Source: Alkaliflexus imshenetskii DSM 15055 (GTDB taxonomy: Bacteria > Bacteroidota > Bacteroidia > Bacteroidales > Marinilabiliaceae). Taken from it: a stretch of 64,000 bases of DNA. Below, one piece after another: positions 1-64,000 of the stretch; the first letter of the stretch is position 1; every line of letters starts with the position of its first letter. A program made the translations under genes and the position numbers. Location of the stretch: positions 1,534,405 to 1,598,404 of the forward strand of contig NZ_KI912105.1 of assembly GCF_000517065.1 (NCBI RefSeq), in the 5' to 3' direction. Below the pieces are notes generated by a model that saw nothing but the letters and a program-made list of their open reading frames with translations, was not told the origin of the DNA and ran no database searches.

Positions 1-335
1 AGAACCGTTGCATGACACTCTTTTCCAGTCAAAATCCGGATGGTGGTAAGCTGGCTATTACCAACTTCAAAGTGGTTCGTCGTTCAGCAGCCTACTCAAT
101 GCTGGAGGTTGATTTATTAACAGGCAGAAAGAATCAGATCAGGGTACATCTAAAAGATTTGGGACATAGCATTGCCGGCGATAGAAAATATGGCGCTAAA
201 ACCAACCCCATTGGCAGAATGGGCCTCCATGCCAGCCATCTGGAGTTCATTCATCCCATAACCCGTGAACATTTAAAGTTTAAAGCGCCTGCTCCAAAGA
301 AATTCCTCTTTCTTTTTTGCGAGGGTAAGCATTAA
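1..335 (+). CDS. RluA-family pseudouridine synthase, C-terminal part (cut by window edge)
   Basis: The frame is open to the left edge, so this is the 3' end of a longer gene. Visible motifs are GRKNQIRVHL, GDRKYGA and the ending GLHASHLEFIHP, the conserved C-terminal half of RluA/RluD-type synthases that isomerise uridine to pseudouridine in 23S rRNA or tRNA. The catalytic Asp region (HRLD) lies outside the window. The gene is convergent with infB and ends at a perfect 10-bp inverted repeat that probably terminates both. Which RNA position it modifies cannot be told from this fragment. Confidence 0.85.
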   Translation, partial: NRCMTLFSSQNPDGGKLAITNFKVVRRSAAYSMLEVDLLTGRKNQIRVHLKDLGHSIAGDRKYGAKTNPIGRMGLHASHLEFIHPITREHLKFKAPAPKKFLFLFCEGKH

Positions 336-336
336 A

Positions 337-371
337 AAGGCCGGTCAATCTGATAGCAGACGACCGGCCTT
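337..371. terminator. Bidirectional terminator between the RluA-type gene and infB
   Basis: AAGGCCGGTC and GACCGGCCTT form a perfect 10-bp stem with a 15-nt loop, flanked by A-rich and T-rich tracts on the two sides. It lies between two convergent stop codons, so it can serve both strands. Confidence 0.8.
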
Positions 372-394
372 AAACATTTTATGAAATCAATGAA

Positions 395-3385
395 CTAAAG
401 CTTCCTTGACACTTCAATGTGCTCATAGGCCTCGATAATATCTCCTACTTTGATATCGTTGTAGTTGTGTATGTTAAGACCACACTCAAACCCAGAGGCT
501 ACTTCTTTGGCATCATCTTTAAAGCGCTTAAGCGATCCAAGCTCTCCGGTGTAAATTACGATGCCATCGCGGATAACACGAATCTTGGAGTTGCGTCGAA
601 TCTTACCCTCTTTAACCATACATCCTGCAACAGAGCCCACTTTGGTAATCTTAAATACATCACGTACTTCTACGGTTGAAGTTATTTGCTCCTTAATTTC
701 GGGTGATAACATACCCTCCATGGCAGCGGTAATCTCCTCAATTGCATCGTAAATGATGGAGTATAATCTGATATCAATCTCCTCTTTCTCAGCTATTTTA
801 CGTGCGGCCATCGAGGGACGCACCTGGAATCCAATCACAATGGCATTGGATGCGGCAGCTAGCATGATGTCAGATTCAGAGATGGCTCCAACAGCTTTGT
901 GAATCACATTCACCTGAATCTCTTCGGTTGACAGCTTTATTAGTGAATCGGACAGCGCCTCAATAGAACCATCCACGTCACCTTTAACAATCAGGTTCAA
1001 CTCCTGGAAGTTTCCAATGGCAATTCGACGGCCTATTTCATCAAGTGTAATATGTTTCTGAGCACGCATACCTTGCTCACGCTGTAATTGCTGACGCTTG
1101 GTAGCAATGTCCTTTGTCTCCTTCTCGTTATCCATCACGTTAAACTTCTCACCTGCCTGAGGTGCACCATTTAACCCAAGAATTAACACAGGTTCTGAAG
1201 GACCTACTTTATCAACTTTTTGGTTCCGCTCGTTAAACATAGCCTTTACGTGTCCGTAGTTACTACCTGAAAGAATCAGGTCGCCCACTTTTAACGTTCC
1301 GGCCTGAACCAACATGGTTGCCACATAACCGCGTCCCTTGTCGAGCGACGATTCGATTACTGAACCAACTGCAGCTTTATCCGGGTTTGCCTTTAATTCA
1401 AGCATATCGGCTTCGAGCAACACCTTCTCTAAAAGCAGTTTCACGTTGGTACCATGTTTGGCAGAAATTTCCTGACACTGGTATTTTCCACCCCAGTCCT
1501 CAACCAAATAATTCATGTTGGCAAGCGACTCCCGCACTTTATCGGGGTTAGCACCGGCCACATCAATTTTACTGATTGCGAAAACTATTGGTACCCCTGC
1601 AGCTGATGCGTGGTTAATAGCTTCAATGGTTTGTGGCATCACATTGTCGTTTGCAGCAATGATGATGATTGCAATATCAGTAACCTGCGCACCACGGGCA
1701 CGCATAGCGGTAAAGGCCTCGTGACCCGGTGTATCCAGGAAGGTGATTTGACGACCGTTGTCAAGTTTCACACTGTATGCGCCAATGTGCTGAGTAATAC
1801 CTCCCGCTTCACCTGCTGTAACATCCGATTTACGTATGTAGTCGAGCAGCGATGTTTTACCGTGGTCAACGTGTCCCATCACAGTTACAATGGGCGGACG
1901 CTCTACCAAATCTTCAGGACTGTCTTCTTCTTCAACAATGGCCTCGGCTACATCTACACTGATGAACTCAACTTTATAGCCAAATTCTTCGCTTACAAGC
2001 ACAATTGTTTCTGCATCGAGTCTTTGGTTGATTGACACAAAGAGCCCAAGGCTCATACAGGATGCAATAATCTGGTTAACCTGCACGTCCATTAAATTGG
2101 CCAACTCATTGGCCGTAACAAACTCGGTAACCTTAATAATTTTCTTTTCCTCGTCCAAACGGTCGAGTTCGGCCTGATGACGCTGAGAAGCCAAATCCCT
2201 TTTATCACGTCTGTGGCGTGAAGCTTTGGATTTCCCTTTTGAGGTAAGACGAGCCAGAGTATCTTTTATCTGCTTGGCCACATCCTCTTCACTTACTTCG
2301 GGGCGTACGGGGCGCTTCTTAACTTTGGGTGCTTTCTTTTTTGCAGCAGCAGCGGCTGCAGGAGATATGGCGGGTTTCTTATCGCCCGGTCTGTTCTGTT
2401 GTTGACCGGTTCTGGCTGCATCACCTTGTTGGTTGGCAGGCTTGTCGCCGGCAGCAGCTATGTTAACGCGCTCTTTCTCTTTTTTAATACGTTTCCGTTT
2501 CTTGCGGCGAGATTTTTTATCATCACCATTTCCTCCATTCCCGCCGTTACGGGATGATTCCACCGGAAGGTCTATTTTACCAACAACAGTAGGGCCGGTA
2601 AGTTTTCTTACCTTGGTAGGAACAAAATTTTCATTAGCATCAGCCATTTCGGTTTTCTGAGTTACCTCCTCTTTGGGCTCCTGAACAGGAACAGGTTTCT
2701 TTTCAATTACTACTTCCTGTTTTGGAGCGGGGGCAGGTGATTCAGCCTTAGGTTTTTCAACCACCGGTTGTTGTACCGGCTCTTTTGGTGTCACTGGTGC
2801 TTTACGGGTTGATGCCTCCAAATCAATCTTTCCAACAACTTTCAACTCTTCAGCAGGCTTATCAACTTTAACAGGAATATGTTCTATCTCCTTTTCTTTG
2901 GGTTTTGGTGGTGCAACAGGCTTTTGCTCCTCTTCTTTTTTGGGTGGAACCACCTCTGCAACCTTTTCTACTTTCTTCTCCTCTTCTTTAACAACAGGCT
3001 TTTCCTCTATTTTTTCCGGCGTTTTCTTCGCCCCACTGTCGTTAAGATTTATCTTTCCCACAACCTTCACATCCAGACTTCTCTTTGGCCTTGTAAAGAA
3101 CTCATCTTCTTCAGCTTCGTCATCGGAGTGCGTATCGCGTACATCTTCGATAGAAATGGTTTCTTTTTTCTCTTTATGCTTACGCTCAATGAGTTCTTCC
3201 GATGCTTTTTTTACATTCTGATCCTGTTTGTACTCTTTCTTAAGGAGTTCAAACATGTCCTCAGATACTTTTGTGTTTGGGTTCACATCAATATCAAATC
3301 CCTTCTTATGAAGGAATTCAACGATGGTATTAATACCAACGTTTAATTCTCTTGCTACTTTGCTGAGTCTTTGTCCAACTGCCAT
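395..3385 (-). CDS. infB: Translation initiation factor IF-2
   Basis: GTPase that brings fMet-tRNA to the small ribosomal subunit and promotes subunit joining. The 996-residue protein starts with the IF-2 N-terminal helical domain ([15 protein letters not shown]). A long Lys/Glu/Pro-rich linker follows, in which the phrase VVGKIDL recurs. The G domain begins near residue 504 with [12 protein letters not shown], then [18 protein letters not shown] and SKID. The EF-Tu-like and C-terminal domains end the protein. The length fits Bacteroidota IF-2, which has an enlarged linker. It is the last gene of the rimP-nusA-infB operon, 69 bp after nusA. Confidence 0.97.
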
Positions 3386-3454
3386 AAAGGAACTTTCAGT
3401 TTAATTCAGGTGATTGCGGAGCGGTAATAGATTTATCTGACAAAGATAACGGAA

Positions 3455-4696
3455 TTATTCAAATTCAGATTTTAATATTGCCACTACATCACGAATGGTT
3501 TCTTCTTCCAGGTCGGTTCGCTTGGCCAAATCCTCTACGGTTAAATCAAGCACCGACTTGGCGGTATCACAACCGATGGATTTTAAGGCATCCAAAATCC
3601 AGCCTTCAATTTCATCGGAGAATTCATCCAGTGACACATCTTCCTCCTCTTCTTCACCTTCTGTTTCACGATATACATCCAACTCATAGCCAACCAACTG
3701 GCTTGCCAGGCGAATATTCAGACCACCTTTACCGATGGCCAAGGATACCTCCTCTGGTTTAAGATAAACCTGGGCTCTTTTAGTATCTTCAAAGATTTTT
3801 ATGCTACTAACCTTTGCAGGGTTCAAGGCCCGCTGAATAAACAGCTGGATGTTGGTTGTATAATTAATTACATCAATATTTTCATTACGCAGTTCACGTA
3901 CAATTCCGTGAATCCGCGACCCTTTCATACCTACGCATGCACCTACCGGGTCGATACGGTCATCGTATGACTCCACGGCCACTTTGGCACGTTCGCCGGG
4001 CTGGCGTACAATTTTTTTAATGGTGATGAGCCCATCATGTATCTCAGGCACCTCGAGTTCAAAAAGACGTTCGAGAAATACCTCTGCGGTACGTGAAATG
4101 ATAATCAGCGGATTGTTGTTTCGGATTTCGACCCTTACCACTACCGCACGAATTGAATCACCTTTGCGATAGAAATCGGAAGGTATTTGCTCGGCTTTGG
4201 GCAGGATGAGTTCATTTCCTTCATCATCGAGCACCAACATTTCACGTTTCCAAATCTGGTAAACTTCACCGGTTATAATCTCGCCAATGCGCTCTTTGTA
4301 TTTGTTATAGATAGCATCTTTCTGAAGCTCCATAATACGTGTAGAGAGGTTCTGACGTAAACTCAGGATGGCTCTTCGACCAAAATCCAGAAACTTCACC
4401 TCATCGGTAACTTCTTCACCAATTTCGTAATCGGTGTCGATTTTTTTTGCTTCGGATAAAGAAATCTGAAGGTTCTCATCAGTTACTTCGCCATCAGCTA
4501 CCACTTCACGGTTTCTCCAGATTTCGAAGTCGCCTTTATCGGTGTTGATGATGACATCAAAATTTTCATCTGTACCGAACAGCTTTACCAATACACCTCT
4601 GAATGCATCCTCAAGAACACGAATCAGTGTGACACGGTCAATATTCTTTAATTCCTTAAACTCCGAAAAAGTATCGATCAAGTTGATATGTTCCAT
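3455..4696 (-). CDS. nusA: Transcription termination/antitermination factor NusA
   Basis: RNA polymerase-binding elongation factor that modulates pausing, termination and antitermination. The 413 residues contain the N-terminal polymerase-binding domain, an S1 domain (IGEIITGEVYQI) and two KH domains (PVGACVGMKGSRIHGIV and EVSLAIGKGGLNIRLASQL). An acidic stretch (EGEEEEEDVSLDEFSDEIE) precedes a short C-terminal helical tail. It sits 25 bp downstream of rimP, the classic nusA-operon order. NusA is known to regulate its own operon in enterobacteria; whether the leader hairpin upstream of rimP does this here is inference. Confidence 0.97.
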   Translation of the reverse strand: MEHINLIDTFSEFKELKNIDRVTLIRVLEDAFRGVLVKLFGTDENFDVIINTDKGDFEIWRNREVVADGEVTDENLQISLSEAKKIDTDYEIGEEVTDEVKFLDFGRRAILSLRQNLSTRIMELQKDAIYNKYKERIGEIITGEVYQIWKREMLVLDDEGNELILPKAEQIPSDFYRKGDSIRAVVVRVEIRNNNPLIIISRTAEVFLERLFELEVPEIHDGLITIKKIVRQPGERAKVAVESYDDRIDPVGACVGMKGSRIHGIVRELRNENIDVINYTTNIQLFIQRALNPAKVSSIKIFEDTKRAQVYLKPEEVSLAIGKGGLNIRLASQLVGYELDVYRETEGEEEEEDVSLDEFSDEIEGWILDALKSIGCDTAKSVLDLTVEDLAKRTDLEEETIRDVVAILKSEFE

Positions 4697-4721
4697 CTCT
4701 TGTCTATATATAAAACCGTAT

Positions 4722-5186
4722 TTAAAACTTAATTATCTCTTTAACTGATTTAACGTCACCAAAATTAAACGGATGATCAATAACCTGCAACTCTTTTTTC
4801 TTTTTACCTTCAGGTTTCACCATCTTGCTTTCTCTTACAACAAAACCCTCTGCGGCAGCGGATATAAGTTCACCGGCAATTTTTACTCCGGTTGGCGTAA
4901 CTACTTCCACAGTGCGGCCAATGCATTTCTTATATTGTTGCAGCACTTTGAAAGGCTGACCAATACCGGGAGAAGATACTTCAAGTTCAAAATCCTCCGA
5001 CTCCCTGTCAAGTGAATGCTCAATAAGCCGTGAGATAGATACACAATACTCAATGGGTACTCCTTTTTCACCATCGAGAAGCACCACTATCCGGTTAGAA
5101 GGCTTCACATCCACATCCACCAGAAAATATCCGTCAGTTTCAACTTTCTCAGCAATCAGGTTTGTGATTTGTGCTTTGGAGATCAT
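4722..5186 (-). CDS. rimP: Ribosome maturation factor RimP
   Basis: Assists late maturation of the 30S subunit. The 154-residue length and the motifs CVSISRLIEHSLDRE and LEVSSPGIGQPFK are diagnostic for RimP, and the gene leads the rimP-nusA-infB operon as in most bacteria. The start ATG lies about 60 nt after the predicted transcription start. A GC-rich hairpin in the leader (5206-5229) is followed by an AU-rich tract. Confidence 0.95.
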   Translation of the reverse strand: MISKAQITNLIAEKVETDGYFLVDVDVKPSNRIVVLLDGEKGVPIEYCVSISRLIEHSLDRESEDFELEVSSPGIGQPFKVLQQYKKCIGRTVEVVTPTGVKIAGELISAAAEGFVVRESKMVKPEGKKKKELQVIDHPFNFGDVKSVKEIIKF

Positions 5187-5205
5187 ATTGCTTCAATTTA
5201 ATAAA

Positions 5206-5229
5206 ATAGGGGACTAACTGTCCCCTAAT
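5206..5229 (-). promoter_or_regulatory. Leader hairpin of the rimP-nusA-infB operon, attenuator-like
   Basis: On the minus strand TAGGGGAC-agtta-GTCCCCTA forms a perfect 8-bp stem with a 5-nt loop. It is followed by TTTTATTAAATT and then the rimP start. It lies between the predicted promoter and the first gene, so it could act as a leader terminator or as a hairpin protecting the mRNA. The structure is seen; the role is inferred. Confidence 0.5.
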
Positions 5230-5251
5230 CTTCTCAGGCCGAAATTCACCG

Positions 5252-5283
5252 CAAATTTAAGCATGAATTAAGTATTTTCCAAA
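5252..5283 (-). promoter_or_regulatory. Consensus Bacteroidota promoter for rimP-nusA-infB
   Basis: Reading the minus strand, TTTG is followed by exactly 20 nt and then TAAATTTG. This matches the TTTG-N19-21-TAnnTTTG primary sigma consensus at every defined position. Transcription would begin about 60 nt before the rimP ATG. Confidence 0.7.
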
Positions 5284-5369
5284 CATTTAATTATTATTAT
5301 TGAAACCAAAGGCAATTCATTATTGTCTGCGAAGAGTGTGTTTCCGCTGTTTTTTGCAACTAAACTTTG

Positions 5370-5377
5370 TATCTTTG
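5370..5377 (+). promoter_or_regulatory. -7 element upstream of thiL
   Basis: TATCTTTG matches TAnnTTTG and lies 27 nt before the thiL start. The expected -33 TTTG is only approximate (TTTCC about 5341). It is back-to-back with the rimP promoter in the divergent gap. Confidence 0.5.
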
Positions 5378-5404
5378 AGCCTCAAAATATAAAATCAACC
5401 CTCA

Positions 5405-6439
5405 ATGAATGAAAAAGAAACGCCGCTTTCGCAATTAGGCCTTTATGGATTAATAGAGCGCATCGGCAGTCAGTATAAAAACCAAAATAGTTCAACTGTT
5501 ATCGGGATTGGCGACGATGCAGCACTTTTCACCAACAACGAAGCTGTACTTGCCGGCTCATCGCTTTTGCTCGAAGGCATTCATTTTGACTTAACCTATT
5601 CGCCACTTCAGCATTTGGGATATAAAGCTGTGGTGGTGGCCATCTCAGATATTTTGGCCATGAATGGCAAACCCGGACAGGTGATAGCCAGTCTTGGTCT
5701 GAGCAACAAAATGAGCCTCGAACGTGTTGAGCTATTGATGTCAGGCGTTGTTTCTGCTTGCGAGAATTACGGTGTTGAGTTGGTTGGATTTCGGCCGGCA
5801 GCATCGCTTACCGGCCTTACCATCTCCATTGCAGCCAGCGGCAGCGTAAAGCAAGATGATGCAGTTCTGCGCTCTACGGCACGCCCATCCGATGTGTTGT
5901 GTGTTACAGGTGATTTGGGTGGCGCTTTGATGGGTTTACACCTGCTCGAAAGAGAAAAAAGGGTGCTTAATGCCAGTGGCGACCAAAAACCTGAGTTTGG
6001 AAATAACGATTACGTATTGAAACGTCAACTCAAGCCGGAAGCACGTGCCGATTTAAATGAAAAGTTGAAAACGCTTGGTATAAAGCCAACTGCCATGACA
6101 TGCATTAAAGATGGATTGGCCACTTCGCTTCTGTTAATGTGTAAAGCATCTGCCACCGGATGTCGCATCTACGAAAACAAAATACCTTTGAATCAGAGCA
6201 CCTTAAAAGCAGCATCAGAGCTTAATTTCAACCCGTTGGTGGCGGCTCTCAACGGCGGAGAAGATTTTGAGATGCTGCTCTCCGTAAATTTAAATGATTT
6301 TGAGCAGATAAAAGAGAGGCTTCCGGATGACATACATGTGATTGGGTATATTACAGAGGCCGAAAAAGCCTGCCGCCTCATCACTGGCGCCGATCAGGAG
6401 ATAGACATCAAAGCACAGGGTTGGGGCACCATGTCATAA
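5405..6439 (+). CDS. thiL: Thiamine-monophosphate kinase
   Basis: Phosphorylates thiamine monophosphate to thiamine pyrophosphate, the last step of the cofactor's synthesis. The 344 residues belong to the PurM-like fold: GIGDDAALF near the N-terminus is the metal-ATP loop, followed by [18 protein letters not shown], the helix with [12 protein letters not shown], and [10 protein letters not shown] near the C-terminus, all typical of ThiL. It heads a likely operon with ruvA (22 bp later) and sprA. No other thiamine gene is nearby. Confidence 0.92.
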
Positions 6440-6461
6440 ACAAATAAAACTGACACCCGAT

Positions 6462-7043
6462 ATGTACGAATTTATTTCAGGAAAAATTGCAGAGAGCAGT
6501 CCGGCGCATGTGGTAATCGCAACCAACGGACTCGGTTATTTCATCAATATCTCATTAAATACTTATTCAGAACTCAAAGATAAGGAAGAGATCACCCTTT
6601 ACATCCACGAAAACATTCGTGAGGATGCCTACAACCTGTTTGGCTTTTATGGTCGGGCAGAGCGTGAGATATTCCGCCAACTCATTTCGGTGTCGGGCAT
6701 TGGTTCTAATACAGCGCGCATGATGCTTTCGTCGGTAACTCCCGACGAACTCAGACACGCGATTCTCATGGCCAACACAGACTTGCTCAAAGGCATTAAA
6801 GGCATTGGGCTAAAAACGGCTCAACGCATTATTGTAGATCTAAAAGATAAACTGGGAAAGGACCATGGCGAAGAAAAATTATTTACTTCGGCAGACAATA
6901 CAGCCCGAGATGAAGCGTTATCTGCTTTAGTAATGTTAGGATTTGCAAGGGCAGCATCACAAAAAGCGGTGGAAAAGATTTTGATGGAGCAGCCCACGGC
7001 CAAAGTAGAGCAAATCATAAAACTGGCTTTAAAGATGTTGTAA
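6462..7043 (+). CDS. ruvA: Holliday junction DNA helicase subunit RuvA
   Basis: Binds four-way DNA junctions and loads the RuvB motor for branch migration. The 193 residues show the N-terminal OB fold ([19 protein letters not shown]). Two helix-hairpin-helix motifs follow ([13 protein letters not shown] and [13 protein letters not shown]), then the RuvB-binding C-terminal domain ([12 protein letters not shown]). It is 35 bp upstream of sprA, and ruvA next to sprA is a familiar gene order in Bacteroidota. Confidence 0.96.
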
Positions 7044-7078
7044 TTCCCAACCGGTAACGATATTGAAACCCAGAAACC

Positions 7079-10000
7079 TTGAGAAAGAGACTCTTAAATA
7101 ACATCTCCATCCTCCTTTTAACCTTCCTCTTTGTGTTGGTGGGCGCCGAAGAACACCTGCCAGGTTCTCCGCGTCATGACTTTCTCAGTTCGTTAGCCAA
7201 TGCGGATACGGTGCCGGAACCAATAAACCCGGCAAGACTCTCTCCTCCGCCAATGAGTTTGCAGGAACCTTACCGAAGTAGTGCTAACCCAATACAGCTT
7301 CACGACCCGGATAATGTGAACTACATTGCCGAATATGATCCTGCAACCGGACTGGTTACACTATACCGAAGAATGGGCAACATACCTGTGCGTTTACCCT
7401 ACACCATGACGCTGGAGGAGTATAACAATCTGGAGATGCGGCAATCGATGCAACGTTATTGGGAAAGCAAAAACAGTGAATCTGACATGGGAGCAGGCGG
7501 TGGTTTTGGTCAGATACGGGTAGGGAGCGAAGTTTTTGAGAGCATTTTTGGCAGCAATGTGATAAACATCAGACCTCAAGGTATTGCTGAGCTCAGATTG
7601 GGAATAAACCGCACCAAAATAGACAATCCCACCTTGCAGGAGCGTATGCGCAAAACAACTACCTTCGATTTCCAGCAGAAAATCCAGATGAATATCCGCG
7701 GAAACATTGGTGAGAGACTTAAACTGGGGATAAACTATAATACCGAAGCCACTTTTGACTTTGAAAACCAGATAAACATTGAATATCAGGGTGGTGAAGA
7801 CGATATCATCAAAAAAATAGAAGCCGGTAACGTAACGTTGCCCCTACCTGGAACACTAATTACCGGCAGCCAGAGTCTCTTTGGCGTAAAAACCGAAATG
7901 CAGTTTGGCAAGCTAACAGTATCATCCATCTTCTCACAGCAAAAAGGACAAACTTCGGTAATGAACATTCAGGGTGGCGCCCAAACCCAGGAGTTTAACA
8001 TTGCTGCCGACCAGTATGACCGTAACCGCCATTTCTTTCTGTCACACTATTTCAGAGATAATTACAATCGGGCAATGGCCAACCTGCCGGTGATCACCTC
8101 GCCATATACCATCACACGGGTGGAGGTTTGGATAACCAACCGAAGCAATGATTTTGAAAGGGCCCGTAACATTGTAGCCTTCACCGACCTTGGCGAGCAT
8201 CCGGCAAACATGGCCAACCCGGGCCTTTGGGGCGGCACACCAAATGCCATCCCATCCAACAGCACAAACAACCTTTACCGGGAGATGACCACCACCTATG
8301 GCCGCATCAGAGATATCAATGAAATAACATCGGCTCTTGCCCCTTTGGCAGGAAGTGGCTTTACCAACACCCGGGATTTTGAGAAAATTGAAAATGCCCG
8401 GCTACTGCCTGAGAGCGAATACACGCTGAACAGCAAACTTGGCTACATCTCACTGAATAGTCCACTAAATGCCGATGAGATATTGGCCGTATCGTATGAA
8501 TACACATACAATGGCGAGGTTTTTCGGGTGGGAGAACTAAGCAACGCCGGCATCGAAGCTCCCAATACACTGATTTTGAAACTCATCAAAGGAGCCTTGC
8601 TATCGCCAAGAGTAAAGACCTGGAACCTGATGATGAAAAACATATACTCCATCGGCGCCTATCAAATAAGCCCCGACCAGTTCCGAATGGATGTAGTGTA
8701 TATGAACGACTCGACAGGAAGTTACATCAACTACTTCCCGGAAGGGCCAACACCAGCCCAGGGGGGGCTTAACGGCGAACTTTTTCTCCGAATCATGGAA
8801 CTGGACAATCTGAACAGACAATTGGAGCCGTATCCGGATGGGACATTCGACTTTGTGCCGGGATATACCATCATTCCGGCTCAGGGACGTATCATATTTC
8901 CGGTACTTGAACCATTCGGCTCACATCTTGAAAGCAAGTTACAAGGAACTCCCGAACTCAGAGAAAAATACCTGTTTAAAGAACTCTATGATTCAACTTT
9001 GACCATTGCCAGCCAGGCAGCCGAAAAAAATAAATTCCGGCTAAGGGGATCCTACCGCTCGGCAGCAGGTTCAGAAATTTCTCTTAACGCATTCAACATA
9101 CCAAGAGGTTCGGTGGTGGTAACTGCCGGTGGACTGAAACTAACTGAAAATATTGACTACTCAGTAGATTATACTTCGGGACGCATCCGTATTCTGAACC
9201 AGGGATTGCTTGAGAGCGGAACCCCCATACAGGTTGCTCTGGAGAGTCAGTCGCTGTTTAATTTGCAAACAAAGACACTCATAGGTACACACCTCGACTA
9301 CCGTTTCAATGAAAACTTTAATATTGGCGGAACCATCCTCCATTTAAGAGAACGTCCATTAACACAAAAGGTAAATTACGGAGATGAACCCATTGCCAAC
9401 ACCATTTGGGGCCTAAATGCAGCCTATTTTACCGAGTCGAACCTGATTACTTCGTTGCTCGATAAGCTTCCACTGATACAAACGCGTACACCATCGTCTG
9501 TCTCATTTGAAGCAGAATTTGCACATCTCATACCAGGCCACCCAAGCGTTATCGAAAAAGAGGGAACATCCTATATTGATGATTTTGAAGGCACAAAAAT
9601 CCCCATCGACCTGAAACAATGGACTGCATGGAGTTTGGCTAGTACGCCGCAGGGACAGAACCAGCTTTTCCCGGAAGCGCAGCTGATTAACGACCTTCGC
9701 TATGGATTTAACCGCGCCAAACTGGCATGGTATGTCATAGATCCACTCTTTTTGAGAAACAACACACTTACACCAGATCATATCCGTCGCGATGCAAACA
9801 GCCAGTCGAACCACTATGTGCGTGAGGTGCTCGAAAGAGAGATTTTCCCGCTAAGAACCCCCAGGTACGGAGAGCCTACCAATATTCCGGTACTCAACAT
9901 GGCTTTTTACCCGCGTGAACGTGGCCCTTACAACTTCGACACCAACATTAACTTCAACGGCTTCCTCAATAATCCGGAAACCCGCTGGGGCGGTATTATG

Positions 10001-13000
10001 CGAAGAATCGATACAAATGATTTTGAAGCAGCCAACATCGACCACATTGAGTTTTGGATAATGGACCCATTTATTTATGATGAAGGCACCCATGCCGGTG
10101 GTGATTTGTACATAAACCTTGGTAGCGTATCAGAAGACATCCTGAGAGATTCACGCAAATTTTTTGAACAAGGACTTCCAGGACCGGGAGAACCATTTGA
10201 TGTGGACAGCACCATGTGGGGCTATGTGCCAAAAAAACAGAGTCTGGTAAACGCCTTTAGCAACGACCCCGCCACACGCCTAATGCAGGACGTTGGATTA
10301 AATGGCATGAGTTCGGAACGTGAGCGCTATTTTTATCGTCAGGGCACACACCCATATTTGAATATCGTAGATAATCTATACGCCACCGGAGCCATTTCAG
10401 AAGCGGCATACAACCAAATCATCAACGACCCTGCCGCTGACGATTTTCAGTATTACCGAGGCAGTCAGCACGATAGAAATCAGACCAGCATACTTGATCG
10501 TTACAAAGATTTCAACAATCCCGAAGGCAATTCACGCCCGTCAGAATTTTCGGGTGAGCCATACAGTACAGCCGCCACAACCATCCCCGACAGTGAAGAC
10601 ATCAATAGAGACAATACACTCAGCGAATCAGAAAGTTACTTCCAATACCGAATTCCACTTCGCCCTAACGAGATGGAAGTAGGCAAGAATTACATTACCG
10701 ATGTGGTAACATCAACCGTAAAGCTCAAGAACCAAAGCGAGGAAACCATCAGATGGTATCAATTTAAAGTACCGGTAAGTAGTCCGGATACAACCATTGG
10801 TGACTTACACGATTTGCGTTCGATTCGCTTCATGCGCATGTTTCTGCACAATTTTAGCGACTCTGTGATTCTGCGATTTGCATCCCTCGATTTGATTCGG
10901 GCTGAGTGGAGACGCTACGAACGCGACCTGTTTGAGCCTTCAGACAATGTATCATCCAATCCCAATACCGTATTCGAAGTATCTGCGGTAAACATTGAAG
11001 AAAACGGCACACGTGAGCCTGTTAATTACATTCTGCCGCCCGGTGTGAGTCGTGTAATTGACCCTGCAAACCCCTCGCCACGTGAGCTAAACGAGCAGTC
11101 CATCTCACTCAAAGTGATAGATTTGGCACGTGGAGACGCACGTGGTGTTTATAAAAACATCAACATGGATATGCGGCAATACCGCAGGTTAAAAATGGAT
11201 GTTCATGCTGAGGCCGTGCAGGGCTATCATCTTGAAGATGGCGATATGGTAGCCTTTATCCGCTTGGGCACCGACTATCAAAACAACTATTACGAGTATG
11301 AAGTTCCGTTGAAATTAACGCCTTTTGGAAGCAACTATTCCAGCAACTCCACGGCACACCGATATATTGTATGGCCGGAGGAAAACCAGATAAATGTAGC
11401 CCTTGAACTATTCCAACAAGTAAAACTGCGACGCAACGATGCCATGCGTGTGGCCAACTCATCGGTTCAACTCACATCTGAATACCAGTGGTTTGACCCC
11501 GAACGCCCGGCTAACAGAGTAAAAGTGAAAGGTAATCCCAACCTTGCAAACGTACGAACGGTGATGATAGGTGTGCGAAACCGTACCATGGAAAACAAAG
11601 CGGTTGAGGTATGGATGAATGAATTACGCCTGACCGATTTTAACGAAAAGGGCGGCTGGGCAGCCAATAGCCGTATGAATATCAAACTGGCTGATTTGGG
11701 TTCTGTTTCAATTGCCGGACGAGCCAGCACCGTTGGGTTTGGCAGCATTGACCAAAGCGTGACGGAGCGTAGTCAGGAAAACTTCCATCAATACGATGTG
11801 GCCACCAATCTGGAGTTGGGCAAACTGCTTGGGCCTGAAAGCCGAATGTCGATTCCGTTTTACGTGAGCCTGAGTGAAGCCGTTGCCACTCCCGAATACT
11901 ATCCGCTTGACCCGGACATCCCTCTCGATGTGGCTCTCAAAAACGCCGACACGCGCGCAGCAAAAGACAGCATACGAACGGCATCACAGGATTATACCAA
12001 ACGAAAAAGTATAAACTTTACCAATGTGCGCCTTCAGCCCAAAAGCAACGAAAGCCGATTTTATGATGTCTCTAACCTGAGCGCCACATACTCCTACAAT
12101 GAAACATACAGAAGGAATATTGAAACGCAGTATTTAACCGATAAAAACTACCGAGGTATACTTGGCTACAACTTCATCAACCGGCCATCAGCTTTTGAAC
12201 CTTTTAAAAGCGTTCAGGGAAATTCACTGCAAATAATTCGCGATTTTAATCTATACCTGGCACCCAGTCAGGTCAGTTACCGTTGGGAAATGATGCGCGG
12301 ATACCGCGAAGAACAGCTCAGAAACATTCATGATCCAGGCTTCTCGATACCGCTTACCGTGAATAAGGATTTTTACTGGAATCGCTATTTTGACCTTACA
12401 TATAACATATCACGTTCATTAAAAATAGATTTCAGATCGACCAACAACTCGGTGATTGATGAGCCACAAGGACCTGTTAACAGGAAAGAGTTTCGCGATG
12501 AATATCAGGTATGGAAAGACTCGGTGATGACCAACATCATGAACATGGGACGCACCACCAACTATCAGCACAATATAAACTTAAGCTATAACATACCAAT
12601 TAATAAACTGCCCTATCTGGACTGGACAACAGCCAGCCTTAACTACGGGGCATTATACAACTGGCAGCAAGGCCCTATTACACGTCAGCAATTTGATTGG
12701 GGTAACACCATTCGCAACTCCAATAATATTCAGGGAAATACTCAGCTTAACTTCAACACCCTCTACAACAAGTCGCCATACCTGCGCCAGCTCAACCGTC
12801 CTGTTGGCCGCCAGCAGCAGCAACAGCAACAACAGGGTGAAACTGTACGTTTTACGCAACACAACCTGCAAATGAAGCAGGGAGAAGAGTTTCCTATAAA
12901 CCATCGACTTGGAACAGCCACAGTAACTGTTAGGGTATTTAACGACTCCGGGCACCCGGTTCCAGGTCAGCAACGTGTTGTCGATGCCAATAACGTGGTC

Positions 13001-14542
13001 TTTACACCCCAGCAGGATGTAGCGGCAGCCCGCGTAATGGTTACCGGTCAGAAACAGACTGAAAAATCGTCCGGCGAATACATCAAAGAGTACTCATTCA
13101 GGCTGTTGACAAGCTTGAGAAACATCTCTTTCACCTATTCACAAAACAATGGAACCATTTTGCCGGGATATATGCCCGACAGCAAATTTATGGGTACACA
13201 CAACTATGAAGGCTCATCGGCACCTGGACTGCCTTTCATGCTTGGATGGCAGGATAGGGATTTTGCAATGAAAGCGGCAGATAAGAATTGGCTCACTACC
13301 GATTCAACCCTTAATTCACCCTATGCCATGAACCGCGCCGAAGATTTAACCGTAAGAGCCCTGCTTGAGCCCATTCGTGGATTACGCATTGACCTGACAG
13401 CCAACCACCGCACCACCAACAATATGTCAGAGTATTACTTGTTTGACAGCGATGGTTTCCGTGGCGTATTCAATACCATGGAAAATGGAAGTTTCTCAAT
13501 GACATACAACGTATTTAAAACCTCCTTCAAAAAGATAGATAAAAAGGGAACCTTTCATTCCGAAAGTTTTGAGAGATTTCTCGACAACAGGCAAATAGTT
13601 GCTGACAGGCTTGGGCAAAGTCGTAACGGCCTAACACATCCTGTTGGCGGATCGTATCAGGACGATCCACGAGCCGGATTACCCTACAACCCCGCCGGCT
13701 ACCCCGACCAGGGGCTTGGTGTAGAAAGAGGAGCCGACGGCTACGGCCTCTCTTCGCAGGAGGTAATGATTCCTTCGTTCCTGGCTGCCTACTCGGGAAA
13801 ACGGGCCAGCGACATATTTCTGAATCCGATGCCTTCCATTGCTCGCATGCAGCCTAACTGGCGTGTAACGTATGATGGGTTGTCAAGAGTTAAATGGTTT
13901 CAGAAATACATCCGTTCGTTTGATGTAAGCCACGCCTATCGCTCTACCTATACCGTTGGCAATTACCTGACCAACCTGGACTGGACTGAGTTTCGCGATG
14001 GGTTTAGCTTTATTCGGGATGCGCAGGGTAATTTCATTCCAAAGTATCAAATCAGCGGCGTGTCCATTTCAGAACAATACACTCCACTGCTCCAATTCAA
14101 CATCACCTGGTTGAACAGCCTTTCAACCAGAGCCGAATATAAAAGAGGACGAATTATTAACCTGAGCCTCAACAACAATCAGATTATTGAAAACTACAAC
14201 AACGAGTGGATTGTAGGACTGGGATACCGTTTTGACAAAATGGACATCATCCTTGGCTCCCGTGAAGGACAACGAAAAATGTCCTCTGACCTGAACCTAA
14301 GAGCAGACATATCGCTGCGCGACAACTTCTCCATAATCCGCAGAATTGAAGAAGGTTTAAACCAGATGACCTCAGGTCAGCGCATCGTGACCCTAAAACT
14401 AACCGGTGATTATGTGCTCAGTGACAGGTTTAACATGCAGTTGTTCTATGACCGCTCCATGAACTCTCCCTATATTTCGACCACTTACCCAATTACAACC
14501 AGTAGCTTTGGTGTAAGTTTCCGATTCTCACTGGCACAGTAA
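7079..14542 (+). CDS. sprA: Cell surface protein SprA, type IX secretion translocon
   Basis: Giant outer-membrane beta-barrel through which T9SS substrates leave the periplasm; also needed for gliding in flavobacteria. The 2487 residues fit the family (about 2300-2500). An N-terminal signal peptide (LLNNISILLLTFLFVLVGAEE) is followed by alternating hydrophobic/polar strands and the family's repeated WMNELRLTDF/YIDDFEGTK type segments. The protein ends in an aromatic strand (SFGVSFRFSLAQ). The start must be TTG at 7079: an in-frame stop lies at 7064-7066 and no ATG occurs before the signal peptide. A run of eight Gln (12812-12835, mixed CAG/CAA) interrupts a loop near residue 1915. It is probably co-transcribed with thiL and ruvA. 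Confidence 0.96.
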   Translation: MRKRLLNNISILLLTFLFVLVGAEEHLPGSPRHDFLSSLANADTVPEPINPARLSPPPMSLQEPYRSSANPIQLHDPDNVNYIAEYDPATGLVTLYRRMGNIPVRLPYTMTLEEYNNLEMRQSMQRYWESKNSESDMGAGGGFGQIRVGSEVFESIFGSNVINIRPQGIAELRLGINRTKIDNPTLQERMRKTTTFDFQQKIQMNIRGNIGERLKLGINYNTEATFDFENQINIEYQGGEDDIIKKIEAGNVTLPLPGTLITGSQSLFGVKTEMQFGKLTVSSIFSQQKGQTSVMNIQGGAQTQEFNIAADQYDRNRHFFLSHYFRDNYNRAMANLPVITSPYTITRVEVWITNRSNDFERARNIVAFTDLGEHPANMANPGLWGGTPNAIPSNSTNNLYREMTTTYGRIRDINEITSALAPLAGSGFTNTRDFEKIENARLLPESEYTLNSKLGYISLNSPLNADEILAVSYEYTYNGEVFRVGELSNAGIEAPNTLILKLIKGALLSPRVKTWNLMMKNIYSIGAYQISPDQFRMDVVYMNDSTGSYINYFPEGPTPAQGGLNGELFLRIMELDNLNRQLEPYPDGTFDFVPGYTIIPAQGRIIFPVLEPFGSHLESKLQGTPELREKYLFKELYDSTLTIASQAAEKNKFRLRGSYRSAAGSEISLNAFNIPRGSVVVTAGGLKLTENIDYSVDYTSGRIRILNQGLLESGTPIQVALESQSLFNLQTKTLIGTHLDYRFNENFNIGGTILHLRERPLTQKVNYGDEPIANTIWGLNAAYFTESNLITSLLDKLPLIQTRTPSSVSFEAEFAHLIPGHPSVIEKEGTSYIDDFEGTKIPIDLKQWTAWSLASTPQGQNQLFPEAQLINDLRYGFNRAKLAWYVIDPLFLRNNTLTPDHIRRDANSQSNHYVREVLEREIFPLRTPRYGEPTNIPVLNMAFYPRERGPYNFDTNINFNGFLNNPETRWGGIMRRIDTNDFEAANIDHIEFWIMDPFIYDEGTHAGGDLYINLGSVSEDILRDSRKFFEQGLPGPGEPFDVDSTMWGYVPKKQSLVNAFSNDPATRLMQDVGLNGMSSERERYFYRQGTHPYLNIVDNLYATGAISEAAYNQIINDPAADDFQYYRGSQHDRNQTSILDRYKDFNNPEGNSRPSEFSGEPYSTAATTIPDSEDINRDNTLSESESYFQYRIPLRPNEMEVGKNYITDVVTSTVKLKNQSEETIRWYQFKVPVSSPDTTIGDLHDLRSIRFMRMFLHNFSDSVILRFASLDLIRAEWRRYERDLFEPSDNVSSNPNTVFEVSAVNIEENGTREPVNYILPPGVSRVIDPANPSPRELNEQSISLKVIDLARGDARGVYKNINMDMRQYRRLKMDVHAEAVQGYHLEDGDMVAFIRLGTDYQNNYYEYEVPLKLTPFGSNYSSNSTAHRYIVWPEENQINVALELFQQVKLRRNDAMRVANSSVQLTSEYQWFDPERPANRVKVKGNPNLANVRTVMIGVRNRTMENKAVEVWMNELRLTDFNEKGGWAANSRMNIKLADLGSVSIAGRASTVGFGSIDQSVTERSQENFHQYDVATNLELGKLLGPESRMSIPFYVSLSEAVATPEYYPLDPDIPLDVALKNADTRAAKDSIRTASQDYTKRKSINFTNVRLQPKSNESRFYDVSNLSATYSYNETYRRNIETQYLTDKNYRGILGYNFINRPSAFEPFKSVQGNSLQIIRDFNLYLAPSQVSYRWEMMRGYREEQLRNIHDPGFSIPLTVNKDFYWNRYFDLTYNISRSLKIDFRSTNNSVIDEPQGPVNRKEFRDEYQVWKDSVMTNIMNMGRTTNYQHNINLSYNIPINKLPYLDWTTASLNYGALYNWQQGPITRQQFDWGNTIRNSNNIQGNTQLNFNTLYNKSPYLRQLNRPVGRQQQQQQQQGETVRFTQHNLQMKQGEEFPINHRLGTATVTVRVFNDSGHPVPGQQRVVDANNVVFTPQQDVAAARVMVTGQKQTEKSSGEYIKEYSFRLLTSLRNISFTYSQNNGTILPGYMPDSKFMGTHNYEGSSAPGLPFMLGWQDRDFAMKAADKNWLTTDSTLNSPYAMNRAEDLTVRALLEPIRGLRIDLTANHRTTNNMSEYYLFDSDGFRGVFNTMENGSFSMTYNVFKTSFKKIDKKGTFHSESFERFLDNRQIVADRLGQSRNGLTHPVGGSYQDDPRAGLPYNPAGYPDQGLGVERGADGYGLSSQEVMIPSFLAAYSGKRASDIFLNPMPSIARMQPNWRVTYDGLSRVKWFQKYIRSFDVSHAYRSTYTVGNYLTNLDWTEFRDGFSFIRDAQGNFIPKYQISGVSISEQYTPLLQFNITWLNSLSTRAEYKRGRIINLSLNNNQIIENYNNEWIVGLGYRFDKMDIILGSREGQRKMSSDLNLRADISLRDNFSIIRRIEEGLNQMTSGQRIVTLKLTGDYVLSDRFNMQLFYDRSMNSPYISTTYPITTSSFGVSFRFSLAQ

Positions 14543-14636
14543 GGGATAAACTTAATTTACTGACAGTAGACCCTTTCCTGACAAAAAGAGAGTTGTTGAT
14601 ATTTGGCAAAAAATGGTGGAATAATAAAATTTTAGC

Positions 14637-14644
14637 TAATTTTG
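14637..14644 (+). promoter_or_regulatory. -7 element upstream of gcvH
   Basis: TAATTTTG matches TAnnTTTG and lies 25 nt before the gcvH start. The -33 region is weak, so this is a moderate call. Confidence 0.45.
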
Positions 14645-14668
14645 ATTTGAAACTAAAATAACAGCATC

Positions 14669-15046
14669 ATGAATTTACCTGAAAGCCTTAAGTACACCAA
14701 AGATCATGAATGGGTACGAATTGAAGGCAATATAGCCACAGTTGGAATCACCGAATTTGCTCAGGGCGAGTTGGGTGACATCGTTTTTGTTGAGATTGAA
14801 ACCGAAGATGAAGATTTGGCCAAAGAAGAAGTTTTTGGAACCATTGAAGCCGTAAAAACTGTTTCAGATCTTTATATGCCACTTTCCGGAACGGTTATAG
14901 AAGTTAACGAAGACCTTGAGACCCAACCAGAGCTCGTAAATAAGGAACCGTACGACGGTGGATGGATGATTAAAATACAGATTAAAGACACAGCAGAATT
15001 GGCGTCACTTTTATCTGCGGCCGACTACAAAGCCCTCATTGACTAA
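14669..15046 (+). CDS. gcvH: Glycine cleavage system H protein
   Basis: Lipoylated shuttle that carries the aminomethyl group between the P, T and L proteins of glycine cleavage. All 125 residues match the family: HEWVRIEGNIATVGITEFAQ at the start and the lipoylation site in GTIEAVKTVSDLY, with Lys63 as the attachment residue. The other glycine cleavage genes are absent from the window. A gcvH just after sprA is common in Bacteroidota. A terminator hairpin follows 20 bp after the stop. Confidence 0.97.
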   Translation: MNLPESLKYTKDHEWVRIEGNIATVGITEFAQGELGDIVFVEIETEDEDLAKEEVFGTIEAVKTVSDLYMPLSGTVIEVNEDLETQPELVNKEPYDGGWMIKIQIKDTAELASLLSAADYKALID

Positions 15047-15067
15047 AATGTTCTTAAGAGACATATT

Positions 15068-15098
15068 AAGCTGCTTCCACAAAGAGGCAGCTTTTTCT
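15068..15098. terminator. Terminator after gcvH, abutting the convergent regulator gene
   Basis: AAGCTGC and GCAGCTT form a 7-bp stem with a 12-nt loop, followed by TTTTCTTT on the plus strand. It ends at the stop codon of the minus-strand regulator gene. Confidence 0.7.
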
Positions 15099-16454
15099 TT
15101 AGGTAATATTTTCGCCCAACTTAACCTTGTCACTCTTCAGCAAGTTGTAAATTGTAGATTTACCGATATCTAAAACTTCAGCTACTTTAACCACGCTTTT
15201 GTATTTGTCGAGGTAATGTCTGATAATCTTTTCGTTGTAATCTTTCAGTGTCAGTTCTTCGGTAAACAACTCCACATGCCCATTACCCGAGCTGAAAATT
15301 ATATGCTCCTCATCCACCTCGCCGCTGTTGGTTAACACAGCAGCCAACTCAATCACTGCTTTAAGCTCCCTTACATTACCGGGGTAAGCATAGTTCATCA
15401 ATTTTCGCTTGGCGCGCGGCGTAATTTTTAACGCCCCCATCTGGTTTTCGAGGCAAAAAGCGTTCAAAAAATGATCAGCTAATAACAGAATATCCTTCTG
15501 ACGCTCTCTCAAAAGCGGAAGATAAATCGGTATTCCCTTCAACCTGAAATAGAGATCCTCTCGGAAAACACGCTCTTTTACAGCATCTGACAAATCCCTG
15601 TTGGATGCGGAAATGATGCGGGCATTGACAGGTGTTGGTCTGTTTCCGTTACCCTTTACAATCACACCATCTTCAAGCACTCTGAAAAGTTTCACCTGAA
15701 GATCCACATCAAGGTTGTCAATCTCTTCGATAAAGAGTGTGCCCTCGCCTGCCTCCTCCAACTTGCCTCGTCTTGACAGAAGTGAACCAGTGTAGCCTTT
15801 GCCATCATAGCCAAACAGCTCCCCTTCAACAAGTTCTTTTGGCGTGGCCGACACATTAAACTGCACAAATGGCTTATCCTTACGTGGTGAGTTTTGATGA
15901 ATAGTGCGGGCTATCAACTCCTTGCCGGTGCCGGCCTCGCCAAAAACCGATACGTGAATGTTAGGGACACGCACCGCCTTATCTATCAACATGAAAATTT
16001 CGCGCATGGCAACACTCTCGCCAACAATGGCTTTCTGATAATCCTGATTACGCGAAATCTCTGACTTTAAGGCAGATATCTCTTGCTTTAAAGCCCTCTT
16101 ATTTAAAACATGGCGGATGCAGTTCTGTAACCTGTCCCGTATGTTCTCATCTTTGGTGATATAGTCAAAGGCACCCTGTTTCAATAGCTGAACGGCAGTT
16201 TTGACATCATCCTGGCCCGATATCACAATCACCTCTATTTCGGGATTAAAAGCCTTTATCAGCTTCAGAATCTCCTCTCCGCAATAATCGGGCAAGCCCA
16301 AATCAAGTGTAACCACATCGGGATTGTCAGACAAACGAACAAGGAAGTCGGCTCCGTTAAAAAAAGGAACAACCTCCACCGCTGGGTCGAACCTCAATGT
16401 GTGTTCGATGAAACGGTTAAACATTTTATCATCTTCAATCACGTGGATCTTCAT
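15099..16454 (-). CDS. NtrC-like response regulator with degenerate GAFTGA loop
   Basis: Two-component regulator with a receiver domain (MKIHVIEDD start, phosphoacceptor Asp51 in VTLDLGLPD), an AAA+ domain and a Fis-type helix-turn-helix (YKSVVKVAEVLDIGKSTIYN). Walker A is GEAGTGKE and the Arg-finger region reads FREDLYFRL. The sigma-54 contact loop, normally GAFTGA, reads KGYTGS (residues 219-224), and the Walker B reads LFIEEID instead of LFLDEIG. The start at 16454 puts the receiver domain at residue 1; an upstream in-frame ATG at 16490 would add 12 residues. It sits between gcvH and the porW-porX genes, but a link to T9SS control is only suggested by position. Residue numbers count from the ATG at 16454. 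Confidence 0.88.
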   Translation of the reverse strand: MKIHVIEDDKMFNRFIEHTLRFDPAVEVVPFFNGADFLVRLSDNPDVVTLDLGLPDYCGEEILKLIKAFNPEIEVIVISGQDDVKTAVQLLKQGAFDYITKDENIRDRLQNCIRHVLNKRALKQEISALKSEISRNQDYQKAIVGESVAMREIFMLIDKAVRVPNIHVSVFGEAGTGKELIARTIHQNSPRKDKPFVQFNVSATPKELVEGELFGYDGKGYTGSLLSRRGKLEEAGEGTLFIEEIDNLDVDLQVKLFRVLEDGVIVKGNGNRPTPVNARIISASNRDLSDAVKERVFREDLYFRLKGIPIYLPLLRERQKDILLLADHFLNAFCLENQMGALKITPRAKRKLMNYAYPGNVRELKAVIELAAVLTNSGEVDEEHIIFSSGNGHVELFTEELTLKDYNEKIIRHYLDKYKSVVKVAEVLDIGKSTIYNLLKSDKVKLGENIT

Positions 16455-16641
16455 CGGCGCATACCTATCAAGCAAAAAAACATGAGACACACTTTCCCTG
16501 AAACATCAACACCTGTGCGGCTCAATGCTTTAACAACAAACCCAGGAAAGAAAACAGGGTAAATCGGGGAAATTCATCAGAATAAAGGTAAATTTATAAA
16601 ATGTTTTAATCCCTACCGACATTTTTTATCTGTGAATAAAA

Positions 16642-16649
16642 TAATTTTG
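16642..16649 (+). promoter_or_regulatory. -7 element upstream of porW/sprE
   Basis: TAATTTTG matches TAnnTTTG, 43 nt before the porW start. The upstream element is T-rich but lacks a clear TTTG. The gap to the divergent regulator gene is about 240 bp. Confidence 0.4.
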
Positions 16650-16692
16650 TCAAAACCTTGTTTTTAAATAATACGAACATCCTTTACAACAA

Positions 16693-19600
16693 ATGATTTC
16701 AAGGAAAATAATCATAATCTTCACTGCGCTGCTATTGGTCTCCTGTTCCACCCAAAAAAACACATGGTGGTCCAGAAACTACAATAGTGTGACAGCCAAA
16801 TACAACACCCTGTTTAACGGTGAACAAAGTTTCAAAAACGGTGAAAAGCAGCTTATCAGCAATCACCAGGATAACTTCAGTCACATACTCCATATTTTTC
16901 CCTATTCAGGGCCTGAAAAAGCCGGAATGGTAAAAGGTGATATGGACAGAGCCATTCAAAAGGGTCACAGAGCCATTCGGAAACGCTCTATCACCGTACG
17001 CCCGCAAAGAAAACCATCGCGTAACAACGAACGTGCAAATGAATTTTATAACCGACGTGAATTCAACCGGTATATGGATGATGCCTATCTTCTCATTGGC
17101 AAAGCACATCTCTATAACCATGAGTTTAATGATGCACTAGCTGTTTTCGATTATACGCTTAGGGAGTTTCCCAATCAGCCTGTACGCTTTGAAGCGCTCA
17201 TCTGGATGGCTCGAACACGTATTGAAATGGGCGATTTTGAAAATGCCTTGCTGCTCCTTAACAGATACGATGCCATGGGCCAATCGCCAAACAGACTCTA
17301 TGGCGAATATATGGCCACCTACGCCGATTATCTTATCCGCTCCGGTCAATATCAATCGGCCATTCCATTTATGATATCGGCTGCAGCAGAAGCACCGGGC
17401 AAGTGGCATCGCTCCCGCCGACACTATATTTTGGCTCAATTGTATCACCGTACCGGCCAATATGCGCAGGCTCAGGAAAGTTATCGAAGGGTCATGCGCA
17501 GCAGTCCAGGGTACGAAATGGAGCTTAATGCACGCATCAATTACGCATTGATTGATGGCATGATAAACGGCAATTTTGCCACCGCACGAAGAGATTTGTA
17601 CCGACTGGCAGCTCAGGTAAAGAACCAAGACCAACGTGACCGAATCTATTTTGGTCTGGCTCAAAGCTACCTGGAAGAAAAGGATACGCTAATGGCGGTA
17701 ACAAACCTGCGGCTGTCGGCCGGATACAATATGGGCAACCAATCGCTAAGGACTGAAACCTACCTGCAATTAGCCGAATTGTATTTTCAACTGCCAAACT
17801 ACCTTCCGTCGTATGCCTATTACGACAGTACAATGACGCTGCTGCCTGAATATGACCGGCGCTTTGCTGAAGTAAAAAAACAACACACCGGATTAAAAGC
17901 CCTCACGGCACATTTCAGAACCATTGCCCGCGAAGACAGTCTCCAAATGCTGGCCCGCATGCCCGAAGCCGATTTGGATAACTTCATTTCTGCCATTATT
18001 GAACAGGAAAGGCAAGTACAGCTTAATCAGTCGGTAGGTGCACACAGCAATCAGGCGTCAGCGTCGCACGACCCTCTCTTCTACCGGAACTTTTCGAGTC
18101 AGCTCAATAGACCAACCGATGAACAGGGCCAATGGTATTTTTACAATCCAACAACTGTTAGCCTCGGCAAAATGGAGTTTGAACGACGCTGGGGACGCAG
18201 AGCCAATGAAGACAACTGGCGGAGAGCCGACAAAGGTTCAACAACTCCTGATTTATCCGCTCAGCCACCCGGACTACCATCAGAACTGGAATTTGACCGC
18301 AGAGGCGCCCCTACCAATCTGCCCGGCACGCAAGATTCCGGAACCAGAGCCTCCACTTCACTCCCATCAAAGGAAGAACTGATGGCCGATATACCGAAAA
18401 CAGCCGAACAGAAGGCACTTTCGGATGATCGTCTCGCTACTGCCCTTTTTGGTGCAGGAATGGTGTTTCTAGATCATTTCAAAGATGCTGATAAAGCCGC
18501 AGAGATGTTCTATAAGATGGCAACAGAACACCCTACACATCCACTTGCAGAACAAGCCTGGTTTTGGGGTTACAGATCCTACGAAGCTTCCGGTAATCTG
18601 GCAGGCATGCAGAGGATGAAATCCGGGTTGCTTCAAAACTTCGCCAATGGAAGATATGCTCCGTTTGTTACCGATCCGGATTATGCCAGTAACATTCGCA
18701 ATAAAGAAAAAGAGCTCAACGACTTATACGAACAGGCATTTGCATCATACCAATCCAATAGATTTACCGAGGCACTGCTTTACACCACACGGATCAAACA
18801 AGAAGCAGAAAACGAAGAGTTGTTGAGAAAATCGCTCCTCTTAAGCGCTGTTTCGCACGGTAAAGGTGGCAGCACCGCAGCTTTTAGACAAGATCTCACA
18901 ATATTGGCAGATGATTATCCCGATTCACGTGAAGGCTTGCTGGCCAAAACATGGCTTTCGATGTTCGACGAGGGTCGTCGTCCTGTGCCGGGACCAATTA
19001 TGGCACCCACCGGCCGTCCCGACGAACCCGCATACAGAGCAGAAGCAACCGAGGTATTGCAACTTTACACCATAGAGCCCGGTGCGCCACACTATATATT
19101 TATGATAGTAGAAAGTCAGGCAGACATCAACCGCTTGATGTTCAATCTGGCCGACTACAACTTCAGCCGTTTTCTGATGGCCGATTATGACATAGACACG
19201 CAACTGCTTCCCAATGGTCAACGGCTCATAACCATTGGCGCCTTTGCCAACCAGCGCGAAGGGATGGACTACTACTATGGATTGCGATCCAACCCTCAGG
19301 TACTTGCAGCGCCTAATATGCAAACACTTCAGCTTATGGCCGCATCAAAAGCCAACCTCGACATTTTGCGTTCATCTGGCGACATTCTTGCATATCGGAC
19401 CTTTTTCTCATCGAACTATCTGCTCGGAGGCGGTGGAATTACCATCGACCTCAGTCAAAACAATGTTCAGCCAAATACCGAAAGCACACAGCCCGTTTTT
19501 ACAACAAGTGATGGTGTCACCTGGGGAATGGTGGTGCTTCCTCCCAGAACAGACAGCAACCGTGTTTCGGGATTTCTCTCCGGACAAGCCTTTAACCAGT

Positions 19601-19851
19601 TCCGGTTACGCGTAACCACCAGAACGGTGAAACTTTCCGGTGGCGAAACAGTTTTACTTATAGAGTCATTCGAAAATTTACAGCAAGCCGGTAGTTTCTT
19701 TGAAACCATTAGAAACACGAACTTCTGGAACAACCAAATACGCGCCTCAGGCTGGAAACAAGTTGCAGTAAGCCCTGAAAATTTCAAACTTATCGAATCT
19801 CAGGGCAACACAGAAGGATATTCGGTTTTTTACGAGGAGCAGATGCGATGA
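16693..19851 (+). CDS. porW: T9SS periplasmic TPR lipoprotein PorW/SprE
   Basis: Outer-membrane lipoprotein of the type IX secretion apparatus, thought to link the translocon to the ring and motor parts. The N-terminus has a lipobox (LLLVSC, Cys18), then the family signature TQKNTWWSRNYNSVTAKYN, followed by TPR-like helices (for example AEMFYKMATEHPTHPLAEQA). The 1052 residues are within the large SprE/PorW range. The C-terminal third carries beta-rich segments (for example FMIVESQADINRLMFNLADY). It is 49 bp upstream of porX, so the structural protein and the regulator are likely co-transcribed. The gene is called sprE in Flavobacterium and porW in Porphyromonas. Confidence 0.92.
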   Translation: MISRKIIIIFTALLLVSCSTQKNTWWSRNYNSVTAKYNTLFNGEQSFKNGEKQLISNHQDNFSHILHIFPYSGPEKAGMVKGDMDRAIQKGHRAIRKRSITVRPQRKPSRNNERANEFYNRREFNRYMDDAYLLIGKAHLYNHEFNDALAVFDYTLREFPNQPVRFEALIWMARTRIEMGDFENALLLLNRYDAMGQSPNRLYGEYMATYADYLIRSGQYQSAIPFMISAAAEAPGKWHRSRRHYILAQLYHRTGQYAQAQESYRRVMRSSPGYEMELNARINYALIDGMINGNFATARRDLYRLAAQVKNQDQRDRIYFGLAQSYLEEKDTLMAVTNLRLSAGYNMGNQSLRTETYLQLAELYFQLPNYLPSYAYYDSTMTLLPEYDRRFAEVKKQHTGLKALTAHFRTIAREDSLQMLARMPEADLDNFISAIIEQERQVQLNQSVGAHSNQASASHDPLFYRNFSSQLNRPTDEQGQWYFYNPTTVSLGKMEFERRWGRRANEDNWRRADKGSTTPDLSAQPPGLPSELEFDRRGAPTNLPGTQDSGTRASTSLPSKEELMADIPKTAEQKALSDDRLATALFGAGMVFLDHFKDADKAAEMFYKMATEHPTHPLAEQAWFWGYRSYEASGNLAGMQRMKSGLLQNFANGRYAPFVTDPDYASNIRNKEKELNDLYEQAFASYQSNRFTEALLYTTRIKQEAENEELLRKSLLLSAVSHGKGGSTAAFRQDLTILADDYPDSREGLLAKTWLSMFDEGRRPVPGPIMAPTGRPDEPAYRAEATEVLQLYTIEPGAPHYIFMIVESQADINRLMFNLADYNFSRFLMADYDIDTQLLPNGQRLITIGAFANQREGMDYYYGLRSNPQVLAAPNMQTLQLMAASKANLDILRSSGDILAYRTFFSSNYLLGGGGITIDLSQNNVQPNTESTQPVFTTSDGVTWGMVVLPPRTDSNRVSGFLSGQAFNQFRLRVTTRTVKLSGGETVLLIESFENLQQAGSFFETIRNTNFWNNQIRASGWKQVAVSPENFKLIESQGNTEGYSVFYEEQMR

Positions 19852-19900
19852 ATGGTCTGAATTTTGCCGCATTGAGGGGATTTGCAATAAACGTGAGCAC

Positions 19901-21457
19901 ATGAACGATATAAAAAACACAATACTTCTTTGGGTAGATGATGAAATAGAGCATTTGAAACCACACCTGTTCTTCCTTAAGGAAAAAGGCTACCAGGTAG
20001 ACACTGCGACCAACGGAAAAGATGCGCTCGCCATGCTCACCCGCACGCACTACAACCTTGTGTTTCTGGATGAGAACATGCCGGGCATCAGCGGACTGGA
20101 AACGCTCATGCGTATAAAGGAAATGCAGCCCAATCTGCCGGTAATCATGGTAACCAAGAGCGAAGAGGAAGAGATCATGGATCAGGCCATTGGCAGCAAA
20201 ATTGCCGACTACCTCATTAAGCCGGTGAATCCCAACCAAGTACTTTCATCCATTAAACGAACACTGGGACGGCAGTCTCTTATCTCAAAAAAAGCCACAA
20301 CCGATTATCAATCGGCCTTTTCAAAAATAGGCCTGCGACTAAACGATAGGCTAAGTTTTGAAGACTGGTATGAGATTTATAAGCAGATTGTATTTTGGGA
20401 GCTCGAGCTACAAGGGACTGACAGTCCAATGAATGAAGTGCTGCTGATGCAAAAAAATGAAGCCAACAATCAATTCAGCCGATTTATAAAAAACAACTAT
20501 CTGGACTGGCTTCACGAAGACGATGCGCCTTTGATGTCGCATACCCTTCTAAAAAAAAGAATAGTACCACTGATAAAGCAAAAAGAGCCGGTCGTACTTA
20601 TAGTTATAGATAATTTCCGTCTGGATCAGTGGGAAGTTATCAAACAAGAGATTGCGCCATTGTTTAACCTTGAAAGTGACGAACTTTACTACAGTATATT
20701 GCCCACGGCCACACAATTTGCACGCAATGCCATGTTTTCAGGCCTCATGCCTTCAAATATTGCACGCATAAGGCCGGAACTATGGCTCGACGATGACGAC
20801 GAAGGCAGTAAAAATCAATTCGAGGAAGAGCTGTTGAACGACTATTTTACAAGAATCCGCGAATCGGTAAAAACGCTATATCAAAAAATCAACGATGCCG
20901 AAACCGGTAAAAAATTGATTGACAACTACAAAAGACTTCTAGACAATCAACTATCGGCAGTGGTCGTTAATTTTGTGGACATGCTTTCACACGCCCGAAC
21001 AGAAATGAAGATGATACGTGAACTTGCCACCGATGAAGCAGCATACCGTTCTCTCACCCGCTCTTGGTTCATCCACTCGCCTCTTTTTGAATTGCTAAAA
21101 AAGCTGTCCACCGAAAAAGTAAAAGTTATTATTACCACCGACCACGGAACCATTCGCGTGCAAAATGCACTGAAAGTAATTGGCGATCGCAATACAAATA
21201 CCAATTTACGCTACAAACAAGGAAAAAACCTTGCTTACGAAGCCAAATCGGTGTTTGAAATAAAAAAACCGGAACAGGCATTTCTGCCAAAACCCAACGT
21301 TTCGACCTCGTACATTTTTGCCACTGGCGATGATTTCTTTGCCTATCCCAATAACTACAACTATTACGTAGGCTATTACAAAGACACCTTTCAGCATGGC
21401 GGAATCTCAATGGAGGAAATGCTTGTGCCGTTCGCTGTTCTCAATCCAAAACAATAA
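19901..21457 (+). CDS. porX: T9SS response regulator PorX (receiver plus PglZ phosphatase-like domain)
   Basis: Signalling protein controlling type IX secretion with the kinase PorY and the factor SigP in Porphyromonas. The first 120 residues are a CheY-like receiver (LWVDDE; phosphoacceptor Asp57 in LVFLDENMP; Lys in DYLIKPVNP). The rest is an alkaline-phosphatase-superfamily PglZ domain, seen in VLIVIDNFRLDQW, the segment ILPTATQFARNAMFSGLMP, and the metal-ligand motif IITTDHGTIRV. The 518-residue length and domain order are characteristic. tsaE follows after 18 bp. No porY-like kinase lies next to it. Confidence 0.93.
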   Translation: MNDIKNTILLWVDDEIEHLKPHLFFLKEKGYQVDTATNGKDALAMLTRTHYNLVFLDENMPGISGLETLMRIKEMQPNLPVIMVTKSEEEEIMDQAIGSKIADYLIKPVNPNQVLSSIKRTLGRQSLISKKATTDYQSAFSKIGLRLNDRLSFEDWYEIYKQIVFWELELQGTDSPMNEVLLMQKNEANNQFSRFIKNNYLDWLHEDDAPLMSHTLLKKRIVPLIKQKEPVVLIVIDNFRLDQWEVIKQEIAPLFNLESDELYYSILPTATQFARNAMFSGLMPSNIARIRPELWLDDDDEGSKNQFEEELLNDYFTRIRESVKTLYQKINDAETGKKLIDNYKRLLDNQLSAVVVNFVDMLSHARTEMKMIRELATDEAAYRSLTRSWFIHSPLFELLKKLSTEKVKVIITTDHGTIRVQNALKVIGDRNTNTNLRYKQGKNLAYEAKSVFEIKKPEQAFLPKPNVSTSYIFATGDDFFAYPNNYNYYVGYYKDTFQHGGISMEEMLVPFAVLNPKQ

Positions 21458-21475
21458 CAGAAAGCACCTTTCAGC

Positions 21476-21901
21476 ATGGAAACATATACAGCAAATTCAA
21501 TTATTGAACTAAACCCCATCGCCAAAAAACTCGTGACACTTCTCAATCACATTCCAGTGGTTGCTTTGTACGGCCCAATGGGTGTTGGAAAAACCACCTT
21601 TATTAAAGAGGTTTGCAGCGTTTTGGGCGTGAGCGATACTGTTAACAGCCCCAGTTTTGCAATTGTTAACGAGTATCGCGATGCCAATGATGCACCCGTT
21701 TTCCATTTTGACCTTTACAGATTAAAACATGCCAATGAATTAATTGAAATCGGTGGTGAAGACTACTTCTACAGCGGTCATGTCTGTTTTGTAGAATGGC
21801 CCGAGAAAGCCGAAAACCTGCTTCCCGAAAAAAGAATCAACATCCACATGGAAGAGAAGGCAGATGGCTCCCGGATTTTACTAATTAAACCATTCTCCTG
21901 A
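21476..21901 (+). CDS. tsaE: tRNA threonylcarbamoyladenosine synthesis ATPase TsaE
   Basis: ATPase partner of the TsaBD complex that makes the universal t6A37 modification of ANN-decoding tRNAs. The 141 residues contain the P-loop GPMGVGKTTFIKEV, the family's NSPSFAIVNEY and HFDLYRL segments, and CFVEWPEKAENLLP near the end. The start codon lies inside the second copy of a 15-bp direct repeat shared with the end of porX. It is probably translated from the porW-porX transcript. Confidence 0.95.
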   Translation: METYTANSIIELNPIAKKLVTLLNHIPVVALYGPMGVGKTTFIKEVCSVLGVSDTVNSPSFAIVNEYRDANDAPVFHFDLYRLKHANELIEIGGEDYFYSGHVCFVEWPEKAENLLPEKRINIHMEEKADGSRILLIKPFS

Positions 21902-22024
21902 AAACTTTGTTTTTAGTCAGCGATTGAAAAGCAACATACCTGTATTAGTAAGGCCAATTGCAGAATTGTTAAAACCTGAGATGAGATAATAACTTCAAAG
22001 CATTTCAGCAATTCAATATATTTA

Positions 22025-22032
22025 TATATTTG
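22025..22032 (+). promoter_or_regulatory. -7 element upstream of alanine dehydrogenase
   Basis: TATATTTG matches TAnnTTTG and lies 46 nt before the start codon, inside an AT-rich gap after tsaE. No convincing -33 element was found. Confidence 0.4.
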
Positions 22033-22077
22033 TATAAAGAATTAATCTAACTTCCGTCCTTTTCAGAAACTTCGGAT

Positions 22078-23316
22078 ATGACCGACATCGAAAAACGTGC
22101 GTCATATTTTGCCATCAGGCAATCTCAGTTGCTTCCCCGTGAAGAGATGCTGGAAACCGGCAGGCGTCAGCGTTCTCTTACAATTGGCATTCCGGCAGAG
22201 AAAGGGAAATCTGAAAACCGCATCGCCCTCACCCCACAAGGTGTTGACTTGCTGGTTCAAAATGGCCATAAAGTTATAATTGAAGCCGGAGCCGGAAATG
22301 CTTCCAACTATTTCGATCACGACTTTTCAGAATCGGGTGCAACCATCGTTAAAACAAAGGCGGAAGTCTATAAAAGTGAGATTATTCTTAAGATTTCGCC
22401 TCCTGCGTCAGATGAATTTGCGCTGATGACACCCAATCAGCTGCTACTCTCTTTTTTATTCATGCCACAGCAAAACCGCGAGTCCATAGTTGAATTAATG
22501 GATAGAAAAATAAATGCGGTTGCTTACGAGTTTTTGAAAGACGAAAGTGGTTGTTATCCTGTCATTCGCAGCATGAGTGAAATTGAAGGATACGCCGCCA
22601 TTACCATAGCCTCGGAGTATCTGAGCAAAGCGCATGGTGGAAAAGGTGTACTTTTAGGCGGAATAACCGGTGTTTCGCCGGCAGAAGTTGTAATTATTGG
22701 AGCAGGTACTGCTGGAGAATTTGCCACAAGAGCGGCTCTTGGGCTTGGCTGTATGGTCAAGGTTTTTGACAATTCATACAAGAATCTGAAAGAGTTGGAA
22801 CGCAACGTGGGTCAGCGTCTTTTCACTTCTATTCTGCATCCGCTAGTGCTCACGAAAGCACTTAAATCGGCCGATGCTGTAGTTGCCAGTCTGCGCTATT
22901 TCGATTCGGATCATGGTTTTTACATCACTCGTGATCAGGTTAACCAAATGAAACCTGGTTCTGTGATAGTGGATTTGAGTGTGGGAAATAATGGTGGCTG
23001 CTTCGAAACCTATTCAATTTCGGCACAGCAAGCCACACAAGATCATCCATACATCAACGAAAGAGGCATCATTCAATATTCTGTGCCCAATGTAGCATCA
23101 CGAGTGGCACGTACGGCATCCATTGCACTTAGCAACATATTTGCGCCTGTTTTATTGCGTCTGGCCGATGCCGGAGGTGTGCATCAACTGATAAAGGAAG
23201 ATATGGGAATCAGCAGCGGCACCTATATTTACAAAGGAATTCTTACCAACAGTCATATAGGGAACCATTTTAACTTACCCTTCAAAGACATTGGGCTGTT
23301 ACTTGCAGCGTTTTAG
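22078..23316 (+). CDS. ald: Alanine dehydrogenase
   Basis: NAD-dependent reversible deamination of L-alanine to pyruvate and ammonia, in the cytosol. The 412 residues include the AlaDh/PNT N-terminal domain (IGIPAEKGKSENRIALTP, with the substrate-binding Arg and Lys). The Rossmann segment is VIIGAGTAGEFATRAALGLG, and the later motif is VPNVASRVARTAS. Like other Bacteroidota versions it has an extra 30-residue N-terminal extension (residues 1-33) compared with the 370-residue Bacillus enzyme. It stands alone and is convergent with the NifU-domain gene, with only 5 bp between the stops. Confidence 0.9.
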   Translation: MTDIEKRASYFAIRQSQLLPREEMLETGRRQRSLTIGIPAEKGKSENRIALTPQGVDLLVQNGHKVIIEAGAGNASNYFDHDFSESGATIVKTKAEVYKSEIILKISPPASDEFALMTPNQLLLSFLFMPQQNRESIVELMDRKINAVAYEFLKDESGCYPVIRSMSEIEGYAAITIASEYLSKAHGGKGVLLGGITGVSPAEVVIIGAGTAGEFATRAALGLGCMVKVFDNSYKNLKELERNVGQRLFTSILHPLVLTKALKSADAVVASLRYFDSDHGFYITRDQVNQMKPGSVIVDLSVGNNGGCFETYSISAQQATQDHPYINERGIIQYSVPNVASRVARTASIALSNIFAPVLLRLADAGGVHQLIKEDMGISSGTYIYKGILTNSHIGNHFNLPFKDIGLLLAAF

Positions 23317-23321
23317 TAAAA

Positions 23322-23558
23322 TTAAACAGCAACAACCTCCTTAATCACGGGCACGTTGTTTTTCACTACCATTTCCACGCCATTTTTAAGTGTCTGCATG
23401 CTCATGGGACAGCCATCGCAAGCACCTGTAAGTTGAACTTTCACAACCATGTCATCAGTAAGTTCCACGATGTTAATATCGCCGCCATCAGCTTGAAGAT
23501 AGGGACGAATCCCCTCCAGCGCAGCCTCAACTTTTTCTAGGATTTCATTTTTTTCCAT
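23322..23558 (-). CDS. NifU C-terminal-domain iron-sulfur scaffold protein
   Basis: Small scaffold that carries an iron-sulfur cluster for delivery to client proteins. The segment IRPYLQADGGDINIVEL followed by the CxxC motif in GACDGCPMSMQTLKNGVE is the NifU/Nfu C-terminal domain, and nothing else is present. The chosen start (MEKNEILEKVEAAL) matches the usual N-terminus; an in-frame ATG at 23582 would add eight residues. It lies 147 bp downstream of mrp, another iron-sulfur carrier, so the two are likely co-expressed. Confidence 0.9.
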   Translation of the reverse strand: MEKNEILEKVEAALEGIRPYLQADGGDINIVELTDDMVVKVQLTGACDGCPMSMQTLKNGVEMVVKNNVPVIKEVVAV

Positions 23559-23705
23559 GATATCAATAAATTTCTCTGTCATACGAATAATTACGTTAAA
23601 TTAAGATAGATAAGAACTTCTCATGTATCACTCTTCACACTCTCATCTATCTCTATTGCCGAAAATTGAGCTTTGTATTACTGTCAATCTCAAATTCGGG
23701 TAACC

Positions 23706-24815
23706 TTACTTCTTTGTAACCTGAACTATCTGCGTAGCCGGAAGCTCCTGATTTCTTTTTTCAACGGCGGCTACCACTGCCTTAGCCAGCTCACCAAAAG
23801 CCATCCCTGTTAAAGAATCGCTGTTTAGAGCCGAAGGCTGGCCATCATCACCCCCTTCGCGAATACCCTGCACAATAGGTATCTGTCCTAAAAGCGGCAC
23901 ATTCAGACTTTCAGCCAACTGTTTACAGCCGTCTTTTCCAAAAATATAGTATTTATTATCGGGAAGTTCGGCAGGTGTAAACCAAGCCATATTTTCAACC
24001 ATGCCGAGCACCGGCACATTTACCTGCTTTCCCTGAAACATGCTTATTCCTTTACGGGCATCGGCCAGTGCTACGTCCTGTGGTGTACTAACCACCACAG
24101 CTCCGGTGAGGGGAATGGTTTGAACAATGGTAAGATGAATGTCGCTGGTGCCGGGAGGCATGTCAATGAGCAGATAGTCGAGCTCACCCCACAGTCCGTC
24201 ACCAATGAGCTGTTTTAAAGCATTTGTTGCCATGGCTCCTCGCCACACAATGGCATCCTCAGGGTTTACAAAATATCCGATGCTAAGCAACTTCACACCA
24301 TATTTCTCAACGGGTACGATGCGGTCTTTCCCATTAACTTTCTGTAAGGCAGGTCTTGCATCTTCGGTGGCAAACATCTTTGGCACGGAGGGGCCAAAAA
24401 TATCGGCATCCAACAAACCAACACGGAAACCTTGCTTTGCAAGTGCTACGGCCAAATTACTCGTCACGGTAGATTTGCCTACACCCCCTTTCCCGGAGGC
24501 AATAGCCACCACATTCTCCACACCACTCAGGAGTGTCTCCTGCGGCTTTACCTGTCGGGGTTTCACCTTCACATATATATTCCCTTCAATGTCAGCCTCT
24601 TCACCCACGTATGTTTTGATGGCCTGCACACAAGCCTTTTTGATAGATGCAATCAGCGGATCGTTGGCACGATCGAATAGTAGCGAAAAGCTAATTCGCC
24701 TGCCATCTATGCGAATATCGTCTTCCACCATTTCAAGTGATACGATATCCTTTCCTTTTCCGGGATGAACTACATGTCGCAGAGCATCCAGTATTAAATT
24801 TGGATAATAACTCAT
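23706..24815 (-). CDS. mrp: Mrp/ApbC-type iron-sulfur cluster carrier ATPase
   Basis: P-loop ATPase of the Mrp/NBP35 family that binds and transfers iron-sulfur clusters. The N-terminal third is a MIP18/DUF59-like domain. The ATPase domain follows, with the deviant Walker A GKGGVGKSTVTSNLA, LLDADIFGPSVPKMF and DYLLIDMPPGTSDIHL. The cluster-binding CxxC found in many Mrp proteins after ENM is missing: the region reads VENMAWFTPAELPDNKYY, with one Cys further on (KDGCKQ). Two hairpins sit in the 140-bp gap upstream. Confidence 0.93.
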   Translation of the reverse strand: MSYYPNLILDALRHVVHPGKGKDIVSLEMVEDDIRIDGRRISFSLLFDRANDPLIASIKKACVQAIKTYVGEEADIEGNIYVKVKPRQVKPQETLLSGVENVVAIASGKGGVGKSTVTSNLAVALAKQGFRVGLLDADIFGPSVPKMFATEDARPALQKVNGKDRIVPVEKYGVKLLSIGYFVNPEDAIVWRGAMATNALKQLIGDGLWGELDYLLIDMPPGTSDIHLTIVQTIPLTGAVVVSTPQDVALADARKGISMFQGKQVNVPVLGMVENMAWFTPAELPDNKYYIFGKDGCKQLAESLNVPLLGQIPIVQGIREGGDDGQPSALNSDSLTGMAFGELAKAVVAAVEKRNQELPATQIVQVTKK

Positions 24816-24889
24816 TACTAAGTTTATTTAAACTCTTTAAACTTAATGACAAAATTATAAAAAATATATGGGACTACCTAAATCAATTA

Positions 24890-24941
24890 AACCTTCCGGA
24901 GGTTCAGTCGACCTGCAGATATGGTCAACCTTTCGAGGTTG
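24890..24941. repeat. Pair of related palindromes between the alkyltransferase-like gene and mrp
   Basis: AACCT-TCCGG-AGGTT (24890-24904) and CAACCT-TTCG-AGGTTG (24926-24941) share the arms AACCT/AGGTT. The second has a TTCG tetraloop, read CGAA on the minus-strand transcript. They could act as a terminator-like or processing element between two minus-strand genes, or be copies of a dispersed palindrome. Confidence 0.55.
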
Positions 24942-24955
24942 AAAATCAATCCGGA

Positions 24956-25276
24956 TTAAAGCTCTTTGGCGGGATCCCAGAATAGTTCCTGAAACGCAAC
25001 CACGCGGTCCTCCTCAACATCTACCCCTTCGTTCTGGAGCAACTCCCGCATCACATTCTGACCCGAAAAGTGATTTTTCCCGGAGAGCAGGCCAAATCTG
25101 TTCACTACCCTGTGAGCCGGCACAAATACCGCCTGACCATCGGACTTGTTGAGCGCCCAACCAACCATACGGGCAGCACCTGGCGAGCCTATATAAGATG
25201 CGATGGCACCATAACTGGTCACACGTCCAAAAGGAATTAAACGCGTCACTTCATACACCCGCTGGAAAAAATCCAT
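24956..25276 (-). CDS. Alkyltransferase-like (ATL) protein of the MGMT family, catalytic Cys replaced by Ala
   Basis: MGMT-fold DNA-binding protein of 106 residues: FFQRVYEVTRLIPFGRVTSYG is the winged helix, GAARMVGWAL holds the arginine finger, and VPAHRVVNRFG is the active-site motif. In true O6-alkylguanine transferases this reads PCHRV. Here residue 54 is Ala (codon at 25115-25117), so it cannot accept an alkyl group. ATL proteins of this kind flag O6-alkylguanine for nucleotide excision repair. The start at 25276 is set by the family N-terminus; the trmB stop TGA lies 1 nt upstream, giving coupled translation. Confidence 0.88.
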   Translation of the reverse strand: MDFFQRVYEVTRLIPFGRVTSYGAIASYIGSPGAARMVGWALNKSDGQAVFVPAHRVVNRFGLLSGKNHFSGQNVMRELLQNEGVDVEEDRVVAFQELFWDPAKEL

Positions 25277-25277
25277 T

Positions 25278-26057
25278 TCAGAGGTTGAGGTTGCGAGGTG
25301 CTTCCTGCTCATTGGCATAAAGTTTTACACTACGTCCGGCATTGTGATAGATGTCTTTGGGGATCTCCACCTCCGGCTCAACGAGTGGTATTTGATTGTT
25401 TAACTGAAAGTTAATATACTTAATAGATATGTTATGGGAGAGAAAACGCTCTTCATAATAGGTTTTGATACCCAATATGTCATCCTCAAAACCGGAATTG
25501 TAAAGGTCATCAAAATCACGAATAACATTAAGTTTATTGACCGAAGTTAGCTCTTTGGTGTAAGTGTATAAAAATCGGCTGTCGGTTTTCAGATGTATCA
25601 GACCTCCCGGTTTCAGAAAACCGGCGTAGAGATTTAAAAACCGACACGAAGTAAGGCGTTTCCTGGTTTTATTAAGCTGCGGATCGGGAAATGTAAGCCA
25701 TATCTCATCAATCTCGGCCTGGGCAAAAAACGAGGTTATCAGTTCGATACGGGTTCGCAGAAAAGCCACATTGGTGAGGCCTTCGTTAAAAGCCTGAGCC
25801 GCTCCGGTGTGCATCCTTGAACCTTTAATATCAACCCCGATGAAATTTTTATCGGGATAGTGACGCGCCAGCCCTACGCTATACTCACCTTTACCACATC
25901 CAAGTTCAATCACAATTGGATTGTTGTTTTTGAAAAACAGCTCGCCCCAACCACCTTTTAGTTTGTAATCTTTGCGAAACACCTCATCAAACTCAGCCTG
26001 AACCACATGCGGAAAGGCTTCCATCTCACTAAACTTCTGCAACTTATTCTTTGCCAC
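25278..26057 (-). CDS. trmB: tRNA (guanine-N7)-methyltransferase
   Basis: Methylates G46 in the variable loop of tRNAs using S-adenosylmethionine. The 259 residues contain the SAM-binding motif VIELGCGKGEYSVGLA, FIGVDIKGSRM, and the TrmB signature IWLTFPDPQLNKTRKRL. The C-terminal extension contains the family's YEERFLSHNISIKYINF. It is followed immediately by the ATL gene and preceded by gldH after 36 bp. Confidence 0.94.
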   Translation of the reverse strand: MAKNKLQKFSEMEAFPHVVQAEFDEVFRKDYKLKGGWGELFFKNNNPIVIELGCGKGEYSVGLARHYPDKNFIGVDIKGSRMHTGAAQAFNEGLTNVAFLRTRIELITSFFAQAEIDEIWLTFPDPQLNKTRKRLTSCRFLNLYAGFLKPGGLIHLKTDSRFLYTYTKELTSVNKLNVIRDFDDLYNSGFEDDILGIKTYYEERFLSHNISIKYINFQLNNQIPLVEPEVEIPKDIYHNAGRSVKLYANEQEAPRNLNL

Positions 26058-26093
26058 GAAAAAACCTTTTATAGAACCATCTAAAACAACAAA

Positions 26094-26576
26094 TTACCTA
26101 CTGCCTTCCTGAAGCCAAAACTCCACCGAACTGATGTTGGGCAAGTGTTCACGTCTCATTCCTTGAATCACTGTGAATCGGTACTCACCGGGCTGTGCCA
26201 TTTTAACATCATGCTGATACAAGGCCGATATTTCCAGTACATCGCCACGTTTTCGTCCAAGCCAACTGCCATCCGGACGGGCGAGATACAGCTCAAGCGT
26301 GTCACGCACATTCAGGTTGCCCGGCCCTTCGACAGTTAGAAACAACCACAAATTGCTGTATGGATAACCATCGGTATGACGAAACGTAAAGCCCACGTCC
26401 ATAACTTTGGCAGTATCGGTGATGGTCACATTGAAGATGGCCGGATTGTCCTTGTGCCAACCTATGGCATCAAAACCGACCGTTTCATCATACACCACAT
26501 CGGATCCACACCCTGACAGAATGGCTATAACGCATATTGCCAAACCCAATTTAATCTTGCTGACTGATGGTTTCAT
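26094..26576 (-). CDS. gldH: Gliding motility/T9SS lipoprotein GldH
   Basis: Outer-membrane-associated lipoprotein required for gliding and chitin use in Flavobacterium; widely kept in non-gliding Bacteroidota. The chosen start at 26576 gives a proper lipoprotein signal (LGLAICVIAILSGC) followed by the GldH core (YPYSNLWLFLTVEGPG, DTLELYLARPDGSWLG). The frame is open further upstream, but those 23 residues are basic and lie inside ricT. The gene overlaps the 3' end of ricT by 26 bp. The order holB-ricT-gldH is conserved in the phylum. Confidence 0.9.
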   Translation of the reverse strand: MKPSVSKIKLGLAICVIAILSGCGSDVVYDETVGFDAIGWHKDNPAIFNVTITDTAKVMDVGFTFRHTDGYPYSNLWLFLTVEGPGNLNVRDTLELYLARPDGSWLGRKRGDVLEISALYQHDVKMAQPGEYRFTVIQGMRREHLPNISSVEFWLQEGSR

Positions 26577-27702
26577 TGCTGTTTCCTGGTTTGTTATGGC
26601 GCCTTTTCTTGCGCTTTTTGCCCGACTTTTTACTCTTATCATCAAATCGTGTGATACTCTCCTGTCCTACCACGTTTTGATATCCAATCTCCTTTTGCAC
26701 CACTGGCGCAGGTGCTTCATCACTTAAGTTCTTAACCCGCTTGCCTTTTTTATTTAGTGCTACAACCTCCTTTACCTTATCTACGGTAAGCATGACGATC
26801 TTTCCGGCATGATCTCGATCGGGCGTATACCACATCAATCGTTTAAACACATCCGTCTTAAAGTGATAATAAGTACCATCTTCCGTTTCAAGGGGGAAGG
26901 CCGTATTTGGAAAGTCTTGTTGAGCATCCAGATAGGCGTCTAATTCATAATTAAGACAGCACTTAAGCTTACCACATTGACCGGCCAGCTTTTGGGGATT
27001 AAGTGAAATCTCCTGGTATCGGGCTGCATTGGTTGTTACCGACACGAAATTGGTCATCCAAGTGGAGCAACACAGCTCGCGTCCGCATGGGCCAATGCCG
27101 CCAATACGACCAGCCTCCTGTCGGGCGCCGATTTGACGCATCTCGATACGAACCTTAAACCTTTCTGCCAGCACCTTAATAAGCTCCCTGAAATCCACGC
27201 GTTCATCGGCTATGTAGTAAAAGATGGCTTTGGTGCGGTCACCCTGATACTCCACATCCCCAATTTTCATGTTGAGACCCAAATCCCAGGCAATGCGTCT
27301 CGATTCGAGCATGGTAGTTTTTTCAAGGCCTTTGGCCTCCTCCCATTTTTCCACATCCACCGGCTTGGCTCTGCGATAAACCCGCTTGAACTCATAAGTT
27401 GAAGGCGAAATATTGTTCTTCTTCATTTGAAGCAAGACCAAATCGCCTGTAAGCGTTACAATACCGATATCGTGACCAGGCGAAGCTTCCACGGCCACCA
27501 CATCCCCTTTTTGAATGGGCCCCTGGCTGGTGTTTCGGTAAAAACCCTTTCGCGTATTTTTAAACTGAACCTCAACAATATCGGTGGTGCTTAATGAGTC
27601 CGGCAAATCACCGAGCCAGTCAAACACTTCTAGTTTTCCGCATCGGTCGCCGCAAGAATCACACTTACTGGCTTTATGTTCGATAATATCCTGTTGTTCC
27701 AT
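26551..27702 (-). CDS. ricT: PSP1-domain protein RicT (YaaT)
   Basis: Homologue of the Bacillus RicT subunit of an iron-sulfur complex that influences RNase Y-dependent mRNA maturation. The PSP1 core spans roughly residues 50-280. Conserved cysteines lie in GIGPCGRELCCSTWM and GQCGKLKCCLNYE, with two more CxxC-like pairs at the N-terminus (CDSCGDRCG). The C-terminus is a Lys-rich tail (KSGKKRKKRRHNKPG) of the kind found in Bacteroidota. It lies 112 bp downstream of holB and overlaps gldH. Its role in this organism is not established. Confidence 0.9.
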   Translation of the reverse strand: MEQQDIIEHKASKCDSCGDRCGKLEVFDWLGDLPDSLSTTDIVEVQFKNTRKGFYRNTSQGPIQKGDVVAVEASPGHDIGIVTLTGDLVLLQMKKNNISPSTYEFKRVYRRAKPVDVEKWEEAKGLEKTTMLESRRIAWDLGLNMKIGDVEYQGDRTKAIFYYIADERVDFRELIKVLAERFKVRIEMRQIGARQEAGRIGGIGPCGRELCCSTWMTNFVSVTTNAARYQEISLNPQKLAGQCGKLKCCLNYELDAYLDAQQDFPNTAFPLETEDGTYYHFKTDVFKRLMWYTPDRDHAGKIVMLTVDKVKEVVALNKKGKRVKNLSDEAPAPVVQKEIGYQNVVGQESITRFDDKSKKSGKKRKKRRHNKPGNSNETISQQD

Positions 27703-27814
27703 TTCTTAAGTTTTAAAGGGCTCGCGAACCCTGATTGATATATTGGACTTAAAGAGGCCTGCCCTCTTTAATACTATTGCTCAATGGTTGCCGGTAAAGA
27801 TGTAAAGTCAGAAC

Positions 27815-28936
27815 TCACGACTTAAACAATGTAACCAGCTTTATTGCCATATCAAACAATACAATGCGTGCATTGCCATTTTGTTCAATATGAGCATATG
27901 CAACTTGAAGTTCACCTACCATTTTCTCAATGTTATTTTCATTGATAAATGCCGCAAACTTCTTCACAAACTCCTCTTCGGGGGGTGTGAGGTAAACCAA
28001 TTCGGGCTGCCTGAAATTATACATATAACTCTCTCTGAGCATTCCGGTTGCATAATCAAAAAAACTCTTCATTTTATCCCTCGACAAAGGAGCCGCCGCA
28101 TCTACCCACTTCACTATTTCAAATATTTTGCGCGAATAGGTTGACCGCATCAGCGCAGTAAAAAGGTCGAAGAAGCCGGAATTATCCTTTGACATGTCGA
28201 GGTTCACAACGGCTTGTACATAATTGCCACGAGCGAGTCGTGACGCCACTCGAGCTTCCGCCTCCGACACATTAAAACGACTGCTCAACGCAATTGTTAA
28301 CGAATCCGTATCGATTGGCGGGATTGAAATTTGTTGCGTACGCGACAGAATGGTGGCAAGAAGCCCGCCGGGATTTTCAGATACCAACAGAAACACCGTG
28401 TTTTGGGGAGGCTCCTCTAAAATTTTCAGCAACTTGTTGGCCCCTGTATCATTCATCCTTTCGGGAAGCCATATAATCATGATTTTATAGCGTCCCTCAA
28501 AATTCTTCAAGCTAAGTTTACGCAGTATCACCGGACTTTCATCTGCATAAATCATCCCGGCTTTCTTTCCTCCGGAGATATATTCAAACCACTGTCCAGC
28601 ACTAAAATAGTGATTTTCGAGAAAGAACGATCGCCATTCGTTAATTTTATCGTCGCTCACAGTTGGAGAACTACCCTCCTTTATTACCGGGAATACAAAA
28701 TGGATGTCAGGATGAGCAAGTTTGGAGATTTTAACGCATGAACTGCAACTCCCACAACCATCAGTTTCACCAGGCTGCAAACAGTTGAGATAGCGTGCAA
28801 AAGCAACTGCAAGACCCAACGAGCCAACACCTTCGCCGCCAGCAAACAATTGGGCATGACTAACACGCCCCTCTTTTACCATGCGTATCAAATGCTCCTT
28901 AACAGGTTGTTGTCCTGCAATATCTTTGAAAAACAT
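27815..28936 (-). CDS. holB: DNA polymerase III delta' subunit
   Basis: Clamp-loader subunit of the replicative polymerase. The 373 residues show the AAA+ fold with ISHAQ-like FAGGEGVGSLGLAVAFARYL, where the P-loop lacks the usual lysine, as expected for the non-hydrolysing delta' subunit. A zinc-binding cluster follows (CLQPGETDGCGSCSSC), then HPDIHFVFP and ANKLLKILEEPPQNTVFLL. It begins the seven-gene minus-strand run. The ATG is 490 bp from the divergent SRAP gene. Confidence 0.92.
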   Translation of the reverse strand: MFFKDIAGQQPVKEHLIRMVKEGRVSHAQLFAGGEGVGSLGLAVAFARYLNCLQPGETDGCGSCSSCVKISKLAHPDIHFVFPVIKEGSSPTVSDDKINEWRSFFLENHYFSAGQWFEYISGGKKAGMIYADESPVILRKLSLKNFEGRYKIMIIWLPERMNDTGANKLLKILEEPPQNTVFLLVSENPGGLLATILSRTQQISIPPIDTDSLTIALSSRFNVSEAEARVASRLARGNYVQAVVNLDMSKDNSGFFDLFTALMRSTYSRKIFEIVKWVDAAAPLSRDKMKSFFDYATGMLRESYMYNFRQPELVYLTPPEEEFVKKFAAFINENNIEKMVGELQVAYAHIEQNGNARIVLFDMAIKLVTLFKS

Positions 28937-29426
28937 ATAAAACTCACTTTAAATATTTCCTGCAGTACCAGTTTCTCAAATCCAATGTATGAGATGCATC
29001 AGAGGCACACCGCGTAACAAAATGCATTAGTAACAAAACATCGAGATATTCTTTATTTTAACGGGCAAGTCCGCCAAAATAAGCTGACACGTAGATTCAG
29101 AAAAAATCCCGCCTCGATGCTAATCAGTTACAACAATTACATACATGAAACCCGAAGTTGAAAGCTATTAAATCATTCAAATAGATCATCCCTCTGCTGT
29201 TTCATCCTGTCAAAGATAACAAATTAGTCACAACACTAAATACCTCACACCCGTTGTAATGCCATAAGATGTTCACACCCGGCGGAAGTATTTCATATCT
29301 AAAAAACAGAGATAAAAAAGCTCATCCTCTATCAGTTGCGCAAATAATTTTCGTAATTTACTTCTTATTCCGATATAATCAGATTTGTTGTTTCAATAAA
29401 AAATGTAAATACAGATTTCTGCTGCC
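28937..29426. other. 490-bp divergent intergenic region (holB / SRAP gene)
   Basis: No supportable gene is present. On the minus strand TATCTTTG (29211-29218) matches the -7 consensus and could start a transcript with a 270-nt leader before holB, or a small RNA. No clear plus-strand promoter for the SRAP operon was found. Confidence 0.4.
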
Positions 29427-30164
29427 ATGTGCTACAACATTGCATTTTTGCAAAAAAGGCTTGAAAAATATGCCGAACGCTACAAAGATGTTTTACCACC
29501 CAAATGGAAAAACAGCGCGCTGCAAAATGATTTGCCCACATACTATTTTGTAAGTGGGTTTTCACATCCTACTTTGCCTGTGGTACACCACAAGGGAATA
29601 TACCTTTCGGAGTGGGGATTAATTCCTTACTGGGTTAAAAACCAAACAAAAGCATTTGAGATTCGTAACAAAACATTAAATGCGGCAGGTGAAACCTTAT
29701 ATGAGAAACCCTCATACAAAAGACCAATTGCAGAAGGTCGCTGCATTCTTGGTGTTTCAGGATTTTTTGAATGGCGTGACGTTGCAGGAGAAAAATACCC
29801 CTATTTTATAAAAAGTGGGTTATGGGATACCATATCACTTGGATGTGTATATGATTTGTGGAACAATCCCGAAACCAATGAATCAGTTTGCTCGTTTAGC
29901 ATTGTAACTACTACTGCCAACCCATTGATGCAAAAAATCCATAACCTCAAAAAGAGAATGCCATTGACAATCAAACCAGAGGATGAAGGCAGGTGGATAA
30001 GCCCAACAACCTCAAAAAGAGAGTTGGAAAACCTGATTCAGCCATATATGCATAATGACCTGGTGGCACACCCAATTCCAAAAACCGCTAATAACGTAAA
30101 ACAGAACAGAAATATTCCGGAGATAATTGGCATAGAAAAATACCCCAATCTTCCTGATTTATAA
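29427..30164 (+). CDS. SRAP-domain protein (HMCES/YedK family)
   Basis: Forms a covalent thiazolidine crosslink with abasic sites in single-stranded DNA, shielding them during replication. The catalytic Cys is residue 2 (MCYNIAF), exposed after Met removal. Other conserved parts are NKTLNAAGETL, the glutamate in GFFEW, and HNLKKRMPLTI with the catalytic His. The 245 residues cover the whole domain. It leads a four-gene operon; the kinase gene starts 5 bp after its stop. Confidence 0.93.
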   Translation: MCYNIAFLQKRLEKYAERYKDVLPPKWKNSALQNDLPTYYFVSGFSHPTLPVVHHKGIYLSEWGLIPYWVKNQTKAFEIRNKTLNAAGETLYEKPSYKRPIAEGRCILGVSGFFEWRDVAGEKYPYFIKSGLWDTISLGCVYDLWNNPETNESVCSFSIVTTTANPLMQKIHNLKKRMPLTIKPEDEGRWISPTTSKRELENLIQPYMHNDLVAHPIPKTANNVKQNRNIPEIIGIEKYPNLPDL

Positions 30165-30169
30165 ATAAA

Positions 30170-31552
30170 ATGAAATCATTTGTTGACACCATAGAAAGGA
30201 TAAGGCAGCAAAACAGAGAGCGTTTTTTGCAGCTCGAAAGCAACGAGCATGAAACAGTAAGCCACTGGCAGGCCACTTTTCTTGCCGATGTACTTTTAAC
30301 ACTCATGCCGTTATCTGTTGTCATATATATTCCAAGTCTTTGGTTATCACTAAAGGAAGGTCTTGCTGTAGTTGCAATAGTTGACACCATTGCAGTGCTT
30401 ATACTGCAACTTATCTATTTTCATAAAACTATGGCAATAAAAACAAGGAAGCAGTTTTTATTGATAAGCCTCTTTTTTCTGGGTGTAGTGCTTTTATATT
30501 ATCTGGGATGGAGCGGCCCCGGCCTGGTTTATCTGATAGGATTTTCAGCTTTTTCAACACTCATATACAGCAAAAAAGCGGGTTATATCACCCTTTTCAT
30601 AAACATCCTCATGTTGCTGATTCTGGCTCTTATTTCCGCTCTTACTTTTTCGAGCAACCCAATGATTAACAACATGAAACCCGAAGCCATCATTACAGTT
30701 GGACTAAATTTTATCATACTAAACCTGATTTTGGTTGCAACCATATCGTCACTCATAAAAGGCCTCCACAAAAAAATTGAATCGGAAAGCGATTTTAAGC
30801 AAAAACTCCTGAACGAAATGGTGCTTCATCAAAAAGCCAGGGAGCAAGCCGAAGAGAGTGACAAACTAAAATCTGCCTTTCTGGCAAACATGAGCCATGA
30901 AATCAGAACGCCTATGAACGGTATCCTGGGATTTGTAGAACTTCTTAAAGGCAAAGAACTAAGTGGAAGTAAGCAAAAAGAGTATATCGAAATTATAGAG
31001 TCTAGTGGAGAACGCCTGCTTACGCTCCTCAACAACCTTATCGACATCTCAAAAATAGAAGCCGGGTTGATGGAGATACACCTTTCTGAAACAAACATCA
31101 ACGAAGTGCTGGATTTCACTTTCGCATTTTTTAAACCAATGATGGAGAAGAAACAGCTTCTGTTTACCCTCGAACAAAAACTGGCAGTTGAGGATTCAAT
31201 AGTTATTACTGATAAGGAGAAAATCTATGCCATTTTTACCAATCTGGTAAAAAATGCTTATAAATACACCCATAAAGGCGAAATTAGGTTTGGCTGCATA
31301 CGAAAAAACAGTCATTTGATGCTTTATGTAAAAGATACCGGCATAGGAGTATCAGAAAAAAGACAAAAAGCCATTTTTGAACGGTTTATTCAGGCCGACA
31401 TTGCCGACCGCGGCAATTATCAGGGCGCTGGCCTGGGGCTTTCGATTACCAAAGCATACGTAGAACTTTTGGGTGGCAAAATAGAGGTGCGAAGCAGCGA
31501 AAATCAAGGTTCGGAGTTTATTGTTCATGTGCCGTTTGAACAAAAGAGTTAA
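30170..31552 (+). CDS. Membrane sensor histidine kinase
   Basis: The first 215 residues contain about six hydrophobic segments and no recognisable extracellular sensor domain. A short coiled linker leads to HisKA ([19 protein letters not shown], His as phosphoacceptor) and HATPase (NLVKNAYKYTHKG, DTGIG, GAGLGLSI). There is no receiver domain, and no response regulator gene is adjacent, so its partner is unknown. It is 5 bp after the SRAP gene and 22 bp before a radical SAM gene. The membrane part may sense the bilayer or a small ligand. Confidence 0.9.
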   Translation: MKSFVDTIERIRQQNRERFLQLESNEHETVSHWQATFLADVLLTLMPLSVVIYIPSLWLSLKEGLAVVAIVDTIAVLILQLIYFHKTMAIKTRKQFLLISLFFLGVVLLYYLGWSGPGLVYLIGFSAFSTLIYSKKAGYITLFINILMLLILALISALTFSSNPMINNMKPEAIITVGLNFIILNLILVATISSLIKGLHKKIESESDFKQKLLNEMVLHQKAREQAEESDKLKSAFLANMSHEIRTPMNGILGFVELLKGKELSGSKQKEYIEIIESSGERLLTLLNNLIDISKIEAGLMEIHLSETNINEVLDFTFAFFKPMMEKKQLLFTLEQKLAVEDSIVITDKEKIYAIFTNLVKNAYKYTHKGEIRFGCIRKNSHLMLYVKDTGIGVSEKRQKAIFERFIQADIADRGNYQGAGLGLSITKAYVELLGGKIEVRSSENQGSEFIVHVPFEQKS

Positions 31553-31573
31553 CTTTGACTCAAAAAACAGCAC

Positions 31574-32353
31574 ATGCCTACTTTTCTTTTCGATGAAGTC
31601 ATATTTGGGCCGGTTCGCAGCCGACGATTAGGCGTTTCTCTGGGCGTTAACCTTTTACCCGTGAACCGCAAAATATGCTCTTTCGATTGCATATATTGCG
31701 AATGCGGTTTCAACCCCGATTCTAATGCACCTGCATCAACCTTACCATCGCGCGAGGAAGTATATGACTTGTTGGAGCAGAAACTCATTCAGATGCAAAA
31801 GGATGACACACCGCCGGATGTAATTACTTTTGCAGGAAATGGAGAACCTACACTTCACCCGCACTTTGCCGGCATTATCGATGACACATTGCTTTTGCGT
31901 CACAAACACTGCCCCGAAGCGCGCGTAGCTGTATTATCAAATGCATCCCGAATCCATTCACCGGCTGTGTTTGATGCTTTATTGAAAGTTGATGACAACA
32001 TTCAAAAATTAGACTCTGCCAATCCTGATACCATTCGCATTCTTGATCAACCACAAGGCAGATTTGACCTTGACGAAACCATAGAAAACCTGAAAAAGTT
32101 TGATGGTAAGGTGGTAATTCAAACACTCTTTGTACGAGGTGTTTTTAATGGCCAAACCATTGACAACAGCACCGAAGAAGAAGTGTTGAACTGGCTTAAA
32201 CTTATCGAATACATTGCGCCACGTGAGGTAATGGTTTATACAATAGCGCGCGACACGCCGGTAAACACCCTCGAGAAAATTGCCGCAAAAAGATTACACG
32301 AAATTGCCGCACTGGTTCGCCATTTAGGCATTCCCGCATCGGTGTCGGAATAA
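31574..32353 (+). CDS. Radical SAM protein (COG0731-like)
   Basis: The 4Fe-4S binding motif CxxxCxxC is at Cys35, Cys39 and Cys42 (CSFDCIYCEC), followed by a partial TIM-barrel with FAGNGEPTLHP and VMVYTIARDTP. The N-terminus FGPVRSRRLGVSLGVNLLP is typical of the COG0731 group of Fe-S oxidoreductases related to TYW1. The reaction is unknown. At 259 residues it has little room for an accessory domain. The next gene's TTG start is 2 nt after this stop. Confidence 0.85.
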   Translation: MPTFLFDEVIFGPVRSRRLGVSLGVNLLPVNRKICSFDCIYCECGFNPDSNAPASTLPSREEVYDLLEQKLIQMQKDDTPPDVITFAGNGEPTLHPHFAGIIDDTLLLRHKHCPEARVAVLSNASRIHSPAVFDALLKVDDNIQKLDSANPDTIRILDQPQGRFDLDETIENLKKFDGKVVIQTLFVRGVFNGQTIDNSTEEEVLNWLKLIEYIAPREVMVYTIARDTPVNTLEKIAAKRLHEIAALVRHLGIPASVSE

Positions 32354-32355
32354 CA

Positions 32356-33492
32356 TTGATATTCAGGAAATTGAAACAGCAAAAAACCGTATTGATTTGC
32401 CCGTTAAACTGGGGGCTGGGACACGCAACACGCGACATTCCTATTGTTAAGAGGTTGCGCGATGCCGGTTGCAGGGTGATAATAGCCACCGAAGCACCTC
32501 TGTCAACTATTTTTCAGGAGTCATTTCCGGGTATTGAAACGGACTACTTTCCAGGGCCTAAAATACGCTACCACAAAAGTGGCAGTCTGCTCTGGAAACT
32601 GTTACTTCAAGTGCCGGGCATGTGTTATTGGCTGTTAAAAGAGCGGTTAGCAATCAAACAACTGGTCAGGAAATACAAACCTGACTGTATCCTATCCGAC
32701 AACCGTTACGGTGTGAAGCACAAAAATGTGTACAGCATTATCATCACCCATCAATTGATGATAAAATTACCTGGGCTGATACGCTTCCTGGAAAAACCGT
32801 TGCATCTTTTCGTGAAATGGCTCATACAGGCTTTTGATGAATGCTGGGTGCCGGACAATCCCAGGCCAGATTCACTGGCCGGTGATTTGGCTCACAAATA
32901 TCCCTTCCCCGAAAATGCAAAACTCATTGGACCCATCTCCCGTTTTATGGATAATGGGGACAGCGTTGTTCAAAACAGAACTGATCTTACGAAATATAAA
33001 AATCTGGTAGTACTTTCGGGCCCAGAGCCCCAAAGAAGCATTCTAAAAAAACTCCTGATTTCTCAGTTGTCGGTTATTGATGAGAAAAGCATCATCCTGT
33101 GCGGCAATCCTGACGAAAACCAAAAGACGAACGAAAAAATGTCAGACAATCTGACCTTTGTACCCCATCTCAATCCCGAAAAATTGCGCCTCCTAATGAG
33201 TGATTGCCCCACAGTGATATGTCGCTCGGGATATTCATCTATTATGGATTTATGGTTTCTGAAAAAAAGTGCCATTCTGATTCCCACTCCGGGACAAACA
33301 GAGCAGGAATATCTGGCTGAACACAATAAAAACCGGCATTTCTATATCAGACAGGAAGATATACCTGAAAAATTGATTGGCAGCATCGGCAAAAATCAAG
33401 TTTACAGTGACGCGTATTGCAATCAAAGCCTTTTGCAACGTGCAATTGACACACTTCTGCTTCGGGGTGACAAAAATCAGCTTCATCATTAA
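32356..33492 (+). CDS. MurG-like glycosyltransferase, substrate unknown
   Basis: The fold resembles GT-B transferases: a first domain with CPLNWGLGHATRDIPIVKRL, a linker, and a second domain with VVLSGPEPQRS and PTVICRSGYSSIMDLWFL, the nucleotide-sugar binding region. The 378-residue family is common in Bacteroidota, and the acceptor is not known. A TTG start at 32356 is assumed because the conserved N-terminus begins a dozen residues later with no ATG between. A hairpin (TTTGACG-ttt-CGTCAAA, 33495-33511) follows the stop and may end the operon. Confidence 0.75.
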   Translation: MIFRKLKQQKTVLICPLNWGLGHATRDIPIVKRLRDAGCRVIIATEAPLSTIFQESFPGIETDYFPGPKIRYHKSGSLLWKLLLQVPGMCYWLLKERLAIKQLVRKYKPDCILSDNRYGVKHKNVYSIIITHQLMIKLPGLIRFLEKPLHLFVKWLIQAFDECWVPDNPRPDSLAGDLAHKYPFPENAKLIGPISRFMDNGDSVVQNRTDLTKYKNLVVLSGPEPQRSILKKLLISQLSVIDEKSIILCGNPDENQKTNEKMSDNLTFVPHLNPEKLRLLMSDCPTVICRSGYSSIMDLWFLKKSAILIPTPGQTEQEYLAEHNKNRHFYIRQEDIPEKLIGSIGKNQVYSDAYCNQSLLQRAIDTLLLRGDKNQLHH

Positions 33493-33494
33493 TA

Positions 33495-33511
33495 TTTGAC
33501 GTTTCGTCAAA
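33495..33511 (+). terminator. Hairpin at the end of the SRAP-kinase-radical SAM-glycosyltransferase operon
   Basis: TTTGACG and CGTCAAA form a 7-bp stem with a 3-nt loop, 2 nt after the stop codon. There is no T-run behind it, so it may stabilise the 3' end instead of terminating. Confidence 0.35.
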
Positions 33512-33731
33512 AGGATGAAACTATTCACCACGAAATCCATAAAAACAGACGAATCAGAAATTAAATCGACCCTTGCGTTTTTATTTAAAAAAACATGTTT
33601 TAAACATCTGTTATTTAAGGCGTAAACCCATCAAGATCCATCTGGACTATTCAAAACAAGAAATGCTCAGGTGAAACTATTTTAAAGCAAATACGTATTT
33701 AAAAAGAACACCTACTTAAAACAAAACAATA

Positions 33732-34205
33732 ATGTTGTATTGGACCTTATCTCTGCTAATCATCCTAACCGGCACCGGCTTTTGGTTATTCAAGCGTCTA
33801 TTTCCTGCCATAATCAAGCAAAGGGCTCAGGCTGATTTACACAATGTTATTTTCCCAAAAGGAGAAGAACAGAAACGAAAAGTTCTGGATATATTTCAAG
33901 AGTTTACCAACCATCGTTTCAACGATGAGCAGATTCTTGATTATTTTATCAAAATTAAAGGTTTACAAAACCTGAGCGTAGGCGTAAAAACATCTTTCTG
34001 GATTCGCAGATATCTGTTAAGCCCTACGGATATAAAGCTTAACTATTTTGAACAGGTTCGGTTTTATGAGATGTTTATCAACTATCCAAAATCGTTTGAA
34101 CCTCTGAATCAGAAGGAAGATGTGCCTGCTAACGGCAGATTATACTTAAACAACCAGCCTGCGAAGGCGGCAAAGCAAGAGACCAAAATTACACTTCCGG
34201 CCTAA
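33732..34205 (+). CDS. Hypothetical membrane-anchored protein
   Basis: Not recognised. The 157 residues begin with one hydrophobic segment (LYWTLSLLIILTGTGFWLF) and continue as a basic, soluble domain with VLDIFQEFTNHRFNDEQILDYF and a tail rich in Asn, Lys and Ala. The topology suggests a single-pass inner-membrane protein with a cytoplasmic helical domain. It stands alone, 240 bp after the glycosyltransferase gene and convergent with the CHAD gene. Confidence 0.6.
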   Translation: MLYWTLSLLIILTGTGFWLFKRLFPAIIKQRAQADLHNVIFPKGEEQKRKVLDIFQEFTNHRFNDEQILDYFIKIKGLQNLSVGVKTSFWIRRYLLSPTDIKLNYFEQVRFYEMFINYPKSFEPLNQKEDVPANGRLYLNNQPAKAAKQETKITLPA

Positions 34206-34219
34206 CTCGGACGGAGTTA
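34203..34219. terminator. Small hairpin across two convergent stop codons
   Basis: TAACTC-ggacg-GAGTTA has a 6-bp stem and includes the stop codons of both flanking genes. It has no T-run. A bidirectional terminator is possible. Confidence 0.3.
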
Positions 34220-35014
34220 TAGTGATAATGCCACACAGCGGATGTCTGTTTCCAATTGAGAAACAGCATCCGTTTTTTCTTGCATAAAATTGACCCAATC
34301 ATGCGGCTTACTATCCTGCGAAGCCTCAAACCGCCCCATGGCTTTTCCGAGCATCATCAAATCATGCCATTTACCCAGTAACTGCTCCAATTCGCGATAG
34401 TAACTCTGCTCCTCCCAATCATAATCGTTGCCATAAAAGGTGCTGCCCATTTGCATCAATAAAAAATTGCGTTTAAAAAGCGCTCTTGCCTCATGCCACT
34501 CCTCTCCAGGCGCAAAATGATCTATTAATCCCCTTGCCATGGTTGCGTTTTGCTCTATATGGCCACGAAACAATTCAACATCTCCTTCATAGAAGTTTTC
34601 GATGCACGAAAGGAAACTGCTGCTAAAGGCTTGATTTGATTTGAGTGTCTGCAGCTTCACCATATCGGCATACTGCGCTTTCCGCTCCTCAAGTCGGGAC
34701 AAAAGAGATTCCACAAATGATTTGGGAGGCATGTGTTTGAAAGAAGGCAGTAAGCCAATCAATACCTGAAGGTTTCTAACTTTGCCTGATGACTTATAAA
34801 CGGGTTGAATGTCGGACATCAGTTCGTTGAGACAGCACTGTCCATCTTCATGCATTTGCGACATCAGGAACATTTTGAGTGCAATTATTCGTTTAACGGC
34901 AACTCTGAATTGATGGATAAACTCAGGCTCCCAACTTTTGGTTGAGAATTCATAATTGCTGAGAAAAAGCGTGTAGTGCTCCACCCCAAGAATATGTATT
35001 TCACCTTTTTGCAT
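34217..35014 (-). CDS. CHAD-domain protein
   Basis: CHAD domains are helical bundles with basic residues that bind polyphosphate. The signature IHQFRVAVKRIIALKMFL near residue 35 and a second basic helix further on (LFKRNFLLMQ) support this; the rest is predominantly helical. No CYTH domain is attached. It sits 37 bp downstream of the DUF3108 gene and is probably the last gene of that operon. Its role is unknown. Confidence 0.75.
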   Translation of the reverse strand: MQKGEIHILGVEHYTLFLSNYEFSTKSWEPEFIHQFRVAVKRIIALKMFLMSQMHEDGQCCLNELMSDIQPVYKSSGKVRNLQVLIGLLPSFKHMPPKSFVESLLSRLEERKAQYADMVKLQTLKSNQAFSSSFLSCIENFYEGDVELFRGHIEQNATMARGLIDHFAPGEEWHEARALFKRNFLLMQMGSTFYGNDYDWEEQSYYRELEQLLGKWHDLMMLGKAMGRFEASQDSKPHDWVNFMQEKTDAVSQLETDIRCVALSL

Positions 35015-35051
35015 ACATTCCCGGTTTACTTAAAATCTTGGAAAAGTTTGT

Positions 35052-35924
35052 TCAGGGGGTAATTTCAGCGGTCATAGGATGCCTTAAACCTTCGGCATGT
35101 GAAAAGATGGCTTTTACAGAGCCAACCAAGATTTTGGCTTCAACCAAAATCGGCACCCTGTTTTTGTCATCGGTAACCCACACAGTCATTCCTTCGCCGG
35201 CCTCGAAAATGGTGCCTTTTACAAGCATAGGCGCAAACTTCAGACAGTTGAAACTGCGTCCATCCCGTGTTTTGGCAACTTCACGCCCCAAATAACGAAT
35301 GTATAAGTTATGAATTTCCCCGTCAACAACCAAGGCGATGGGAATTTTGTCGCCGGAGCGGTATTTGGAGAAATCAATATTTCGTGCCTGATAAATCATC
35401 GACAGCAAATCAAAGGCACATTCGGGCCATGGTATTACTTCACGTTCAAACGGTTTTCCTTCGCGGCTGATGCTCGTACGAATGGTTTGATTTTCACGGT
35501 TAAAGATGTAGTGATGGTTGGCAGAGTAGGAACCTTCATTGGTAATTTGCCGATACTCGAAAGGCTTTAGATTGTATCTATCAACAAAAACCTCAAACGT
35601 ATCGCGTACACGGTAAATACGGTCGTAATTGCGGAATGTGCCGCCTATACTCTTAAAATGGTAAGCAGGTAAGCCTCTCCACTTGGTTTCATCCACCGTA
35701 AAGGTAACTTCCCCAGCGTTTAACCAAATAAACTTCCAGTTGTAAAAAGCATGGTAGTAAACCCTTTCGCCTCCTTTAAACACATTGTTCTCGGTGATGC
35801 ATTGAGCGCATACACCAAGCGACAAAAACCATAGCAAGACTCCCATGGTCACTACCCTGTATATTCCGTTTCCTGCTTTCAATTTTGAATAAGTAAAAGT
35901 AAATAAACAGCCCAGCCTTAACAT
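35052..35924 (-). CDS. DUF3108 envelope protein
   Basis: Periplasmic or outer-membrane beta-rich protein of unknown role. A hydrophobic signal region (VVTMGVLLWFLSLGVCAQ) is followed by the DUF3108 pattern: GERVYYHAFYNWKFIWLNAGEVTFTV cut at usual positions, a central PFEYRQITNEGS, and VWVTDDKNRVPILVEAKI near the end. The ATG at 35924 shares its A with the TGA of the upstream lipoprotein gene, so translation is coupled; a second ATG at 35846 would start directly at the signal peptide. Confidence 0.8.
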   Translation of the reverse strand: MLRLGCLFTFTYSKLKAGNGIYRVVTMGVLLWFLSLGVCAQCITENNVFKGGERVYYHAFYNWKFIWLNAGEVTFTVDETKWRGLPAYHFKSIGGTFRNYDRIYRVRDTFEVFVDRYNLKPFEYRQITNEGSYSANHHYIFNRENQTIRTSISREGKPFEREVIPWPECAFDLLSMIYQARNIDFSKYRSGDKIPIALVVDGEIHNLYIRYLGREVAKTRDGRSFNCLKFAPMLVKGTIFEAGEGMTVWVTDDKNRVPILVEAKILVGSVKAIFSHAEGLRHPMTAEITP

Positions 35925-37777
35925 CAGCGTCGTTGACTGCCCTGGCGCTGTCGGTTGGTTTTTACAAAGTCATGAATATCAAACTCATGTGGATTCCATG
36001 GAATAATTCGACTCCAATTGGCGCGTATGTTAACCACCTCAGGAAAATAGATTAGACTTTCGGGTTGAATACCTTTGAGGAAGTCGCCCGTATCCCACTG
36101 TCCGTTTTGATTCTTATCAACAACAATACGAAGGAAGTAATCGCCGGGACGCAAATACTGAAACGCAATTTTTCCGTTTGCCGGGATGGGAGCCTGTCTC
36201 ACAACCTTCTCCTGTCGATCCAGAATTTGCAATAGCCAGGATGGCTCAGGTTCTGCCACATCTATATAGAAGATACCATAACTCTCCTCAGTTTTAACTG
36301 AAAACTCCTGTCGGATGGCATTGGTTGATAATCCATAAATATCTGTAAATGCTGCTGAGTCAACCTCGAGCAAATAGCGGCTACCTGGGACGCGATCAAA
36401 CTCAAACATATACCTTCTGTGCCTTACCGAATCTTGCGTGAGACGCACATCCATGGGTTGAAACAAGGTATCAACCATCTCAGACAGGCGAATGCCTGCA
36501 TGATTTATGTTTTTAACAGGCGATGGAAAACGGATTGTTAAATCCTCCAAAATTTCCAACGTGCCTTTAAGACCTTCCGGACGCAACACCGGAATCTCTC
36601 TCTCTTTTTCATCATCTCCCCGACGACGGGAACGGGTTTCACCTCCGCCTACCTGAAAAAAGTACGCGTTTAGGGTATCCGTTTTCAAAGTGAGATTGGC
36701 TGCCGAATCGGGCACGTGATACCGAACACGCAAAAACAAGGAATCGCTCCTGATGAGCACCGAATCGGTAAGCCAGAGCGATATGCTGTCGTGACGTGCA
36801 CTACGCTCATATACAAACCAGTTGCTCATGTCCCTGTCGACAAGGGTTACATCCAACGTCTCTTTTACGGGGCGGCTAAAAAAGAAATCTATACGATTTC
36901 GTGATTTACGTTCCACATCGCGAAGATATTGCCCCACATTGTCTTCCTGAAACAGAAACAGTTGGATGCTATCGGGTAAAAAAGCCTGTTCCTGCACTAC
37001 CACTGCCGAATCAGGTGGAATTGAATCAATGCGTTCATGAAACCCCACGAATGGTGAAACCAGTTGTGAGTGCCAGGCTATGCGCTCTCCGGGTTGATCA
37101 TAGCGGAAATTGCGGTTAACATCCTCCAAAGCATAGAGTCGGTATTCGCCGGGAGACAGGTTCTGAATTGAAAACCGTCCGTCGGGATTTGATTTGGTTA
37201 CCCTTATGGGCACTAGGGTTTTAAAGGCAGAGTCAGCCTGATTTTTATGTACCATAACCAACGCGTTGCTAACAGGAGCCAAGGTTTGCGCATCAAACAA
37301 AAAGCCGGAAATTCGCAAACTGTCGATTATCTCCCCGGTAGAAAAGGAGAACCTGAAATCCTGTAGCACATTGCCCTCATTGTTGTCGCTGATGGCATCG
37401 GCAAAATCAAGTGTATATGTAGTGTTGGGTTGCAAATCCTCCTTAAACCGGATAACCAGGTTGCGCCCTCTGGCCGACACCTCGGGCAATTCGTTCACGG
37501 GAGGCGAAACCATCAATTTCTGGAAAATATCCCTCACCTGAATAATCTCATCAAACTCAATTCGGATTTCATCTCCGATAAAACTCAATGAGCCTTCAGG
37601 CGGAATCGAACGAAGCATTACCGGCGGAACCTCATCGCGCGGACCACCGCCAGGGTAGCCAGTGCTGGCGCAACCTCCTGTTGAGAACACAATTGATGCA
37701 AATACCACAATAAAAAAGAGTGGCGCCGCATACTTTTTTAATAGTAACAACAGGCTTTGTATACTTTTATAACTCAT
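35924..37777 (-). CDS. Ig-like (Big_5/SbsA-like) outer-membrane lipoprotein
   Basis: A lipoprotein signal (FIVVFASIVFSTGGC) leads to TGYPGGGPRDEVPPVMLRS, the typical opening of a Bacteroidota family with one N-terminal SbsA-type Ig-like domain (EIRIEFDEIIQVRD to FRFSFSTGE). A carboxypeptidase-regulatory-like domain follows (GRFSIQNLSPGEYRLYALED), and a second such motif lies near the C-terminus (GDYFLRIVVDKNQNGQWD). The start at 37777 is chosen because GGAGG lies 7 nt upstream, an unusually good ribosome binding site here; the ATG at 37801 lacks one. It is coupled to the DUF3108 gene. Confidence 0.8.
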   Translation of the reverse strand: MSYKSIQSLLLLLKKYAAPLFFIVVFASIVFSTGGCASTGYPGGGPRDEVPPVMLRSIPPEGSLSFIGDEIRIEFDEIIQVRDIFQKLMVSPPVNELPEVSARGRNLVIRFKEDLQPNTTYTLDFADAISDNNEGNVLQDFRFSFSTGEIIDSLRISGFLFDAQTLAPVSNALVMVHKNQADSAFKTLVPIRVTKSNPDGRFSIQNLSPGEYRLYALEDVNRNFRYDQPGERIAWHSQLVSPFVGFHERIDSIPPDSAVVVQEQAFLPDSIQLFLFQEDNVGQYLRDVERKSRNRIDFFFSRPVKETLDVTLVDRDMSNWFVYERSARHDSISLWLTDSVLIRSDSLFLRVRYHVPDSAANLTLKTDTLNAYFFQVGGGETRSRRRGDDEKEREIPVLRPEGLKGTLEILEDLTIRFPSPVKNINHAGIRLSEMVDTLFQPMDVRLTQDSVRHRRYMFEFDRVPGSRYLLEVDSAAFTDIYGLSTNAIRQEFSVKTEESYGIFYIDVAEPEPSWLLQILDRQEKVVRQAPIPANGKIAFQYLRPGDYFLRIVVDKNQNGQWDTGDFLKGIQPESLIYFPEVVNIRANWSRIIPWNPHEFDIHDFVKTNRQRQGSQRR

Positions 37778-38071
37778 GGATGATCCTCCGGGAATAAACA
37801 TGAAATAAATTTAACTGTTTAAACTTAGAAAAAGATAGAAAGTTCTGATTTGTTCGTTATCAACCACACCTTTACATCTTTGCCCATCATTATTTTATAA
37901 AAAACGGACCAAAATCAATATTGTGCCATTAAAATAAATCGATTAGCCGCATGCCTCCTGATTTTTATAAATAATGCCCAAAGTTATAAAAAAAGGGCAT
38001 TCGGGACTTGATGACGATGGATAAACAATATTTATGCCCAATAGCGATATTAAACCCTTTGTGGCAGAAAC
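37778..38071. other. Divergent gap with no gene; small GGGCAT repeats
   Basis: AT-rich, no supportable gene. AATGCCC (37973-37979) and GGGCATT (37995-38001) form a 7-bp inverted repeat with a 15-nt loop, and TATGCCC recurs near 38033. CAAAGTTA at 37979-37986 reads as a minus-strand -7 match (TAACTTTG) without a good -33. Confidence 0.35.
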
Positions 38072-38102
38072 TTTGCAGGATATTCAAAAAGTAATAATTT
38101 TG
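38072..38102 (+). promoter_or_regulatory. Consensus promoter of the coiled-coil protein gene
   Basis: TTTG (38072-38075), 19 nt, then TAATTTTG (38095-38102) matches the Bacteroidota primary promoter at all defined positions, 26 nt before the start codon. Confidence 0.7.
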
Positions 38103-38127
38103 CTTTGTTACAAAAAACAGCTCTGAA

Positions 38128-39021
38128 ATGGAAATACAACCAGAAAGCACCCTGACAAAAAACAAAAAACTTATTATCGCCCTTGCTGGTCTGGGCTTAA
38201 TACTAATCATTGTTAGCGCACTCTATTTTTTTCAAAGTAAGGAGATGAACCTCATCGTGGAAAATCTCACTGAAGAAAAAAACATACTTACGGAAGAGTA
38301 TCAGCGACTAATTGTGAATTTTGACTCCCTGCAAAGTGACAATGACACACTAAATTTAATGTTACAGGTAGAGCGCGAACGAATTCACAACCTTGTGGAA
38401 GAGTTAAAAACAATCCGTGCTACCAACACAGCCAAAATACGTGAATATGAGCGAGAACTGACCACGCTCAGGGGCGTATTGCGAACCTATATTTTTCAGA
38501 TTGACTCCCTAAACGCCAGAAACATTGAACTCACAAAAGATAACATTGAACAACGGCGGCGAGTGGCAGAGATGCAAACTTCAGTGAGGCAACTGGAAAC
38601 CGTAAGAGCAAATCTTGAACAAAAAGTTACGATTGCCAGCAGGCTCGAAATTTCAGGGATAAAAGCCGATGGCCTCAACGCGTCGGGCAGAACCACCGAC
38701 CGAAGCAGCCGCACCAGTAAAATACGTATCTGCTTTACGCTTATGCGAAACGTGACCGCACCGGTGGGGATGAAAGATATCTATCTGCGAATTGAACGAC
38801 CCGACGGACAGCTTCTGATGCACTCACGTGACGACCTGTTTACACATGAAGGTTCACGAATCAATTATTCTGCCATGCGTTCGATTGAGTATGGCGGCGA
38901 AAGCACCGAAGTGTGTATCTTTTATGATGCGGATATGGGTGAGCTGCTAAGCGGAGAGTACGTTGCTGATATTTTTGCAGATGGTTTTCATATTGGCAAC
39001 CACAAATTTGCATTGAGGTAA
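38128..39021 (+). CDS. Membrane-anchored coiled-coil protein, function unknown
   Basis: One transmembrane helix (LIIALAGLGLILIIVSALYFF) near the N-terminus, then about 130 residues of coiled coil (LTEEKNILTEEYQRLIVNFD and similar heptads). A compact C-terminal domain follows, with IRICFTLMRNVTAPVGMKDI and EVCIFYDADMGELLSGEYV. The C-terminal domain looks extracytoplasmic. Such proteins are frequent in Bacteroidota but no function is known to me. The gene is alone, with its own promoter and terminator. Confidence 0.65.
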   Translation: MEIQPESTLTKNKKLIIALAGLGLILIIVSALYFFQSKEMNLIVENLTEEKNILTEEYQRLIVNFDSLQSDNDTLNLMLQVERERIHNLVEELKTIRATNTAKIREYERELTTLRGVLRTYIFQIDSLNARNIELTKDNIEQRRRVAEMQTSVRQLETVRANLEQKVTIASRLEISGIKADGLNASGRTTDRSSRTSKIRICFTLMRNVTAPVGMKDIYLRIERPDGQLLMHSRDDLFTHEGSRINYSAMRSIEYGGESTEVCIFYDADMGELLSGEYVADIFADGFHIGNHKFALR

Positions 39022-39048
39022 GTCATTAATAAACGCACGTTATCATAT

Positions 39049-39084
39049 AAAAAAGCCGCTAGAGAAAAACTATCGGCTTTTTTA
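39049..39084 (+). terminator. Terminator of the coiled-coil protein gene
   Basis: AAAAGCCGCTAG and CTATCGGCTTTT form a 12-bp stem with one mismatch and a 7-nt loop, followed by TTTATTT. It lies 28 nt after the stop codon. Confidence 0.8.
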
Positions 39085-39149
39085 TTTCTCCATGTAGTAT
39101 TCTTTTGCCAGAGTCACAGTCTTAAGGCTTGTTTAGCACGCGGTTTTAT

Positions 39150-39605
39150 GCATCGTTCCTACGGAACTCAATCGATTTATTAGTTGTTCCTGTGACCGGA
39201 TTAAAATCCGGCCTTATAAGACTAGCCGTTCCTCCGGAACTCTCGAGAAAAGGGCTGTGACAATAGAAAAGATAGCCTTTATAGAAGAGCCATAGGCTCG
39301 AATTATTTTGTAAGGATGGACTTTAGTCCATCTGGTAAAGGTGTAGCATGCTATGCGAGAGCCGTAGGCTCGGGCCATGTTTGGATAGGATGGAATATGT
39401 AGCGTTCCTAAGGAACTCAACGAATTTGCTAGCTGGACTTGTGACCGGATTAAAATCCGGCCTTACAATATAAAACGTTCCTACGGAACTAAATATATAA
39501 AGTAACCTTTATGCCAGAGACGTAGGCTCGGATATGTTTTGTAAGGATGGACTTTAGTCCATCTGGTAAAGGTGTTGCATGCTATGAGAGAGCCGTTGGC
39601 TCGGG
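39150..39605. repeat. Tandem duplication of a six-palindrome composite repeat
   Basis: Two units, each with the palindromes in the order A-B-A-C-D-C. A is GTTCC-nnn-GGAAC (39155, 39228, 39404, 39477). B is CCGGATTAAAATCCGG (39196, 39445). C is GAGCC-nnn-GGCTC (39287, 39359, 39517 with one mismatch, 39590). D is GATGGACTTTAGTCCATC (39315, 39546). The A elements repeat at 249 bp and the D elements at 231 bp, because unit 2 lacks about 18 bp between the second A and the first C. An exact 39-bp match covers D (39306-39344 and 39537-39575). It lies between convergent genes and encodes no protein. Confidence 0.9.
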
Positions 39606-39626
39606 GCTTTTTTGGAAAGGGCGTTT

Positions 39627-40547
39627 TTATGGTTCCAACTCGCCCAGCTTATATGGCGTTGACTGATACACGTAGTAGTTTAGCCAATTTGAATAGAGCA
39701 AATGGGCATGGCCACGCCAGGTAACCACAGGCTTTGCCTCGGGATTATCTCCGGGGTAATAATTCTCAGGAACGGCAATCTCCATTCCTTTATTGATGTC
39801 GCGCCAATACTCCTCTCCCAAAGTATTTTCATCATACTCCGGATGGCCGGTTACAAAAATTTGCCGACGATCTTCTGATATGGCCAAAAACACGCCTGCC
39901 TCTGGTGACTGGCTCAATAAAATAAGGCTTGGCGCGGCATTGACATCCTCAACACGCACCTCGGTATATCGCGAATGCGGCACTTGATACACATCATCAA
40001 AACCACGAAGTAAAGGCTCCTTGGGCAGAAGCACATCGTGGTTAAACACGCCAAACATTTTTTTTGTAAGTTCAAACTTTTGCACACCAAAATGGTAGTA
40101 CATTCCGGCCTGTGCTCCCCAGCATATATGAAAAGTGGAGGTAACATGCTTTTTGCTCCACTCCATAATTTCACATAACTCGGGCCAATAGGTCACTTGC
40201 TCAAAGTCGATTAACTCAACAGGAGCACCGGTAATTATCATCCCATCAAAATACTGATCCCTGATTTCATCAAATGTCTTATAAAAAGCCACTAAATGCT
40301 CCTGCGGTGTGTTGCGATGTGCATGCGATGAAGTCATCATCAACTCTATCTCCACCTGCAAGGGTGAATTTGAAAGCACCCGAAGCAGATGTGACTCAGT
40401 GACAATCTTAAGGGGCATCAGATTCAAAATGAGTATCTTCAAAGGCCGGATATCCTGGGATTCGGCCCGGCTGGCCCCCATAACAAATACATTTTCAGCC
40501 TCGAGCAAAGCCTTTGCAGGAAGCGTATCAGGAATATTAACAGGCAT
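39627..40547 (-). CDS. metA: Homoserine O-acyltransferase, probably acetyl-CoA specific
   Basis: First committed step of methionine synthesis from homoserine. The 306 residues align with MetA without gaps at the key sites: Cys142 (HICWGAQ) as the acyl acceptor, His235 and Glu237 (TGHPEYD) as the catalytic pair. Residue 111 is Glu (GAPVELIDF), where the succinyl-CoA-using E. coli enzyme has Gly. Glu111 is known to favour acetyl-CoA in Bacillus MetA, so O-acetylhomoserine is the likely product despite the usual succinyltransferase name. It is 101 bp downstream of the tetR gene; no riboswitch was identified in that gap. Confidence 0.95.
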
Positions 40548-40648
40548 AACAATTTTCTAAAACAACAAATATCCAATTTGGGCTACGCTGGCATCCTTGA
40601 TACCGGCTAACCACATCATCCGCACCCGCAGCAAGTCTGTAAAGACCC

Positions 40649-41257
40649 TTAGCGTTTCATTACTCCATAGAACAGGATATTCAGAATGTTATCCAGTTGC
40701 TGGTGAAATTCTTCACGGTTGGAAACACCTCTGAACAGAGGGATTTCGAGACCTCTGAGAGCTGTGGCTATACCGATAGCTCCCATCCGCGTGTTTTTAA
40801 CATGAAACACATCATTCAGAACACCCTCATCGAGAATGGTTTTAAGCATCTCATCTTCGAGAGATTCGCCTCTCATCTTAACTGTGTCGAGAAACTCGTA
40901 TCCACCATAAAGATCCTCCTTTAGCACCTTTTGATAGTTCTCCAGACCAGCCACTGTTTCCATGCGCACAATGACATAATCTCTTAACTTGTTTGCAGGA
41001 TCCCGGTCGGAACGAACCACATCTTTCAGCTTATCATACAAGAGTTCGGCCTCCATTTCAATAACGGCCTGAAAAATCTCTTCCTTGTTTTTAAAATAAT
41101 AATAAAGGGAGCTTTTCCCTTTTCTCAAAGCCATGGCAATGTCCTCCATGGTAGTTTTTTTATAGCCAAAACGGGCAAACAGGTCACGTGATGCATCCAG
41201 TATAGCCGATCTGGTAGCATCCTGCGCCGGTGTCAACGAACTGTTTTCCAGACTCAT
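40649..41257 (-). CDS. TetR/AcrR-family transcriptional regulator
   Basis: The N-terminal 60 residues are a TetR helix-turn-helix (AILDASRDLFARFGYKKTTM followed by SLYYYFKNKEEIF). The remaining 140 residues form a helical ligand-binding domain with no recognised subfamily. The family usually represses neighbouring genes, which would be metA downstream or rnr upstream, but no palindromic operator was found. It lies 73 bp after rnr. Confidence 0.9.
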   Translation of the reverse strand: MSLENSSLTPAQDATRSAILDASRDLFARFGYKKTTMEDIAMALRKGKSSLYYYFKNKEEIFQAVIEMEAELLYDKLKDVVRSDRDPANKLRDYVIVRMETVAGLENYQKVLKEDLYGGYEFLDTVKMRGESLEDEMLKTILDEGVLNDVFHVKNTRMGAIGIATALRGLEIPLFRGVSNREEFHQQLDNILNILFYGVMKR

Positions 41258-41284
41258 GGTGATTTAGATTTTCAATGGTTATTG

Positions 41285-41292
41285 CAAAAATA
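41285..41292 (-). promoter_or_regulatory. -7 element upstream of the tetR-family gene
   Basis: On the minus strand TATTTTTG matches TAnnTTTG, 28 nt before the start codon. The -33 spacing is not ideal. Confidence 0.4.
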
Positions 41293-41330
41293 AAAATAGT
41301 TTCTCAAACAAATGGGAATGAGCGCAATTA

Positions 41331-43496
41331 TTAACGCATCCAGGCATCCTCATCCTGAGCAGGCACAAAGTCCAGCTGTCGTTTCTCTAGGTTTGCACGT
41401 GCTACTTTAATGCGTATCGGGTCTCCAAGTTGAAAGCGCCTTCTGGTTTTTCGGCCAATGATGCAGTAGTTTTCTTCATCAAACTGGTAAAAGTCGTCAT
41501 CCAAATCGCGTATTGGAATCATCCCTTCGCATTTGTTTTCAACAATTTCAACGTAAAGCCCCCACTCACTCACGCCGGAAATAACGCCATCAAAATTCTG
41601 TCCCTGACGATCTTTCAGGAATTCGACCTGTTTGTATTTGATGGATGCTCTTTCGGCTTCGGCAGAGCGCTGCTCCATATCGGAACTGTGCTCACACATC
41701 TCTTCGTACTTATCGGCTGATACCGATCGTCCGCCGTCAAGATAACGTTGCAACAATCGGTGCACCATCATGTCGGGATATCGGCGAATGGGAGATGTAA
41801 AATGGGTATAGTGTTTAAATGAGAGGCCGTAATGACCGATGTTATGGGTAGAGTAGATTGCTTTGGCCATTGTACGTACGGCCAATGTCTCAATGATATT
41901 CTGTTCCTTTTTGCCTCTCACATTTTCGAGTAACCTGTTCAATGCCTGGCTAACGCTCTCTTTGCCCTGCGGCATTGCTTCGAGGCCAAATCTGCGCACA
42001 AAGCGGCTGAATGTTTCAAACTTATCGGGGTCGGGCAAGTCATGTATGCGATAGACAAACGTTTTGGCGCTCTTGGATTTGCCTCCATCCAACTCATTTT
42101 TTCCTATCAACTCTGCCACACGCTTGTTGGCCATAAGCATAAACTCTTCGATGAGTTTGTTGGCTTCCTTCGACTCCTTGAAAAACACTGAGATAGGCTT
42201 TCCTTTCTCATCGATTTCAAATTTCACCTCTACGCGCTCAAAACTGATGGCGCCTTTACGAAATCGGGCTTCCCTAATTTTTTTGGCCAAGCTGTTGAGG
42301 GTGAGAATTTCTTCAGAAAAATCACCCTTCCCGGTTTCAATAACTTCCTGTGCCTCCTCGTAAGAAAAGCGGCGATCGGAATTGATGATTGTGCGACCAA
42401 CCCAGGCATCCTTCACCTCAGCATCATCGGTCATTTCAAACACTACTGAAAAGCAGAGTTTATCCTCATTGGGGCGAAGCGAACAAAGGAAATTACTCAA
42501 ACGCTCAGGCAACATTGGCACCACGCGATCAACCAGATATACCGAGGTGGCTCTGTCGTAACCCTCTTTATCGATAACCGAATCAGGAACAACATAGTGC
42601 GTGACATCGGCAATGTGCACACCCACTTCCCAAAGGCCGTTGTCAAGTTTTCGCAACGACAAGGCATCGTCAAAATCTTTTGCATCGGCCGGGTCGATGG
42701 TGAAGGTGGTTATATTGCGAAAATCGCGTCGTTTCTTTATCTCTTCAGCAGGAATTTCGTCGGGAATTTTTTCAGCCGCCGCCACCACCTCAGGTGGATA
42801 AAAATAGGGCAGGTTAAATTCGGCAAGTATGGCATGCATTTCAGCCTCATTGTCACCCACATTGCCGAGCACATCAACAACTTCACCTACCGGATTTTTA
42901 GATTTTGCAGGCCACTCTACAATGCGAACAACGGCTTTTTGACCGTTAACGGCACCCTTTAGTTTGTCTTTGGGTATGAAAATATCCCTATTGATGACTT
43001 TATTCTCAGCCACAAGGAAAGCAAAATTGGGACTTACATCAAGTACCCCCACAAAGAGCTCTCTTTTACGTTTAATTATTTCAACAACTTCGCCCTCCAT
43101 TTGATGCCGCTTTCGTCGGGCATACTGTAGTACTCTAACCCTGTCACCATGAAGGGCATTGTTTAGATTGGCCTGTGTTACAAATATATCCTGCCCGCCA
43201 TCGTCCGGAACAATATAGGCAGCACCAGAAGCGGTCATATCAACCCGACCCTCAATTTGCGACCCACGTGCCTGTAATTTAAAACGGCCTGTAGATACTT
43301 CACCCAAATATCCGCTTTCCGACAACTCATAAAGTAAAACTTCCACTAGCTGGCGACCGCTTTTTTTGGTTACACCAATTATGGAAGCTATCTGTTTATA
43401 ATTGTAACTCTTTTGGGGATTATTGAAAAAAACATCCTGAATCAATGCTTTCATTTCGGCACGTTTGGGCCGCTTACTCTCCTTATCTTTAATCAT
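41331..43496 (-). CDS. rnr: Ribonuclease R
   Basis: Processive 3'-5' exoribonuclease that degrades structured RNA. The 721 residues run from an N-terminal winged helix (NYKQIASIIGVTKKSGRQLV) through cold-shock domains and the RNB catalytic domain (TIDPADAKDFDDALSL with the metal-binding Asp cluster; HYTHFTSPIRRYPD). A C-terminal S1 domain follows (FDGVISGVSEWGLYVEI). The tail is short and lacks the long basic extension of the E. coli enzyme. Confidence 0.96.
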   Translation of the reverse strand: MIKDKESKRPKRAEMKALIQDVFFNNPQKSYNYKQIASIIGVTKKSGRQLVEVLLYELSESGYLGEVSTGRFKLQARGSQIEGRVDMTASGAAYIVPDDGGQDIFVTQANLNNALHGDRVRVLQYARRKRHQMEGEVVEIIKRKRELFVGVLDVSPNFAFLVAENKVINRDIFIPKDKLKGAVNGQKAVVRIVEWPAKSKNPVGEVVDVLGNVGDNEAEMHAILAEFNLPYFYPPEVVAAAEKIPDEIPAEEIKKRRDFRNITTFTIDPADAKDFDDALSLRKLDNGLWEVGVHIADVTHYVVPDSVIDKEGYDRATSVYLVDRVVPMLPERLSNFLCSLRPNEDKLCFSVVFEMTDDAEVKDAWVGRTIINSDRRFSYEEAQEVIETGKGDFSEEILTLNSLAKKIREARFRKGAISFERVEVKFEIDEKGKPISVFFKESKEANKLIEEFMLMANKRVAELIGKNELDGGKSKSAKTFVYRIHDLPDPDKFETFSRFVRRFGLEAMPQGKESVSQALNRLLENVRGKKEQNIIETLAVRTMAKAIYSTHNIGHYGLSFKHYTHFTSPIRRYPDMMVHRLLQRYLDGGRSVSADKYEEMCEHSSDMEQRSAEAERASIKYKQVEFLKDRQGQNFDGVISGVSEWGLYVEIVENKCEGMIPIRDLDDDFYQFDEENYCIIGRKTRRRFQLGDPIRIKVARANLEKRQLDFVPAQDEDAWMR

Positions 43497-43512
43497 CTGT
43501 TCTGTTTTAAAT

Positions 43513-43520
43513 CAAAAATA
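43513..43520 (-). promoter_or_regulatory. -7 element upstream of rnr
   Basis: Minus-strand TATTTTTG matches TAnnTTTG, 17 nt from the ATG, which would give a very short leader. Confidence 0.35.
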
Positions 43521-43912
43521 ACCAGACGTTCAATTTATTCTGAGCACTTAGGTGTGATGACTTCAGTAAAAAAGAAAATCACAAAAATGGCTGTAACTTT
43601 ACTTCAAAAACAGTCATTGGCCTTGGCGTTGAAATTAATTGCCAGTCTAAGACTCAAACAATTATCACATCCGGCTTGGTTATCATATCAAATATAAGGA
43701 TTAAAAGTCTCAAATGCTGAATTTTTGAATAAAAAAATCCGCTACAAAACTATTAGCCACCAAATTCGCCCCCTTAAACAAATCCATCAAAAGGAATATT
43801 CAACCGGAAAGGATTATGCCGATTAACCGGACTGCATTTATCCAATTAAAAACGTAACCTTATTCATTTTCAAACGAAAAAGTATTCAGAAACAACAATC
43901 AAAATAAACGAG
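43521..43912. other. Divergent gap between rnr and the YwqK-like gene, nothing recognised
   Basis: About 390 bp, AT-rich, with no supportable reading frame, RNA gene or inverted repeat beyond the rnr promoter element. Confidence 0.4.
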
Positions 43913-44737
43913 ATGTATCTCCTGAAAACGGTTATTTTAGTGCTGTTGATGGCCTTGTTGCCAAATGGAAATGTTTCTTCGCAGGAAACACAACGCAATC
44001 TGTTTGATGCCGAAGGACAAAAGACCGGATATTGGGCCATTTTTTCGCCAGAGGACTTCAGCATAATGGAAGAAGGCAGCTATGTGGATGGTAACAAAGA
44101 TGGATTGTGGAAAACCTACTTCCCAAATGGAAATGTGAGTCACGAAATCACGTGGCGAAATGGTGTGGCCAGAGGCCCGGTGCGTTCATATTATCCTGAC
44201 GGCACGCTCAGGGAAGAGGGTAATTGGCAAGAGTTCTGTTGGGTAGGCACCTATCGGTACTATCACCCAACTGGGCAATCGGCATACGAATTTCATTTTA
44301 ACCGCAACGGACGACGCGAAGGCGAACAGCGCTACTTCTATCCCGATGGCGTACTAAAATACAGAGGCAAATGGGACAATGGAGCGATTCTTGGCCAGGT
44401 TGAAGTGTACAATGCCACCGGCGATCTGGTTCAACTGAGAAACTACAACGACAGCGGTGAGTTTGAAAGCCTCACCACCAACAACGACGCACTCAAACAG
44501 TTTATTGCCGAAACAACACGTCCACAATCCAGTCCCTTTCTTGGTACTGGACACCACACAATTTATAGAATGAATGGGCAGATATATCAAAAAGGCTATT
44601 ACCAAAACGGCCAATTTATCACAGGCGAAGAGTTTATCTACGACGATCAGGAAAATCTCAGACAGATACGTGTTTATGAGAATGGGCGAATGGTAAGAAT
44701 TAAATCGGGTGAGGAGTTAAACCGGGCCATCCGTTAA
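43913..44737 (+). CDS. Secreted MORN-repeat (YwqK-like) protein
   Basis: A signal peptide (LLKTVILVLLMALLPNGNVSSQ) is followed by repeated MORN-type motifs such as DGLWKTYFPNGNVSHEITW, GPVRSYYPDGTLREEGNW, GTYRYYHPTGQSAYEF and GEQRYFYPDGVLKYRGKW. MORN repeats form beta-hairpins; in this family they are often labelled as antitoxin of the YwqK type, but there is no toxin gene nearby and the export signal argues for an envelope role. The 274-residue protein is convergent with the FISUMP gene. Confidence 0.8.
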   Translation: MYLLKTVILVLLMALLPNGNVSSQETQRNLFDAEGQKTGYWAIFSPEDFSIMEEGSYVDGNKDGLWKTYFPNGNVSHEITWRNGVARGPVRSYYPDGTLREEGNWQEFCWVGTYRYYHPTGQSAYEFHFNRNGRREGEQRYFYPDGVLKYRGKWDNGAILGQVEVYNATGDLVQLRNYNDSGEFESLTTNNDALKQFIAETTRPQSSPFLGTGHHTIYRMNGQIYQKGYYQNGQFITGEEFIYDDQENLRQIRVYENGRMVRIKSGEELNRAIR

Positions 44738-44749
44738 TGCCAAACAATG

Positions 44750-46033
44750 TTACTCCACATATATACACCTAATTGAAAACCCGTAATTTGGGTTAAAGCT
44801 TCCCCGGTAAAAATAGTCGTAGTTGGGCAGCAGATAGCGAGCCCATGCTTCCATGCCATTTTTTGTATCTGAGGCAGTCCACCAATAGGCATACTGCCCT
44901 TCGCTGTTAAAATGTCCGCTGTGTCCGCGTCGGCCAGCCGGGAGAGCCGTAAAACCAAAACTATTGAATCCGCTTTGCCCACCAGTCCAACCCGATGAAG
45001 CTTTCAGGCTGGCACCACCTTGAGAGCCACGCCAACCGAGAGCGGTGTGAATTTGTATTTCGGAATCGATTAAAACTTCAAAATCGTACCAGTCGGCATC
45101 GGTCGGCACACGCCAGCCATCGGGACAAATATTTCCTGAAGCAATCACCTGCCAATTATAGAGCGCACCGTACCAATCTTTAAGCTGGTCATTGTTATCG
45201 TACCAACAATAGGCAGGCGAACTGTTTTCGCGCCAGTCACTCTCCTTTACAATCAACTCTATGGGAGAGCCATTGTTAAAGCGTGTGGTTTTAAGATTCT
45301 CTCCCATCCAGAGCTGCTTACCAATGCTCACCACTGGATAGTTGTTTCCATCGGCATCCCGACATGGCGCAAACCGAAAATCAACGGCGCCATCGATGTG
45401 CGGCACAACTACTGTCACAGACTGAAGGGTTCCGGCAGATGCTTTCAACAACAAACGTTCACCCATCCGATAGGGCATCGAGATTGACTTACCCAACGGC
45501 ATATCATAAGTTGCAAGCGGCACTGCACCGGCACCTTGCAGGTATTCGGCAGAAACTTTGGCATTTCGGGTGTTGTTTCCTGACATCACCCAATGTGAAT
45601 GCTCCCGGTTTGGGGTTGTAACGATGATGCGGTGCGCACCTGTTTGCATGCCAGATACCTTAAGCGTATGTTCGCCCGCTTTCATGTGAAAATTGGATTT
45701 ACAAAGCAAGCTGGCATTGGCATTTAACACTTCAACCTGAACAGCGCCATTCTGCGAAAGATTTAACACAATTTCGCAGGTGCCGGCCTGCATATTTGGC
45801 CGTATGGTAAGAGGGCGTTCAGGGTTTAGAGCATCAGCCAGACTATCTGCAACAACCTTCAGATTTAAAATATCAAGGCCACTTAAAGTAAGCGTGGTGC
45901 CGTTGTGAAGATTTACAACTTCAACCCGATCGATGGGTACCGAGGCACCCGCGCCACGAAATACCAGACTAATGTCTCTGGCAGAAAGTGCAGGCAGGTT
46001 AAACAAAAAAAGCAAACAGATCCATCGTATCAT
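44750..46033 (-). CDS. FISUMP-domain secreted protein
   Basis: The C-terminal half is a FISUMP domain: VSIGKQLWMGENLKTTRFNN, the segment YCWYDNNDQLKDWYGALYNW, ICPDGWRVPTDADWYDFEVL and GFTALPAGRRG. A signal peptide (MIRWICLLFLFNLPALSA) and a beta-rich N-terminal half precede it. The start at 46033 is an ATG at the signal peptide; a GTG at 46060 would overlap the kinase gene. It follows the hybrid kinase by 7 bp, suggesting one transcript. The domain is common in Bacteroidota surface proteins; its role is unknown. Confidence 0.85.
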   Translation of the reverse strand: MIRWICLLFLFNLPALSARDISLVFRGAGASVPIDRVEVVNLHNGTTLTLSGLDILNLKVVADSLADALNPERPLTIRPNMQAGTCEIVLNLSQNGAVQVEVLNANASLLCKSNFHMKAGEHTLKVSGMQTGAHRIIVTTPNREHSHWVMSGNNTRNAKVSAEYLQGAGAVPLATYDMPLGKSISMPYRMGERLLLKASAGTLQSVTVVVPHIDGAVDFRFAPCRDADGNNYPVVSIGKQLWMGENLKTTRFNNGSPIELIVKESDWRENSSPAYCWYDNNDQLKDWYGALYNWQVIASGNICPDGWRVPTDADWYDFEVLIDSEIQIHTALGWRGSQGGASLKASSGWTGGQSGFNSFGFTALPAGRRGHSGHFNSEGQYAYWWTASDTKNGMEAWARYLLPNYDYFYRGSFNPNYGFSIRCIYVE

Positions 46034-46040
46034 AATCCGG

Positions 46041-49000
46041 CTAACAGTTACAGGAATCACATCTGTGATCTTTACGAATTAAACCCTTAATGGTTTCCCA
46101 TTCCAGCTTGATATCGTTCACAATTGGCCTCACGGACTCATTTGTGAGGCCGGATGCAGCTTCCAGTCTTGTTGTAATGGTTGCCAGCTTTTCAAAACCC
46201 ATATTTAGCGCAACCCCTTTGATGGTATGTGCCAATCCAACAACCGCATCAATATCTCCTACTCTGAGAGAATCGTCAATCGCATTCACAAAATCACGCA
46301 TCTGGCGGCACACACTTTTAATAAGCCTGCTAAAAACTTCCTCGTCCTCATCTATACGCTCCATCAACTCCTTTAAATTGAAATGCTCGTAGCCCTCGAA
46401 AGAAAACACTCTGGGGGGCTGCTCGTCTAATTCATTAACAGACAGATACCGAAAAACTGTTTGTTTCAGTCGGTTCTGGTCAATGGGTTTTGTAAGAAAG
46501 TCATCCATCCCTGACTCAATGGCTTTTATTCGCTCCTCTTTTAGTGCACCAGCAGTGAGTGCCACAATGGGTACGTGCTGTCCGGTTAGCTTTTCTGCCT
46601 CGCGAATACTACGTGTAGCTTCGATGCCGCTTTTTACTGGCATCTGAATATCCATTAAGATCAGATCCACACTATGTTTTTTTATGAGGTTGAGAACCTC
46701 TTGCCCTGTGGAAGCTTCGAGGATGGTGAGGTCTGGAATAAAACTCTCCAACATCACCTTAATAAGCTCCATGTTCATTTCCACATCTTCCGCTACTATT
46801 ATCACAGGATTGTTGATTGACTGCAGCTTCCCGGTTTCCTCAGTTTGAATGCTGATTACTGATTCAGGTGTATTTTTGTTTTCCCAGCGTACATTAATGG
46901 TGAAATAAAAAGTTGTACCAATTCCCGGCTGACTTTCGAGGTTGATAACACCGCCCATTTTCGCGGCCAAAAGATTGGAGATGATAAGCCCAAGGCCTGT
47001 ACCTCCATATTTGCGGGTAGTGCTTGTATCGGCCTGAGAAAATGCCTTAAACAGCCGCACACGCTGTTGCGGTGTGATGCCAATGCCGGTATCGCGTATT
47101 TTGAAACTGAAGTTTCCGGTGTCTGCGCCAGTCTCTTCATAGTCGACAGACAATTCCACTTCGCCGCGGGCTGTAAACTTAACAGCATTGCCCAGTAAAT
47201 TTACCAGAATTTGCTTCAACCTTAAGGGATCAACGTACACATAGCGAGGCATATTAGGCGAAAGCCGCAGTAAAAGGCGCAATGACTTTTGATCGGCCTG
47301 ATAACGGACAATCTGCATGGTTTGCTCCACCAGCTCAATCAGGTCGATGCGTAACACATCCAGCTCAAGCCGCCCGGCCTCAATTTTTGAGAAGTCGAGA
47401 ATGTCACTTATAATACCTAAAAGTGTATGAGCAGACGTATTTACATTGTCGAGATATCGGCGCTGAAGGGCATCCAAACTGGTATTTTTAAGCATTTCGG
47501 TGAATCCGATGACCCCGTTGAGCGGGGTTCTGATTTCATGACTCATGTTGGCCAAAAATTCCGACTTGGCATTACTTGCAGCCTCTGCCTCCTCCTTCGC
47601 CTTCAAGAGTTTTTGTTCCACATCAACTTTCAACAGCGTGTCGGCCAGGGAGTTGGACAAAACCTCTATTAGGAGCAACTCATTCTCATCCCACGATTTC
47701 TCATATCTTACAGTATCAAAACCCAGAATACCAACGGGTTCATCATTTTGAATGATAGGCACCGACAGCAGCGACTTAATTTTCTGACGCACAAACTCTT
47801 CTCTTTCAAAAACAGCCTCAGATGGCACTGTGTCCACATCGCAGATTTTAACCACCTGCTTGTTTTTGATCTGATTAAACCACCAGCTAATCTCATTCAC
47901 AGGCAAATTCTGGATGGCACCTTTTTCGGAGGAGATACCGCTTGCACACCACTCATGTGTATTGCTTATTTTGGTTCCGTCATCAGAAAACAGGAAGATA
48001 TATGCTCTGTCAGTGTCAAAGAACTCGCCGGTTTTTTTAAGCATAAAATCGATTTTTTCATCGATATTATTGACATTTGAGCTTATAAAATCGTAGGAGA
48101 TCTCAGCAACCAGTTTATGAAGTCGAATTTGATAATCAATGAGATTTTTGGATATCCGCCGATCGGTAATATCACGTGTAACGCCCAGAATGCCTACAAA
48201 AAGTCCACGTTTGTCATACATTCCGGAAATGGTTACTTCTGTCCAGACCGATGTGCCGTTTTTACAAGGTTGTTCAAGTTCTATTCGCACATCGGGGAAA
48301 CGTTCTCCGGAACTGACATAACGCTTCACCTGCTCCATGCCATTCTGAAACGCCTTAATAGAAGATGGAGATATTAATTCAGAAGGCTTTTGATTCATTA
48401 CCTCTGACGGTGTAAATCCACGCAATCGCTCCACCGAGGGACTTACATAGGTGATACGTCCCTGCAAATTCATCGTCCAGATAACATCCGACGAATTGTC
48501 AGCCAGCAACCGGTGACGCTCTTCGCTCTCCTTGAGGAGCTGATCCGCTTTTTTCTGGCTGTTGATGTCTTTAAGGAAGTTCAATGTAGCAGGCTGCCCG
48601 TTCCATACGATACGTGTTCCGCTCATTTCGACCCACACAACGGAGCCATTGGCACGTATCAACCGGAGCTGATACCTCGCTTCAGTAGGCTCCCCGGCTA
48701 TTCTGCTACGGTAACGCTGTATGGCCAATTCCTGATCATCCGGATGTATGAGTTTTGCAAAGTCGATGGACTTTAGTTCGTCGTAGGCATAACCCGTAAT
48801 CTCTATCAATCTGGGGTTAAAATACACAAGACCAATCCCCTGTGCTACGGCAATACCATCCTGTGATGTTTCAACCAATAGCCGATAGCGCTCCTCGCTT
48901 TCCTGTAAAAGCGACATCGCGTTTTGTTGTACCGAGATATCCTCCATAACCCCTTCGATCCAACCCTTGGTGCGTAAGAATTTAGCAGAAATACGAAGCC

Positions 49001-50174
49001 AAACCGTACGCCCGTCCAACCTGCGAAATCGCGCAACAAAACCCTCTACTTCGCCTGCCTTCTTTAAAACACCTGTAAAATTCTCCCTGTCAAGGATGTT
49101 TTCATAATGATCCGAGACATTAAAGTTCGAAGTCATTAATTCAGCTCTGCTGCGAAAGCCTGCCAAATGCGCCACCACCTCATTGGCATCAAGCAGTTTA
49201 CCGGTTTCAATATCGGTGCGAAACAACCCAACCTGTGAATTTAAAAACAAATTGCGATAAGTCTCTTCAGCACTGTTTAAAGCATCGAGTGCATTTTGGC
49301 GTTCTGTCTCATCTTCAAATGTCTCAAGCACAGCATATACGTTACCTGAATCATCTAGCAAGGGGCTTGCTGTTACTTTAAAAATCTTTTCTCCAAATGC
49401 GGTATGCTTCTTTTTGATGTAGGATGAAGTGGCTTTTCTCTCAAATGCCTCTCGGGCCTGACACTCATCACACTCCTGGCTCATAGCATTGTAGTTTAGG
49501 CACTTGTAACAAGTTGCATCCGACTTCAGATTGGCATGTGGAAACCACTTACGTGCCGCACGATTCATCTCCAACACCTTCATCTCAGATGAGATCATCA
49601 CAACGCCCAGATTGAGGCTGTTAAAAAGCGTCTCAAACTTATCCCGTCCTTCAATTAGATTGCTTTTGGCCTGCGTCACATGGCGGCTATAAATCACGAG
49701 TAAAACCAACAACACCAAATGCATCGAAAAAAATGCAACCATCACCCCAAAAGCAGGGAAAGAGCCAACCGGCAAAAATGTTGATAAAGCATATATCAAC
49801 AACATGAGTGGATAAAAAAACATTGCGTACTTTAATGCACAATCGTGCCCCACTATTAGATATGAAAAAAACGGAAATATAAAAGTTAACAATAGCAATG
49901 ATTGACTGTGGCTGGCAGTTGTAAAACTCCACAAAATGAAAACCATTGTAAGCGAAGTGACCATGTTGGCCCAACCAGTATATTTTCTAAACCGGTAGAA
50001 CCATAACCCTGCCAAAAGCACAAGTATAATATACCCGGCAGACACGACTGTCGATGTATTAAAGCCTTGATTACCTGCAAAAAAATGGACCACAGTCCAT
50101 AGAATCAGAACCAGAGTAACCTGAAACACCAACCTTACACTCTTGTCCAGCTCTTCCATAAAGAATTCTCTCAT
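46041..50174 (-). CDS. Multi-PAS hybrid sensor histidine kinase with receiver and HPt domains
   Basis: A 1377-residue phosphorelay protein. About five to six transmembrane helices fill residues 15-165. PAS domains follow (about 180-290, 300-410, 425-545, 550-670), then a GAF domain (about 690-840). Next are HisKA ([19 protein letters not shown]), HATPase ([16 protein letters not shown]), a receiver ([14 protein letters not shown]) and HPt ([13 protein letters not shown]). The first PAS carries four cysteines as CxxC-x9-CxxC (Cys222, 225, 235, 238), a possible metal or redox site. All relay steps are in one chain, so the final output regulator is elsewhere. Confidence 0.9.
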
Positions 50175-50419
50175 ATATCCAGATTATATAAGGTTCAAAA
50201 CCATTACCTAAAACAGATAGTGGTACCAGTGTGTTTTCGAAAATCCATCAATACTTTCATTATACGAACCAACCATGGAAAAATAAACAATTCTTTTAAT
50301 AAATGCTTGATTCTCTCCATAAACTAAGGGAATTTCTCAACCAACGGACATTTTTTTAGTGTCGATGATTTCGATACAATTTTGTAATTTAGCCATTTGA
50401 AAATATGAATAGCTGAAAA

Positions 50420-51889
50420 ATGAAGTCAGAACTGAAAATATTCAATACCCTTACCAGAGAAAAAGAAACCTTTGTTCCGGTAAACCCCCCACATGTAGGG
50501 CTTTATGTATGTGGACCCACTGTTTATGGAGATCCTCACCTGGGTCATGCCCGACCGGCAATCACCTTCGATTTGCTTTTCAGATATCTGCAACATCTGC
50601 ATTATAAAGTGCGCTACGTGCGTAACATCACTGATGTGGGACATCTGGAGAATGACGCCGATGAAGGAGAGGATAAAATAGCACAAAAAGCCCGCCTGGA
50701 ACAACTTGAGCCAATGGAGGTTGTTCAATATTACACTGAGCGCTACCACAAATACATGGATGCGCTGAACGTGAAAAGCCCATCCATTGAACCGCGCGCA
50801 TCGGGTCACATCATTGAGCAGTTGGCCATTGTAGACAGCATTTTACAAAAGGGGTTTGCATACGAAAGCAATGGCTCTGTCTATTTTGATGTGGAGAGAT
50901 ATAATCGTGAGCACAAATACGGCATCCTTTCGGGTCGTGTTTTGGAAGATTTATATAGTACCACCCGCAATTTGGAGGGCCAATCAGAGAAAAAAAACAG
51001 TTTTGATTTCGCCCTTTGGAAAAAGGCGACCCCATCGCACATTATGCGTTGGCCGTCAAAATACAGCGACGGTTTTCCGGGATGGCACCTTGAATGTACG
51101 GCCATGAGCGCCCGTTACCTTGGCGAGACATTCGACATACACGGAGGTGGAATGGATTTACTTTTTCCCCATCACGAGTGTGAAATTGCCCAAAGCACAA
51201 TAGCTCATGGACATGGTCCCGCCCGCTATTGGATGCATAACAACATGATAACCATCAATGGACAAAAGATGGGCAAATCGTTAGGCAATTTCATCACACT
51301 GGAGCAGTTTTTTACCGGCAGCCACAAAATGCTTGAGAAGGCATGGTCGCCTATGACCATCCGTTTTTTTATTTTGCAGGCACACTACCGCAGCACTGTT
51401 GACTTCTCGAATGAAGCACTGCTGGCTGCTGAAAAAGGTCTTCAACGACTAATGGAGGGGATGGCGCAACTTGAGAAAATTAAGCCCGGCAATGTAAGTG
51501 AGTTTGATGTGGAGTCATTTAAATCAAAATGTTACGAAGCGCTAAATGACGACTTAAACAGTCCCATATTAATCGCCCATCTGTTTGACGCTGTGAAAGC
51601 CATCAACTCGGTTGCGGCAGATAAAATCAGCCTCACCGCTGACGATATAAGTGCTTTGTCATCAACCATGCATCTTTTTGTGGAAGAATTGCTCGGCCTC
51701 ACTCCCGAACTTAAAAGCGAAACCGGCTCAGAAATGCTTGATGGCGTGATGAACCTCGTGCTAAAAATACGCCAACAGGCCAAATCAAATAAAGACTGGG
51801 CCACATCGGACCAAATAAGAGATGATCTCAACGCACTCGGCATAATAGTAAAAGATGGCAAAGAGGGTGCCTCATGGGAAATTAAATAG
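50420..51889 (+). CDS. cysS: Cysteinyl-tRNA synthetase
   Basis: Charges tRNA-Cys. The 489 residues carry the class I signatures: HIGH as [15 protein letters not shown] as KMGKSLGN, and the zinc ligands in [22 protein letters not shown] and HHECEIAQ. The C-terminal domain ends with the family's [15 protein letters not shown]. It is followed after 32 bp by the M28 peptidase gene. Confidence 0.97.
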
Positions 51890-51921
51890 GAATTGATTTT
51901 TATCAACCTGAAAACTAAACG

Positions 51922-52920
51922 ATGAACAACAAACTCATATCATTGGGCGTAATAGCTATGGTCTTCGGCATCATTTCGTGCGGGCAGTCCACTGGCAGAC
52001 AAACAACCGCAAATCACCAAACAAAGCCTGACCTGACAACCCCTGTGTTCGATGCCGATTCGGCCTATCACTACATCGACACCCAGGTAGCGTTTGGCCC
52101 CCGCGTACCAAACACACCTGAGCATCTGGCCTGTGCTGAGTATCTGGCTGAAAAGCTGGAACAATTTGGTGCCGAAGTGATAGTTCAACAAGGTGAGGTG
52201 AGAGCATTTGACAACACGATTCTGAATATCCGCAACATCATCGGACAGTTTCAACCTGAGAAGAACGACCGTATTTTACTCTTTGCCCATTGGGACACAC
52301 GGCCATTTGCTGATCATGACCCGGATCCTGCTCTCCGCAACAAGCCCATCCTGGGTGCCAACGATGGTGCCAGTGGCGTAGGGGTCCTACTTGAAATTGC
52401 CCGTCATCTGAAGGAAAATCCTACCCATCCGGGGATAGATATCATTTTTTTTGATGCCGAAGATTACGGGATACCTGATCACATCCAGGTAGCATACAAA
52501 CCCGACACTTGGTGTCTGGGAAGCCAGTTCTGGGGCAGAAATCCCCACCGCAAAAATTATTATGCGCGATTTGGAATTTTACTTGATATGGTTGGAGCCA
52601 AAGGTGCTCAGTTTTACAGAGAGCAATACAGCATGCAATTTGCTCCACGACTGGTGGATCATATCTGGAATACAGCCGCAAGGCTTGGTTTCTCAGCCTG
52701 GTTCAATTTTGGCACCGGAGGCATGATTACCGATGACCATGTCTACGTGTATAAACACTTACGCATACCAAGTGTTAACATCATACAGTACGAGCCTGCA
52801 TCACATACAAGTTTTGGACATTACTGGCACACCCATCAGGATACAATGGATAATATTGACAGAAACACCCTGAAAGCAGTAGGACAAACGGTTATGGAAG
52901 TAATATATACCGAAAAATAG
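51922..52920 (+). CDS. M28-family zinc peptidase/glutaminyl cyclase-like lipoprotein
   Basis: A lipoprotein signal ([15 protein letters not shown]) precedes an M28-type zinc domain. Likely metal ligands are His in [11 protein letters not shown], Asp in GANDGASG, Glu in FFDAEDYG and His in HYWHTHQDT. The protein resembles bacterial glutaminyl-peptide cyclotransferases, which convert N-terminal Gln to pyroglutamate after signal-peptide cleavage. That activity is widespread for exported proteins of Bacteroidota, so this is a plausible but untested role. It lies between cysS and rnhB. Confidence 0.82.
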
Positions 52921-52940
52921 TATTGAACCATTGCTGGGAT

Positions 52941-53555
52941 ATGTTCAAAACTAATTCTTTACGCCCTTATTTTCAACCTGAAGGAGTTGAGGCCGGATGT
53001 GATGAAGCAGGACGCGGCTGCCTGGCCGGACCTGTTGTTGCAGCAGCGGTAATTCTGCCTGCTGACTTTGCACACCCGCTGCTTAACGACTCAAAACAAT
53101 TGAGCCACAAACAACGCTGCGAACTGCGTATTGTGATTGAAAACAAGGCCGTAAGCTGGGCAGTAGCAATGGTAAGCCATGAAGAGATTGACAGAATCAA
53201 CATCCTGAAAGCATCCTTTTTAGCCATGCATCGGGCAGTGGATCAACTCAACACACGACCCTCACTGTTATTAATTGATGGCAACAGATTTAATCCCTAC
53301 AGCGGCATACCCCATCAGTGCATTGTTAAAGGAGACGCCACGTATATGAGTATTGCTGCAGCATCGGTTCTGGCCAAAACCCATCGCGACGAATTTATGG
53401 AGGCTGCACATCAGGATTATCCAAATTACGACTGGGATAAAAACAAAGGATATCCCACAAAAGCCCATCGGCATGGAATTGAAAAATACGGACTTACGCC
53501 ATTGCATCGTCGCTCATTCAGACTTACCGACGGGCAGTTGAGTCTGGAATTGTAA
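52941..53555 (+). CDS. rnhB: Ribonuclease HII
   Basis: Removes ribonucleotides and RNA primers from DNA. Catalytic residues are the Asp and Glu of [20 protein letters not shown], plus Asp in LLIDGNRF and Asp in [12 protein letters not shown]. The start at 52941 (ATG) matches the usual N-terminus; a TTG at 52923 would add six residues. The gene follows the peptidase after 20 bp and is convergent with the PorT-like gene. Confidence 0.95.
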
Positions 53556-53561
53556 TGCACT

Positions 53562-54266
53562 CTAAAATCGATATCCCAAACCTATGGAAGTCATTCTGGT
53601 TTTAAGTTCCAGATTGTCGCTTTTCATAATGTCATTCATACCAATTCCATAACCAACATTCAGGCTCATGCCAAAGGCAAACTCGTAGTAGCCGCCCACA
53701 TTGATCCCGGCTTCAAGTCTATTCATCTCCTTCACAAAGTTAGTTTTAGCTTTGTAATAGTGCGACACACTTATATAAGGGTTTGTGCTTCCAAGTATAT
53801 GTTTTTCCTTGAGAGTTGCAGCCATTATATAGCTGATGCGGGGACCACATACAAAATGCAATCCTTTGGTAAGTGTAAGGTCTAAATAAAGAGGAATATC
53901 AAGCGATGTGATTTTTAACTCTTCGGTAGAATGAAGCTGATCATAACCTGACGAGGAAGGAGCCGGTCCAGACCAAGTGTTAGAAGATCCCTTAAAAGCA
54001 ACGCCTATTTCAGGCCGAAAAGCAACCACATCGGTAATTGGAATGTTAAAAAACAGGCCAAAATAAGGATAATATACCGGGTCAGGAACCGGGTAGACTG
54101 CTGCGCCATCAATCTGGTATTTCAAATTAGAGATTCCCAAACCGGCTTGAACACCTAAAACTCCGGAACCAAAGATACTGCGAGCGTGAGACGCTTCGCT
54201 GAGTTGCGCATGCATTGGACTTAGCACGCTTACGAGCGCAAACAATAAAATCAATCTGTGTAACAT
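53562..54266 (-). CDS. PorT-like outer-membrane beta-barrel protein
   Basis: Signal peptide (LILLFALVSVLSPMHAQ), then alternating strands with a terminal aromatic residue (TSIGLGYRF), typical of eight-stranded OMP_b-brl_2 barrels. A motif of the family is FRPEIGVAFKG. It is not clear that this is the T9SS protein PorT/SprT itself, since many paralogues share this fold. Transcription likely starts at the promoter element at 54295. Confidence 0.75.
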   Translation of the reverse strand: MLHRLILLFALVSVLSPMHAQLSEASHARSIFGSGVLGVQAGLGISNLKYQIDGAAVYPVPDPVYYPYFGLFFNIPITDVVAFRPEIGVAFKGSSNTWSGPAPSSSGYDQLHSTEELKITSLDIPLYLDLTLTKGLHFVCGPRISYIMAATLKEKHILGSTNPYISVSHYYKAKTNFVKEMNRLEAGINVGGYYEFAFGMSLNVGYGIGMNDIMKSDNLELKTRMTSIGLGYRF

Positions 54267-54294
54267 AAGGATTAGGATTAGGATAAATTTAACG

Positions 54295-54324
54295 CAAATC
54301 TATAAAAAATAGTAAATCACCAAA
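54295..54324 (-). promoter_or_regulatory. Promoter of the PorT-like gene
   Basis: On the minus strand TTTG, 18 nt, then TAGATTTG lies 29 nt before the ATG. The spacing is 1 nt short of the usual 19-21. Confidence 0.55.
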
Positions 54325-54611
54325 GCCAAATAAGCTATATAGAAACAATAAGTTAGAATGTTATGGTGCAAAAAACTTTTGCCGACTCCCTTATTTTAGT
54401 TTGAACAATCGACGAAAAAAGCAGAAAAATACATCCGTTAAAAAACACGGAACAAAAAAGACAATACAATTAAAAACCTATCTGTTTTATTATCATCCAC
54501 TTGTTTTATTTTAAAATTTAAACACATTCTAAATTAAACAGTTTTTAACATCGGCAAATGATTCAAAACATATTTTAGTGCGATAATTATTTTAACTCAA
54601 GCATTATGATT
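54325..54611. other. AT-rich divergent gap between the two outer-membrane protein genes
   Basis: No gene or clear structure is visible. TATTTTAG near 54570 is one base from the -7 consensus and may serve the following gene. Confidence 0.3.
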
Positions 54612-55205
54612 ATGAAAAAAGTACTCTTTTTATTTGTAGCCATTCTGGCTATTGGAAGCTTACAAGCTCAGGAAACAGGAAAATTCCGGGTAGGTGTTGA
54701 TTTAGGATATACCATTCCTTCAGATGGAGGAGGTGGTGTGATGTTTAATTTTGAACCTAAATACAACATTGCAGACAACATGAATGTGGGCTTAAGAATT
54801 AGCAGCGCAGCTATGGCTAAAGGCATCTCATCGTCTGATGGTTCCGACATGGAAACCAAAATAAGCGCCAACGGTTCTTATATGGGAACTTTTGATTACT
54901 ATTTTAGCAAAGGAACCAGCTCATTTGCGCCTTATGTTGGTGGCGGTTTGGGATATGTATCTCTAGCCTCCGTAGAACTTGAAAGCAGCTCAACATCAGC
55001 AGATGGAGGTTTAGATGTATCTGGCAAACTGGGCGGTCTTATTCGTGCCGGATTTGAAGCAGGCAAATTTAGAATGGGACTGGAATATAATCTGATTCCA
55101 AAGAGTAAAATTGACTTGATTTCTGGAGGTAAAGGAGAAATAGCCAATTCTTACTTAGGTATTCACATGGGTTTCTATGTGGGTGGTGGAAAATGGAAGA
55201 AATAA
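54612..55205 (+). CDS. Outer-membrane beta-barrel protein
   Basis: Signal peptide MKKVLFLFVAILAIGSLQAQ, then short strands with Gly-rich turns (YTIPSDGGGGVMFNFEP, YVGGGLGYVSLA), consistent with an OmpW/OmpX-like eight-stranded barrel. The ATG at 54612 is preferred over one at 54606 because the sequence ATTATGAAAAAAGTACT occurs exactly at the TM2 gene start too (55551-55567). Function unknown. It ends before a strong terminator. Confidence 0.75.
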   Translation: MKKVLFLFVAILAIGSLQAQETGKFRVGVDLGYTIPSDGGGGVMFNFEPKYNIADNMNVGLRISSAAMAKGISSSDGSDMETKISANGSYMGTFDYYFSKGTSSFAPYVGGGLGYVSLASVELESSSTSADGGLDVSGKLGGLIRAGFEAGKFRMGLEYNLIPKSKIDLISGGKGEIANSYLGIHMGFYVGGGKWKK

Positions 55206-55279
55206 TCAGAACACATTGCTCTCCTTTTTACATCTGTATATCCAGTATTTAAAAAGGAACCTTATTATGGATAAATCTG

Positions 55280-55308
55280 CGGGCTGCCTTTATTGGGCAG
55301 CCCGTTTC
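55280..55308 (+). terminator. Terminator after the outer-membrane barrel gene
   Basis: CGGGCTGCC and GGCAGCCCG form a perfect 9-bp stem with a 7-nt loop, followed by TTTCATTT. It separates the barrel gene from the TM2 cluster. Confidence 0.75.
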
Positions 55309-55553
55309 ATTTCGACTCTTTATAAACATATAAAAACACGCAATAACAAAATGTGGTAATTTATCAACTAATATGAGATAAGAACAGCATTTAAGTTTAC
55401 CGAAAGCAAACTAACTGAAAACTAGAGACCCTGCCCTTCAGGCGTCCATTGATAAAAAAAACATTAATCTCCACTTAAAAAAAAGTATCAATTTCGTTAT
55501 TTGAACTAAAATATAGTTTTAAATTAGCAGAACTTAATTTTAATTCATGTATT
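55309..55553. other. Upstream region of the TM2-YidD cluster
   Basis: AT-rich with no supportable gene. Several near matches to the promoter consensus are present but none fits both elements. Confidence 0.3.
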
Positions 55554-55964
55554 ATGAAAAAAGTACTACTCGCACTGGCCATTATTGCAGGCCTGGCATG
55601 TTTCACCACCGAAGCTAAAGCTTCTTACACCATTGACGATGCACAAGTTGAAGCTTTGTTCAGCAGTGCTACTCAAGCGTCTTTCTCTGTAATGTCAGAG
55701 GCAATGGAAATGGCTCCCGCCATGGCATTTGCTCCTGCAGCCAGTTCAAAAGATCCTTTGGTAGCTATTTTGCTCGACTTTTTCCTTGGTGGTCTTGGTA
55801 TTCACCGTTTTTATCTTGGAACCAAAACCATGACCGGTATTGGTTACATCCTAACTTGTGGTGGTATCTTTGGCTTGGTGCCTCTGATTGACCTTATTGT
55901 GCTTGCTGTTAACTTTGATGACATCAGCGCTTATGTGGACAATCCAAAATTCTTCATGTGGTAG
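55554..55964 (+). CDS. Exported TM2-domain protein
   Basis: Signal peptide (MKKVLLALAIIAGLACFTTEA), a 40-residue linker rich in Met and Ala (EAMEMAPAMAFAPAAS), then a C-terminal TM2 domain: DPLVAILLDFFLGGLGIHRF, YLGTKTMTGIGYIL and PLIDLIVLAVNFDD. TM2 domains are two-helix membrane units of unknown function. The protein may be the first gene of the following cluster, though 153 bp separate it from the next gene. Confidence 0.8.
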   Translation: MKKVLLALAIIAGLACFTTEAKASYTIDDAQVEALFSSATQASFSVMSEAMEMAPAMAFAPAASSKDPLVAILLDFFLGGLGIHRFYLGTKTMTGIGYILTCGGIFGLVPLIDLIVLAVNFDDISAYVDNPKFFMW

Positions 55965-56072
55965 ACTAGTCTCCCTATGATAAAAGGGGTCTCTAAATCC
56001 CATTAAGGCTTAATCATATAAGAAACCGAAACGTTTTTTATATCTTTAAGCCTTTCTTATTTAAAGTTCTGA

Positions 56073-56084
56073 AGCCTTTAGGCT
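56073..56084. repeat. Small palindrome in the leader of the secreted unknown gene
   Basis: AGCCTTTAGGCT is a perfect palindrome with a 5-bp stem and TT loop, 33 nt before the start codon. It resembles the C and D palindromes of the 39-kb array but is single. Confidence 0.35.
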
Positions 56085-56117
56085 GGGAACAATCGGCACG
56101 AAACCAACAACATACAA

Positions 56118-56831
56118 ATGAAACTAAAGAGCCTAACCATATTGTTACTGGCAATCACAATGATTCCGTCTATTGCTGTCTCTCAAGCATACAAAGGCAA
56201 AGTATCGGTAAAAGCCAGGCATCAGGTATATCAAAAAGGACAACTATTCACGGTGGAATCAACATCGCTCTATGATGGCAGCACAGGCAATATTACCTGT
56301 CATTACATTGCACCTGTTGAGTTTTACAAAACCATCAACACCAAAGGTGAAACGATGATATACATGCCACGCGAAAACCAGGTATCGTTCACACAAAACA
56401 GCCAATATGGAAGTGACAGTGAACTGCTTTACTATTTTGTAAACAACTTCACGCAAGATCTGGGTCTTGAAAAAGAGGGATTCATACGCTCTGGTTCGCG
56501 ACGCGACAACAAGTACCATGTGACCGTGTGGCAGGCACCTCCCGGACTCAAGCCGGTGCACACTGTTGAATTGGTTTTTGAGAACTTTCTTCCGGTTTAT
56601 GCAGCCTATCTTGGAATGAATGGCCGCCCGCTCAAGAAGATATACTACTATGAGTATCATCATGACAATAACTTTTCGCTGCCAAAAAAAATCACTGAGG
56701 TAAGCTACTCTGCTCCAAACGACTCGGTAGTAAGACGCACAACCTTCTCGGATATCCGCACAGGATTCAATATTGAAGATTCCCGGTTCAACTTTGAAAT
56801 ACCACAAAATGCAGTTAAGGTTAATTTCTAG
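56118..56831 (+). CDS. Secreted protein of unknown function, possibly LolA-like fold
   Basis: A signal peptide (MKLKSLTILLLAITMIPSIAVS) is followed by 215 residues of beta-strand-rich sequence: YHVTVWQAPPGL, VELVFENFLPVYAAYLGM and DSRFNFEIPQNAVKVNF. The last segment resembles the end of LolA/LolB-like lipoprotein carriers, but no signature is decisive. It overlaps the YidD-type gene by 23 bp, suggesting coupled translation. Confidence 0.6.
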   Translation: MKLKSLTILLLAITMIPSIAVSQAYKGKVSVKARHQVYQKGQLFTVESTSLYDGSTGNITCHYIAPVEFYKTINTKGETMIYMPRENQVSFTQNSQYGSDSELLYYFVNNFTQDLGLEKEGFIRSGSRRDNKYHVTVWQAPPGLKPVHTVELVFENFLPVYAAYLGMNGRPLKKIYYYEYHHDNNFSLPKKITEVSYSAPNDSVVRRTTFSDIRTGFNIEDSRFNFEIPQNAVKVNF

Positions 56832-57321
56832 TTTGTCATTTTTGTATATACTACTTCTGTGTTGCATGGAAACAAAGGCACAGACTCCACTTATTGGCAA
56901 TGACACTGAGCTTATTGCAGCAAAAGCAGAAGCCCATATTGAAATGGCGTCGCGCAAAAGGAACCCAAAACGCACATTTCTAATCCGGAAAGCAGATCCA
57001 CTGACTGTAAAACTAAACCCGGTAAACTATGTTTTTGGTGGCTTGCTCTTTTTTTACCAAACATCCTTGTCGCGACAATTCTCTGCCGATTGTCTCTACG
57101 AACCCACCTGCTCAAGCTTTAGTAAAGATGTGATTTCGAACTACGGTCCGGCAAAAGGCTTACTACTCACAGCCGACCGGCTTTGCAGATGCAATCGGGT
57201 TGCGCAAAGCGACATTCATCCTTTAACCATAAATGAACAAACGTACAGGTCTGTGGATGGGCACGAAACCTACCAGACCATCAGACAAAAAAACAAGACG
57301 CATTGCTGTGACGAACATTAA
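56809..57321 (+). CDS. YidD-domain protein with signal peptide
   Basis: The C-terminal 75 residues contain the YidD motif (CLYEPTCSSFSKDVISNYGP, Cys95 and Cys101, then LTADRLCRCN), found in the factor that aids YidC-dependent membrane insertion. Normal YidD is a small cytoplasmic membrane-associated protein encoded next to rnpA and yidC. Here it carries a signal peptide (LISSLSFLYILLLCCMETKAQ) and a 45-residue linker, so it should be exported. The start at 56809 puts the signal peptide at residue 1; an ATG at 56773 would add 12 residues inside the upstream gene. Its 3' end overlaps the next gene. Residue numbers count from 56809. Confidence 0.8.
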   Translation: MQLRLISSLSFLYILLLCCMETKAQTPLIGNDTELIAAKAEAHIEMASRKRNPKRTFLIRKADPLTVKLNPVNYVFGGLLFFYQTSLSRQFSADCLYEPTCSSFSKDVISNYGPAKGLLLTADRLCRCNRVAQSDIHPLTINEQTYRSVDGHETYQTIRQKNKTHCCDEH

Positions 57322-58198
57322 CGCCAGAATAAGAACCGCAGTTGTGGTTGTGTCGATGTTGATATGTAATTCTGCATCGGTGATAGCACAGAATAGATCC
57401 AACCAGATAGGTTTCATCAATCATCTCACGTCCTCAGGATATCATGAAGAGAGTCTTTATGAAAACCTGAGAATCAGGAATCAGTCTCTTACAAGCAATC
57501 AAATTGATTCACTCAACTATTTGGCAGGATGGTCTTCATATTACCTGAAGAAACTGGTTGAGTCTTCAAGCTATCTGAACACTGTTTCGCCCGAATCGCC
57601 TTTCTACGCAAAATCCCGTTTGTTTAGTGCCTATAACCAGATTCATATTGGCAACTACCATACTGCCGACTCCATACTCAATAACTTTACACCACAAAAC
57701 CAAACAGAGGTGGACTTTCGAAACTTTATGAAAGCCGGATTGTCACTTCTGCAAAACAACGCTTCCGGATATAACGAGTACCGCAACCTCCTACCAGCAG
57801 ATTACTATGGATTTTCCCGTGAGGTAATTAGTATGGATCTGCTTTTTCAGGAAAAAGTTTCCTTCAAAGGTAAATCACCATGGCTTGCCGGAGGCATGTC
57901 AGCCATTTTACCCGGGAGCGGAAAAATTTATGCCGGCAAAACAGGGCAAGGCATCATGTCATTTATGATAACAACCGGACTTGGTCTTGTTACCTGGGAA
58001 AACCAGAGAATAAGAGGCACCGACCATGCCGTAACAATTCTGTTTGGATCGGCATTCACCATTTTTTATGCCGGCAACATATACGGCTCCATGTTTTCAG
58101 CAAAAATTGCCAACGATGAAACAATTCAACTCCACAATCAGAAAGTGCTTTTTAATCTTCAAATTCCTTTGCGCAACATTTTTGACCAGCGCCGATAA
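57233..58198 (+). CDS. Helical-repeat protein with C-terminal PGSG..YAG membrane domain
   Basis: Not recognised by name. A signal peptide (RTAVVVVSMLICNSASVIAQ) leads to about 140 residues of helical TPR-like repeats (YFLKK-like YYLKKLVESSSYLNT). The C-terminal membrane part is ILPGSGKIYAGKTGQGIMSF plus two more hydrophobic segments, related to TM2. The frame starts at 57233 and overlaps the YidD-type gene by 89 bp; a GTG at 57308 would place the signal peptide closer to the start. The downstream gene has the same architecture, so the two are likely paralogues. Confidence 0.65.
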   Translation: MNKRTGLWMGTKPTRPSDKKTRRIAVTNINARIRTAVVVVSMLICNSASVIAQNRSNQIGFINHLTSSGYHEESLYENLRIRNQSLTSNQIDSLNYLAGWSSYYLKKLVESSSYLNTVSPESPFYAKSRLFSAYNQIHIGNYHTADSILNNFTPQNQTEVDFRNFMKAGLSLLQNNASGYNEYRNLLPADYYGFSREVISMDLLFQEKVSFKGKSPWLAGGMSAILPGSGKIYAGKTGQGIMSFMITTGLGLVTWENQRIRGTDHAVTILFGSAFTIFYAGNIYGSMFSAKIANDETIQLHNQKVLFNLQIPLRNIFDQRR

Positions 58199-58985
58199 CG
58201 GATTGTTCCATAAAGCCGACTCACTGTTTGCTGAAGGTCATTTCTTTCGAAGCACAATTGAATATGAGCGCATACTTTTTGAGCATGAGGCACCAGGCAT
58301 TCAGCGCGAGGCTCTCATAAAAAAAGCGGTGGCATTAAAATATCAGGAACGCTATACCGAAGCCATACGCGAGCTGAACCGCATCGCGATACGCAGTCCC
58401 AAAGACACGCTTCTTGCAGCGCGAACTTACCATCTGGCTGTTTGTTATTACCTCAACGGAAACTATCAGGAAGCTCTGGCAACAATTGACATGTATGAAT
58501 ATGCACTTGATGGACATCCATTGCTTTACGACATTTTAATAATTAAAACCTTAAGCAACAACCACCTTTTTAAATTTGAGGATGCTGAAACCAGTTTGCG
58601 TCAAATCACCGAACTGCAAGTTGATGAATCCAACGGCATAAATAGCATATTAAAAGAAATTTATGACAGGGGCAAAACGCCCCGCTACCGCAATCCGGAG
58701 CGTGCTCACGACTTCTCCATCGTGATACCTGGAAGCGGGCATCTTTATGCCGGAGCTTTTGGTGAAGGCGCAGTAAATTTTCTGCTGAACGCATCGGCCC
58801 TCTCCTTTGGCGTTTGGCAGGTATATACCGGTTACTATTTTACTGGCTATGTGGTTGGCGTTACATTTTTGGAGCGGTTTCATTCCGGCGGGAAAAAAAG
58901 GGCCTCAGTTCTGGCTGAACTTAAAAACATTGAAAACACCAATAAACTTAACATGAGAATTTTGGATGCTATAAAAGAGAACTAA
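58116..58985 (+). CDS. Helical-repeat protein with C-terminal PGSG..YAG membrane domain (paralogue)
   Basis: The architecture mirrors the upstream gene: a hydrophobic N-terminus (CFLIFKFLCATFLTSA), TPR-like helices (YHLAVCYYLNGNYQEALATI), then VIPGSGHLYAGAFGEGAVNF with hydrophobic segments and a basic tail. The start at 58116 is the first ATG before the signal region, giving an 83-bp overlap with the upstream gene; an ATG at 58044 would lie deeper inside it. Function unknown. Confidence 0.65.
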   Translation: MKQFNSTIRKCFLIFKFLCATFLTSADNGLFHKADSLFAEGHFFRSTIEYERILFEHEAPGIQREALIKKAVALKYQERYTEAIRELNRIAIRSPKDTLLAARTYHLAVCYYLNGNYQEALATIDMYEYALDGHPLLYDILIIKTLSNNHLFKFEDAETSLRQITELQVDESNGINSILKEIYDRGKTPRYRNPERAHDFSIVIPGSGHLYAGAFGEGAVNFLLNASALSFGVWQVYTGYYFTGYVVGVTFLERFHSGGKKRASVLAELKNIENTNKLNMRILDAIKEN

Positions 58986-59019
58986 CTTTATACAATTAAA
59001 ACATCTAATACCAAATGCC

Positions 59020-59244
59020 ATGACAAACGCCACAAACTCGTCAAACACAAGAAAAACTGACTGTTCGGCAAACCATTCGGGACACGCCTCCTCCGGCGCT
59101 GTTTACGGATTGGGATTGATAGGTGCCGCAGTGTATTATATATCAGTAGCCACAACTTTTTGGTGCGGTGTGGTGGGTTTTCTTAAAGCCCTTGTATGGC
59201 CTGCTTTCCTGGTTTACTATGCCTTTAAGTCTCTAGGCGCTTAA
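59020..59244 (+). CDS. Small membrane protein of a widely conserved family
   Basis: The 74 residues are a short Ser/Asn-rich N-terminus followed by GAVYGLGLIGAAVYYISVAT and FWCGVVGFLKALVWPAFLVY, two transmembrane helices. Very similar small proteins occur in distant bacteria, but I know of no assigned function. It is 34 bp after the paralogue gene and 11 bp before the next gene, so the two small membrane genes are probably co-transcribed. Confidence 0.75.
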   Translation: MTNATNSSNTRKTDCSANHSGHASSGAVYGLGLIGAAVYYISVATTFWCGVVGFLKALVWPAFLVYYAFKSLGA

Positions 59245-59255
59245 ATAATATACAC

Positions 59256-59837
59256 ATGGCAAATATCAACACAGAAACATTGGATAATCTAAGGGTATCG
59301 CTATCAATAAAAGCAAAAAACGGGATAGACTTTACTAGTGCTGCAGCAATAATCTGGCTTCTGATAGCCGTGATTTGGAAAATGGGCTTTTCAGATTACG
59401 ACAAATCGGTACTCACATTTGTGGTTGGCGGTTTTATGCTCCCGCTGGCTCTTCTCTTCTCAAAACTGATAAAAACTGTCTGGACCGATAAAGAGAACCC
59501 ATTACAACCACTTGGTCTATGGCTCAACTTCGCACAGCTTTTCTACTTTCCATTTCTCATTTTTACGTTGGTCAAGTTCCCCACCTATTTTGTTATGACC
59601 TATGCCATCATAACTGGGGCACACTTTTTCCCTTATGCCTGGTTTTACAAAACACCGCTGTTTGCAATTGCTGCCGGTATTATATCAGTGGGGGCGATGC
59701 TTGGAGGATTTATATTAGAGTCAGAGATGATGTTTCTCATTCCTCTATCGGTTTCAACAGCTTTGATACTGTTATCGATACTGTTATATGTCGACAGCAA
59801 TGCAAAATCTCGCAAACTTAAGAGCGAAGCATCATAA
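59256..59837 (+). CDS. DUF7010-like integral membrane protein
   Basis: Multi-spanning protein of 193 residues with about six hydrophobic segments. The opening (LRVSLSIKAKNGIDFTSAAA followed by IIWLLIAVIWKM) and VVGGFMLPLALLFSKLIK resemble the DUF7010 family. Function is unknown. No promoter separates it from the small gene upstream. Confidence 0.6.
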   Translation: MANINTETLDNLRVSLSIKAKNGIDFTSAAAIIWLLIAVIWKMGFSDYDKSVLTFVVGGFMLPLALLFSKLIKTVWTDKENPLQPLGLWLNFAQLFYFPFLIFTLVKFPTYFVMTYAIITGAHFFPYAWFYKTPLFAIAAGIISVGAMLGGFILESEMMFLIPLSVSTALILLSILLYVDSNAKSRKLKSEAS

Positions 59838-60008
59838 ATAACAGGTGCTGGCAATTCGCTTACACGGTATATAGCAGCACCATTCTCTGAAAGAAATTCA
59901 GAAACCTTTCAAAAAGATACAGGTGACAATTGATGTCAACAGATCAATTTGTTGCAGCTAAACAGACGGTATGAGACAAAAATCAATGTCATACCTGCGG
60001 TAAACTTT

Positions 60009-60016
60009 TATCTTTG
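60009..60016 (+). promoter_or_regulatory. -7 element upstream of the S46 peptidase
   Basis: TATCTTTG matches TAnnTTTG and lies 39 nt before the start codon. The -33 element is weak. Confidence 0.45.
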
Positions 60017-60055
60017 CCACTTGTCAAATCAAAAAAATAACAGAATAAAACAAAT

Positions 60056-62206
60056 ATGAGAAAACTACTATCCATCTCACTTGTGCTAATTATTGGTTTT
60101 GCAGGTAAAGTGAGAGCTGACGAAGGTATGTGGCTTCTGCCACTTATCAACAAACTTAACATTGCCACCATGCAGGAGATGGGGCTGAAAATTTCTGCCG
60201 ACGATATTTACAGCTTAAACCAAAGCAGTTTGAAAGATGCTGTGGTAATTTTTGGTGGCGGCTGTACCGGCGAATTAATCTCAGACAAAGGACTACTGTT
60301 GACCAACCACCACTGCGGATATGGTCAGATTCAGGAACTTAGCACCGTTGAAAACAACTACCTGGACAACGGTTTTTGGGCTGCAACATTTGACGATGAG
60401 CTACCGGCACCCGGACTGACAGTAACTTTTCTGAAGCGAATGGACGATGTGACCGAAGATATTCTTTCGGCTGTAAATGCTGATATGACCGAACAACAGC
60501 GCCAGGCAGCCATCAGAGAGAAAAGTGCCGAACTGGTTAAAGTTGCCAACGAAGGGAACAACTATCGTATTTTGGTGCGTGATTTCTTTGCCGGTAATCA
60601 ATTTTTCCTCGTTGTTTACGAAGTGTTTTCCGATGTACGGATGGTGGGCGTGCCCCCCAGCTCCATTGGTAAATTTGGTTACGATACCGACAACTGGATG
60701 TGGCCTCGCCATACCGGCGACTTTGCGCTATTCAGAGTTTATGCCGATGCCGATGGCAATCCGGCTGACTACTCACCCAATAACGTGCCATACCAACCAA
60801 AACACCACCTTCCGGTATCGTTAAAAGGCTATCAAAAAGAGGATTTTGCTATGACCATTGGATTTCCGGGAAGTACGCAGCGCTATCTGCCATCATGGGG
60901 AATTCAGGAGCGTATGGGCATCTTTAACCAGACTTTAATTACCGTGCGCGGCGTTAAACAGGATATTTGGGCCGAGGATATGGCTGCAAGTGATATGGTG
61001 CGTCTACAGTACGCCACAAAATTCTCGCGCAGTTCAAACTATTGGAAAAACAGCATTGGCATGAACCGCGGCCTCGAAGCACTCGACGTATTAAGTCAGA
61101 AAAGAGCGCTCGAAGCGCAATTCACCAGCTGGGTTAATGAAGATGCGAACAGAATGGCCAAATATGGTAATGTGCTTACATCTGTTGAAAATGCATACAC
61201 TTCGCGTGCAGACCATTACAAAGCCAACAACTACATGCGCGAAACCCTTATTCGCGGCGCTGAAATCCTATTCTTCGCAGCCAATGCGCGCGAACTGGAG
61301 AACGCATTAAAGGAGAACAACCAGGAGAAGGTTGATGCGGCAATCAACAGATTAAAGCAAGCCGGCGAAACATACTTCAAAGACTACAGTGCTCCTACCG
61401 ACAGGCGCGTATTGGAAGCCATGCTGCATCTCTATGCAAAGGATATCGACAAAACCTTCCACCCCGACTTCTATCAAACCATCAATAAGAAATTTAAAGG
61501 AAGCTACGCCAGATTTTCCGACCATGTTTTCAGCAAATCGCTTTTTACATCGCAGGAGAACTTCAACGCATTTTTAAACAATCCGCGTCTAAAAACACTA
61601 TTAAACGACCCGGCCTATCAGGCAGGAATCTCCACCATGGAGATGTACCGCCAGTTGCTTAATATGAATCAGGATGCTGAAACCCGCATTGCAGAGGCCA
61701 GCAGACTGTTTATTGCAGGCTTACAAAAGATGCAGCCTGAAAAAGTTTTTTATCCGGATGCCAACTTCACCATGCGTTTAAGCTACGGTACTGTTGGAGA
61801 CTACTCACCGCGCGATGCTGTTATTTATAAGCACTACACAACCCTCGAAGGTGTGATGGAGAAAGAAGACCCTGACAACTTTGAGTTTGTGGTACCAGAG
61901 AAACTTAAACAACTGTTTCGCGACAAGGACTATGGACAATATGCAGATGCCGATGGACGTATGTATGTGAATTTCACAACCAACAACGACATCACCGGTG
62001 GAAACTCCGGAAGTCCGGTAATCAACGCCAATGGTGAACTCTTCGGACTGGCTTTTGATGGTAACTGGGAAGCCATGAGCGGCGACATAGCCTTCGAAGC
62101 TGAGCTGCAAAAATGTATCAACGTGGACATTCGCTACGTGCTGTTTATCATTGATAAGTTTGCAGGTGCCACACACCTCATAGACGAAATGACACTGGTT
62201 AAATAA
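60056..62206 (+). CDS. S46 dipeptidyl-peptidase, DPP7-type
   Basis: Periplasmic serine exopeptidase that removes dipeptides from oligopeptides. A signal peptide (LLSISLVLIIGFAGKVRA) precedes the chymotrypsin-like domain. Catalytic His is in LLTNHHCGYG (His85/86) and Ser651 in TGGNSGSPV. Residue 669 is Gly (AFDGNWEAM), where the acidic-specific DPP11 has Arg, so preference for hydrophobic P1 residues is expected, as in DPP7. The 716-residue length matches the family. It is followed by a strong terminator and has its own promoter. Confidence 0.94.
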   Translation: MRKLLSISLVLIIGFAGKVRADEGMWLLPLINKLNIATMQEMGLKISADDIYSLNQSSLKDAVVIFGGGCTGELISDKGLLLTNHHCGYGQIQELSTVENNYLDNGFWAATFDDELPAPGLTVTFLKRMDDVTEDILSAVNADMTEQQRQAAIREKSAELVKVANEGNNYRILVRDFFAGNQFFLVVYEVFSDVRMVGVPPSSIGKFGYDTDNWMWPRHTGDFALFRVYADADGNPADYSPNNVPYQPKHHLPVSLKGYQKEDFAMTIGFPGSTQRYLPSWGIQERMGIFNQTLITVRGVKQDIWAEDMAASDMVRLQYATKFSRSSNYWKNSIGMNRGLEALDVLSQKRALEAQFTSWVNEDANRMAKYGNVLTSVENAYTSRADHYKANNYMRETLIRGAEILFFAANARELENALKENNQEKVDAAINRLKQAGETYFKDYSAPTDRRVLEAMLHLYAKDIDKTFHPDFYQTINKKFKGSYARFSDHVFSKSLFTSQENFNAFLNNPRLKTLLNDPAYQAGISTMEMYRQLLNMNQDAETRIAEASRLFIAGLQKMQPEKVFYPDANFTMRLSYGTVGDYSPRDAVIYKHYTTLEGVMEKEDPDNFEFVVPEKLKQLFRDKDYGQYADADGRMYVNFTTNNDITGGNSGSPVINANGELFGLAFDGNWEAMSGDIAFEAELQKCINVDIRYVLFIIDKFAGATHLIDEMTLVK

Positions 62207-62226
62207 GATATATGTTCAGAAATGAA

Positions 62227-62263
62227 ACGGGAGAGCAAGACCATTGCTTTCCCGTTTTTTTTT
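62227..62263 (+). terminator. Rho-independent terminator after the S46 peptidase
   Basis: ACGGGAGAGCAA and TTGCTTTCCCGT form a 12-bp stem with one mismatch and a 5-nt loop, followed by eight T residues. Confidence 0.9.
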
Positions 62264-62344
62264 CGTGGTACGAAGCCAACCAAAACCAGATATACAGAAG
62301 TATTATCCCTGTTCATATTTCCATTACTGAATACAAAAAGCTAA

Positions 62345-62367
62345 TTTTACGCCATTAAATCGTAAAA
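62345..62367 (+). promoter_or_regulatory. Inverted repeat immediately upstream of the marC-like gene
   Basis: TTTTACG, 9 nt, CGTAAAA: a perfect 7-bp inverted repeat ending 2 nt before the ATG. It could be an operator or an mRNA hairpin that hides the start. Confidence 0.45.
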
Positions 62368-62369
62368 CC

Positions 62370-62975
62370 ATGTTCGAAATCAACCTCCTTGAAGTAATCT
62401 CGGCATTTATTGTGCTTTTTGCCGTTATCGACATCCTGGGTTCCATTCCCATCATCATCAACATCCGTGAGAAAGGCGGGATTATCAATGCATTACAAGC
62501 CTCTTCCATCTCCTTTGTCATTCTCATCGTCTTCCTGTTTTTGGGAGAGGCTCTTCTGGGATTATTTGGGGTTGATATATCTTCGTTTGCCATAGCCGGC
62601 TCATTTGTACTGATGATAATGGCATTTGAAATGATTCTGGGTGTAGAGATATTCAGACATGATTCACCTGGAGGAGCTTCCATTGTACCCATCGCCTTTC
62701 CGTTAATTGCCGGAGCCGGTTCATTTACAACCCTCCTGGCACTGCGTTCCGAGTTTGCGCTGGGAAGTATTATCACCAGCCTTTTCCTCAATATCGTGGT
62801 GGTATTTTTGGTATTGAATTACACCAATCGCATCGAAAAATTCATTGGTGCAGGCGGCGTGTATGTGTTGAAAAAATTCTTTGGTATCATATTGATGGCC
62901 ATGTCCATAAGGCTTTTTATGTCGAACTTTGCCAATCTGCTAATCGACTTTCTTCCAAAGCTTAAAGGGATATGA
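62370..62975 (+). CDS. MarC-family integral membrane protein
   Basis: A six-helix membrane protein of 201 residues. The family signature is visible in FAVIDILGSIPIII, IAGSFVLMIMAFEMILG and PIAFPLIAGAGSFTTLL. MarC was once linked to antibiotic resistance, but its function is unproven. Its stop overlaps the start of the RNase H gene by 4 bp (ATGA). Confidence 0.9.
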   Translation: MFEINLLEVISAFIVLFAVIDILGSIPIIINIREKGGIINALQASSISFVILIVFLFLGEALLGLFGVDISSFAIAGSFVLMIMAFEMILGVEIFRHDSPGGASIVPIAFPLIAGAGSFTTLLALRSEFALGSIITSLFLNIVVVFLVLNYTNRIEKFIGAGGVYVLKKFFGIILMAMSIRLFMSNFANLLIDFLPKLKGI

Positions 62976-63589
62976 GCACTGCAAAATATTATGTAGTCTG
63001 GAAAGGTCGAAAACCCGGTATTTACAACAATTGGAACGATTGCAAAGAGCAGATTACCGGTTTTGAAGAGGCACGCTACAAAAGCTTTAAAACCCTTGCA
63101 GAAGCAGAAATGGCCTTTAAAAGTGGCAAGATGCTTCAACCCAGAAGCAAGAGTGCTTACGCCTCCACCCCTTCGGCGGGTGGACAACCCATTCGTAACA
63201 GCCTCTCGGTTGATGCAGCATGCAGTGGTAATCCGGGTGCAATGGAATACCGCGGCGTACATGTTGAAACAGGTGAAGAGTGGTTTCTAATGAAGTTTCA
63301 GTTGGGCACAAATAACATTGGTGAATTTCTGGCCATTGTGCATGGTCTTGCCGAACTAAAACGGCGTAACATCAACATCCCGGTTTACACCGACTCACAA
63401 ACTGCGCTCAGTTGGATAAGAAAGAAAAAGTGCGGAACCAAACTTGCACTTGACGCAAAAACGCAGGAACTATTTGGACTTGTAAGGCGAGCAGAAAAAT
63501 GGCTTAGCGAGAACAACTGGGTGCAACCACTGCTTAAATGGGATACCGAAAGGTGGGGCGAAATACCTGCCGACTTTGGAAGAAAATAA
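62972..63589 (+). CDS. Viroplasmin-domain ribonuclease H
   Basis: Degrades RNA in RNA-DNA hybrids. The N-terminal 45 residues are a caulimovirus-viroplasmin-like domain (YYVVWKGRKPGIYNNW, YKSFKTLAEAEMAF) that binds hybrid duplexes in eukaryotic RNase H1. After a linker the RNase H domain carries the four acidic residues in SVDAACSGNPG, GEFLAIVHGL, VYTDSQTAL and LKWDTERWGE. The gene is coupled to marC. A distinct RNase HII is encoded at 52941. Confidence 0.93.
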   Translation: MSTAKYYVVWKGRKPGIYNNWNDCKEQITGFEEARYKSFKTLAEAEMAFKSGKMLQPRSKSAYASTPSAGGQPIRNSLSVDAACSGNPGAMEYRGVHVETGEEWFLMKFQLGTNNIGEFLAIVHGLAELKRRNINIPVYTDSQTALSWIRKKKCGTKLALDAKTQELFGLVRRAEKWLSENNWVQPLLKWDTERWGEIPADFGRK

Positions 63590-63602
63590 CTCCCTCCAAT
63601 TG

Positions 63603-64000
63603 CTAATTGGTTAGCAAGGGCAGGCTAAACCGTACACGACGTCCCTGTTTTACATTTCCAGAGGTACGTTCCTCAGTATGCAATGCGCCAAACAACTCCT
63701 GCTTTTTACGGAAAGCACTTCGGCTCTGGCTATCGGTGGCAATAGTCACACGCATGGCTTTGTGGCGCTCCTCGAGGCGGCTGCAACGGTAAACAGCAGC
63801 ATCGTGTCCATTGTCTTCAATAATAACTTCCAGCAGGTTGCCTCTTCGCATAAAAGCGATGTTAACCGAAGGATGCTCCATTGTTCCGGTGAAATGTTCA
63901 CCCGAAAACGCTTGCTCAAGAAAGGGCTGTGTAAGCATTGAAGGTACAAGAACCTCATCGGCATTTTTCATGAGGTCTGATTCAATGCGATATTCTATCT
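63603..64000 (-). CDS. Sensor histidine kinase, LytS/YehU-type, C-terminal part (cut by window edge)
   Basis: The frame stays open to the right edge, so the 5' part is missing. Visible motifs are VLVPSMLTQPFLEQAF and NLLEVIIEDNGHDA of the HATPase domain, as in LytS/YehU kinases paired with LytTR regulators. A typical regulator gene would be expected nearby, outside the window. It is convergent with the RNase H gene, 13 bp away. Confidence 0.8.
   Translation of the reverse strand, partial: IEYRIESDLMKNADEVLVPSMLTQPFLEQAFSGEHFTGTMEHPSVNIAFMRRGNLLEVIIEDNGHDAAVYRCSRLEERHKAMRVTIATDSQSRSAFRKKQELFGALHTEERTSGNVKQGRRVRFSLPLLTN

Follow-up and report, generated by a model that had tools for sequence, protein, structure and literature searches.

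What kind of element is the cluster of short palindromes lying between two convergent ORFs at 39147-39620 of the window (the whole 64-kb stretch of Alkaliflexus imshenetskii DSM 15055 DNA analysed here)? An earlier note described four palindrome types in the fixed order A-B-A-C-D-C, twice in tandem, with kept spacings, a deletion of about 18 bp in unit 2 and no encoded protein. This description largely holds. The order is present in both units, which are offset by 249 bp, and the start-to-start spacings A-B (41), B-A (32) and D-C (44) are common to both, with C-D at 28 and 29. Aligned to each other, the units are identical at 186 of 230 positions (81%), and the 20 gap columns comprise one 19-base gap, corresponding to the deletion, and one single-base gap. 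No ORF of at least 80 aa was found within 39150-39605. However, the claim that all stems are intact fails at the first C of unit 2 (GAGAC-GTA-GGCTC), where one pair is lost, leaving 11 of the 12 stems in the array intact. The palindromes GTTCCnnnGGAAC and GAGCCnnnGGCTC each occur four times in the window versus 0.01 expected by chance, one of the latter (2042-2054) outside the array. Feature coordinates are collected in Table 1.

Table 1 Features of the palindrome array and its surroundings, in window positions unless stated otherwise.
Feature	Position	Strand	Details
Inverted repeat, 16 nt	39047-39085	.	A/T ends, 94% complementary; terminator-like by eye, absent from the consensus terminator scan list; outside and before the array
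Palindromes of unit 1	A 39155-39167, B 39196-39211, A 39228-39240, C 39287-39299, D 39315-39332, C 39359-39371		
Palindromes of unit 2	A 39404-39416, B 39445-39460, A 39477-39489, C 39517-39529, D 39546-39563, C 39590-39602		
Module 1, type I	39149-39243	+	GTTCC-TAC-GGAAC (39155-39167), CCGGATTAAAATCCGG (39196-39211), GTTCC-TCC-GGAAC (39228-39240); covariance model R1 90.0 bits (R1 built partly from this module)
Module 2, type II, inverted	39284-39378	-	GAGCC..GGCTC (39359-39371), GATGGACTAAAGTCCATC (39315-39332), GAGCC..GGCTC (39287-39299); R1 90.9 bits (in seed)
Module 3, type I, second unit	39398-39492	+	R1 90.5 bits (in seed)
Module 4, type II, inverted, second unit	39515-39609	-	Outer hairpin 39517-39529 broken; R1 83.2 bits (in seed)
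Upstream ORF, 297 aa	38128-39021	+	Ends towards the array
Downstream ORF, 306 aa, convergent	39627-40547	-	From the ORF list; resembles homoserine O-succinyltransferase MetA
Nine arrays of the genome	Contig C5, near 597, 599, 912, 1573 (window), 1656, 2219, 2673, 3853 and 4023 kb		

The unit of this array is a three-hairpin module of about 95 bp in two inverted subtypes, rather than the six-palindrome composite originally proposed. On the minus strand, C-D-C repeats the geometry of plus-strand A-B-A: the centres of a short and a longer hairpin lie about 42 nt apart, another short hairpin follows at about 30 nt, and the two trios share a CC-NNN-GG apex and a CCTTAyAA-type linker after the middle hairpin. 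Hairpin 1 has a 5-bp stem and a 3-nt loop with the CC-NNN-GG apex and is followed by about 28 nt; hairpin 2 has a 6-7 bp stem and a TAAA-type loop; and about 16 nt of conserved linker (CCTTAyAAnAT..) separate it from hairpin 3, which is short again and has an apex like that of hairpin 1. Type I modules (GTTCC, CCGGATTAAAATCCGG) and type II modules (GAGCC, ATGGACTAAAGTCCAT) differ by compensatory stem changes, as seen in the alignment of 13 modules from this genome, and they alternate in orientation along the window (I> <II I> <II).

Selection on hairpins, also proposed earlier, is supported in that stems are kept by paired changes, though not in the sense that every stem is intact. Among the 13 modules of the genome, 96.6% of cells are paired and 35 carry double changes. 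A set of 60 modules (own genome, relatives and four MAG loci, with the alignment fitted to the covariance model) gave 96.8% paired cells and double changes at 12 of 16 pairs, with 190 double-change cells versus 62.8 in shuffled and at most 60 in slid alignments, although the split between type I and type II stems is essentially a single event counted many times. Within modules, the two outer hairpins share an identical 5' arm in 30 of the 60 and agree at stem positions 2-3 in 34 of the 60 versus 16.8 by permutation. The non-Watson-Crick cells of this set include 10 G-T and 13 A-C, and therefore give no sign of G-U tolerance or excess on either strand, which fits pairing as DNA. When folded as DNA and compared with shuffles, one type II module was clearly stabler (z -3.4) and one type I module only mildly so (z -1.8).

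The window repeat is a dispersed family. The genome (4.12 Mb, five contigs) contains nine arrays, all on contig C5, in agreement with the earlier note's view that this is not a plain satellite but a family; a genome search for copies had been suggested there, with a unique unit taken to indicate local duplication, and the unit is not unique. An additional GTTCC match at 1530490 lies inside a gene and looks like chance. Covariance model R1 gave 18 matches in the genome, 13 of them in its seed, and at E 1e-4 it had matches in 11 of the 71 genomes of the source family, own genome included, those of the relatives lying close together on both strands. A strict type I pattern scan of a genome contig collection (84,980 species by its description) returned 15 stretches: eight from Flavobacterium and kin, counting [Flexibacter] sp. 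ATCC 35103, three from the source family (two genomes) and four from MAGs, including one Prolixibacteraceae and one Lentisphaeria by name. Exact strict-pair copies numbered 0 to 3 per genome in eight Flavobacteriaceae genomes, and a search of viral contigs gave 0 matches. Local tandem duplication of an immobile, chance hairpin cluster would account for two tandem units 249 bp apart, but not for nine arrays, for relatives with matching architecture or for the chance expectation of 0.01 per short palindrome; plain local duplication was rejected on the dispersed copies, and we give it almost no credence. The literature covered on Flavobacterium and Bacteroidota repeats, a coverage outside which most subscription journals fall, contained no description of this family.

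Larger arrangements were also seen. For example, two multi-module arrays (about 92% identical over 358 bp) form direct repeats flanking a 359-aa ORF at L041:3523-5538, and loci L108 and L109 of genome G007 carry a composite of about 500 bp, with ACCCC hairpins, a GCCAC-GTGGC hairpin and then a type I module, in some five near-identical copies by eye. This genome had no Y1_Tnp match in the profile search.

Presence and absence could be compared at an intergenic site in Flavobacterium, where 65 genomes matched of 121 searched and 30 loci among the matches listed were compared. A hairpin pair or tandem pairs occupied this site in 10 of the 30 (segment 245-405 bp), the repeat was absent in 19 (113-228 bp) and one retained a remnant. 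The repeat part of the Flavobacterium query also matches elsewhere in six genomes. Presence and absence alone fit either gain or loss; we infer gain.

Paired stem changes could also have arisen if the modules were functional RNA elements kept for the host, such as 3' UTR hairpins, bidirectional terminators or mRNA stabilisers. By ORF calls (no annotation), the neighbouring genes are convergent around six of the nine arrays, codirectional around two and divergent around one, with the 2673-kb array overlapping a doubtful 130-aa ORF and the 599-kb array lying close to a gene start; the predominance of convergent pairs suits such a role, as do terminator-like matches, of which the array contains three and the 900-bp region four (0.9 when shuffled). 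However, the array is preceded by a separate terminator-like inverted repeat (Table 1), the repeat is missing from most of the orthologous Flavobacterium loci, the stems show no G-U excess, the hairpins track a transposase, as set out below, and an Rfam search of the 64-kb window at gathering score gave 0 matches, on which an Rfam RNA family was rejected. Maintenance as host RNA elements is accordingly unlikely, and a secondary role of the modules in mRNA ends is possible.

The transposase in question is a subclass-1.2 tnpA gene that adjoins modules in four of the 15 strict-scan stretches, full-length (about 155 aa) in three and cut to 108 aa in L151. Both flanks of these four stretches match each other, and they therefore represent one orthologous Flavobacterium place. 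At that place F. johnsoniae CI04 (L158, 474-660) has a hairpin array without tnpA, reflecting either gene loss or an ancestral array. The Flavobacterium gene carries type I and type II pairs on its two sides in opposite orientations. Its product is an HUH/Y1 protein of about 155 aa that scores above the cut-off of NF033573 (IS200/IS605 transposase), matches Pfam Y1_Tnp and, in L154 (Flavobacterium sp. Leaf82), matches the solved ISHp608 enzyme in sequence at E 2.5e-10; it bears the YxxxQxxHH signature that PMC6006769 assigns to TnpA-Y1 subclass 1.2.

Related enzymes were found beside the same stems in other lineages. When nine genomes selected for the presence of modules were searched at the protein level, enzymes 66% (G327) and 60-61% (G325) identical to that of Flavobacterium were found. 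The G327 enzyme is flanked by GAGCC pairs, including a short-long-short trio in the window's order that is led by TGTGCC, as is the module at 4023 kb of the window's own genome, and the G325 enzyme is flanked by GAGCC and GTTCC hairpins. Short stems common to the module and to subclass-1.2 tnpA flanks occur at L146, L154 and L155 in Flavobacterium and at L231, L232 and L235, an exact-stem linkage that covers three lineages, two of them MAGs picked because modules were present, of which G325, labelled Lentisphaeria, may be mis-binned. Within the source family, L160 encodes an enzyme 55% identical in a layout like that of the Flavobacterium gene, with different stems. In a tree of 36 of 43 rows (for the seven dropped, the motif search gave no single ORF), the six rows of Flavobacterium, G325 and G327 enzymes form a 100/99 clade with L160, and a GTTCC or GAGCC stem occurs in one of the 29 rows outside it. 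This label changed 3 times on the tree versus 6.6 when shuffled (0 of 500 as low), with the caveat that the G325 and G327 rows were chosen for modules and so are not independent of it.

Subclass-1.2 loci in general are accompanied by similar hairpins. The enzyme was searched for in 198 genomes (G000-G197), including all 71 of the source family, at E 1e-5, and 30 loci among the matches listed, one per genome, were taken as the subclass-1.2 set, all 30 bearing the signature. Their 600-bp flanks, delimited by tblastn, contain 96 five-pair CC-NNN-GG hairpins versus 1.44 in dinucleotide shuffles, distributed over 24 of the 30 loci (on both sides in 12, none at six). Distal segments, which were not matched for being intergenic, held two hairpins in 51, and a subclass-1.1 control of five loci only gave 4 versus 0.34 when shuffled, in two of the five. 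Six of the 30 subclass-1.2 loci have a strict unit of hairpin 2, linker and hairpin 3, a count made with flank limits that are wrong for contig-end loci. Stem sharing follows enzyme identity (Mantel r 0.51 for 31 loci, five of the 36 tree rows having no stem and being left out), and does so with near copies removed (r 0.37, 28 loci) and also without Flavobacterium and the clade's G325 and G327 members (r 0.36, 25 loci), with 0 of 10,000 permutations as high in each case. Judged by these sequence comparisons, stems co-diverge with the subclass-1.2 enzyme.

Mobilisation by a class-2 RAYT (TnpA-REP), for example one of the genome's own two Y1 genes, is the other enzymatic candidate, and a search for a RAYT-like transposase had been proposed at the outset. 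That search led to the linked transposase, but the enzyme is a subclass-1.2 IS200-like Y1 protein rather than a class-2 RAYT and has no match in the window's own genome at E 1e-5. Both own Y1 genes do encode Y..NP motifs, and at L159 a class-2 Y1 gene (NF047646 66.1 bits, below the cut-off of 80) lies about 100 bp from hairpins. However, other palindromes flank each own Y1 gene (by eye), on which grounds mobilisation by these two genes was rejected; identical short stems on both sides of the gene are seen with subclass 1.2, whereas at L159 module hairpins lie on one side only; and GT[AG]G occurs near hairpin 2 in only 13 of the 60 modules (the looser RTAR in 47). A class-2 RAYT is thus a very improbable agent. 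On the opposite strand the linker precedes the middle hairpin; there it contains GTAG in many of the Flavobacterium copies, while GTAA or ATAA predominates in the window's genome, and a guide-like role of this tetranucleotide is possible.

Several palindromes beside these class-2-type genes are of other kinds. Nested inside the subclass-1.2-type array beside the class-2 Y1 gene, at L159:6190-6228, is a long perfect palindrome that carries CTCAC/GTGAG close to its ends and resembles a double-foot REP. In the window's genome, L020 (G000:C5 near 2724914) has a class-2-type Y1 gene (YIHQNP) with a long palindrome within the reading frame and, downstream, an array of GATGACTCCAAGTCATC hairpins with a period of about 68; it resembles a REPtron whose gene has taken up a REP insertion. 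The palindromes flanking the second Y1 gene (Y..NNP; L019, G000:C5 near 3461104), CGAGTTACAAACTCG and CCGATTTGCAATCGG, apparently represent a further repeat family of this genome.

Modules and subclass-1.2 enzyme do not coincide genome by genome. At E 1e-5 there was no enzyme match in the window's genome or in the module carriers G007, G010 and G034, and enzyme matches occur in 7 of 11 module-carrying versus 36 of 60 other genomes of the family, so there is no co-occurrence by genome. Genome G024 has both modules and six enzyme matches; in the five of its enzyme stretches that were inspected, the stems are different or missing. Perfect GTTCC or GAGCC stems were absent from 20 stretches around the Y1 matches of G024, G001, G022, G009 and G016, and a motif search of 17 stretches from relatives found no Y1 genes beside modules. 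The window array is best read as a relic or a trans-dependent population, in a genome that presumably either once had the enzyme and lost it or received its repeats from a carrier.

Taken together, we consider it likely that the array in the window is BIME-like and consists of a mobile, non-autonomous repeat that depends on a TnpA-Y1 transposase of subclass 1.2 for its movement, with cleavage and movement deduced from sequence patterns. Binding of single-stranded DNA hairpins by a Y1 enzyme, followed by cutting and rejoining, is established for IS200/IS605 elements and REPs, and the mechanism proposed for the window repeat is drawn by analogy from this general processing. Module hairpins would most likely form in single-stranded DNA, where an IS200-like HUH/Y1 enzyme belonging to TnpA-Y1 subclass 1.2 would recognise them; hairpin units would then be cut and joined at new sites by strand transfer, and tandem growth would produce arrays. 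More broadly, we lean towards the view that TnpA-Y1 subclass 1.2 is a full, missed REPtron class of Bacteroidota, whose two- or three-hairpin substrates, with 5-bp stems and a CC-NNN-GG apex, would evolve together with their enzyme, move about as inverted composites and, once the enzyme is lost, survive as orphan arrays like that of the window. Such a class would supply probable substrates for a transposase subclass to which the main survey assigned none, making its activity directly testable. It would also carry the REP/BIME lifestyle over to another branch of the Y1 enzymes, with hairpins of another design, and would account for the intergenic palindrome clusters seen here in several Bacteroidota.

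REP/BIME systems with class-2 TnpA-REP (RAYT) are best known in Proteobacteria, and in REPINs inverted REP pairs form the mobile unit. The window family resembles REPINs in its inverted pairs, but each arm is here a three-hairpin module. REP/BIME sequences are described in PMC2817692 and PMC6006769 as short extragenic palindromes of alternating orientation with Y and Z subtypes, a flanked Y1 gene and paired stem changes, and the window family likewise consists of dispersed extragenic palindromes of alternating orientation with tandem growth and related subtypes; its stems change in pairs, and in other genomes it flanks a Y1 gene. In contrast to REP/BIME, the family has a module of three hairpins, of which the outer two have stems of only 5 bp and a CC-NNN-GG apex; a strict GT[AG]G foot is lacking, and the linked enzyme is of subclass 1.2 rather than class 2. 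Copy number also differs: REPs usually exceed 100 per genome according to PMC2817692, whereas nine arrays and 18 R1 matches were found here in 4.12 Mb.

IS200/IS605 elements (IS608, ISDra2) share the HUH/Y1 transposase and hairpins at the IS ends (PMC8266576), but here hairpin arrays, rather than one hairpin per end, flank the gene, and gene-less copies exist. An IS200/IS605 MITE, in which a single hairpin at each end would enclose a deleted tnpA of subclass 1.1, does not fit, the module having three hairpins and the linked enzyme YxxxQxxHH. A further counterpart is TnpA-Y1 subclass 1.2 as described by Quentin et al. 2018 (PMC6006769), with which the linked enzyme shares its length class, the DHVH and YxxxQxxHH motifs and its occurrence in Bacteroidetes. 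There, the subclass is generally without typical terminal IS200 structures and Table 1 gives 'no' under REP, whereas flanking hairpins are strongly enriched at the present loci. The automatic search of that survey required GTAG/GTGG and basal stems of at least 7, and the 5-bp hairpins of the present family would therefore fail it.
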